Of a DNA stretch of 36,747 nucleotides, positions 1 through 36,747 are shown piece by piece. The notes beneath the pieces are model-generated. The model ran no database searches, was not told the DNA's origin, and worked only from the letters and a program-made list of their open reading frames with translations. Source of the DNA: Rhodospirillales bacterium (lineage in GTDB: Bacteria; Pseudomonadota; Alphaproteobacteria; JAJFIK01); contig JAJFIK010000052.1 in assembly GCA_021775005.1 (NCBI GenBank), positions 1 through 36,747 on the forward strand. The letters run 5' to 3'. The position numbers and the translations under genes were made by a program. How positions within the stretch are numbered: position 1 is the first letter of the stretch; the number at the start of each line of letters is the position of its first letter.

Positions 1-779
1 ACACATTTCCCCACCGCCAGAGGCACAACCTCTGCACCGGACTTACTGAGATGTTTTTGTTTGAGGCGCGCGCAAATGGCAGAGGAGTGTAGATCGTCAA
101 TGCCAACCACCGCGCAATCGTCAAGGCTTTGCCCGTTGAAGAGTTTTTCCTTTACCGCCGCATAGCCCACAAGCCCGCCATGGCGTTCAAGATGATCAGG
201 GGTAATATTCAACAGCACACCCACTTCCGGGGCTAGCGAGGGCGTCAGATCAATTTGATAGCTGGAGACTTCCAACACATAGATGCTGCGCGGATTGGGA
301 CGATCAAGATCCAACACCGGCTTGCCGATATTGCCGCCGGCTTGCGGCGCAAACCCGCCACGCGCGAGCACATGGGCTGTCAAAGCCGTTGTGGTGGACT
401 TTCCATTCGTGCCGGTTATGGCAACCACCGGCGCGGCCCGATTTGCCTTGTCGCCAAGGGCCCGCAGAAAAAGTTCCAAGTCGCTGATCACTTCCACTTG
501 CGCCGCTTGCGCCGCAAGCACTGCGTCATGTGGCTTTGGATGGCTGAAGGGAATGCCGGGGCTGAGCACAAGCGAGCTAACTTGCGACCAATCCCAATCT
601 TTAGGCGGCGTTGCGGTGGTCCCCGTTTCCGCCTTTAGGGAGGCACAGGCATCTTTATTGTCATCCCACGCCAAGACTGTCGCACCAGCGGCACTAAGCG
701 CGCGCACAGCAGAGGTGCCGGTCCGGCCGAGACCGAGAACCGCGATTGTTACGCCCTGCATTTGCGCCAGTTCAATCAT
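1..779 (-). CDS. murD: MurD, UDP-N-acetylmuramoyl-L-alanine:D-glutamate ligase (partial, N-terminal 259 residues)
   Basis: This cytoplasmic ATP-dependent Mur ligase adds D-glutamate to UDP-MurNAc-L-Ala in peptidoglycan precursor synthesis. Reading the minus strand from the ATG at 779, the protein begins MIELAQMQGVTIAVLGLGRTG, a Rossmann-like UDP-binding domain. The Mur ligase P-loop GTNGKSTTT follows near residue 120, then EVSSYQI and NITPDHLERHG of the central ATPase domain. I translated the second half of the reading frame and saw no stop. The gene runs off the left edge, so the rest of the central domain and the C-terminal glutamate-binding domain are missing. The start lies 3 bases after the mraY stop, with CAGG upstream as a modest ribosome site. 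It is the last visible gene of the dcw cluster, and ftsW/murG would be expected beyond the edge. Confidence 0.95.
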   Translation of the reverse strand, partial: MIELAQMQGVTIAVLGLGRTGTSAVRALSAAGATVLAWDDNKDACASLKAETGTTATPPKDWDWSQVSSLVLSPGIPFSHPKPHDAVLAAQAAQVEVISDLELFLRALGDKANRAAPVVAITGTNGKSTTTALTAHVLARGGFAPQAGGNIGKPVLDLDRPNPRSIYVLEVSSYQIDLTPSLAPEVGVLLNITPDHLERHGGLVGYAAVKEKLFNGQSLDDCAVVGIDDLHSSAICARLKQKHLSKSGAEVVPLAVGKC

Positions 780-782
780 GAC

Positions 783-1871
783 TTACCTGAGCTTCAACGT
801 AGATAAACCAATGAGCGCAAGCACAACTGCGATAATCCAAAACCGGATCACAATGGTGGATTCCGCCCAACCTAATTGTTCATAATGGTGATGGATCGGT
901 GCCATCTTAAATATGCGCTTGCCGGTCAACTTGAATGAGGTGACCTGCACAATCACTGAAACAGCCTCGAGTACAAAAAGCCCCCCGATGATCGCCAAAA
1001 CAATTTCATGTTTGGTGGCCACGGCGATCACACCCAGCGCGCCGCCAAGCGATAGCGAACCGGTATCACCCATAAAGACCATGGCGGGGGGCGCGTTGAA
1101 CCACAAAAACCCAAGGCCAGCCCCGAGCAGTGCGCCGCAGAAAATTGCCAGCTCGCCAGTATCAGGAACATAATGGACTTGCAGATACTCAGCGAAAAAA
1201 CTACTACCCACGAGATAGGCGATCAGGCCGAATGAGCACGTCGCGACCATCACCGGCACAATGGCGAGGCCATCCAGCCCATCGGTCAGGTTCACCGAAT
1301 TGGAGGCCCCTACAATGACAAAGGCACCAAACGCCAAATAGAACCAGCCAAGGTCAAGCAGCAGGTCTTTGAATACCGGGAACGCAAGACGCCCCTGAAG
1401 AGCTTCAGGACCCACACCCATCATCCAAAGGACCGCGCCAATGGCGATGGCAAACTGAAGCGCCAGTTTAAAGCGCCCTGAAAGTCCATCGGTGCTGCGT
1501 TGGGTGACTTTGCGGAAATCATCAACAAATCCGATAGCGCCAAAGCCGAGGGTTACAAGCAAGATGACCCAGACATACTCATTGCTGAGGTCCGCCCACA
1601 GCAGCGTTGCCAGCGAGACCCCAAGGAGGATCAAAAAGCCGCCCATAGTGGGTGTGCCTTGCTTGGTCAGGACATGAGATTGCGGGCCCTCTGCTCGAAT
1701 GGGCTGTCCTTCTGCTTGCTTTGATTTTAGCCAGCGAATAAAGGCCGGGCCAAACAGCAGACTAACCGCCAACGCTGTCATGATCGCGCCGCCGGTGCGG
1801 AAGGTTTGATATTGAATTACATTGAAGATGGAAAATTGATCCGACAATGAAAACAATAAATGGTAGAGCAT
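783..1871 (-). CDS. mraY: MraY, phospho-N-acetylmuramoyl-pentapeptide transferase
   Basis: An integral membrane enzyme that transfers phospho-MurNAc-pentapeptide from UDP to undecaprenyl phosphate, making lipid I on the inner leaflet. The 362 residues match the usual family length of about 360. Family motifs are present: [10 protein letters not shown], the first acidic motif [20 protein letters not shown], the [12 protein letters not shown] loop, and the histidine-rich MAPIHHHYE near the C terminus. Roughly ten hydrophobic segments are visible. The ATG at 1871 follows the murF stop by 2 bases, and murD begins 3 bases after its own stop, so translational coupling is likely. Confidence 0.97.
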
Positions 1872-1873
1872 GT

Positions 1874-3286
1874 TTAGTCCCCCAACTCGCGTTGCCCGCG
1901 TGCCAATAGCGCATCTACGATGGGGCGCATGCGGCTCCCCAGCGAACCTTTAATCATCACCACATCACCCGCGCGCACTTCACCGCGAACAACATCAACA
2001 ATATCTGCAGACGATTGCCCATATACCCCCCGACGAGTGGGCGGTAATGCTTCCCAAAGATGGGCCATATTGGGCCCGGCGCAAAAAACCAATTCGATTC
2101 CGGCGCGATCAAGCGGCTGCACTAAATCCGCATGAAAAGTGGTTGAGTTCTCTCCAAGTTCAAGCATGTCACCGAGAACGGCAATGCGGCGGCCACGCGG
2201 GCCCGGTTCTGCTGCAGATAGCGTATCAATTGCCGCGCGCATAGAGGCGGGATTGGCGTTGTAGCTTTCATCCACCACCGTGAAGGTTGCGCCGCCAAAA
2301 TCAACCAAATGCCGCCGCCCGCGCCCCTCTGCAGCTTCTGTGGTGGCATAGGCCAACCCTGCGAGGGCAAGATCCGCCCCCACCGCTTGCACAGCGCCCA
2401 ATGCCGCCAGTGAATTCATCACCATATGGTGCCCTGGCGCCCCGACCCGATAGAGCAGGTCTTCGCCATTGATGACGGCGTCCACTGACGAGCCATCAGG
2501 TTGCAGCACAACATTCTTGAGCCGAATTTCCGCTGCCTCATGTTCGCCAAATCCCAAAATGCGCGCAGCGGCTTTTGTCGCAAAAGCTGCCAGCCGACCA
2601 TAGTGCGGTATATCGCGATTGATGAGCGCCGTGCCGCCGGGCTCAAGGCCTGCAAATATCTCACCCTTCGCATCGGCAATGGCGTCCACCGAGGTAAAAA
2701 ACTCCAAATGAACGGGCTGCACTGTGGTGACGATGGCCACATGGGGGCGCACCATTTTCGTCAAGGGGATAATCTCACCTGGATGGTTCATGCCGATTTC
2801 AAAAACACCGTAGGCAGCGTCCCTGGGCATCCGCGCGAGCGTGAGCGGCACACCCAAATGATTGTTGAATGATTTGACAGAGCCATGGGTCTTTCCTGAA
2901 GGCGCGAGACACGCACACAAAGCTTCTTTGGTGCTGGTTTTCCCAGCGCTTCCCGTCACAGCAATAATTTTTGCCGCAGAAGAGGCCCGCCGCGCGGTTC
3001 CAAGGGCTTCCAGGGCGGTGAGAGTATTGCCCACCTCGATCAAATGCACGCCGGGAGGAATGCCTGCAATGCTCTTTGAAACAATGGCAGCGACCGCACC
3101 TTTAGCAAAGGCATCAGCAACGAAATCATGGCCGTCGCGTTCACCTTCGATGGCCACAAACAAGTCACCTGCCTCAACTTCACGACTATCAATGGTCACG
3201 CCGGTCACATGGAAAGAGGTATCTGTGACGCTGCCGCCAGTGGCCTGTTTGATTTCTTCGCCGGTCCAAAGTACATCTTTCGCCAT
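1874..3286 (-). CDS. murF: MurF, UDP-MurNAc-tripeptide:D-Ala-D-Ala ligase
   Basis: MurF adds the D-Ala-D-Ala dipeptide and so completes the cytoplasmic UDP-MurNAc-pentapeptide. The protein is 470 residues, normal for the family. It has an N-terminal UDP-binding domain with [15 protein letters not shown], the P-loop [12 protein letters not shown], and a C-terminal domain with [11 protein letters not shown] and [10 protein letters not shown]. Two starts are possible: GTG at 3289 (GTGA overlap with the murE stop) or ATG at 3286 (TGATG overlap). I prefer the ATG because GGAG lies 7 bases upstream of it but only 4 from the GTG. It sits between murE and mraY in the same transcript. Confidence 0.95.
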
Positions 3287-4749
3287 CACTGCACTCCGGC
3301 TTGTGAGTGATGGTGCAAAATGTCAGCGATGACGTCAGCATCTTTAAACGGATGGGTAACGCCCCTCACCGTTTGACCGGCCTCATGACCTTTGCCCGCT
3401 ACGACCAACACATCCTCAGGCTTCAGACCCGCCATGGCGCTAAGAATCGCTTCCCTGCGATCGCCGATCTCAATGGCCGCTGGCGCGGCGGCCAGAATAT
3501 CGTCGCGAATACGCTGCGCATCCTCATGCCGCGGATTGTCGTCGGTCACATAAACTACGTCGGCAAAGGCGGTTGCAATGCCCCCCATAAGAGGGCGCTT
3601 GCCCTCGTCCCGATCACCGCCACATCCAAAAAGCACCACAAGGCGGCCTTCTGCGTGCGGGCGAATAGCTCTCAACACGGTCTCTAAGGCGTCCGGCGTG
3701 TGGGCGTAGTCCACATAAATGCTTGCTCCATTTGGCATGGCACCAATTTTTTGCATGCGGCCTTCCGCGCCTTCGAGTTGCTCCAGAAGCGGCAGCCAAT
3801 CAGCGGGCAAGGCCCCCGAGAGAGCCCCCGCAATCAACGCATTAGAGATCTGAAACGCACCAATCAGAGGAATGCGCACAGCGAATTTTTTCCCTTCATA
3901 GGATATTGTGACATTGGTTCCGCTTTGGTCAGGTTTAAGCGACGTCACCCGAATGTCAGCCTTCCCCGCCCCGACACTTGTCACCGCTGCACTACTTTGG
4001 GCCGCCGCAACAGGCGCACTGGCGCTATCGGCGTTGATAACCGCCCGGCCATCGCGGCTTATAAGTTCGCCAAACAATCGTAACTTGGCGCTCTCATAAC
4101 TCTCAAATGTATCGTGGTAGTCGAGATGATCGCGCGTGATATTGGTGAGGGCTGCAGCGGTGATCCGCACACCATCAAGGCGACACTGCGCAAGCGCATG
4201 ACTTGACGCTTCGAGCACCACATGGGTCACGCCGTCGTTGCTAAGATCATGCAAAATCTTGTGAAGCTGTACCGGGTCCGGTGTGGTGTGTTGAAGCGCC
4301 ACTTGGCCTTGATCTGTTACCACGCCAAGGGTGCCAATACTCGCCGCCCGCTTGCCTTGACGGGACCAGATTTGCCGCACAAATGAAGCCACAGAGGTTT
4401 TGCCATTGGTCCCCGTGACAGCGCAGATGGTTTTGGGCTGGTTTGGGAAAAATCGCGCCGCCAAATGCGCCAACGCCTGGCGCGGCTCCCGCGCTTCCAA
4501 ATAGGGAAGCCCTTCTGTGGCAAGTCCTGGGCGACCGAGAATGGCGTGCGCGCCATTGGCAATGGCCTGAGGAATAAACGCTGCACCGTCCGCTTCCAGG
4601 CCATCCAATGCGGCAAACAAGAACCCGCTTTGCACCTCGCGACTGTCCGCCGTTAGGCCGGATACAACAGGCGACACGTCGGCCCTTGCGCCCCCCGCAG
4701 GGTGCGATGTGATGCCGTCAATGTCCCCCACCAGGTCCGCCAAATTCAT
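3286..4749 (-). CDS. murE: MurE, UDP-MurNAc-L-Ala-D-Glu:meso-diaminopimelate ligase
   Basis: MurE adds the third stem-peptide residue. The 487-residue protein has the N-terminal UDP-binding domain, the P-loop GTNGKT at 113-118, the NITRDHLDYH motif and the lysine of YESAKLRLF, which is carbamylated in this family. The substrate-selecting motif DNPR is at 404-407. In Gram-negative enzymes that motif recognises meso-diaminopimelate, so this cell wall should be the mDAP type. A strong AAAGGAG site precedes the ATG at 4749. The gene follows ftsI by 18 bases and overlaps murF, consistent with one coupled operon. Confidence 0.97.
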   Translation of the reverse strand: MNLADLVGDIDGITSHPAGGARADVSPVVSGLTADSREVQSGFLFAALDGLEADGAAFIPQAIANGAHAILGRPGLATEGLPYLEAREPRQALAHLAARFFPNQPKTICAVTGTNGKTSVASFVRQIWSRQGKRAASIGTLGVVTDQGQVALQHTTPDPVQLHKILHDLSNDGVTHVVLEASSHALAQCRLDGVRITAAALTNITRDHLDYHDTFESYESAKLRLFGELISRDGRAVINADSASAPVAAAQSSAAVTSVGAGKADIRVTSLKPDQSGTNVTISYEGKKFAVRIPLIGAFQISNALIAGALSGALPADWLPLLEQLEGAEGRMQKIGAMPNGASIYVDYAHTPDALETVLRAIRPHAEGRLVVLFGCGGDRDEGKRPLMGGIATAFADVVYVTDDNPRHEDAQRIRDDILAAAPAAIEIGDRREAILSAMAGLKPEDVLVVAGKGHEAGQTVRGVTHPFKDADVIADILHHHSQAGVQ

Positions 4750-4767
4750 TGGGCTCCTTTACCACTG

Positions 4768-6474
4768 TTATTGGGGCGAGAGCGTGACATCAATCGCGCG
4801 TGCTGCAAGGAGCTGAAGGCCCATATCTGGCTCAGTAGGCATAACGCCGACAAATGGCGCGATCCGTTCGATGATCCGCCCCACCGCTGGTGCCACCGTC
4901 GCCCCGCCGGTGGCGTAGCCCCCGGTTGAGGCATTGCCACGGGGTTCATCAAGAAGGGCAAAGACAATCACTTCAGGCTCGGAAGCCGGAAACATAGCTA
5001 TGAAAGACGAAACCAACCGGTTGCGATCATAGCCGCCCCCCGGCCTGGGCTTTTCAGCGGTACCGGTTTTGCCCGCCACCTCATACCCCAAGGCATCAGC
5101 GTTTCCACCCGTGCCGTCGGTCACCACATAGCGAAGCAAATCACGCATGGTGTCTGACGTTGCTTGCGAAAAAACCCGGCGGCGCGGAATGGGATCACCG
5201 GGCGCGCGCATGACAAATGTGGGCTCAACCCAGTATCCGCCGTTGATGGTGGCCGCCGTAGCCGCCGCCAAATGCAGCGGTGTCAAAGTTAAGCCATGGC
5301 CAAATGATATGGTGGCCGTTTCCAGTGAGCCCCAGTTGCTAGGTACCAAGGGACGCGCGGCCCCGGCAATTTCAACGGGCAGACGCTCCAACAGACCCAA
5401 GCGATCAAAAAGCGCGCGCTGTCGCTCACGACCAATGAGCTCTGCGATTTGCGCAGTACCGATATTGGAGGATTCCGCTAAAATTTCACGAACGTCGATG
5501 GGCTCCCAGATACGGTGAAAATCCCGAATTTCATGACTTGCCACTTCATAGGGACCGCTGACATCGAAAACCGTTTCCGGTGATACGAGATTCAGATCCA
5601 GCGCCTGCGCAATAGTCAAAGGCTTGACCACGGAGCCAAGATCATATGTGGCACCTGTCGCCCGATTGAGATGGGTGGTCAGTCCCGGGTCCCCCGGCGA
5701 ATGGGGGTCAAAATCCGGCAAAGATACCATGCCAAGAACTTCGCCGGTGTTGACGTTCAACACCACGCCCGCTGCCGCTTGCGCACTAAATTCCTCCATG
5801 GCCGCGCTGAGCTCGTCGCGCAAGGCATGCTGCACACGCAGATCGACACTCAAGGCAATGGGATCACGGGCGGCGAGGATTTCCTCGTTCAACCCAAGCT
5901 CAATGCCCGCGTGGCCCTCCCCATCATCGCGGGCGTAGCCCACAAGATGCGAGAGTGTGTTTGACTGGGGATAGAGCCGACGCTGTTCTTCGCGAAAGAT
6001 CACGCCGGGAAGGCCGCGCGAATGAATTTCAAAGCGCTCATGAGGGCTTACCCGCCAGGCCAGGTAGACAACCTCTCGCGTGCGATCAGAAAGCCGGCGC
6101 ACCAATGAGGCTTCATCCAATTCTGGTAACACTTCGCGAATGCGCTGCGCCACAACAACAGGATCCCACACATCGCGCGGATTTGCGGCGAGGACAATGT
6201 TATCCACGTTTTGCGCCAAAAGGCGGCCATTGCGATCCACAAGTTCGGCTCTGTGCCGCGTTGCCGTGTCGGCAACGACTGTACGGCCCGCGTCATCTGC
6301 CTGCACCGCGATGGTCAAATCCGTGATGCGAACACCAAGGGCGGAGAATGCAATAAAGACAAACGTGCAAAGCACGCCCAGGCGCGAGCGCGCACGCTGC
6401 GAGGCGCGCAATTCAAAATACCCCGCGCCGCGGGTGGTCCAATCGTCTCTTACACGCCGCGCAGTTCGTTTCAT
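4768..6474 (-). CDS. ftsI: FtsI (PBP3), septal peptidoglycan D,D-transpeptidase
   Basis: The class B penicillin-binding protein that cross-links septal peptidoglycan, partner of FtsW. It is 568 residues from the ATG at 6474. The layout is a short basic cytoplasmic tail, one transmembrane helix at about 32-50, a pedestal domain at about 60-200 and a transpeptidase domain with the SxxK box SVVK at 281-284, the SxN box SSN at 335-337 and KTGT downstream. An ATG at 6519 would add 15 residues. I reject it because the 6474 start makes an ATGA overlap with ftsL and has GGGAG 7 bases upstream. Confidence 0.95.
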   Translation of the reverse strand: MKRTARRVRDDWTTRGAGYFELRASQRARSRLGVLCTFVFIAFSALGVRITDLTIAVQADDAGRTVVADTATRHRAELVDRNGRLLAQNVDNIVLAANPRDVWDPVVVAQRIREVLPELDEASLVRRLSDRTREVVYLAWRVSPHERFEIHSRGLPGVIFREEQRRLYPQSNTLSHLVGYARDDGEGHAGIELGLNEEILAARDPIALSVDLRVQHALRDELSAAMEEFSAQAAAGVVLNVNTGEVLGMVSLPDFDPHSPGDPGLTTHLNRATGATYDLGSVVKPLTIAQALDLNLVSPETVFDVSGPYEVASHEIRDFHRIWEPIDVREILAESSNIGTAQIAELIGRERQRALFDRLGLLERLPVEIAGAARPLVPSNWGSLETATISFGHGLTLTPLHLAAATAATINGGYWVEPTFVMRAPGDPIPRRRVFSQATSDTMRDLLRYVVTDGTGGNADALGYEVAGKTGTAEKPRPGGGYDRNRLVSSFIAMFPASEPEVIVFALLDEPRGNASTGGYATGGATVAPAVGRIIERIAPFVGVMPTEPDMGLQLLAARAIDVTLSPQ

Positions 6475-6920
6475 TCTGCGTCTCCCGATGGATTGGGACG
6501 AAGTGATGGCTGCGGCCAATGCATATAAGGTTCAGCGGCCTCAATGCGATCAAGACGGGGCGAGTGAAATGACATCGCGGGAAACTGCACCATGCCTTGC
6601 GCCGCTGTTCGCATTGTGCCGCTGTCTCGGCCGGGTGCCGCAAAGGGGGCCATGGGCAGCGCAGCCATCCGCACAATCTGGTTTGAACTCAAGGTATTGA
6701 GTCCGAGGTGAAGATGCGCGAGGTCTTGTAAATACCCCGGCTCATTGAGCACCGCCCAATCGTTCATCAGGCCCCGAATGGCATCTTGCTCGGCAATGAT
6801 TTCACCCTGCAAAACCGCTACGCGCTGGCGACTATCGCTGGTGATGTCTTTGAGCGAAAAAAGGCTGACCCATGACACAAATAGCAAGCCCATCAGGACA
6901 TAATTGACAGTGGACATCAT
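6471..6920 (-). CDS. ftsL: FtsL-like bitopic division protein
   Basis: A small single-pass membrane protein of 149 residues between rsmH and ftsI, the position of ftsL in dcw clusters. It has a hydrophobic segment at about residues 6-24, then a polar stretch with [24 protein letters not shown], which looks like the periplasmic coiled coil used with FtsB and FtsQ. The [17 protein letters not shown] segment is typical of alphaproteobacterial FtsL proteins. The tail after about residue 90 is low-similarity and proline-rich. It overlaps rsmH and ftsI by ATGA at both ends. FtsL is poorly conserved, so the call rests largely on gene order and topology. Confidence 0.88.
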
Positions 6921-7882
6921 GCGGCATCCTCCGCAACGTCCCAGGCTGGCGCTGAGGTGCGTCGGGCCGCACGCAATTTTGCGGAGCGGGCCCGCGGATT
7001 TTGCGCGACTTCTTGATCTGACGCGCCGTGACTGCCACGAAAAACATACTCAAAAGACGGTGCGGGGCCATCGGCTTGTTCAGGCAAATGCCGCGAGCCA
7101 CGCCCGGCGTTGCCTGTCCGCGCGGTCAAAAACTGTTTGACGATGCGATCTTCGAGAGAATGAAATGACACCACTGCCAATCGCCCGCCCGCACTTAGCG
7201 AGCGCTCGGCAGCACGTAGCCCGTTGTAGAGCTCGGAGAGTTCATCATTCACCGCAATACGCAGGGCCTGAAAGGTCCGGGTGGCGGGATGGATCTTTCC
7301 TGCTCGCACACCGCCAAGGGCTTTTGAGACAATCTCCGCCAACTGCTTTGTGCGTGTGATGGGCGTCTCCTCGCGCAAACCGCAGATGACATTCGCCACA
7401 TGCCGTGCGCGGCGCTCCTCGCCATAGTCTTTGAAGATGCGCGCGAGCTCTGCATTAGGAGAATCGTTCACCAGACCAGCGGCGGTTTTGCCGCCCTGAG
7501 CGTCACCACCCATGCGCATATCAAGCGGGCCATCATTTTGGAACGAAAAGCCGCGTTCGGCTTCGTCAAACTGCATAGACGAAACGCCGAGATCCAGCGC
7601 CACACCATCAACCGGCAACCGGGTCACTGCCAGCTGATCCATTTCGCTGAAGCGGCCAAGGGCTATGGTCAAACGGTTGCCGGTGGAACTTGCAAGCTCT
7701 AACCCGCGCGCGATGGCGGATGGGTCGCGATCAATGGCAAAGACATAACATTTAGCGGCGTTGAGAATGGCGTTTGAATAGCCGCCAGCGCCGAAGGTGC
7801 CATCAATAAAGTGCTCGCCATCTTGCGGGGCGAGCGCTTCGATCACTTCATTGAGCATTACAGGTGTGTGGGGCGCACTCAT
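6917..7882 (-). CDS. rsmH: RsmH (MraW), 16S rRNA m4C1402 methyltransferase
   Basis: An S-adenosylmethionine-dependent enzyme that methylates N4 of C1402 in the 16S rRNA decoding centre. The 321-residue protein begins [17 protein letters not shown] and has the SAM-binding motif [12 protein letters not shown]. It also has [19 protein letters not shown] and the conserved block ending [12 protein letters not shown]. The C-terminal tail is basic, as is usual. The ATG at 7882 overlaps the mraZ stop by ATGA, and its own stop overlaps ftsL the same way. Confidence 0.97.
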
Positions 7883-8379
7883 GATGTCGCGCCTCCATCA
7901 TCTGACTTTTTTGCGTCGCGCGGCACACCCCCGCCCGGCCGTAACAGCCCGCGCTTTTCATGGGCCATGGCGCGCGCGCCTTCACGCTGCCGGACATAGG
8001 CTTGCGGCTCCCAAATTTGAAAACGCTTGCCCAAACCCACAAATGTTGCGTGGGAAGTGACATTGCCGTGGTCCAGCAACTCTTGCGGCACCAGAACGCG
8101 GCCTTCTGAGTCGAAGGTCAATTCATAAGCATCAGCCAGAATTGAGTGCGCGAAGGCACCATAGGTATCGTCGAAGGGTTCAAATTCCGCATCGATCAGG
8201 TCCGACAATTCCTCTATGCGCGCCATGGTGACGCCTTCGAGGCAAGCCGCGTTGAACGACGGGAATATTACGACACCGGGAAACTCCCCTTCCGCGACAA
8301 CTTGACGGAAGCGGGCGGGCACGGAAATACGCCCTTTGGCATCGACTTTATTGGTGTAGGTGGAGAGGAAGGGCCGCAT
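7879..8379 (-). CDS. mraZ: MraZ, dcw-cluster transcriptional regulator
   Basis: A DNA-binding regulator that in Escherichia coli represses its own dcw operon. The protein is 166 residues, slightly longer than the E. coli one, with two SpoVT/AbrB-type swapped-hairpin halves: [15 protein letters not shown] near residue 12 and [16 protein letters not shown] near residue 90. The C-terminal tail after about 140 is low-complexity ([17 protein letters not shown]). GGAAGGGAG upstream of the ATG is a good ribosome site. It is the first gene of the minus-strand cluster, and the region upstream carries repeats that fit its known binding pattern. Confidence 0.95.
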
Positions 8380-8565
8380 TAGATTATGCTCCCTTCCTCA
8401 CCGCAAAACGCTTTTCTGACCCCGTGGACCCCAAGTCCCTGCACGAGCTTCGCGCCTCCACCCAAGAACGGCGCGCCATGCATGGAGCATGCTGAGCCCT
8501 TCCAAAAATCACAGCCGCTTCGGATCTCCCGGAATCCGCTGGGCAGCCCCGCCAAAGCGAGAATT

Positions 8566-8597
8566 CATGGGATACCATGGGATTTCATGGGAGTCAA
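8566..8597 (-). promoter_or_regulatory. Putative mraZ/dcw promoter with three CATGGGA operator repeats
   Basis: Three copies of CATGGGA begin at 8566, 8576 and 8586, exactly 10 bp apart, so TGGGA cores separated by 5-bp spacers lie on one face of the helix. E. coli MraZ is known to bind TGGGN direct repeats with 5-bp spacers. On the minus strand the array overlaps a possible promoter: TTGACT (8592-8597), a 17-bp spacer, then the weak -10 TATCCC (8569-8574). Repression by occlusion would fit. The site is about 190 bp upstream of mraZ. The repeats are read directly; the binding and the promoter are inferred. Confidence 0.65.
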
Positions 8598-8739
8598 AGG
8601 AAATGACTCACCAAAGCGGGAGAATTCTGCGGTTTTCCCGCATGACCGCTTGGGGCGCCTGCCCCGATTCCCCAGTATTTCTGCGCCCTGCTCCAAAACG
8701 AACCCATATGGTTAATTCTTTATGAAAGTGACGCGTAAC

Positions 8740-8767
8740 TTGACGCCCCCGTCAGTTGGGTCATACT
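8740..8767 (+). promoter_or_regulatory. Possible promoter of the ferredoxin-CYP153 unit
   Basis: TTGACG (8740-8745), a 16-bp spacer and CATACT (8762-8767) resemble a housekeeping promoter and lie about 50 bp before the ferredoxin ATG. The rest of the 440-bp gap between mraZ and the ferredoxin (8380-8820) holds the mraZ promoter array and a GGGAGAATT/GGTTTTCCC-type dyad near 8619-8641. I see no small gene in it. Confidence 0.4.
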
Positions 8768-8781
8768 CCTAAAATACGTAG

Positions 8782-9141
<360 letters not shown>

Positions 9142-9182
9142 GAGTCCCAGCACTGATCTGACGCCCCGGAAGGAGAACTCCC

Positions 9183-10451
9183 ATGAGCCTCGCCGAAGAC
9201 ATCAATCCCGAAGACCTGCCTGAAGCTTACTCCATGCCCATTGAGGAAATGGACCCCAGCGATGGGCGCCTGTTCATGCATCAAAAGCACTGGGCTTACT
9301 TCGAGCGCATGCGCAAGGAAGACCCCGTTCATCTGAGCGAGAATGAAGAGTTCGGGCGCTTCTGGAACATCACGAAGTTCAAAGACATTATGGCTGTCGA
9401 TACGAACCATCAGGTCTTCTCAAGCGAGCCGTCCATTGTGATCGCCGATCCGCCGGAAGACTTTACCCTGCCCATGTTCATCGCTATGGATCAGCCAAAG
9501 CATGACGTGCAGCGCAAAATTGTCGCGCCGACGGCCGCACCGGCAAATCTGATTGTGCTTGAGCCGCTGATCCGCGAGCGCGTATGCAATATTCTCGACA
9601 GCCTGCCCATTGGCGAAGAATTCAACTGGGTGGAAAAAGTTTCCATCGAGCTGACCACGCAAATGCTGGCGACGCTGTTTGATTTTCCTTTTGAGGACCG
9701 GCACCTGCTGCCCTATTGGTCTGATGTGGCAACAACCACTGATGAAGAGGGCAGTAACAACTACATGGAAGAAGAGGCGCGCAAGGCGGTTCTTTGGGAA
9801 TGCTATGAGTACTTCGTGAAGCTATGGAATGAGCGTCAGGGCCAGGGCGATAATCCAAAAATGGATTTCATCTCCCTGCTCGCCAACAATCCTGAAACTA
9901 AGAACATGAATGACGACCCCCTTGAGTATTTAGGCAATCTGCTTCTGCTCATCGTGGGCGGCAATGACACGACGCGGAATTCCATTTCCGGCGGCGTGCT
10001 GGCGCTCAATCAAAACCCCAAGGAGTATGACAAGCTTCGTGCGGACCCGAGCGTCATTCCGAATATGGTGTCGGAAATCATTCGCTGGCAAACGCCGCTG
10101 GCGCACATGCGCCGCATCGCCAAGGAAGACATTGAACTCGGCGGTAAGCAGATCAAGAAGGGCGATAAGGTCGTCATGTGGTACATCTCCGGCAACCGGG
10201 ATGAGACCGAGATTGATCGCGCCAATGAGTTTTTGATCGACCGCGAAAAAGCGCGCCATCATATTGCGTTCGGCTTTGGCATTCACCGCTGCATGGGCAA
10301 CCGTGTCGCGGAAATGCAGTTGAAGATCCTCTGGGAAGAAATCGTCAAGCGCTTTGATTTTGTCGAGGTGGTGGGTGAACCCGAGCGGCTGCAGTCCAAC
10401 TTCGTGATGGGCTTTTTGCAGCTGCCTGTGGTGCTCCACCCCAAGAAATAG
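9183..10451 (+). CDS. Cytochrome P450, CYP153-family alkane omega-hydroxylase
   Basis: A soluble heme monooxygenase. CYP153 enzymes hydroxylate the terminal carbon of medium-chain alkanes and fatty acids. The 422-residue protein has the family-like PMFIAMDQPKHDVQRK block, the I-helix motif LLLIVGGNDTTRNS, the K-helix ExxR in SEIIRWQTPLAHMRR, and the heme-binding FGFGIHRCMG with Cys370 as thiolate ligand. These blocks closely resemble CYP153A proteins I remember, such as that of Mycobacterium sp. HXN-1500. There is no signal or membrane anchor. AAGGAG lies 6 bases before the ATG. It is preceded by the ferredoxin and followed 4 bp later by a MerR-like gene. The substrate range is inferred from the family only. 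Confidence 0.93.
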   Translation: MSLAEDINPEDLPEAYSMPIEEMDPSDGRLFMHQKHWAYFERMRKEDPVHLSENEEFGRFWNITKFKDIMAVDTNHQVFSSEPSIVIADPPEDFTLPMFIAMDQPKHDVQRKIVAPTAAPANLIVLEPLIRERVCNILDSLPIGEEFNWVEKVSIELTTQMLATLFDFPFEDRHLLPYWSDVATTTDEEGSNNYMEEEARKAVLWECYEYFVKLWNERQGQGDNPKMDFISLLANNPETKNMNDDPLEYLGNLLLLIVGGNDTTRNSISGGVLALNQNPKEYDKLRADPSVIPNMVSEIIRWQTPLAHMRRIAKEDIELGGKQIKKGDKVVMWYISGNRDETEIDRANEFLIDREKARHHIAFGFGIHRCMGNRVAEMQLKILWEEIVKRFDFVEVVGEPERLQSNFVMGFLQLPVVLHPKK

Positions 10452-10455
10452 GTCC

Positions 10456-11181
10456 ATGACCGCGCAGATCAAAATGAAGGAACTCGAGGCGCGCACCGGC
10501 GTGAGCCGCGAGACCATACGCTATTACATTCGCGAAGGGCTTCTGGCGGAACCGGAAAAACCCAAACCGAATGTAGCGCTTTATGATGAAACGCATATTG
10601 AACGTGTCGCGCTGATCAAAAAATTGCAGCACGAACGCTTCCTGCCCCTTGGCGTGATCAAGGACATGCTGCGCGCCGATGGTGAACCCCTTCAGGCGGA
10701 AGAGCTTCCCACTTTACTGGGACTTGAGTTTTTGCTCAGCGCCCGCTTTGGCAATGAGCAATCCCGCAAGTCGCAATCGCTATCTGACGTATCAAAGCAA
10801 ACCGGCGTTGAGCTAAAAGAAATAGAGGAAATGGACCGCGTGGGGCTTGTCTCCATTGCCGTGGGCGGCACGCTTTCCAAACAAGATGCCGGCACCGTGG
10901 ACATTTGGGGCAAGCTGAAGTCCGCCGGCTTTAAGGGCGAACGCGGCTACGGTGTTGCGGAGCTTAAACGCTATCTTGATGCCGCCAACTCCCTTGCCAC
11001 CATAGATGTGGAGCACTTCTTTAAACGCAACGCGGCGGGCATGACCACCGAAGAGGCATCAGCCCTGGCTGAGCAAGGCATTATTTTGTCCAACGATTTG
11101 CTGGGGCGCTTGCGCTTACGCGCGATCATCCGCGAAGTGGCGGAACACAATGCCCGCGCCATGGAAGACGCAAAAGACTAA
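10456..11181 (+). CDS. MerR-family transcriptional regulator with a second HTH-like segment
   Basis: A 241-residue probable DNA-binding regulator starting 4 bp after the CYP153 stop, so it is likely co-transcribed and may control the unit. Residues 5-72 form a MerR winged-helix domain (MKELEARTGVSRETIRYYI, then PLGVIKDML). Residues 108-133 (SLSDVSKQTGVELKEIEEM) repeat the pattern of the first helix-turn-helix, with TGV, a spaced isoleucine and a GLV, suggesting an internal duplication. The C-terminal half is helical with no recognisable ligand domain and no cysteine cluster, so a metal sensor is unlikely. What it senses and what it regulates are unknown. Confidence 0.8.
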   Translation: MTAQIKMKELEARTGVSRETIRYYIREGLLAEPEKPKPNVALYDETHIERVALIKKLQHERFLPLGVIKDMLRADGEPLQAEELPTLLGLEFLLSARFGNEQSRKSQSLSDVSKQTGVELKEIEEMDRVGLVSIAVGGTLSKQDAGTVDIWGKLKSAGFKGERGYGVAELKRYLDAANSLATIDVEHFFKRNAAGMTTEEASALAEQGIILSNDLLGRLRLRAIIREVAEHNARAMEDAKD

Positions 11182-11266
11182 CCCCCCCCTAACCCTCCCC
11201 CGCAAGGGGGGAGGTCGGCGCGCCGATCCGTGATCGCGTGCCGGGTTGGGGTGGGGAGTAGTACGC
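11182..11266. repeat. Hairpin-rich intergenic repeat, family A, copy 1
   Basis: This starts immediately after the MerR stop. A perfect hairpin, CCTCCCCC-GCAA-GGGGGGAGG (11194-11213), is followed by GAGGTCGGCGCGCC and, 16 bp later, TGCCGGGTTGGGGTG. The same order of blocks (C-rich/G-rich hairpin, AGGTCGGCGCGCC, GCCGGGT-GGGGTG) appears at 15492-15614. It lies between the convergent MerR gene and rnpB and may also stop transcription. Confidence 0.75.
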
Positions 11267-11278
11267 CGCACTTAGCCC

Positions 11279-11370
11279 GTCATCCCGGAAATTGCATCGC
11301 AATTGTCCGGGATCTTACGCGGCAGGCCGTGAATGAGATTCCGGGCTCGGCTTCGCCGCCCCGGAATGAC
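11279..11370. repeat. Palindromic intergenic repeat, family B, copy 1
   Basis: A 92-bp element bounded by inverted GTCATCCCGG (11279) and CCGGAATGAC (ending 11370). Inside the left arm is a nested dyad, ATTGC-ATC-GCAAT. The right arm (11337-11370) folds as ATTCCGG...CCGGAAT around a GGCTTCGCC loop. A closely related right arm occurs at 22015-22048. It has no coding potential and resembles the REP/RIME-type palindromes of alphaproteobacteria. Confidence 0.75.
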
Positions 11371-11380
11371 GAACGGAGAT

Positions 11381-11763
<383 letters not shown>

Positions 11764-11768
11764 GGCGG

Positions 11769-11797
11769 AATGTGCGCCCTCTGAAGCTCAAGTTCAA
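11769..11797 (-). promoter_or_regulatory. Probable rnpB promoter
   Basis: On the minus strand TTGAAC (11797-11792), a 17-bp spacer and CACATT (11774-11769) end 6 bases before the predicted RNase P RNA 5' end. That spacing is right for a housekeeping promoter, although the -10 is weak. The site lies between the DUF4037 stop and rnpB. Confidence 0.5.
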
Positions 11798-11806
11798 GGG
11801 TCCAGA

Positions 11807-12907
11807 TCAGCCCTCAAACATGCGCAATACACGCCCGCCCTTGGTGACTGAGAGTTTGGTGTCTCTGCTATCGGTAATCAGATCGATTGGGCCATAGACC
11901 CCTTGTTTAAAGAGTTGCCCCAAGCGCGGAGATTTGATTTCTGCAATCAGTGCGCGAGAGAACTTTATGGCGCGAATGGTGTGAAACCCCCTGTCCTTGT
12001 AGAGCGCTACCTTTTCAGGAACTTTCTTTGTTACGCTGAGAGCATTATGCATGGCAGCACAAGTTTCCAAGGCTGCACTAAGCGCCATATCGCGCTCCGC
12101 CCAGCCAGGGGCATGAACCATGGCTTCAATCTGCGGTCCCAACAAAGCCGCACATTGCAGTGATTGAAACGCGCGCCCGACCCATTTGGAATAAGGCGTG
12201 TATGTATTCTCCATGGCAAAGGCGAGACGCATCAGCTCCGTCACAATATTCCCTAGCGCCACTGCAACGCCAAGATCATCAGCGGATTGACCCATCCTGC
12301 CAATGGTCAATTCCAAACGACGAAGCCGCAACCAAACACAGCCCAAATAGAATAACCAAACATCACGAGGATACCACGCCAACTCGCCGCGCATCCTCCC
12401 AAGCCCAACCTCATCATGAAACACCCGCCCCGATGTCATCGTCAGCAACAAGGATTGCGGGGTGGCGAGCCAATGATCTTCTGCCAACGGCTGAGTAGCA
12501 TCAACACCCAAATGCCGACGTGAAAAACTTGCAAGCGTCGTGATTTCAATCTTGTGGTTTACCGAGCCGCTTTCTTTTCGCGACATCTCAAAACTGCTCT
12601 TCTGGCCCGGGTCAGGCACAATAAAGTGCGTTGGAAAACCGCGATATTCATAAGGCAAGTTTTCCGCAAAGTATGTACTCAACTCCGCCATGAAGGTCTT
12701 GCCGGCATCCTCGGAGACAAACAGTTGAAACCGGGGGCCCCAACTGTGATCGGTCGACATCTCCGTGTCATAGCCCAGCACATCGGACCCTGCGCCCATT
12801 AGGGCGGCGGCATGCGGCAAGTTTGGATACTTTTCCCCAAGAAGCGGCGCCACTACATCGCGGTAGTATCCGTCGGCAAGATCAAGACCTGGAACGAACT
12901 TGACCAT
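11807..12907 (-). CDS. DUF4037-family protein, nucleotidyltransferase-like
   Basis: A soluble protein of 366 residues. The start MVKFVPGLDLADGYYRDVVAPLL and the block GAGSDVLGYDTEMSTDHSWGPR (about 38-59) are the signature of DUF4037. That family resembles the nucleotidyltransferase fold (GS followed by an acidic segment), but the enzyme activity is not established. The rest is mostly helical, with WYPRDVWLFYLGCVWLRL and TPYSKWVGRAF as conserved-looking blocks. The ATG sits 2 bp after the TolB-like TPR gene stop, so the two are probably co-transcribed. The biological role is unknown. Confidence 0.8.
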   Translation of the reverse strand: MVKFVPGLDLADGYYRDVVAPLLGEKYPNLPHAAALMGAGSDVLGYDTEMSTDHSWGPRFQLFVSEDAGKTFMAELSTYFAENLPYEYRGFPTHFIVPDPGQKSSFEMSRKESGSVNHKIEITTLASFSRRHLGVDATQPLAEDHWLATPQSLLLTMTSGRVFHDEVGLGRMRGELAWYPRDVWLFYLGCVWLRLRRLELTIGRMGQSADDLGVAVALGNIVTELMRLAFAMENTYTPYSKWVGRAFQSLQCAALLGPQIEAMVHAPGWAERDMALSAALETCAAMHNALSVTKKVPEKVALYKDRGFHTIRAIKFSRALIAEIKSPRLGQLFKQGVYGPIDLITDSRDTKLSVTKGGRVLRMFEG

Positions 12908-12909
12908 GG

Positions 12910-14715
12910 TCAGTCACAATCAATCCGGCCGGCTTGCCCTTCGCGGCAACGAGGCGGAAAGCCGTAAGTGCGCCAATACTCAGCCAGTCCGTTAGCTTCA
13001 AGAACCCTTTGGAAGGCGTCGGTTTGCCGATACCCAGCAAGTTCCGGTCCTAATGGAATGCCCCAGTCCGGATCGTAGCGATCATAGTTCCCAATCATTA
13101 TGTCGATGGAAGTTTGACCTGAGGCGCCTGTGCGCGTTTCTTCGAACGCGGTAATGGCATCGATCAAATGATCCCAATCACCACCCGGGTCGCGAAAAAT
13201 CTCATAGAGCATTTCATTGTCCGCCCAGGGCGCATTGGGACCATACTCCTCGGCGGCTACAATGAGAAACAACTCCCGTTTGCCAAGTCGCGCCAGCATT
13301 GAAAGGGGAAGCGCCGGAACAGCAATTCCAGAATTCGCAGCTGCCAAATAGTAGTCAAATGCTGTTTGGTCATCACCAACCGCAGTGGAATGAAATACCA
13401 AATTTGCATGACACGGCGAATAGTCCGGTTCGATCTCAACACACCTGGCAAAGTCCTCAAGCGCCAACTCAACAAATCCCACACTTGCCAACGTAAGACC
13501 TCGCCAGTTCAGGGCCGATGTGTTGCGCGGATCAATTTCAAGCGCTCGGTCGTAGCTTTCAAGCTCCCGATGAATCGAGGCCGCTGTTGACACCTCAACC
13601 ATATCATCTTCGACATTTGCGATCACGGCGATGGCAAGAGAGCTTTCAGGATCTATGGCAAGCGCCCTTTGTGAGTATTCAATCGCAAGTCGATTTAGCT
13701 CGCCTTCTTCGGCATCAATGAAGCCATAAGATGTGGCAAGCATGTGGAGCGCGCCGCGCATTTCCCAAGCTTCCGAGAAATCCGGGTCGAGCCCGACAGC
13801 TTGCGCAAGCAGGGCATCGGCTCGATCAAATGCGTCCCGCGCCAGGAACAAAGGCCGCGCTTGAAGATAAAGCTCATAAGCGGTGAGGTTCTCCGTCGTT
13901 GCCTCAACCTCAATCTCCATAGCGGGCAGCACACCCTGCAGCCGTTCGCTCAGCGCCGCGACAATGGCTGTCGCAATTTCATCCTGCACCTCAAAAATAT
14001 TTGAGGCGGTTAGGGTGCGGTCAAAAGTGTCTGACCACAGGTGCTCATCAGTGGAGGCATCAATGAGCTGCGCGGTGATACGAATGGTATCCCCCGCCCG
14101 GCGCACACTGCCCTCCACCACATGAGCAACATTTAGCTGATCTGCAATGGCAGGGATGCCGATGCTAGAGCCTTTGAACTGGAAGGCAGACGTGCGCGAG
14201 GCAACGCGCAAGCCCTCAACCCGCACCAGCACATTCAAGAGCTCTTCCGAAATACCGTCTGAGAAATATTCCTGATCGCCTTCGGGGGAGAGATCTTCAA
14301 ACGCCAAAACAGCGATGGATGCGGCCTCCGGGCCAACAACGTTATCGGTGGGCGTCTGCATAACAACAGTGGCCGTATTGGGCGCAAGCTGCTGCCACAC
14401 CACTACGCCCATGACGACGACCAGTGCTGCCACAATAACGCCGTCTGCGAGGCGGAATGGTTTGATCGTCTCATCCCCGGCGCGCGCCTCAGTGCGCTTG
14501 GGCCCTTCAGGGGTCAGCTCAAAGGCCCAGGCAATAATCAGCGCAATGGGAAACCCGACCACCAGCAAAATGAGCGCAAATGAGTCCGCCCAGCTGGGCA
14601 TGCCGGAGGCGCGAGCGATTACCCCCACCACCTGCATCACCGCCCAGCCTGCCACCAAATAAGCCGCGGCGACACGGAAGACACTGCGGCGGCGTAGTTC
14701 TGTGAGAAAGTCCAA
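12910..14715 (-). CDS. TolB-like/TPR membrane protein of the adenylate-cyclase-associated type
   Basis: A membrane-anchored protein of about 601 residues. The start LTELRRRSVFRVAAAYLVAGW is the N-terminal membrane module found in many proteobacterial TPR proteins, some fused to adenylate cyclases. Hydrophobic segments lie at about 13-31, 44-64 and 92-106. A TolB/FlgO-like domain follows (SIAVLAFEDLSPEGDQEYFSDGISEELL, HVVEGSVRR, ITAQLIDASTDEHLWS), then tetratricopeptide-like repeats to the C terminus. No cyclase domain is present. The start is a TTG: the one at 14715 has AGGGG 6 bases upstream, whereas the TTG at 14721 abuts it. The cellular role is unknown. Confidence 0.8.
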   Translation of the reverse strand: MDFLTELRRRSVFRVAAAYLVAGWAVMQVVGVIARASGMPSWADSFALILLVVGFPIALIIAWAFELTPEGPKRTEARAGDETIKPFRLADGVIVAALVVVMGVVVWQQLAPNTATVVMQTPTDNVVGPEAASIAVLAFEDLSPEGDQEYFSDGISEELLNVLVRVEGLRVASRTSAFQFKGSSIGIPAIADQLNVAHVVEGSVRRAGDTIRITAQLIDASTDEHLWSDTFDRTLTASNIFEVQDEIATAIVAALSERLQGVLPAMEIEVEATTENLTAYELYLQARPLFLARDAFDRADALLAQAVGLDPDFSEAWEMRGALHMLATSYGFIDAEEGELNRLAIEYSQRALAIDPESSLAIAVIANVEDDMVEVSTAASIHRELESYDRALEIDPRNTSALNWRGLTLASVGFVELALEDFARCVEIEPDYSPCHANLVFHSTAVGDDQTAFDYYLAAANSGIAVPALPLSMLARLGKRELFLIVAAEEYGPNAPWADNEMLYEIFRDPGGDWDHLIDAITAFEETRTGASGQTSIDIMIGNYDRYDPDWGIPLGPELAGYRQTDAFQRVLEANGLAEYWRTYGFPPRCREGQAGRIDCD

Positions 14716-14804
14716 TGCCAACCCCTATCGAATCGCTCAAAGCGCACTTGGCTGCACTCTAGGCAGAAGCGCAGCGGCACACAAACCAGAGGTACCAATG
14801 GCAA

Positions 14805-15470
14805 CTACCCTTGGTGGGCTGCCTGATTGAAATGCTCGAGATAGGCTTTGAGGACGGCACGTGTCTGCTCACCGAATATGCCGTCCACTTCGATGCAATA
14901 GCCAAAGTGCATGAGGCCCAGCTGAAAATTTCGCACCTCGTCAGCGGGTGAGTGCTCGTCAATGAGCTCAATGGGCGGCTGAAAAACAATCCAGCGCCCA
15001 ATGCCCGCATCGGCCAGCCTGCGCCACGGGAACAATTCGCCCGGATCTTGCTTGCGGCCCGGCGCCACATCGGAATGGCCAAGCACGTGCTCAGCGGGAA
15101 TATCATGACGGGAGAGAATATCCTTGGCGAGCGCCATAACGCTTTCAATTTGCGCCTCAGGAAAAGCGCGATAGCCAAACTCATGACCAGGGTTGACGAT
15201 CTCTATGCCGATGCTGCGCGCGTTCACATCCCCCTCCCCCTTCCAACACGAAATCCCCGCATGCCAGGCGCGTTTGCCCTCAGTGACGTGCTGAAAAACG
15301 CGCCCATCTTCTTCCACGGTGTAATGGGCGGCAACTTTGGACGCGGGGTCGCACATGCGCGCCATTGCTTCTTCGCCTGTGGGCATGCCGGTGTAATGCA
15401 TGATCAGCATATCGATGGCGCGCGCGCGCTCATCGAAGTTTGGCGACGGTCTTTGGATGATGTTCAACAA
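14805..15470 (-). CDS. AmpD/AmiD-like N-acetylmuramoyl-L-alanine amidase with peptidoglycan-binding domain
   Basis: A zinc amidase (Amidase_2 fold) that cleaves the MurNAc-L-Ala bond of muropeptides in peptidoglycan recycling. The 221 residues hold the catalytic domain (1-155) with likely zinc ligands His25 (MHYTG), His132 (GHSDVAPGRK) and Asp142 (QDPGE). A PG_binding_1-like domain spans about 165-215 (FGYCIEVDGIFGEQTRAVL). No signal peptide or lipobox is visible, so a cytosolic AmpD-type role is possible even though the binding domain is more typical of AmiD. The start must be TTG (15470 or 15467), because no in-frame ATG or GTG lies between the upstream stop and residue 21. Confidence 0.9.
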   Translation of the reverse strand: MLNIIQRPSPNFDERARAIDMLIMHYTGMPTGEEAMARMCDPASKVAAHYTVEEDGRVFQHVTEGKRAWHAGISCWKGEGDVNARSIGIEIVNPGHEFGYRAFPEAQIESVMALAKDILSRHDIPAEHVLGHSDVAPGRKQDPGELFPWRRLADAGIGRWIVFQPPIELIDEHSPADEVRNFQLGLMHFGYCIEVDGIFGEQTRAVLKAYLEHFNQAAHQG

Positions 15471-15491
15471 GAGCTCTTGACCATTTCAGTT

Positions 15492-15614
15492 TCCCCCCAT
15501 CCTAGCCTTCCCCCGCAATGGGGGGAAGAAAGAGCGGGTTGCCCCCTCAAACCTCCGCCTTCGAGGGGGAAGGTCGGCGCGCCATAGGAAATTGGTGCGC
15601 CGGGTGGGGGTGAA
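15492..15614. repeat. Hairpin-rich intergenic repeat, family A, copy 2
   Basis: This contains CTTCCCCC-GCAA-TGGGGGGAAG (15507-15528), a second CCGCCTTCGAGG-type hairpin, then AAGGTCGGCGCGCC and GGTGCGCCGGGTGGGGGTG. The last two blocks pair with each other around a 10-base AT-rich loop. Block order matches 11182-11266. It fills most of the 163-bp gap between the amidase and the first EamA gene; nothing else is seen there. Confidence 0.75.
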
Positions 15615-15633
15615 CGCTTTAAACATTACTCAA

Positions 15634-16521
15634 TCAGTGCGTCACTTCCACATCGCGGACCGCCTCGGCCGGGCGACGAATTGTAACGATCAATACCCCC
15701 GCCAGTGTAATCGCCCCGCCCAACAGAATTTGCCAGGTGAGCACATCCCCCAAAAGGGGCACACTTATGGCAATGGTCATAATTGGCGCCATCAGGGTTA
15801 AGGGCGCAATGGTGCTGACCTCATAGCGCTGCAGCAAATAGAACATACCCGCGTGGGCAAACATGTTGGAGATTAGGGCCGTGAACGCCACGGCGGTCCA
15901 TCCCACCCATGTGGCGCTCATGATCGATTCCCATATCCCGGTTTCAAAGGTGAAGGTCAGCAGCAGGAGAGGTGGCCATGATATGAGCGCGATCCAGGCC
16001 TGCAACTCAAACGGTTTCACCCCCTGAATACGCCGCATATAGATGGACCCCACCGCGCCAAAGCACGCCGCGCAGGTGCCAAGGGCAATGCCCAGGAGGG
16101 AGCCAAACACCTCCGGGTCAAAGACCAGAATGGAAACGCCCAAAAAGGCGAGCGCCATGCCGGCCCAGCGTTGCCAGCCCACTTGTTCCTGCAAGAAGAC
16201 AAAGCCGAGCAGAGTTGTGAACGGCACGCCCAATTGCGCGGCCATGACCACCGCAGGAATGTTGTGGGAGATGTAGATCGCGCCATAGAAAAAACCGAAC
16301 TGAATGCCGCCTGCCGTGATCGCTATTATGGCGATGTCAACCATCCGCCCGCGATGAAATTTGAGGAACGGCACCAGCAATGCCGAGATGATCAGAAACC
16401 TGAGCAGCAAGAACAGAAAGGGCGACAGCTCCCGCATGCCGAACTCAACGGCAATGATGGCAATGGCCCATACCAGGTTGATCATCACCAAAAAGAAAAA
16501 GTGAATTGGTGACATGGACAT
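15634..16521 (-). CDS. EamA-family (DMT superfamily) transporter, paralog 1
   Basis: An inner-membrane exporter-type protein of about 295 residues with ten hydrophobic segments in two EamA halves; substrates of such proteins are usually small metabolites or amino acids. Motifs include LLRFLIISALLVPFL, FVFLQEQVGWQRWAGMALAFLGV and LLGDVLTWQILLGGAITLAGV. It aligns end to end with the next gene upstream. The longest frame starts at 16683 inside that neighbour, so I use the ATG at 16521; 16515 (MSPIHFFF) and 16542 are alternatives. None has a clear ribosome site. The substrate is unknown. Confidence 0.85.
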   Translation of the reverse strand: MSMSPIHFFFLVMINLVWAIAIIAVEFGMRELSPFLFLLLRFLIISALLVPFLKFHRGRMVDIAIIAITAGGIQFGFFYGAIYISHNIPAVVMAAQLGVPFTTLLGFVFLQEQVGWQRWAGMALAFLGVSILVFDPEVFGSLLGIALGTCAACFGAVGSIYMRRIQGVKPFELQAWIALISWPPLLLLTFTFETGIWESIMSATWVGWTAVAFTALISNMFAHAGMFYLLQRYEVSTIAPLTLMAPIMTIAISVPLLGDVLTWQILLGGAITLAGVLIVTIRRPAEAVRDVEVTH

Positions 16522-16591
16522 CGCGGCGCGGGCTTTCGGCATCAGGGGAGCGGGCGTCAATGATAGATCGCTTTGGCTGATGCGCAACCGC

Positions 16592-17467
16592 TTAAACCGC
16601 CTCCAGCTCCTCGCCTGCTGCGCTACTTTGCCTTGCCGCGACGATCGCCACGCCGCCGAGAGTGATAATCGCGCCAATGGCAATGCGCCAGGTCATCCCT
16701 TCCCCCAAGAGCCACACCGAGAAGAGAATACCGCACACGGGCGCAAGCAAGGTCAGCGGCCCCACGAGTGACACTTCATAGCGCTGGATGAGATAGTACA
16801 TCCCCGCATGACCAAAGATGCTGGCGGCAATGGCTGAATAGAGGATCGTGCTCCAGGCCCAAAGCGGCGTGTGCGTGATGGTTTCCCATTGATGTCCTTC
16901 AAACGCGAAGGTGAGGATGAGCAAGGCGGGCACGCTGATCCACGCCAGCCATGCCTGCATTTGCAGCGGGCCAACGTCCTTAATTCGCCGCATCAGGATC
17001 ATGGCAATAGCCATGGAGGCCGCCCCGCCGATCATCAGCAAAACGCCATTTAGGTATCCAAAGACGCGAGGGTCAAAACTGATCAGCGCCACGCCCCCGA
17101 ATGCCAGCGCCATGCCGATGAGCCGTCGCCACCCAACCGCCTCCCCCAAAAAGGCGATCGACAAAATAGTCGCAAAGGGAACGTTGAGTTGCACCACAAC
17201 GGCGGCAACTGACGCGTCGGTGAGTGCAATGCCAGAGAACATCAAGGCGAAGTGAAGGAAGCCCGCTGTGATCGCAATGCCTGCCACATAGCGCATTTGC
17301 CCCGGTGCCCAGCGCAGAAACGGAGCCAGCAAAATAGCGATGGTGACAAAGCGCAAAGCCGTGAACAGAAACGGCGGCACTTCACCCAAGCCCAGTTTGG
17401 CCACAACGAAATTGAGTCCCCACGCCAAGGCGATACCAAAGAGCAATAGGAGATGAGGAAACGACAC
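16592..17467 (-). CDS. EamA-family (DMT superfamily) transporter, paralog 2
   Basis: A second ten-helix EamA permease of 291 residues. It shares many blocks with paralog 1: LRFVTIAILLAPFL, FLGEAVGWRRLIGMALAFGGV, MRRIKDVGPLQMQAWLAWIS, GHAGMYYLIQRYEVS and WRIAIGAIITLGGV. This points to an old tandem duplication. Start choice: GGAG lies 7 bases before a GTG at 17467, giving MSFPHLLLLFG, which lines up with MSPIHFFFLV of paralog 1. The TTG at 17473 is only 1 base from that site. The gene lies 70 bp upstream of paralog 1 and 29 bp downstream of djlA. The substrate is unknown. Confidence 0.87.
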   Translation of the reverse strand: MSFPHLLLLFGIALAWGLNFVVAKLGLGEVPPFLFTALRFVTIAILLAPFLRWAPGQMRYVAGIAITAGFLHFALMFSGIALTDASVAAVVVQLNVPFATILSIAFLGEAVGWRRLIGMALAFGGVALISFDPRVFGYLNGVLLMIGGAASMAIAMILMRRIKDVGPLQMQAWLAWISVPALLILTFAFEGHQWETITHTPLWAWSTILYSAIAASIFGHAGMYYLIQRYEVSLVGPLTLLAPVCGILFSVWLLGEGMTWRIAIGAIITLGGVAIVAARQSSAAGEELEAV

Positions 17468-17496
17468 GCGCAATCTCCGCCAAAGTTGCGCGAGAG

Positions 17497-18237
17497 CTAA
17501 TTCATCCCGCGCGTTTTGGCCACACGATCATACGCATCGTTGATCTTGGCAAGCTTATCTGTGGCGATGTCGACGAATTCTTCCGGCACGCCGCGCGCGA
17601 TCAATGCATCGGGATGATTTTCCTTAACCAGCGTGCGATAGGCCAATTTTAGCTCGTCATCAGTTACGCGGTTATCCACACCCAATATTAAGTAAGGGTC
17701 AGCGCCGTCTGCGCCCACATGCGAAGCTTTGATACGGGCATAGTCGTGCTCATTGAAGCCAAAAATCTGCGCGACATGTTGCAAGAACTGTTCTTCACCC
17801 GGATGAAAAATACCGTCCGCCATGGCGATGCGAAACAATCCATCAAGCAAATCCTCAAGCACATGAGGGCGCGCGCGAAACAACCGTGCGATCTGTTTCG
17901 CATAGGCGTCGTATCCCGCCATATCCTTGCGTGCCAGGTCGAAAATACGAGCGACATTTTTTTCTTCACCCGGCGGTACATGAAATATTTTTTTGAATTC
18001 ATCGACCTCGGATCTGGTCACCTGGCCATCAGCTTTCGCCATTTTGGCTGAAAGGGCGATCACACCGATGGTAAAAGCGATGGAGGCCTCGGCCCCTTCG
18101 ATGGGGCTATCCGGGTCGCGGGACGTTTCTGCCGCCCGGTCCATGGCATGGCCACCCGCCACGCCAATGAGCGCCCCAAGAGGCCCGCCAATGGCAAAGC
18201 CCGCTACACCACCCAACAATTTTCCCCAGATAGACAT
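17497..18237 (-). CDS. djlA: DjlA-like protein: TerB domain plus C-terminal J domain
   Basis: A probable membrane-associated co-chaperone of 246 residues. From the ATG at 18237 it starts MSIWGKLLGGVAGFAIGGPLG, a glycine-rich hydrophobic segment that may insert in the membrane. A TerB/DjlA helical domain spans about 45-170 (IALSAKMAKADGQVTRSE, FRIAMADGIFHPGEEQFL). A C-terminal J domain begins at DPYLILGVDNRVTDDELKLAY and contains the HPD tripeptide that stimulates DnaK ATPase. A longer frame from 18267 adds 10 residues and is less likely, since AGGGCAG precedes 18237. AmpD-like and DjlA-like genes often lie together in alphaproteobacteria; here two transporters separate them. Confidence 0.88.
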   Translation of the reverse strand: MSIWGKLLGGVAGFAIGGPLGALIGVAGGHAMDRAAETSRDPDSPIEGAEASIAFTIGVIALSAKMAKADGQVTRSEVDEFKKIFHVPPGEEKNVARIFDLARKDMAGYDAYAKQIARLFRARPHVLEDLLDGLFRIAMADGIFHPGEEQFLQHVAQIFGFNEHDYARIKASHVGADGADPYLILGVDNRVTDDELKLAYRTLVKENHPDALIARGVPEEFVDIATDKLAKINDAYDRVAKTRGMN

Positions 18238-18321
18238 GATCTGCCCTAGATAAGCTATGGTTTGCAAGAATGCGAGCAGAGATCTTGCGCATGATTGAGA
18301 TTATTTAATGACGACAATTTT

Positions 18322-21300
18322 ATGAGCAATGATCGTTGGGATTTCTGGATCGATCGGGGCGGCACCTTTACCGATGTGGTGGCGCGCACGCCTGATGGTG
18401 CGCTCAAGACCCATAAGCTGCTTTCGGTGAACCCTGAGCGCTATGCCGATGCCGCGACACAAGGCATTCGCCACCTACTCGGATTATCTGTCAGCGAGGT
18501 GATTCCCGCCGACAGCATCGGCGCGGTGAAAATGGGCACCACCGTTGCCACCAATGCGCTGCTGGAACGCAAAGGCGCTAAGACCGTCTTTGTTACCACC
18601 AAGGGCCTCGGCGACCAGCTTGCCATTGGATATCAGCACCGGCCCAAGTTGTTTGATCTGGATATCCAAAAACCTGAGCAGCTTTACACCCGCGTCATTG
18701 AGGTTGATGAACGCGTCGACGCCCACGGTAATGTTCTCCGTGCACCAAATCTTGATGCGGCTAGGGTAGCACTTGAAATAGTGAAAGCGGATGGATTTGA
18801 AGCCGTCGCCATTTGCTTCCTGCATGGCTATCGCTTTGGCGACCACGAAGCCGCCGTTGCGGCGCTCGCGAAAGAAGCTGGATTTGATCAGGTCTCCGTC
18901 AGCTTTGAGGTCAGCCCGCTGATGAAATTCGTCGGGCGCGGCGACACCACCGTGGCGGACGCTTATCTCTCCCCCATCCTGCGGTCGTATATCGATCTTG
19001 TAACGCGAGAGCTGGAAGGCGACGCGCCGCTTTACTTCATGCAGTCAAATGGTGGGCTGACGCGCGCGGACCTGTTTCAGGGCAAGGACGCGATCCTGTC
19101 TGGCCCCGCAGGCGGTGTGGTGGGCATGGTGAAAACCGCCGCCTTTGCGGGGCATGACCAAGTTATTGGCTTTGACATGGGCGGCACCTCCACCGATGTC
19201 TCGCGATTTGACGGCAGCTTTGAGCGCACTTTTGAAAGCGAGGTGGCGGGGGTGCGCATTCGCGCGCCCATGCTCGCCATTCATACAGTAGCGGCTGGCG
19301 GCGGCTCCATCATCGCGTTTGACGGCACGCGCCTCCGGGTCGGGCCCCATTCCGCAGGCGCGGACCCTGGCCCCGCATGCTATCGCCGCGATGGCCCGCT
19401 GACCGTAACCGACGCGAACCTTGTGACCGGCCGCATTCAACCCATGCATTTCCCCAAGGTGTTTGGACCTGGTGGCGACGAGCCCTTGGACAGCGCCGCC
19501 GCGCAGGCAAAGTTCGAAGCCCTCGCCAAAGAGATGGGGTATGAGAGTGCCGCGCTTCTTGCCGACGGCTGCCTCGACATTGCGGTCGAGAATATGGCCC
19601 AAGCGATCAAGAAAATATCCACCGCAAAGGGTTATGACGTTAGCCGTTATACGCTGGCGTGCTTTGGCGGTGCCGGCGCGCAATGCGCTACCCGCGTTGC
19701 TGACAAGCTTGGCATGACGCGCATTTTGATTCATCCCCTGGCAAGTTTGCTATCAGCCTATGGCATGGGCTTGGCGGATATTCGCGCCCTTCGCGAGCAA
19801 GCCCTTGAATTGCCGCTGGCGGGCGATGTCCTCGCCCCTATGACTGCGGCGCTGGACGGTTTGGCCGCAGCGGCGACAGCCGAGGTCGCCGCTCAGGGCG
19901 TTGCTACATCAGCCGTTCGCCAACATGCCCTCGCCCACATTCGTTATGACGGCAGTGACACAGCACTGGCGGTGACAGCTGGAACCGTGGCTGAGATGGA
20001 ACAACGCTTTGCTGAGCTTCACGGTCGCGAATTTGGCTTTGAAGAACCGGGGCGCGGACTTGTGCTTGAAGCCGTTTCCGTGGAAGCGGTGGGCCTTGCC
20101 CATAAAGTCACAGAGACTTTGCTGCCTGCGCGAAAGTATGGCGCGCCAAAAGTGGCAGAGGCAATCCAGCTTTTTGCAGATCGCCAATGGCATGACGCAC
20201 CGCTTTATCTTCGCGACACTCTTATGTCAGGCGACCAAATAACCGGCCCGGCGCTGATCATTGAGCTCCATTCCACCATCGCCGTGGAAACCGGCTGGCG
20301 GGCCGCCGTCACCAAGCTTGGCCACTTAGAGATGGAACGCTTTGTGCCGTTGCCGTCGCGGCAACACCTGGGCACCGAGGCAGACCCCATTACTTTGGAG
20401 ATTTTCAACAACCTTTTCATGTCCATCGCCGAGCAAATGGGCGTGACGCTGGAAAAAACTGCCAGCTCAGTAAATATAAAAGAGCGCCTTGATTTTTCCT
20501 GTGCTGTGTTTGACGCCCAGGGCGATCTCGTGGCCAACGCCCCGCACATGCCGGTGCATTTAGGCTCCATGGGCGACAGCGTGAAAGCCATCATCGCGCG
20601 TCATAGAGACACCATGCGCAAAGGCGATTTCTTTGTCCTAAATGACCCCTATCGCGGCGGCACGCATTTGCCCGACATCACTGTGGTCGCACCCGTGTTT
20701 GATGGCGATGTGCTACTCTTTTACGTGGCGGCGCGCGGGCATCACGCAGACGTTGGAGGGATTCAGCCGGGCTCCATGCCGCCGCACTCAAAAACCATCC
20801 ATGACGAAGGCGCGTTGTTGGACGGGCAAGTGCTCGTGCGCGATGGCGTATTCTTTGAGGATGAACTGCGTCAGGTGCTTCTTGAAGGGCCCTACCCCGC
20901 GCGCAACCCCAACCAGAATGTCGCGGATCTCAAAGCGCAAGTGGCAGCATGCGAAAAGGGCATGCGCGAGCTGGCGCGGATGGTGGAAATGTTCGGCCTC
21001 GACACCGTGCAGGCGTATATGGGTCATGTGCAGCGCAATGCCGAAGATGCGGTGCGGCAGGTCATCGATGTAATTGCCGGAGGCGCATACACCTATACCA
21101 TGGACGATGGCTCGCAGATCCAAGTTGCCATCTCCCTTAACGAGGACGCGCGCACCGCGACCATCGACTTCACCGGCACCAGCGCGCAGCGCTCTAGCAA
21201 CTACAATGCGCCGCTGCCGGTGGTGCGGGCCGCAGTACTTTATGTTTTCCGCTGCCTTGTGGATGATGACATTCCGCTCAATGCCGGATGCTTGATCCCG

Positions 21301-21903
21301 CTGCACCTGATTGTGCCGGAGGGCTGCATGCTCAACCCGGCCAAGCCCGCCGCTGTGGTGGCCGGGAATGTGGAAACCAGCCAGGCCGTTGTGGATTGCC
21401 TATTCGGTGCGCTGGGAACGGTCGCCGCAAGTCAGGGCACCATGAACAACCTCACCTTTGGAAACGAACACACGCAGTATTATGAGACCATCTGCGGCGG
21501 TGCGGGCGCGGGCGCCACCTTTGACGGCGCGGATGCGGTACAAACCCACATGACCAACTCACGGCTCACCGATCCAGAGATTTTGGAATGGCGTTATCCC
21601 GTGCGTGTAGAGGAGTTTTCTATCCGGCAAAGTTCAGGCGGGACGGGCACCCATAAAGGCGGCGATGGTGTGGTGCGCAAACTGCGGTTCTTTGAGGACA
21701 TGCAAATGGCAATCCTGTCCGGCCACCGCGTGGTGCCCCCATTTGGGCTTGAGGGGGGTGCGCCTGGCGCGTTGGGGCGTACATTGGTGGAGCGCATAGA
21801 TGGCCACATCGAAGAGTTAAGTTTTGCAGACGGCACAAAGCTTCACGCAGGCGATGCGATCATTGTTGAGACGCCCGGTGGCGGCGGGTATGGCAAAGCC
21901 TAA
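18322..21903 (+). CDS. Fused hydantoinase A/B protein, 5-oxoprolinase type
   Basis: A cytoplasmic ATP-dependent amidohydrolase of 1193 residues. HyuA (about 5-680) has DFWIDRGGTFTDVVART, MGTTVATNALLERKG, ILSGPAGGVVGM and IGFDMGGTSTDVSRFDG of the actin-like ATPase fold. HyuB (about 686-1190) starts PITLEIFNNLFMSIAEQMG and carries NDPYRGGTHLPDI, ARGHHADVGG and the C-terminal TPGGGGYG. This fusion and length match eukaryotic and bacterial 5-oxoprolinases, which hydrolyse 5-oxoproline to glutamate, but related hydantoinases and acetophenone carboxylases exist. I use the ATG at 18322; a TTG at 18295 would add nine residues. It is divergent from djlA and has no obvious partner gene. Confidence 0.9.
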   Translation: MSNDRWDFWIDRGGTFTDVVARTPDGALKTHKLLSVNPERYADAATQGIRHLLGLSVSEVIPADSIGAVKMGTTVATNALLERKGAKTVFVTTKGLGDQLAIGYQHRPKLFDLDIQKPEQLYTRVIEVDERVDAHGNVLRAPNLDAARVALEIVKADGFEAVAICFLHGYRFGDHEAAVAALAKEAGFDQVSVSFEVSPLMKFVGRGDTTVADAYLSPILRSYIDLVTRELEGDAPLYFMQSNGGLTRADLFQGKDAILSGPAGGVVGMVKTAAFAGHDQVIGFDMGGTSTDVSRFDGSFERTFESEVAGVRIRAPMLAIHTVAAGGGSIIAFDGTRLRVGPHSAGADPGPACYRRDGPLTVTDANLVTGRIQPMHFPKVFGPGGDEPLDSAAAQAKFEALAKEMGYESAALLADGCLDIAVENMAQAIKKISTAKGYDVSRYTLACFGGAGAQCATRVADKLGMTRILIHPLASLLSAYGMGLADIRALREQALELPLAGDVLAPMTAALDGLAAAATAEVAAQGVATSAVRQHALAHIRYDGSDTALAVTAGTVAEMEQRFAELHGREFGFEEPGRGLVLEAVSVEAVGLAHKVTETLLPARKYGAPKVAEAIQLFADRQWHDAPLYLRDTLMSGDQITGPALIIELHSTIAVETGWRAAVTKLGHLEMERFVPLPSRQHLGTEADPITLEIFNNLFMSIAEQMGVTLEKTASSVNIKERLDFSCAVFDAQGDLVANAPHMPVHLGSMGDSVKAIIARHRDTMRKGDFFVLNDPYRGGTHLPDITVVAPVFDGDVLLFYVAARGHHADVGGIQPGSMPPHSKTIHDEGALLDGQVLVRDGVFFEDELRQVLLEGPYPARNPNQNVADLKAQVAACEKGMRELARMVEMFGLDTVQAYMGHVQRNAEDAVRQVIDVIAGGAYTYTMDDGSQIQVAISLNEDARTATIDFTGTSAQRSSNYNAPLPVVRAAVLYVFRCLVDDDIPLNAGCLIPLHLIVPEGCMLNPAKPAAVVAGNVETSQAVVDCLFGALGTVAASQGTMNNLTFGNEHTQYYETICGGAGAGATFDGADAVQTHMTNSRLTDPEILEWRYPVRVEEFSIRQSSGGTGTHKGGDGVVRKLRFFEDMQMAILSGHRVVPPFGLEGGAPGALGRTLVERIDGHIEELSFADGTKLHAGDAIIVETPGGGGYGKA

Positions 21904-21941
21904 CGCCGCTGACTTGGTACGCTTACCGATTACCCCACCCC

Positions 21942-22048
21942 GTCATGCTCGGACTTGATCCGGGCATCTACTGCCATGCCTCAAGTGAAGGCAGAACAAG
22001 GGGCCGGTTGGGTAGATCCCGGGTTCGGCTGCGCCGCCCCGGGATGAC
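21942..22048. repeat. Palindromic intergenic repeat, family B, copy 2
   Basis: A 107-bp element bounded by GTCATGCTCGG (21942) and CCCGGGATGAC (ending 22048), which are near-inverted. The left arm pairs ATGCTCGGA with TCCGGGCAT. The right arm (22015-22048) matches the family B arm at 11337-11370 in 30 of 34 positions. It lies between the convergent hydantoinase and metH genes. Confidence 0.8.
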
Positions 22049-22079
22049 AATCATTTTTGTGATACCCCCCTCCTTTCTT

Positions 22080-22140
22080 GTCATGCTCGGACTTGATCCG
22101 AGCATCTAGCGGACTCCGTTGAGTGCGCCCGAGGATGACG
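22080..22140. repeat. Palindromic intergenic repeat, family B, copy 3 (shortened)
   Basis: The left arm at 22080-22108 is identical to 21942-21970 in 28 of 29 positions and forms GATGCTCGGA-type stems (ATGCTCGG with CCGAGCAT). The right end is reduced to CGAGGATGACG near 22131-22140, so this is a truncated or diverged copy in tandem with copy 2. The rest of the 249-bp gap holds no gene. Confidence 0.75.
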
Positions 22141-22152
22141 AAAGGGGATGCC

Positions 22153-24834
22153 TCACGCGGCAGACTTGGAGGCTTTGCGCGGATCGTAATTGAGGTTCGG
22201 CGCAAGCCATTTCTCGGCGAATGCCACCTCCCAGCCTTTGCGCGCGGCATAATCCTCCACTTGGTCGCGCTCAATTTTGCCGACGCCAAAATACTGCGCA
22301 TCCGGGTGTGAAAAATAAAATCCCGAAACCGCAGCGCCTGGCTGCATGGCAAAGCTTTCCGTCAGGGTGATGCCTGCTTGGTTGTCCGCGTCCAACACTT
22401 GCCACAGTAGCGCCTTTTCCGTGTGGTCGGGGGAAGCGGGATAGCCCGGCGCGGGGCGGATGCCGCGATAGGTTTCGCCGATGAGCTCGACGCTAGAAAG
22501 CGCCTCCTTGCTGGCGTAGGCCCAAAATTCTTTGCGCACACGCTCATGCATGCGTTCTGCGAAGGCCTCGGCAAATCGGTCTGCCAATGCTTTGAACATG
22601 ATCGCTGAGTAATCGTCGTGGTCGGCCTCAAATGCCGCCATGGTGTTGGCTTCACCCTCCCCTGCCGTAACGGCAAAGCCGCCAACATAATCCTTGAGAC
22701 CGCTCTCAATAGGGGCAAGGAAATCCGCAAGGGCAAAGTTCGCGCGCTCGCGGGCACCGCTGCGCGCCATCTGCTGGCGCAAGGAATGCATCACCAGGCG
22801 CACTTCTTCGCGGGCATCATCGGCGTAGATTTCCCAATCGTCATCACCAATGGAGTTAGCCGGGAAAAATCCAATCACTGCGCGGGGTGCCAAAAGCTTT
22901 TCATCAATGATCCGCTTTAACATCTCCTGCGCGTCTTCAAACAGGGACCGCGCGGCCTCGCCTACTTTTTCATCCTTTAGAATTCGCGGGTACTGGCCGA
23001 TAAGTTCCCATGAGGCAAAAAACGGCGTCCAATCAATGTAATCCGCTAATTCCGCGAGATCATAAGTCTCAAACCTCTTGAGCCCCAAGAAGGTCGGCTT
23101 GGGCGGCGTGTATCCGGCCCAATTGATCTTGAATTTATTGGCCCGCGCCTCGGCAATGGTCGCGCGGGGTTTTTTTGAATTGGTATTGGCATAACGCGCT
23201 GCCATGTCGGTGTACTCAGAGCGCACTTTGCTGGCATAGGCCTCGCGCATTTCCTTGGATAGCAAATTTGACGTGACACTCACGGCCCGCGATGCATCAG
23301 GCACGTAAACGGTTTGCCCGCTGGCATAGTTCGGGTTGATCTTTACCGCCGTGTGCATCTTGCTGGTGGTGGCCCCGCCAATAAGCAGCGGCAGCTTGAG
23401 CCCTTGCCGTTCCATTTCGCTGGCCAGGTGCACCATCTCATCAAGGGACGGGGTAATGAGCCCTGAAAGGCCAATGACATCCACCTCTTCCTTGACGGCA
23501 GTGTCCAAAATCTTTTGCGGCGGCACCATGACCCCAAGGTCAATCACCTCAAAGCCATTGCATTGCAGTACCACGCCGACGATGTTTTTGCCGATGTCAT
23601 GAACATCGCCTTTGACCGTGGCGAGCAATATCTTGCCAGCTTTCTGGTATTCGCCGCTTTCCTCCATCTCCGCTTCCATGAACGGCGTAAGATGCGCCAC
23701 GGCGCGTTTCATAACCCGCGCTGACTTCACCACTTGCGGCAGGAACATTTTGCCTTCGCCAAAAAGGTCACCCACCACATTCATGCCGTCCATAAGCGGG
23801 CCTTCGATGACATGAAGCGGGCGACCAAGGGTGAGCCGCGCTTCTTCGGCGTCCTCCACGATGAAATCGGCAATGCCGCGCACCAGAGAATAAGTCAGGC
23901 GTTCAGCCACCGGCTTCTCGCGCCAGGTGAGGTCTTCCTTGCGCTCAATACCTTTCCCGCCTTTGAATTTTTCTGCGGCTTCAAGCAACCGCTCGGTCCC
24001 ATCATCGCGGCGATTAAGGATGACATCCTCAACCCGCTCCCGCAGTTCCGGTTCAATATCCTCATAGACCGCCAGCTGGCCTGCGTTGACGATGCCCATA
24101 TCCATCCCCGCCTTGATGGCGTGATAGAGAAACACCGAGTGCATGGCTTCGCGTACTGGATTGTTACCGCGGAAGGAAAACGAGATATTTGACACCCCGC
24201 CAGAGACGAAAGCATGGGGCAGTTCCGCCTTGATGCGCTTTATCGCCTCAATAAAATCAACCGCGTAATTATTGTGTTCCTCAATGCCCGTCGCCACCGC
24301 AAATATATTGGGGTCGAAGATCATTTCTTCGGGGGCGAGAACGCCTTTTGCAATAAGGAGGTCATAGGACCGCTTGCAGATCTCAAACTTGCGCGCCACC
24401 GTGTCGGCCTGGCCTTGTTCATCGAACGCCATGATAACGGTGGCCGCACCATAACGTTGCACTTTGCGCGCTTGTTCAAGAAAAAGGTCTTCACCTTCTT
24501 TCAAGCTAATGGAATTGACGATGGCTTTGCCCTGCACACACTTAAGCCCCGCTTCAATCACTGACCACTTTGAAGAGTCAATCATGATGGGAACACGAGC
24601 GATGTCGGGTTCCGCCGCAATGAGATTGAGGAACATGACCATGGCTTGCTCGGAATCGAGCATGCCTTCATCCATATTCACGTCGATAATCTGCGCGCCG
24701 TTTTCTACCTGTTGACGCGCCACAATCAGCGCCGCATCAAAGTCGCCCCCAACGATAAGTTTCTTGAATGCCGCCGAGCCGGTGACATTGGTGCGCTCAC
24801 CAATGTTTATAAAATTAGTTCTAAATTTCGTCAT
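22153..24834 (-). CDS. metH: Methionine synthase MetH, folate/B12/activation subunit
   Basis: The C-terminal three quarters of cobalamin-dependent methionine synthase as a separate 893-residue protein. The pterin-binding domain (1-290) has [12 protein letters not shown] and ASSTQ-type [12 protein letters not shown]. The four-helix cap spans about 310-395. The B12 domain carries [11 protein letters not shown] at 410-420, with His412 as the lower cobalt ligand. The SAM activation domain covers about 560-893 and has [12 protein letters not shown] near 793. Methyl groups pass from methyl-tetrahydrofolate to cob(I)alamin to homocysteine bound on the neighbouring subunit. The ATG at 24834 overlaps the upstream homocysteine-domain gene by ATGA. 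Such a split is known in other alphaproteobacteria, so it is not a frameshift error. Confidence 0.96.
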
Positions 24835-25907
24835 GCCACCGCCGTAAAGGGTTCCAGCCCCGAAAGGCGCAACGCAGGGTCTTCAGATTGCATAGGGCGC
24901 GCGCCGAGACCTTCAACAGCGTTGACAATGGCGCGAATGTGCTCCGGCGTGGTGCCGCAACACCCGCCAACAATGTTCACAAGACCATCTCGCGCCCACT
25001 CGACAATAAAGGCGGCAGTTTCCTCAGGCGTTTCATCATACTCCCCCATCTCATTGGGCAATCCCGCATTGGGGAATGCTGCCACCAGCGTATCGGCGTG
25101 GCGGGCAATGTCTGCCAGCGCGGGCCGTAAGTCGCGCGCACCGAAGGAGCAATTAACCCCGATAGAGAACGGCTTGGTGTGGCGCATGGAATGCCAAAAG
25201 GCCTCCATAGTTTGGCCTGACAAATTACGCCCCGACAAATCTGTGATGGTGCCCGAAACCATGACCGGTATTTCAAAGCCCAGATCGTCACCCAATGCAG
25301 CAATACCAAAAAGCGCCGCTTTGGCGTTCAGCGTGTCGAAAATCGTCTCGACGATCAGCGCGTCCACGCCGCCCTCCAGCAAAGCCCGGGATTGCTCGGC
25401 ATAGGCTGCCGCCAGTTCATCGAAACTCACATTGCGAAAACCGGGGTTGTTTACATCCGGCGAAAGCGATGCGGTGCGGTTGGTGGGGCCAAGGGAGCCG
25501 ATGACGTAACGCGGACGATGCGGTGTTTTGGCCGTCCACTCATCTGCCGCCTTGCGCGCAATTTCTGCCGAGACGCGATTGAACTCTGGTACCAGATGCT
25601 CCGTGCCGTAATCGGCCTGGCTGATAGAGGTGCCATTGAACGTATTGGTCTCAATAATGTCCGCCCCCGCTTCCAAAAAGGCATCATGGATTTCGCGAAT
25701 GATGTCAGGTTGCGTGAGGGCAAGGATGTCGTTATTACCGCGCAGATCAAAATTGTGAGCTTTGAGACGATCACCGCGAAAATCCGCCTCGCTCAACTTA
25801 TAACGCTGCACCATGGTGCCGCCGGCACCGTCCATAACCACGATACGCTTGAGGGCCTCTTGGTGGAGAGCCGCTATGCGCTTGGTGCGTGTTTCAAGAT
25901 CGACCAT
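24831..25907 (-). CDS. metH: Methionine synthase, homocysteine-binding (zinc) subunit
   Basis: The N-terminal homocysteine methyltransferase module as a stand-alone protein of 358 residues. It is a TIM barrel beginning [21 protein letters not shown]. The zinc ligands are Cys253 ([11 protein letters not shown]) and Cys316-Cys317 ([11 protein letters not shown]), which bind and activate the homocysteine thiol. It overlaps the folate/B12 subunit by 4 bp, so the two chains are likely made in equal amounts and act together. AAGGAAG precedes the ATG. It could also be called a betaine-homocysteine methyltransferase-like protein in isolation, but the neighbour settles the role. Confidence 0.95.
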
Positions 25908-25918
25908 CTGGCGCTTCC

Positions 25919-26794
25919 TTATGCTGCCGCGTTCGCTGCTTCAGGCCGAAGCCCGAGCAAATGACACACCGCGTAACTCAACCCAGCGCGGTTGAGAGTG
26001 TAGAAATGAAAGTCGCTGACGCCCCCCGATTGCAACTTTTCAACCAGTTCGGCCGCCACAGTTGCCGCAACCAATCTGTGTGTCTCGGGGTCGTTCTCAA
26101 GACCAATGAATTTGTCATTGAGCGCTTTGGGGATGGCCGCGCCGCAAGCATCTGCAATTTGATGAATGCGGGTATAATTGAGAATCGGCATAATGCCCGG
26201 CACAATGGGGATGGTGATCCCGGCCGCCCGCACCCGCTCAAGAAACTCAAAATAAATTTCCGCGTCAAAAAAGAACTGCGTGATGGCCCGCGTGGCCCCC
26301 GCATCGACTTTTGCTTTGAGTAAATCGAGATCAAAATCTGCGCTGACGCTTTCGGGGTGTTTTTCCGGATAGCAGCCGACAGAAACCTCAAAGTCATGCA
26401 ACTTCTTCAGGCCCGCCGCCAGTTCCGCCGCGGCGTAGTAGCCATCGGTACGCGGCTCATAAGCACCGCCCATGCCGCCGGGGGGATCACCGCGCAGGGC
26501 CACCACGTGGCGGACCCCGGCACTCCAATAATCTCGCGCGACTTGATCGATCTCAACGCTAGAGGCATCCACGCAAGTCAAATGCGCTGCAGGGCGCAAC
26601 TTGGTTTCTTGCACCAAGCGTTTGACGGTGCGGTGGGTGCGCTCCCGCGTTGATCCGCCCGCGCCATAGGTCACAGATACGAACTCCGGACCCAGCGGGG
26701 CCAGGCGAGCGATTGAATTCCACAAGGTTTCTTCCGTAGCTTTTGTTTTGGGCGGGAAGAACTCAAAGGATACAGAGATACCGTTCTGCGTCAC
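25919..26794 (-). CDS. metF: MetF, 5,10-methylenetetrahydrofolate reductase
   Basis: A flavoprotein that reduces methylene-tetrahydrofolate to methyl-tetrahydrofolate, the methyl donor for MetH encoded just downstream. It is 291 residues, with SFEFFPPKTKATEETLW at the start, then SVTYGAGGSTRERT, HLTCVDAS, ALRGDPPGG, GCYPEKHPES and TQFFFDAEIYFEF, all typical of the TIM-barrel FAD enzyme. The longest frame starts at 26848 inside the regulator gene. I prefer the GTG at 26794, which makes a GTGA overlap with that gene's stop and has GGGAGG 5 bases upstream. Confidence 0.95.
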   Translation of the reverse strand: MTQNGISVSFEFFPPKTKATEETLWNSIARLAPLGPEFVSVTYGAGGSTRERTHRTVKRLVQETKLRPAAHLTCVDASSVEIDQVARDYWSAGVRHVVALRGDPPGGMGGAYEPRTDGYYAAAELAAGLKKLHDFEVSVGCYPEKHPESVSADFDLDLLKAKVDAGATRAITQFFFDAEIYFEFLERVRAAGITIPIVPGIMPILNYTRIHQIADACGAAIPKALNDKFIGLENDPETHRLVAATVAAELVEKLQSGGVSDFHFYTLNRAGLSYAVCHLLGLRPEAANAAA

Positions 26795-27792
26795 GCCGCC
26801 CTCCCGGAAGACGACCGATTGGCAACGCCGGCGCGGCCCAACAGCCAAAGCGAAACAGTCAATTTTTGATTGCCTGTGTGTTCCGGCTTCAAATGACGTG
26901 CGCGCAATACATCAAGGCCAGGGGCCCGGGCCCAGGTTTCGATCTCATCATCAGTAAACCCAAGGCGGCGGTGCTGATGTTCCTCACGCAAGAATTCAAG
27001 TTGATGCGGCGCAAAGTCCACAATCAACAACCGCCCGCCCGGCGCGAGAATGCGACCCGCTTCGCGAATGGCTGTGGCTGGATCATCAAGATAATGCAGC
27101 ACCTGATGCACCGTGACGAGGTCCGCGCTTTGCTCATCAAAGGGCAGCGCAAAAAGATCCCCCCGCCGCACCTGACAATGGGACAGTCCCGCCTTGTCCA
27201 GCGCTGCACGTGCCAGCAACAACATGTCCTGGCTCAAGTCGATGCCATCGCCCCGCGCGGCGCGTTGACCAATAATTTCCAGCACCCGGCCCGTGCCCGT
27301 GCCAATGTCCACAAGGTGGTCAAAGTCGCCGGGCCCGATAAGCTCCAGCATGGCGGTTTCCACATCAGCTTCCGGCAGATGCAGAGCGCGGATCCGATCC
27401 CAGTCTTTAGCGTTGGCTTTAAAATAGGCGGCGGCTTGTTGGGCGCGCTGCTGGCGAACATGGTCAAGACGACGCAAGTCTTGGAGATATGAAGGATCAT
27501 CACCAGGCACAAAGGCCACCAGAACTGCGGCAAGCTCAGCTACGCGGACCGCATCAGCGTCGCGTGCACGCGCTGGATCCGCGAGGCGGTAAAATACCCA
27601 TGCCCCCTCGCGAAACCGATCAATCAGGCCCGCTTCAGCAAGCAATTTCAAATGGCGACTGACCCGGGGCTGGCTTTGCGCCAGAACCATAGTGATCTCG
27701 CTGACCGTGAGCTCCGACTGACCCAATACCGCCAAAAGGCGCAATCGAGATGGTTCCGCTGCCGCGCGAAGGGCAGAAAGGACCGTATCCAT
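26791..27792 (-). CDS. SahR-like ArsR-family regulator fused to a SAM-dependent methyltransferase domain
   Basis: A 333-residue protein with an ArsR winged helix (about 5-75: AAAEPSRLRLLAVL, SEITMVLAQSQPRVSRHLKLL) and a class I methyltransferase domain (motif I DIGTGTGRVLEI at 162-173, GDLFALPF, VHQVLHYLDDP). Fusions of this kind head methionine-cycle operons in alphaproteobacteria. SahR, an ArsR-family regulator responding to S-adenosylhomocysteine, is the likely functional class. The methyltransferase domain may serve as the ligand sensor or be a true enzyme; I cannot tell. The ATG at 27792 has GGAGG 5 bases upstream. A frame extending to 27939 would begin upstream of the operator-like dyads and is rejected. 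Confidence 0.88.
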   Translation of the reverse strand: MDTVLSALRAAAEPSRLRLLAVLGQSELTVSEITMVLAQSQPRVSRHLKLLAEAGLIDRFREGAWVFYRLADPARARDADAVRVAELAAVLVAFVPGDDPSYLQDLRRLDHVRQQRAQQAAAYFKANAKDWDRIRALHLPEADVETAMLELIGPGDFDHLVDIGTGTGRVLEIIGQRAARGDGIDLSQDMLLLARAALDKAGLSHCQVRRGDLFALPFDEQSADLVTVHQVLHYLDDPATAIREAGRILAPGGRLLIVDFAPHQLEFLREEHQHRRLGFTDDEIETWARAPGLDVLRARHLKPEHTGNQKLTVSLWLLGRAGVANRSSSGRAA

Positions 27793-27816
27793 GAATTCCT
27801 CCAAGAAATTTGGCGG

Positions 27817-27851
27817 ATATAAACATATCTTTATGTGCTTATCTAGAGATA
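27817..27851. promoter_or_regulatory. Two dyads, candidate operators of the met operon
   Basis: An AT-rich inverted repeat, ATAAA-c-ATAT-c-TTTAT (27819-27834), is followed 5 bp later by TATCT-AG-AGATA (27840-27851). Both lie just upstream of the regulator's ribosome site, in a much more AT-rich patch than the surroundings. Their size and symmetry suit an ArsR-family dimer, and autoregulation by the SahR-like protein is the natural reading. The dyads are observed; the binding is inferred. Confidence 0.6.
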
Positions 27852-28113
27852 TTTGCCCCTGCGCGGCGACAATCAAGCAACAGGCGGCAAAAAGCCTGCG
27901 TTTTAGCGCCGCCGTCGCTAGTGGGTCGCCGTGCCCCATGGTACAAATGAGCTAGGAAATAGTTAACCATGTCGTGCAATTCAGCCGCTTGGGGTGTGTT
28001 GATGCGCACAATTGCCCCGTATCGATGCCCTTTTTCCGGGCGTGGCATCTAAGCATGAGATAAGTTCGTAACTAGATACGGCTATACCGTATTTGGTGGT
28101 GGGAGTGGGGTGT
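27852..28113. other. Divergent intergenic region between the met operon and mlaA
   Basis: About 260 bp with no supported gene. On the plus side it contains a perfect dyad, ATACGG-CTATA-CCGTAT (28076-28092), just upstream of the mlaA ribosome site, and a short GCCC-TTTTTCC-GGGC hairpin near 28028-28042. Either could be regulatory, but no known regulator motif is recognised. I found no SAM-II-type riboswitch on the met side. Confidence 0.5.
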
Positions 28114-28881
28114 ATGTCGTTTCTGACCGGTCAGATTTCCCGGACGTTGGGCCGTTGCGCGCTTGTCGCTGCAGCGGTGTTTCTGTTTGCATCCCCCACC
28201 GCGGCGCAGTCCGACCAAACCAATGACCCGCTTGAAGACTTCAACCGCGCCATGTTCGGCATCCACAATGCCGTCGATAAAGTGGTGTTGGTTCCGGTGG
28301 CCCGCACCTATCGGTTTGTTGTTCCCGAACCAGGCCGCCAAGGCGTGCGCAATTTCCTGCGCAACCTCAATAGCCCGGTGATTTTTGCCAATGACGTGTT
28401 TCAAGGTGAAACCGAGCGCGCCGGCACCACCTTTACCCGCTTTGCCATCAACTCAACTGTGGGCGTGGCCGGTATCTTCGACCCTGCGACGCAGATGGGA
28501 TACATTCGCCATCACGAGGATTTCGGTCAGACCTTGGCGGTGCATGGGGTCAGCGAGGGGCCGTATCTGTTCCTGCCCATTTTCGGGCCATCGCCGCCTC
28601 GGGACCTTGTTGGGCGCGGTGTCGACATCCTGATGGACCCGATCACCTGGGTCGGCGGCGATGATTTTCAGTATTTCAAATATGGCCGCACGATCGTAAA
28701 TGTCGTTGATTTGCGCGCGCGCAATCTTGAGACTCTGGACGAGATTGAACGAACCTCCATCGACTATTATGCCGCCGTGCGCAGCGTCTATCGCCAATCT
28801 CGCGATGGGGCCATCCGAAATGGGGCCTTCGATTTCGAAGATTTGCCCGATTTGGATGAAGATTTCGAAGACGATTTTTAG
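28114..28881 (+). CDS. mlaA: MlaA (VacJ), outer-membrane phospholipid-asymmetry protein
   Basis: MlaA removes misplaced phospholipids from the outer leaflet of the outer membrane and hands them to MlaC. The protein is 255 residues, with NDPLEDFNRAMFGIHNAVDK, NFLRNLNSPVIFANDVFQ, RFAINSTVGVAGIFDPAT and HHEDFGQTLAVHGVSEGPYLFLPIFGPS as diagnostic blocks. The N terminus is a signal peptide ending SPTAAQS with an Ala-x-Ala site. The lipobox cysteine of E. coli MlaA is absent. The C terminus is very acidic (DLDEDFEDDF). GGGAG precedes the ATG at 28114; an upstream TTG at 28093 is unlikely. mlaC follows on the same strand. Confidence 0.95.
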   Translation: MSFLTGQISRTLGRCALVAAAVFLFASPTAAQSDQTNDPLEDFNRAMFGIHNAVDKVVLVPVARTYRFVVPEPGRQGVRNFLRNLNSPVIFANDVFQGETERAGTTFTRFAINSTVGVAGIFDPATQMGYIRHHEDFGQTLAVHGVSEGPYLFLPIFGPSPPRDLVGRGVDILMDPITWVGGDDFQYFKYGRTIVNVVDLRARNLETLDEIERTSIDYYAAVRSVYRQSRDGAIRNGAFDFEDLPDLDEDFEDDF

Positions 28882-29038
28882 GCGCAGTATAAGGGTTTCC
28901 ACCAAAAATAGCTGGAATTACACTAACCGAATTGTGAGCGGTGGCATCTTTATTCGGTCACAGAGTTCGGGCAGTTTGCAGCCCGTATTAGTTTCAAGCG
29001 AGGGGGAATGCCCCCCGCGGCGTTGGGGAGACGGCGGC

Positions 29039-29725
29039 ATGGCAAGGCCTTCATCTTTTGCAAAGGTGGTATTGCGCACGCTTGGCGGGGCCATATTGGC
29101 AGCCACCATGGCTGTGCCTGCATTCGCCCAAGATGAAACCGCTGAGGCTTGGGTGCAAAGCCTTGCTGATCGCGGCATTGAAATTATGAGCGACAGCTCG
29201 CGCAGCCAAGACGACATCATTTCCGAATTCCAAGCATTGTTGGTCGAAAACACCGCCATGCGTCAGTTCGGGCGCTCGGCGCTGGGAAGTTATTCGCGCG
29301 ATCTGAGTGATGATGAGTTTGAGCAATATATTGAGCTGTTGGAGCAATATGCCTCAAGCATAGTGAGAGCACGGCTCGATCAATATTCGGGCGAAACGCT
29401 TACGGTGAGTGGCTCGTCGGTGAATGAGCGCTCGAGCTTTGCTTATGTCTCTGTTGAGAGCGATGTTCGAAATCTCGACAACGAGCATCTTGCGGGAGTG
29501 CGCTGGCTATTGATCCGCAGAGAGGGCGCCTACCGCGTCTACGACATCACTGTTGAGGCCCCTGCGGAAGCAGGAACTTTTTCTTTGCGCCAAACCCAGC
29601 AGGAAGAATTTACCTCTGCCATTACGCAAAACGATGGCCGCGCCCGATCGATCTTGCGCTACTTGCGCAATCGCATTCGCGAACAAGGCATGGAACCGGC
29701 GAATGACCGTGTGGTTTCAAACTAA
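29039..29725 (+). CDS. mlaC: MlaC, periplasmic phospholipid-binding protein
   Basis: A periplasmic carrier (MlaC/Ttg2D family) that shuttles phospholipid between MlaA at the outer membrane and the inner-membrane MlaFEDB complex. The 228-residue protein starts at the ATG at 29039, with a signal peptide ending VPAFAQD. Family features are FGRSALGSYSRDLSDDEFEQYIELLEQY, a segment resembling VRYRL-type strands (SSFAYVSVESDV), and WLLIRREGAYRVYDITVE. GGGGAG lies 8-9 bases upstream. A longer frame starting inside mlaA is spurious. The gene is 157 bp after mlaA, with no obvious terminator between them. The ABC components are not in this window. Confidence 0.92.
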   Translation: MARPSSFAKVVLRTLGGAILAATMAVPAFAQDETAEAWVQSLADRGIEIMSDSSRSQDDIISEFQALLVENTAMRQFGRSALGSYSRDLSDDEFEQYIELLEQYASSIVRARLDQYSGETLTVSGSSVNERSSFAYVSVESDVRNLDNEHLAGVRWLLIRREGAYRVYDITVEAPAEAGTFSLRQTQQEEFTSAITQNDGRARSILRYLRNRIREQGMEPANDRVVSN

Positions 29726-29734
29726 TTTCTGATT

Positions 29735-30817
29735 TTATAGGCTAAGAATGCGCCCTTCGCGGGGGGAGATTTTGCCCTCCACCATGGCGCTATAAACCTG
29801 CGCCACAGCGTCAGGGCCTTCACCCACAATCACATCCATCCATGATGTGCTTTGCCGTGTCAGGCGATCCACCGCATCTGCGATCTTGCCTTCCACAACG
29901 CCGCGCCCCCAATCTTTGCGGCGTTTTTCGATCTGCCCCGGCGCAAAAAACATTTGCGGCCGCGGCCCTGGCAGATCGTTTGCCGCACCGCCTTTGTCCC
30001 AATGGGTAATGCCCACGCCGCAACCATATTTGATCTCGTCCTTGAGATGATGGTGAAGCGCGCCGCGCGTTTCAGCGTTCCCGGCCATATCCACATAAAC
30101 CGTGGGCCGCTTGGCAATGTCATCGGCAATCGCATCATATGTGGCCACTTGGTCGTAGGCGCCGAGCCCCGCTACAAATTCCCGATTGCCGCTTGAGGTC
30201 AGGCCGACAATCTTGCGTCCAGCGGCAGCGCCCTCCGCCAGCAGCTGGGCAAACCCAATGGCGGTTTTGCTGGACGCGCTACAAATCACAATCTGCTCTG
30301 CGCCGAAGAAATCATTGTCCTCCAGAAAATCCACGATGAGATAAGACGTGGCATAGAGCGGGCGAAGCAGCGCCAGACGATCTTCCAGCGCGGCGTCATG
30401 GCCGTCTATGTTTGCAACCCGCATATATTCATTATAGATCGGCGGCAGGTCTGCGCGATGGGTCGCGCCGTCGCGAAAACCATTTTTGGTGATTTTTGCC
30501 GGGGTCACATCCAGGTGGGTCGCCATGGGGAAGTAGCCATAGACCCGTTCGCCAACGTCAATACCCTCAGCGTTGGACGCCTCTACATTTGCAAAGCCCC
30601 ATACAGGGATCTTGCCCCAGCCGTCTTTGCCGGTGGGGAAGAACTTCCAATAGCCAATCATTTCCCCCACCGCGCCATAGGTCACATTGTTGGCGGTGAA
30701 GGCAAAATGGTCGATGCGGAAGCGCACATCGCCCGCTGCCAATGGGGCAAGCTCAACATCATGGAATTCAAACTTCCGAAGGTCGTCCTTTTGCACCCAG
30801 AATTCTTGACCTTGCAT
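29735..30817 (-). CDS. DUF2855-family protein, MDR-dehydrogenase-like
   Basis: A soluble protein of 360 residues of the DUF2855 family, which resembles medium-chain dehydrogenase/reductases without the zinc-binding pattern. Features are a GroES-like N-terminal half (LAAGDVRFRIDHFAFTANNVTYG, IPVWGFANVEASN, GERVYGYFPMATHL) and a nucleotide-binding-like half with VICSASSKTAIGFAQLL and YVDMAGN. Activity and substrate are not established. AAGGA lies 8 bases before the ATG, and the ettA stop is 17 bp upstream, so the two may share a transcript. It is convergent with mlaC. Confidence 0.82.
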   Translation of the reverse strand: MQGQEFWVQKDDLRKFEFHDVELAPLAAGDVRFRIDHFAFTANNVTYGAVGEMIGYWKFFPTGKDGWGKIPVWGFANVEASNAEGIDVGERVYGYFPMATHLDVTPAKITKNGFRDGATHRADLPPIYNEYMRVANIDGHDAALEDRLALLRPLYATSYLIVDFLEDNDFFGAEQIVICSASSKTAIGFAQLLAEGAAAGRKIVGLTSSGNREFVAGLGAYDQVATYDAIADDIAKRPTVYVDMAGNAETRGALHHHLKDEIKYGCGVGITHWDKGGAANDLPGPRPQMFFAPGQIEKRRKDWGRGVVEGKIADAVDRLTRQSTSWMDVIVGEGPDAVAQVYSAMVEGKISPREGRILSL

Positions 30818-30834
30818 GAGGTTGGTCCTTTTTA

Positions 30835-32505
30835 TTAGTCGCGCGTGAAGCGTTTGAACTTGATGCGGTGGGGCTGATCTGCCTCTGCCCCCAAGCGGCG
30901 TTTCTTGTCCGCCTCATAGGCTTCATAATTACCTTCAAACCATTCCACGTGGCTGTCGCCTTCAAAAGCGAGGATGTGGGTCGCGATGCGATCAAGAAAC
31001 CAGCGGTCATGGCTGATAATAACGGCGCACCCGGCGAACATATCAAGGGCGTCTTCCAACGCGCGCAAGGTTTCCACATCAAGATCGTTGGTCGGCTCAT
31101 CAAGCAGCAGAACATTCGCGCCGGACTTCAGCATCTTGGCAAGGTGGACGCGGTTGCGCTCCCCACCGGAAAGCTGACCCACCTTCTTTTGCTGATCACC
31201 ACCTTTAAAGTTAAACGCCCCCACATAGGCGCGGCTGGGCATGGTGCGCTTACCAAGCTCAATAACATCCTGGCCATCTGAGATTTCTTCCCAAACGTTT
31301 TTCTTGGGGTCGAGGTCGTCGCGGGACTGGTCCACGTATCCCACCACCGCGGTTTCACCCAACCGAAGTGTTCCCTCATCGGGCGTTTCCTGATCCGTCA
31401 ACATACGAAACAAGGTTGTCTTCCCTGCCCCGTTAGGACCGACAACCCCGACGATACCGCCCGGCGGCAATTTAAAATCAAGCCCGTCGATGAGCAGTTG
31501 ATCACCAAAGCCTTTTTTAAGGCCCTCAGCTTCAATCACCACTTGCCCAAGGCGCGGGCCGGCGGGGATGACGATCTGCGCGCGACCCACGCGCGCGCCG
31601 GTGTCTTGATTGAGCAGTTCCTCATAGGACTTGATGCGCGCTTTGGATTTCGCCTGCCGCGCCCGAGGAGACGCTTTTACCCATTCAAGTTCTGATTTGA
31701 GTTCGCGCTGGCGGGCATCCTCTGAGCGGCCTTCAGCCTCAAGGCGTTTTTGCTTTTGCTCAAGCCAGGCCGAGTAATTTCCTTCATAAGGAATGCCCTC
31801 GCCGCGATCGAGCTCCAATATCCAGCCCGTTGCGTTGTCGAGGAAATAGCGGTCGTGGGTCACAAGAACCACGGCACCTTTGTAGTCCACCAAAAACTTC
31901 TCCAACCAAGCGACAGATTCCGCATCCAGGTGGTTGGTGGGCTCATCAAGCAAAAGCAGGTCTGGTTTTGCCAACAGCAAGCGGCAAAGGGCAACGCGGC
32001 GACGCTCCCCCCCTGAAAGCGAGGCAACTTCAGCGTCTCCCGCCGGGCAGCGCAAGGCATCCATCGCCATCTCAACGCGGCTGTCGATATCCCACGCATC
32101 AACGGCATCAATTTTTTCCTGCAGCGCCGACATTTCTTCCATCAGCTCATCGGAATAGTCATCCGCGAGTTTCAACGAGACCTCGTTGAACTTGTCTACT
32201 ATCGCTTTGGTTTCCGCGACGCCTTCCATGACATTGCCAAGAACATCTTTCGAGGCATCAAGTTCGGGCTCCTGCGCCAGGTAGCCAACGCGCGCGCCTT
32301 CGGCAGGCCAGGCTTCGCCGACGAACTCTTTGTCGAGCCCCGCCATGATCTTCAAAAGCGTGGACTTGCCCGAGCCATTCACCCCCACAACGCCAATTTT
32401 AGCATCGGGATAAAAGCTCAAATTGATGTTGTTGAGGATCTGTTTTCCGCCTGGAAATGTCTTCGACAGGCCATCCATATGAAAAATGTATTGGTAGTTC
32501 GCCAT
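30835..32505 (-). CDS. ettA: EttA, energy-dependent translational throttle protein (ABC-F ATPase)
   Basis: A cytoplasmic ABC-F protein that binds the ribosomal E site and gates the first elongation steps according to the ATP/ADP ratio. The 556 residues match EttA length. Two ATPase domains are seen: Walker [10 protein letters not shown] and GPNGAGKTT, signatures [10 protein letters not shown] and [10 protein letters not shown], and Walker [13 protein letters not shown] and [12 protein letters not shown]. Between them lies the charged linker region ([20 protein letters not shown]). The opening [15 protein letters not shown] and the arm between the first Walker A and signature are EttA-like. 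No transmembrane segments are present. Confidence 0.95.
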
Positions 32506-32638
32506 GTGCGCTGCAACACTTTCTTGTGGTCAAAGGGCGGCTTGGGGCCATTTGGCTCCCCAAACCTCAGGTTTTCCGCCGTTTCATGCGGTGAGGGTTA
32601 TAGCAGAGACTGAATGATCGGCAATCCACATCCGTCAC

Positions 32639-32667
32639 TTGGGAAAAACGCAGGTTTTCGGTACAAT
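32639..32667 (+). promoter_or_regulatory. Promoter of the acidic repeat-protein gene
   Basis: TTGGGA (32639-32644), a spacer of exactly 17 bp and TACAAT (32662-32667) form a good housekeeping-type promoter about 60 bp before the gene. AGGGGG lies 8 bases before the ATG at 32725. The other part of the 219-bp gap from ettA shows nothing further. Confidence 0.65.
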
Positions 32668-32724
32668 CGGGTTCGTTTCGTGCGGCCCAGTGGGCTGAGG
32701 AGACATAACTAGGGGGACTAACTA

Positions 32725-33108
32725 ATGGGTAGAATAGCATTCTTTATTCTGCTGGTGCTCGTGATCGTGGCTGGCGCCTGGTATTTCATGGGCGGTAGCA
32801 GCGAAACGACAGACGATGCGGGCACAGCGGTCGAGGATACCGCGGATGACATGATGGATGACGCAGACGACATGATGGACGATGCTGCCGACGACATGAT
32901 GGACGATCCTGACGCCATGACGGACGGCAGCGAAGACGCAGCTGAAGACATGGGCGACGAGGCCATGGATGATCCTGACGCCATGACGGACGAAGGCGAG
33001 ACCATGATGGATGAAGGCGAAACCATGATGGACGAAAGCGGAACCATGACTGAGGATGCCGTGGACGCAACAGTTGAGGAAACTGAAGAACCAGAAACGA
33101 CTCAATAG
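32725..33108 (+). CDS. Membrane-anchored Asp/Met/Glu-rich repeat protein of unknown function
   Basis: I do not recognise this 127-residue protein. Residues 4-22 form one hydrophobic helix (IAFFILLVLVIVAGAWYFM), after which the chain is almost entirely Asp, Glu, Met, Thr, Ala and Gly. There is no lysine or aromatic residue beyond the anchor. Tandem units include three copies of DDMMDDA/P (about 43-60), DPDAMTD twice and EGETMMDE twice. The topology suggests an anchor with a long, flexible, strongly negative tail outside the cytoplasm, which could bind cations or just be disordered. It has its own promoter, a good ribosome site and a terminator, so it is probably expressed. The opposite-strand frame of equal length is a mirror of the repeats. 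Confidence 0.8.
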   Translation: MGRIAFFILLVLVIVAGAWYFMGGSSETTDDAGTAVEDTADDMMDDADDMMDDAADDMMDDPDAMTDGSEDAAEDMGDEAMDDPDAMTDEGETMMDEGETMMDESGTMTEDAVDATVEETEEPETTQ

Positions 33109-33136
33109 AGTAGCGATCAGGTTCTAAAACTAGGCT

Positions 33137-33168
33137 GGCCCCGAGAGCGATTTCGGGGCCCGTTTTTT
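33137..33168 (+). terminator. Rho-independent terminator of the acidic repeat-protein gene
   Basis: GGCCCCGA (33137-33144) pairs perfectly with TCGGGGCC (33153-33160) around an 8-base loop. Six T residues follow at 33163-33168. It lies 29 bp after the stop codon. Confidence 0.85.
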
Positions 33169-33190
33169 GCTCTGAAGAAACGAGATACCA

Positions 33191-33450
33191 ATGACGTTTT
33201 CTGACTACGGCACTATCGCGGAACTTTTCTCAGCCTTTGCCATTATCATCACCCCGATCTATGGGATCGCGCAACTGCGCATCAACAACCGCCGCGCGCG
33301 TGTTGAACTGACATCGCAGCTCGGGATGGGTCTGCACACATCCTAGATTGAACTTGGCAAAGACCCTGAGATCGCAAGGGTTTGCTCGGCACGTGGACAA
33401 GTATCTCAAGGCTGCGACCGCCGACCCCCAAGAACTAGCGGCGGTAAGCT
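33191..33450 (+). pseudogene. Decayed small membrane-protein gene
   Basis: An ATG at 33191 opens MTFSDYGTIAELFSAFAIIITP then IYGIAQLRINNRRARVELTSQ, which resembles the N-terminal helix and QIRxNxRA motif of a common family of small proteobacterial proteins with one transmembrane segment. The frame stops at TAG (33344-33346) after 51 codons. Related sequence continues past the stop (IELGKDPEIARV), then shifts frame to HVDKYLKAATADPQELAAVS (ending about 33450), echoing the DP-x-EL pattern seen downstream in that family. I read this as a remnant with a nonsense change and a frameshift. A real 51-residue peptide is the alternative. Confidence 0.5.
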
Positions 33451-33467
33451 AGGCGGCCTTCGCAGAC

Positions 33468-34253
33468 TTAGTCCCCTTCTCCGATGCCGCACTGCTCAAG
33501 AAAATCAACAGGGATTTGCGCCGCCTTTCGTGCCACCAGTGCGAAGTAGTGAAGCGGCAAGCCCTCCATCGACAGCCGGTGCCGGTAGCGTTCCAGATGA
33601 TGAATGTCGATGTATTTTGAGAATATCAACTCCCGAATGAATCGAGAGAACCCGGAATCGTCTGTGCGGTCCAGAAATGAGTCTTTGATGTTGAAGGCAA
33701 GCCAACCCCCATCGGCAATCATACGCATGGCGGGCAGGAAGGCTTGCGGCGGAATATCGCCAAAGCCCAAGGCCGCGACAGAGGTCAGGCAATTGAATGA
33801 CCAGTTATCCAGCGCCTCACCGTCGGCCTGCGGCAAGTTGGAAAAATCGGAAACATAGTATTCGTCATAAAGCCCGGGCCGGTCCCGATCTGCGGCCATC
33901 TTGGCCTCGGGGATAATGTCCGCACCAACCATTCGGGCGACAGCGTGCACCTTCAGCTCCTCCCCCATGACGCCATTTCCCGCGCCCAGATCGAGCACGC
34001 GAAGCTCGGATATATTCTCCCCTTCCGCGTCCAATGCGGACTTCAGGATTTGCGTCACCTTGCGCGGCGAAGAACACTTCAGACGGTCATAGAAAATTTG
34101 CTCATAGAGGCCAGGGCGATTGTAGATCTCACAATAATCGTGAAATCGGAGGCGGGTGCGTTTGCCCTCTTCTGTGACGAAAAAATAGGCTTCGTCCTGC
34201 CCCAAATCATGGCCACCGGCCGGCGGAAATTGAATGCGATGAATTTGTTTCAT
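33468..34253 (-). CDS. Class I SAM-dependent methyltransferase of unknown substrate
   Basis: A soluble protein of 261 residues with the SAM-binding motif LRVLDLGAGNGVMGEEL at about 84-100, then VGADIIPEAKMAADRDRP (motif II region) and FNCLTSVAALGFGDIPP. The N-terminal part (DEAYFFVTEEGKRTRLRFHDYCEIY) is distinctive but I do not recognise its family. No target-recognition domain is visible, so the substrate is unknown. The longest frame starts at 34304; the ATG at 34253, preceded by AGAAGGA, gives a more natural N terminus. It stands alone, convergent with the pseudogene. Confidence 0.8.
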   Translation of the reverse strand: MKQIHRIQFPPAGGHDLGQDEAYFFVTEEGKRTRLRFHDYCEIYNRPGLYEQIFYDRLKCSSPRKVTQILKSALDAEGENISELRVLDLGAGNGVMGEELKVHAVARMVGADIIPEAKMAADRDRPGLYDEYYVSDFSNLPQADGEALDNWSFNCLTSVAALGFGDIPPQAFLPAMRMIADGGWLAFNIKDSFLDRTDDSGFSRFIRELIFSKYIDIHHLERYRHRLSMEGLPLHYFALVARKAAQIPVDFLEQCGIGEGD

Positions 34254-34405
34254 TGGTCCTTCTAGTTGTTGAGGATTTTTCCTGGCATGAGCCATAACCC
34301 GCACCCCGCGCGGGCATTGGTGGTCTTCTAACTGATTGCTGCGATGATTTGAAGGAATGCGGGGAAATTAGCGCAAATGAGCGTGCCGAACGGCAATTTG
34401 GACCG

Positions 34406-34885
34406 TCAATTGGCAAATGTCTCTTTGATAATCCGCTCCAGCCACTCTTTGTCGGTGGCGTCGAACGCCGCGAACTCAGTTGAATCCACATCAAAGACGG
34501 CGATGAGCTCACCCGCCCCGTTCATAACCGGCACCACAATCTCAGAGTTGGATGCCGCGTCGCACGGAATATGCCCCGGGAACGCATGCACATCATCAAC
34601 AACTTGAGTTTGCCTGGTGGCGGCTGCCGTGCCGCAAACACCGCGTCCAAAGGCAATGCGCATACAGCCCAATGAGCCTTGATAGGGACCGACCACAAGC
34701 TCGCCCTTTTTGTCTGGGTCAACCATGTAAAACCCGGTCCAGAAGTAACTTTCAAATGCGCCGGCGAGAAGAGTGTTCACCGTCGCCATGCGCGCGATGA
34801 GGTTCGGTTCACCTTCCAGCACCGCGGCGATTTCCTTGGCGGCGTTCTCATAGGCGGCAGCTTTTTCCTGGGCGCAAAGGAACAT
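34406..34885 (-). CDS. msrC: Free methionine-(R)-sulfoxide reductase (GAF-domain fRMsr)
   Basis: A 159-residue single GAF-domain enzyme that reduces free L-methionine-(R)-sulfoxide, part of oxidative-damage repair. Diagnostic blocks are GPYQGSLGC, GRGVCGTAA and VDDVHAFPGHIPCDAASNSEIVVPV. The three redox cysteines are Cys74, Cys84 and Cys108, spaced like Cys84, Cys94 and Cys118 of the E. coli enzyme, so the enzyme should be active. The ATG at 34885 has no clear ribosome site. A 152-bp gap separates it from the methyltransferase start. Confidence 0.93.
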   Translation of the reverse strand: MFLCAQEKAAAYENAAKEIAAVLEGEPNLIARMATVNTLLAGAFESYFWTGFYMVDPDKKGELVVGPYQGSLGCMRIAFGRGVCGTAAATRQTQVVDDVHAFPGHIPCDAASNSEIVVPVMNGAGELIAVFDVDSTEFAAFDATDKEWLERIIKETFAN

Positions 34886-34932
34886 GGGCTAAAGATAGTG
34901 TCGAGGCGCAGTGAGAAAAGGTCTAATCGACA

Positions 34933-35706
34933 TCACACCAGAAAATCGCTGTGCACGTAGCCGGTCTTTGAGCCATCGCTTCCCAACTGGATAAGAAACC
35001 ACGGGTCGCGGCGCCTTATGAGCACGACCTTCTGGCCCAGCTTTAAGGGCCCCCATTCCAGCTTTTCATACTCAACGCCGGGCCCACCGCGCACATTGAG
35101 CGTGGTCGCTTTGACTTGCCAGTTCAGATCATCGCCATTGTCAAACGGCTTTAAAAGATATGTTGCGGCGGCATCAATTTGCGCCCGTGCAAGACCGTTC
35201 TTGTGGGCGTGGGCAGCCTGGGCATCTCGCGCATTGCTGCCAAAAAAGGGTTCGGTAATGATGGATGGTTTCGGGCCCATTTGCACGAGGCTTTGGTAGC
35301 CTCGGCCGCCGCTGGCCTCGTTCGGTGTTTTTATGCCGCGATCCTTCAGCTCCAACGCACTAAGGGTGGCGGCATGGACGACCTGCGCAAAAGGCTTTGA
35401 TGGCGCGGAGACATAGAGTGTTTCGGTTCCGTTTGCCGCTGGCACATGGGCGTTAAAGTGAAGCTCAATGGTGGCATCGGCGCCCCATTCCTTCGCGCGG
35501 CCATAGGCGCCACGAACGCCGCCGGTATTGCGAAAAAAAATCTCGGCTTCGAATTTCGTGGCGGCGTAATCTTCCTTGGCGATGGCCACCATGCGTTCGG
35601 CCAGGTCGGTATTCCAATCGTATTCCTGTGCGCTGATGGGGGCGACGGCCTGCGCGCCTTTACTGCTTTTCATGTGCCCTACAACAATGCCAAGCCGTTT
35701 GCTCAT
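34933..35706 (-). CDS. N-acetylmuramoyl-L-alanine amidase (Amidase_3) with C-terminal SH3 domain
   Basis: A zinc peptidoglycan amidase of 257 residues. Likely metal ligands are His11 (VVGHMKSS), Glu28 (QEYDWN) and His83 (ELHFNAH), with catalytic Glu152 in IITEPFFGSN. A bacterial SH3-type domain covers about 197-257 (TTLNVRGGPGVEY, GYVHSDFLV) and probably binds the wall. No signal peptide or membrane segment is seen, which is odd for a wall enzyme and recalls phage endolysins. AAGGAG lies 7 bases before the ATG at 35706; a frame reaching 35904 has no such site. No phage genes lie nearby. Between it and the tRNA (35707-35918) I see no gene. Confidence 0.85.
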   Translation of the reverse strand: MSKRLGIVVGHMKSSKGAQAVAPISAQEYDWNTDLAERMVAIAKEDYAATKFEAEIFFRNTGGVRGAYGRAKEWGADATIELHFNAHVPAANGTETLYVSAPSKPFAQVVHAATLSALELKDRGIKTPNEASGGRGYQSLVQMGPKPSIITEPFFGSNARDAQAAHAHKNGLARAQIDAAATYLLKPFDNGDDLNWQVKATTLNVRGGPGVEYEKLEWGPLKLGQKVVLIRRRDPWFLIQLGSDGSKTGYVHSDFLV

Positions 35707-35918
35707 AAGACGTCTCCTTGCAGATTTGATTGGGAACCACGGGCGGGACGCAAAGACCACACGCATACCGATAAATGGGTGTGGACCTAGCGCGATGCTA
35801 GGGGGCAGCTTCAGGGCTGTAAAGATGGCGATTTGCGAAGAAAAGGTGGAGGAGAGAGGTGAAACCTCGAACCGGAACCCGCGCGATGGGTTGGTGGGCA
35901 GCATCGCGCAAGAAAAAA

Positions 35919-35995
35919 TGGTGGGCCCGGAGGGACTCGAACCCCCAACCAGACCGTTATGAGCGGTCGGCTCTAACCAGTTGAGCTACAGGCCC
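35919..35995 (-). tRNA. tRNA with CAU anticodon, probably tRNA-Ile2 (lysidine-modified)
   Basis: A 77-nt cloverleaf including an encoded CCA. The acceptor is GGGCCTG paired with CGGGCCC, the D arm contains GTAGCTCAACTGGTTAGAG, the anticodon loop is CTCATAA (CAT at 35959-35961), and the T arm is GGGGGTTCGAGTCCCTC. A CAU anticodon can mean Met or Ile2. The C4-G69 and C5-G68 pairs are those that TilS recognises in E. coli tRNA-Ile2, whereas elongator tRNA-Met has U4. That favours Ile2 reading AUA codons, although automated annotation may call it Met. Confidence 0.92.
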
Positions 35996-36013
35996 TATTC
36001 ACTCGCGCGCCGC

Positions 36014-36041
36014 ACTGTAGCCAACCGCGCCGCGCCGTCAA
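36014..36041 (-). promoter_or_regulatory. Promoter of the CAU tRNA gene
   Basis: On the minus strand TTGACG (36041-36036), a 16-bp spacer and TACAGT (36019-36014) form a strong housekeeping promoter. Transcription should start near 36007, about 12 bases before the tRNA. Confidence 0.65.
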
Positions 36042-36068
36042 TGTTCACGCCACAGTCATGCCCGATTG

Positions 36069-36077
36069 TGCGATAAT
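36069..36077 (+). promoter_or_regulatory. Possible extended -10 promoter of the SIMPL-domain gene
   Basis: TGCGATAAT (36069-36077) matches an extended -10 (TGn followed by a TATAAT-like hexamer) 35 bp before the ATG. No good -35 is present, which extended -10 promoters tolerate. Confidence 0.4.
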
Positions 36078-36112
36078 GCTCCCCTGAATTCAGGTTTGCC
36101 AAGGAGGTTCCC

Positions 36113-36747
36113 ATGCGCACCGCCATTTCAGCCATATTCGTTGTCGCCGTTGCTGCCGCTGTCAGCTATGGCGTCTTTGTCTATGAACCCGCCACCGCAC
36201 AAGACACTGATGCCCAGATGCCGCGCATCATCAGCGTCAGCGGCATGGGGCAATCCTCCGCCGCGCCGGACCAGGCGCGTATATCCCTTGGCGTGATGAC
36301 CCAAGCCCGCAACGCGCGCGATGCCCTGCGCGCCAATAGCCAGGCCATGCAGGCCGTGTTCGATCAGATGGAAGAGCTCGGCATTCCGGAAGAAAACATC
36401 CAGACCTCGAACCTTTCCATCAGCCCGCAATACACGCCTTACAATCAAAACAACCCCCAGCCGCGCACAATCACCGGTTATCAGGTCTCAAATAATGTGA
36501 GCGTTCTGTTTGACGATCTAGAGGCGTTCGGCGCAGGGCTTGACGCCATTGTGACCTCGGGCGCCAACCAGTTACACGGCATTTCGTTTTCGATTTCTGA
36601 GACAGACGACTTGCTCACCGCCGCGCGCACCGCTGCGGTAGAAGACGCTCGCGCCAAAGCCGAAACACTGGCCACCGCTGCCGGTGTTACTTTGGGTGAT
36701 GTGTTATCCATCAGTGAAGGCGGCGGCTTTCAACCGCAACCGCAATA
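36113..36747 (+). CDS. SIMPL-domain (DUF541) periplasmic protein, partial
   Basis: The first 211 residues of a secreted protein cut by the right edge. The ATG at 36113 has AAGGAGG 5 bases upstream. The signal peptide runs MRTAISAIFVVAVAAAVSYG and ends near PATAQD. The mature part shows the DUF541/SIMPL pattern: ISVSGMGQSSAAPDQARISLGV, a helical segment with NSQAMQAVFDQMEELGI, ENIQTSNLSISPQYTPY, ITGYQVSNNVSVLF and AVEDARAKAETLATAAGV. Family members are oxidative-stress-linked or outer-membrane-associated proteins, but the exact function is unclear. The frame is open to the end of the window. Confidence 0.9.
   Translation, partial: MRTAISAIFVVAVAAAVSYGVFVYEPATAQDTDAQMPRIISVSGMGQSSAAPDQARISLGVMTQARNARDALRANSQAMQAVFDQMEELGIPEENIQTSNLSISPQYTPYNQNNPQPRTITGYQVSNNVSVLFDDLEAFGAGLDAIVTSGANQLHGISFSISETDDLLTAARTAAVEDARAKAETLATAAGVTLGDVLSISEGGGFQPQPQ

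Follow-up and report, generated by a model that had tools for sequence, protein, structure and literature searches.

The stretch of DNA analysed here, called the window, spans 36,747 nucleotides of one contig from the 2.85-Mb draft assembly of a Rhodospirillales bacterium. Divergently from ettA, which encodes the ABC-F protein EttA, the window carries an open reading frame (ORF) for a small protein composed of an N-terminal membrane anchor and an acidic, methionine-rich tail (Table 1). The order of genes in the window is ettA, this ORF, an ORF fragment, a methyltransferase gene, a GAF-domain gene and an amidase gene. Elsewhere in the window, as read from ORF translations only, methionine synthase appears to be encoded by two genes, a cobalamin part (22153-24834) and a homocysteine methyltransferase part (24831-25907), and this split gene pair (22153-25907) is followed by a metF-like gene and then by an ArsR-methyltransferase fusion (26791-27939).

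Table 1. Features at the locus of the acidic repeat protein, in window coordinates
Feature	Position	Strand	Remarks
ettA (ABC-F EttA)	30835..32505	-	Divergent neighbour that fixes synteny
Promoter-like TTGGGA-17-TACAAT	32639..32667	+	Weak; 9/12 match, 0.8 sites expected by chance
Shine-Dalgarno-like AGGGGGA	32711..32717	+	7 nt before ATG; also found ahead of the S9 start in G001 and G002
ORF, single-anchor acidic/Met repeat protein, 127 aa	32725..33108	+	ATG start, translation
N-terminal membrane anchor MGRIAFFILLVLVIVAGAWYFM	32725..32790	+	Probably related to the G002 S9 peptidase anchor; AlphaFold helix 2-22
Polyanionic tail, 105 aa	32791..33105	+	44 D/E, 15 M by composition; low-confidence helices or disordered (AlphaFold)
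Degenerate tandem repeats, 21 bp / 7 aa, DDMMDDA and EGETMMD type	32835..33050	+	TRF, repeat search, codon shuffles
Intrinsic terminator, 10-bp stem GGCCCCGAGA/TTTCGGGGCC, then T-run	33137..33168	+	Hairpin 33137-33160
51-aa ORF fragment, MTFSDYGTIAELFSAFAIIITPIYGIAQLRINNRRARVEL...	33191..33346	+	In the segment where the peptidase body would be; no Pfam/NCBIfam match
Class I methyltransferase gene	33468..34304	-	Absent from both genus-mates
GAF-domain protein	34406..34885	-	A similar GAF gene follows S9 directly in G002
Amidase_3 / SH3 protein	34933..35904	-	Order as in G002

The tail that follows residue 22 consists largely of 28 Asp, 16 Glu, 15 Met, 14 Thr, 13 Ala and 8 Gly, and its 105 residues include no Lys, Arg or His and no Phe, Trp or Tyr, which bears out the initial annotation of a single helix followed by about 100 residues of Asp/Met/Glu repeats devoid of lysine and aromatic residues. 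The sole positive charge of the protein is Arg3, and the positive-inside rule therefore predicts a periplasmic tail. A single-sequence AlphaFold model (mean pLDDT 63) assigns moderate confidence to the anchor helix and low confidence to the helices of the tail, the latter being compatible with disorder. With one N-terminal helix, a low-complexity acidic repeat tail and no folded domain, the protein falls within the small anchored acidic repeat proteins, a loose class that has no profile model.

Flanking signals had been taken to mark the gene as a compact independent transcription unit, a view that was confirmed for its 3' end but not for its 5' end. The hairpin and T-run downstream of the ORF make, by their sequence, a convincing terminator, and a GC-rich hairpin with a T-run likewise lies 3' of the S9 stop codon in both genus-mates introduced below. 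The promoter with 17-bp spacing is at chance level, since the search returned one site upstream of the ORF against a mean of 0.8 in shuffled sequences. The openness of the frame says little about coding, because one antisense frame is also free of stops across the whole ORF and two other frames hold only one or two stops. Support for coding on the + strand comes instead from the ribosome-binding site and start, which appear conserved in the genus-mates. Differences among the repeat copies, which fall at third codon positions in 150 cases versus 70 and 118 at the other two, give a weak indication of coding constraint.

That the repeats are visible in the DNA itself was confirmed. TRF detected arrays with a 21-bp period, each of some 3 copies and with a match of 77-85%, and a repeat search found 7 in-register copies at spacings of 21, 24, 66, 21, 21 and 21. 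Self-identity at a lag of 21 reaches 0.55, compared with a mean of 0.42 and a maximum of 0.50 for the best lag in 5000 codon shuffles; since none of the 5000 attains the observed value, the repeats exceed what composition alone would give. Change in the length of this gene by duplication of units is plausible by analogy with the orthologous pair in G220 and G308 described below, whose products differ by 13 residues in whole codons.

Searches with the ORF retrieved no close homologs among 85,000 species genomes, no Pfam or NCBIfam profile above cut-off, including the S9 catalytic (alpha/beta-hydrolase) domain PF00326, and no convincing orthologue in 96 relatives, in which the weak matches are acidic low-complexity proteins; nor did a literature search yield anything on the protein or on isolate OFTM99. 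Two families of short exported-type repeat proteins with Met/Asp or heptad repeats resemble it in kind, namely the pentapeptide MXKDX repeat family (TIGR02953) and the Ag473 lipoprotein (NF047840), the latter built of heptad repeats. Both differ from it in having Lys-containing units or a lipobox, and neither model matches: the tail lacks Lys and the ORF gives no hit at the NCBIfam cut-off of 41 bits for TIGR02953, and the protein, having no Cys, lacks the lipobox Cys of Ag473-type lipoproteins.

The locus was compared with that of two genus-mates, G001 and G002, the other relatives searched sharing only the class. In both, the gene divergent from ettA encodes an S9-family peptidase (PF00326, E 2e-37 in G001; G001:C14:17441-19579 and G002:C41:5583-7682). 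The two peptidases are 76% identical and begin with a membrane anchor followed by an acidic linker (MQRLVLLIIVAAVIAAAYFYGPQFLGGDTQSGSGDMTAEDTMPADTMADDTMASDMDEA... in G001 and MGRGLAILVAILVIAGAIWLFVSGAQGPGGEQAADDAAMQDVEVAEAASGEAEAEEAP... in G002). The gene order is Amidase_3, GAF, S9 peptidase and ettA in G002, and ettA, S9, an oxidoreductase gene and GAF in G001, such that the ORF of the window occupies the position of the S9 gene in an order otherwise the same as in G002. In the window genome no orthologue of this S9 gene was found, only paralogues elsewhere with 27-31% identity. The gene of the window shares with the S9 genes its locus, orientation, ribosome-binding site, type of anchor, acidic linker and hairpin terminator after the stop codon, and its product differs from the peptidases in lacking the beta-propeller and the alpha/beta-hydrolase and in having a tail about twice as long and richer in Met. 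Accordingly, the description of the protein as undescribed stands as far as the absence of a Pfam or NCBIfam match goes, but the protein is not a free-standing novelty, as the peptidase of the genus-mates at this locus has a related anchor and linker. Beyond the genus, neither this gene nor an anchored S9 gene is found upstream of ettA among the genomes listed. Alignments with seven S9 homologues from other families start at query residue 57-63 in six and at residue 51 in the seventh, and several distant homologues begin with a signal peptide or short leader. Because these alignments largely begin after the anchor and linker, the two elements look like a trait of the window's genus.

Several lines of evidence indicate that the 5' end of the ORF is homologous to that of the S9 genes, which we regard as likely from the sequences, though not proven. 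In each of the three genomes, AGGGGGA lies just upstream of the start. The window and G002 also have ATGGGTAGA in common, letter for letter; it encodes Met-Gly-Arg, the Arg being specified by AGA, a rare codon that makes up 3 of the 286 Arg codons among the genes counted. Over the 100-nt start region, the score of the G002 start against the window is equalled or exceeded by only 4 of 1756 other gene starts, and that of the G001 start by 33 of 1756. The anchors of the window protein and the G002 peptidase align with a score of 54, whereas 144 unrelated N-terminal anchors score at most 43 against the window and 45 against the G002 anchor, and 3 of 2000 shuffles that retain MGR reach 54; the match to the G001 anchor is weaker, at 44 against a background maximum of 43. 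Relaxed tblastn aligns residues 1-58 of the G001 peptidase in frame with window positions 32725-32907 at an E of 0.013, a value obtained without composition correction. Filtered BLASTP of the ORF against the G001 protein is not significant (E 3.2), as expected for a match that is short, hydrophobic and of low complexity. The argument from the anchor is weakened by the ease with which short hydrophobic anchors resemble one another. Nevertheless, in its anchor, scoring above all 144, and in its common ribosome-binding site and start, the ORF agrees with the genus-specific anchor and acidic linker of the S9 peptidases, even though filtered BLASTP does not detect it.

Downstream of the ORF, in place of the peptidase body, relaxed tblastn recovered no S9 remnant, and this lack of any catalytic-domain trace counts against a descent from the S9 gene. 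An in-frame deletion retaining the C-terminus of the peptidase was rejected, as the last residues of the window protein are unlike S9 C-termini. As a separate observation, the ORF at 33191-33346 looks like the start of a broken gene for a small membrane protein.

The ORF, its repeats, its shared position and the missing peptidase are all directly seen in the sequences. The reading we favour, with a probability of about 0.55, is that the ORF represents the anchor-linker module of a lost membrane-anchored periplasmic S9 peptidase of the prolyl oligopeptidase type, its linker lengthened by in-frame 21-bp duplications. The beta-propeller and catalytic domains would have been lost in the window lineage, leaving the 5' end of the S9 gene with its ribosome-binding site, start, anchor and the first part of the acidic linker, and after lengthening of the linker, reading would now end at a stop codon and terminator of its own. 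If made, the protein would lie N-in/C-out in the inner membrane and extend a flexible tail of strong negative charge into the periplasm. The equivalent stretch in the sister species would only tether the enzyme to the membrane; in the window protein the tether would hold no cargo, and any role would at most be the generic one of a polyanion. Loss or fusion of a domain at one locus is an ordinary event, and while this instance is new, the kind of sequence is known in a loose sense.

Similar sequences are widespread. A DNA pattern for MM(D/E)D(A/D/E)..MM(D/E) matched at least 117 stretches in the species collection, with the motif in frame in at least 101 ORFs, counts that give no estimate of frequency as the search selected for the motif. 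Many of the motif ORFs listed carry it downstream of a signal peptide, lipobox or anchor, either as a linker to a folded domain, as in cupredoxin-like lipoproteins of Patescibacteria (judged by sequence), or as a short unattached tail; other matches listed are chance frames or cytosolic proteins. Exported or anchored proteins of Chloroflexi, Bacteroidota, Patescibacteria, Nitrosopumilaceae and others share the MMDD/MMED tandem repeats of the window protein, but they are usually joined to a folded domain or lipobox, and with sequences unrelated to it, convergence is probable. Thus, D/E-M-M repeats are met with in many phyla, where they recur as linkers or as short tails behind an anchor, and do not seem a special type of sequence. 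A comparable style is seen in the window's own genome, in which an FKBP-type lipoprotein (L068:1099-1767, G000:C44) has the D/M-rich linker ADDMMDDMAEETMAEP.

Closer in kind are free-standing Alphaproteobacteria proteins with a single N-terminal helix and DMMDDA-type acidic repeats, found in the genus (G001:C53/C68 and G002:C79) and in family f116 (G220, isolate M3011; G308; and G384). They show in-frame length differences between orthologues and differ from the window protein in having other anchors and loci, a unit often of 8 residues and more Ala and Gly. The protein of G001:C53, apparently from isolate OFTM99, is also encoded by record JAJFIL010000146.1. An anchored (DMMDDAAG)n gene has its array at the ends of both C53 (L063/L027) and C68 (L064/L003), a repeat that probably broke the G001 assembly there. 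The G002 gene (L098:3427-3906) encodes a related anchor, MRGFLYGLIIGALAAVGG, and an Ala/Asp/Met tail, and lies upstream of an ExbB/TonB-type operon. No orthologue of these G001 and G002 proteins was found by search of the window genome, and its ExbB-type locus (G000:C35) holds no acidic ORF. The G220 and G308 genes lie in the same gene order, and the anchors they encode are identical up to residue 26. Within the initial 33 codons the two genes differ by 7 synonymous changes, and nonsynonymous changes appear only from codon 27 onward. The pair, whose members are not orthologues of the window gene and serve as an analogy, shows that genes of this type can be under constraint and change in length by whole codons. 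A second short acidic Ala/Asp/Met repeat protein of G308 (L236:1405-1761, G308:C1) has a lipobox-like start, and similar small lipoproteins occur in G183 and G040 (L228, L237 and L231).

The main rival to an orphaned module is a dead stub, in which the peptidase was deleted and the remaining anchor-linker piece is neutral, open only since its repeats hold no stops. We consider this possible, if clearly less probable than the favoured reading: with the antisense frame open as well, an open frame costs nothing, the adjoining ORF is a short fragment without a family match and the promoter does not exceed chance, but the ribosome-binding site, start, anchor and terminator are all intact, and the third-position bias is a weak sign of constraint. 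Direction is a separate matter, as a short anchored acidic gene may have come first and gained the S9 peptidase by a later fusion in the G001 and G002 lineage. The homologous 5' ends fit this order equally well, and the outgroup S9 homologues, largely devoid of anchor and linker, imply that anchor and peptidase were joined at some time. EttA, 84% identical between the window and either genus-mate, speaks neither for nor against a basal position of the window species, and the replacing segment holds a methyltransferase gene absent from both mates, which favours replacement in the window lineage. We therefore infer loss rather than fusion and rate the latter as quite unlikely, noting that a genus sample of three genomes, all fragmented drafts, limits the call on direction and leaves a contig error possible.

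The free-standing anchored acidic proteins with other anchors in the genus (G001:C53 and G002:C79) tell against domain loss and make an independent origin possible, with the gene encoding a small envelope protein of its own, an anchor or lipobox with an Ala/Asp/Glu/Met repeat tail, and its likeness to the S9 anchor being a coincidence. The orthologous pair in f116 and short lipoproteins elsewhere (L107, L139, L209 and L212) lend this some weight. We judge it unlikely, as the locus, the sequence from ribosome-binding site to start and the best anchor score all point to the S9 gene of the genus, while other such proteins score 19-35. The initial annotation also proposed that clusters of acidic residues and methionine bind calcium, copper or another cation at the membrane surface. 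Polyanions in general bind divalent cations weakly, and the composition of the tail is suggestive, but several observations make this highly improbable and leave the claim unsupported: the G002 linker at the locus is acidic with a single Met, so that acid is kept in relatives and Met is not; the tail has neither His nor Cys; its Met pairs are adjacent or at least 5 apart, never MxM or MxxM, and the protein thus has neither these motifs nor the His/Met clusters of Met-rich copper-binding proteins; no neighbouring gene is obviously related to metals; and many unrelated proteins that are exported use similar repeats as linkers. As a recurrent type of exported linker, D/E-M-M repeats should not be taken for a metal site from composition alone.

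The history of the locus offers an explanation for an orphan repeat protein, as the sister species show the probable owner of its anchor and tail. A further step, which we hold to be improbable, is that domain loss left anchor and linker as a new gene under selection, its tail extended by unit duplication, and that such Alphaproteobacteria proteins arise repeatedly as periplasmic polyanions acting as charge or cation buffers. If under selection, the ORF would clearly exemplify how a linker can become a separate gene; otherwise, it would caution that acidic ORFs of low complexity remain free of stops in several of their frames and mimic genes.
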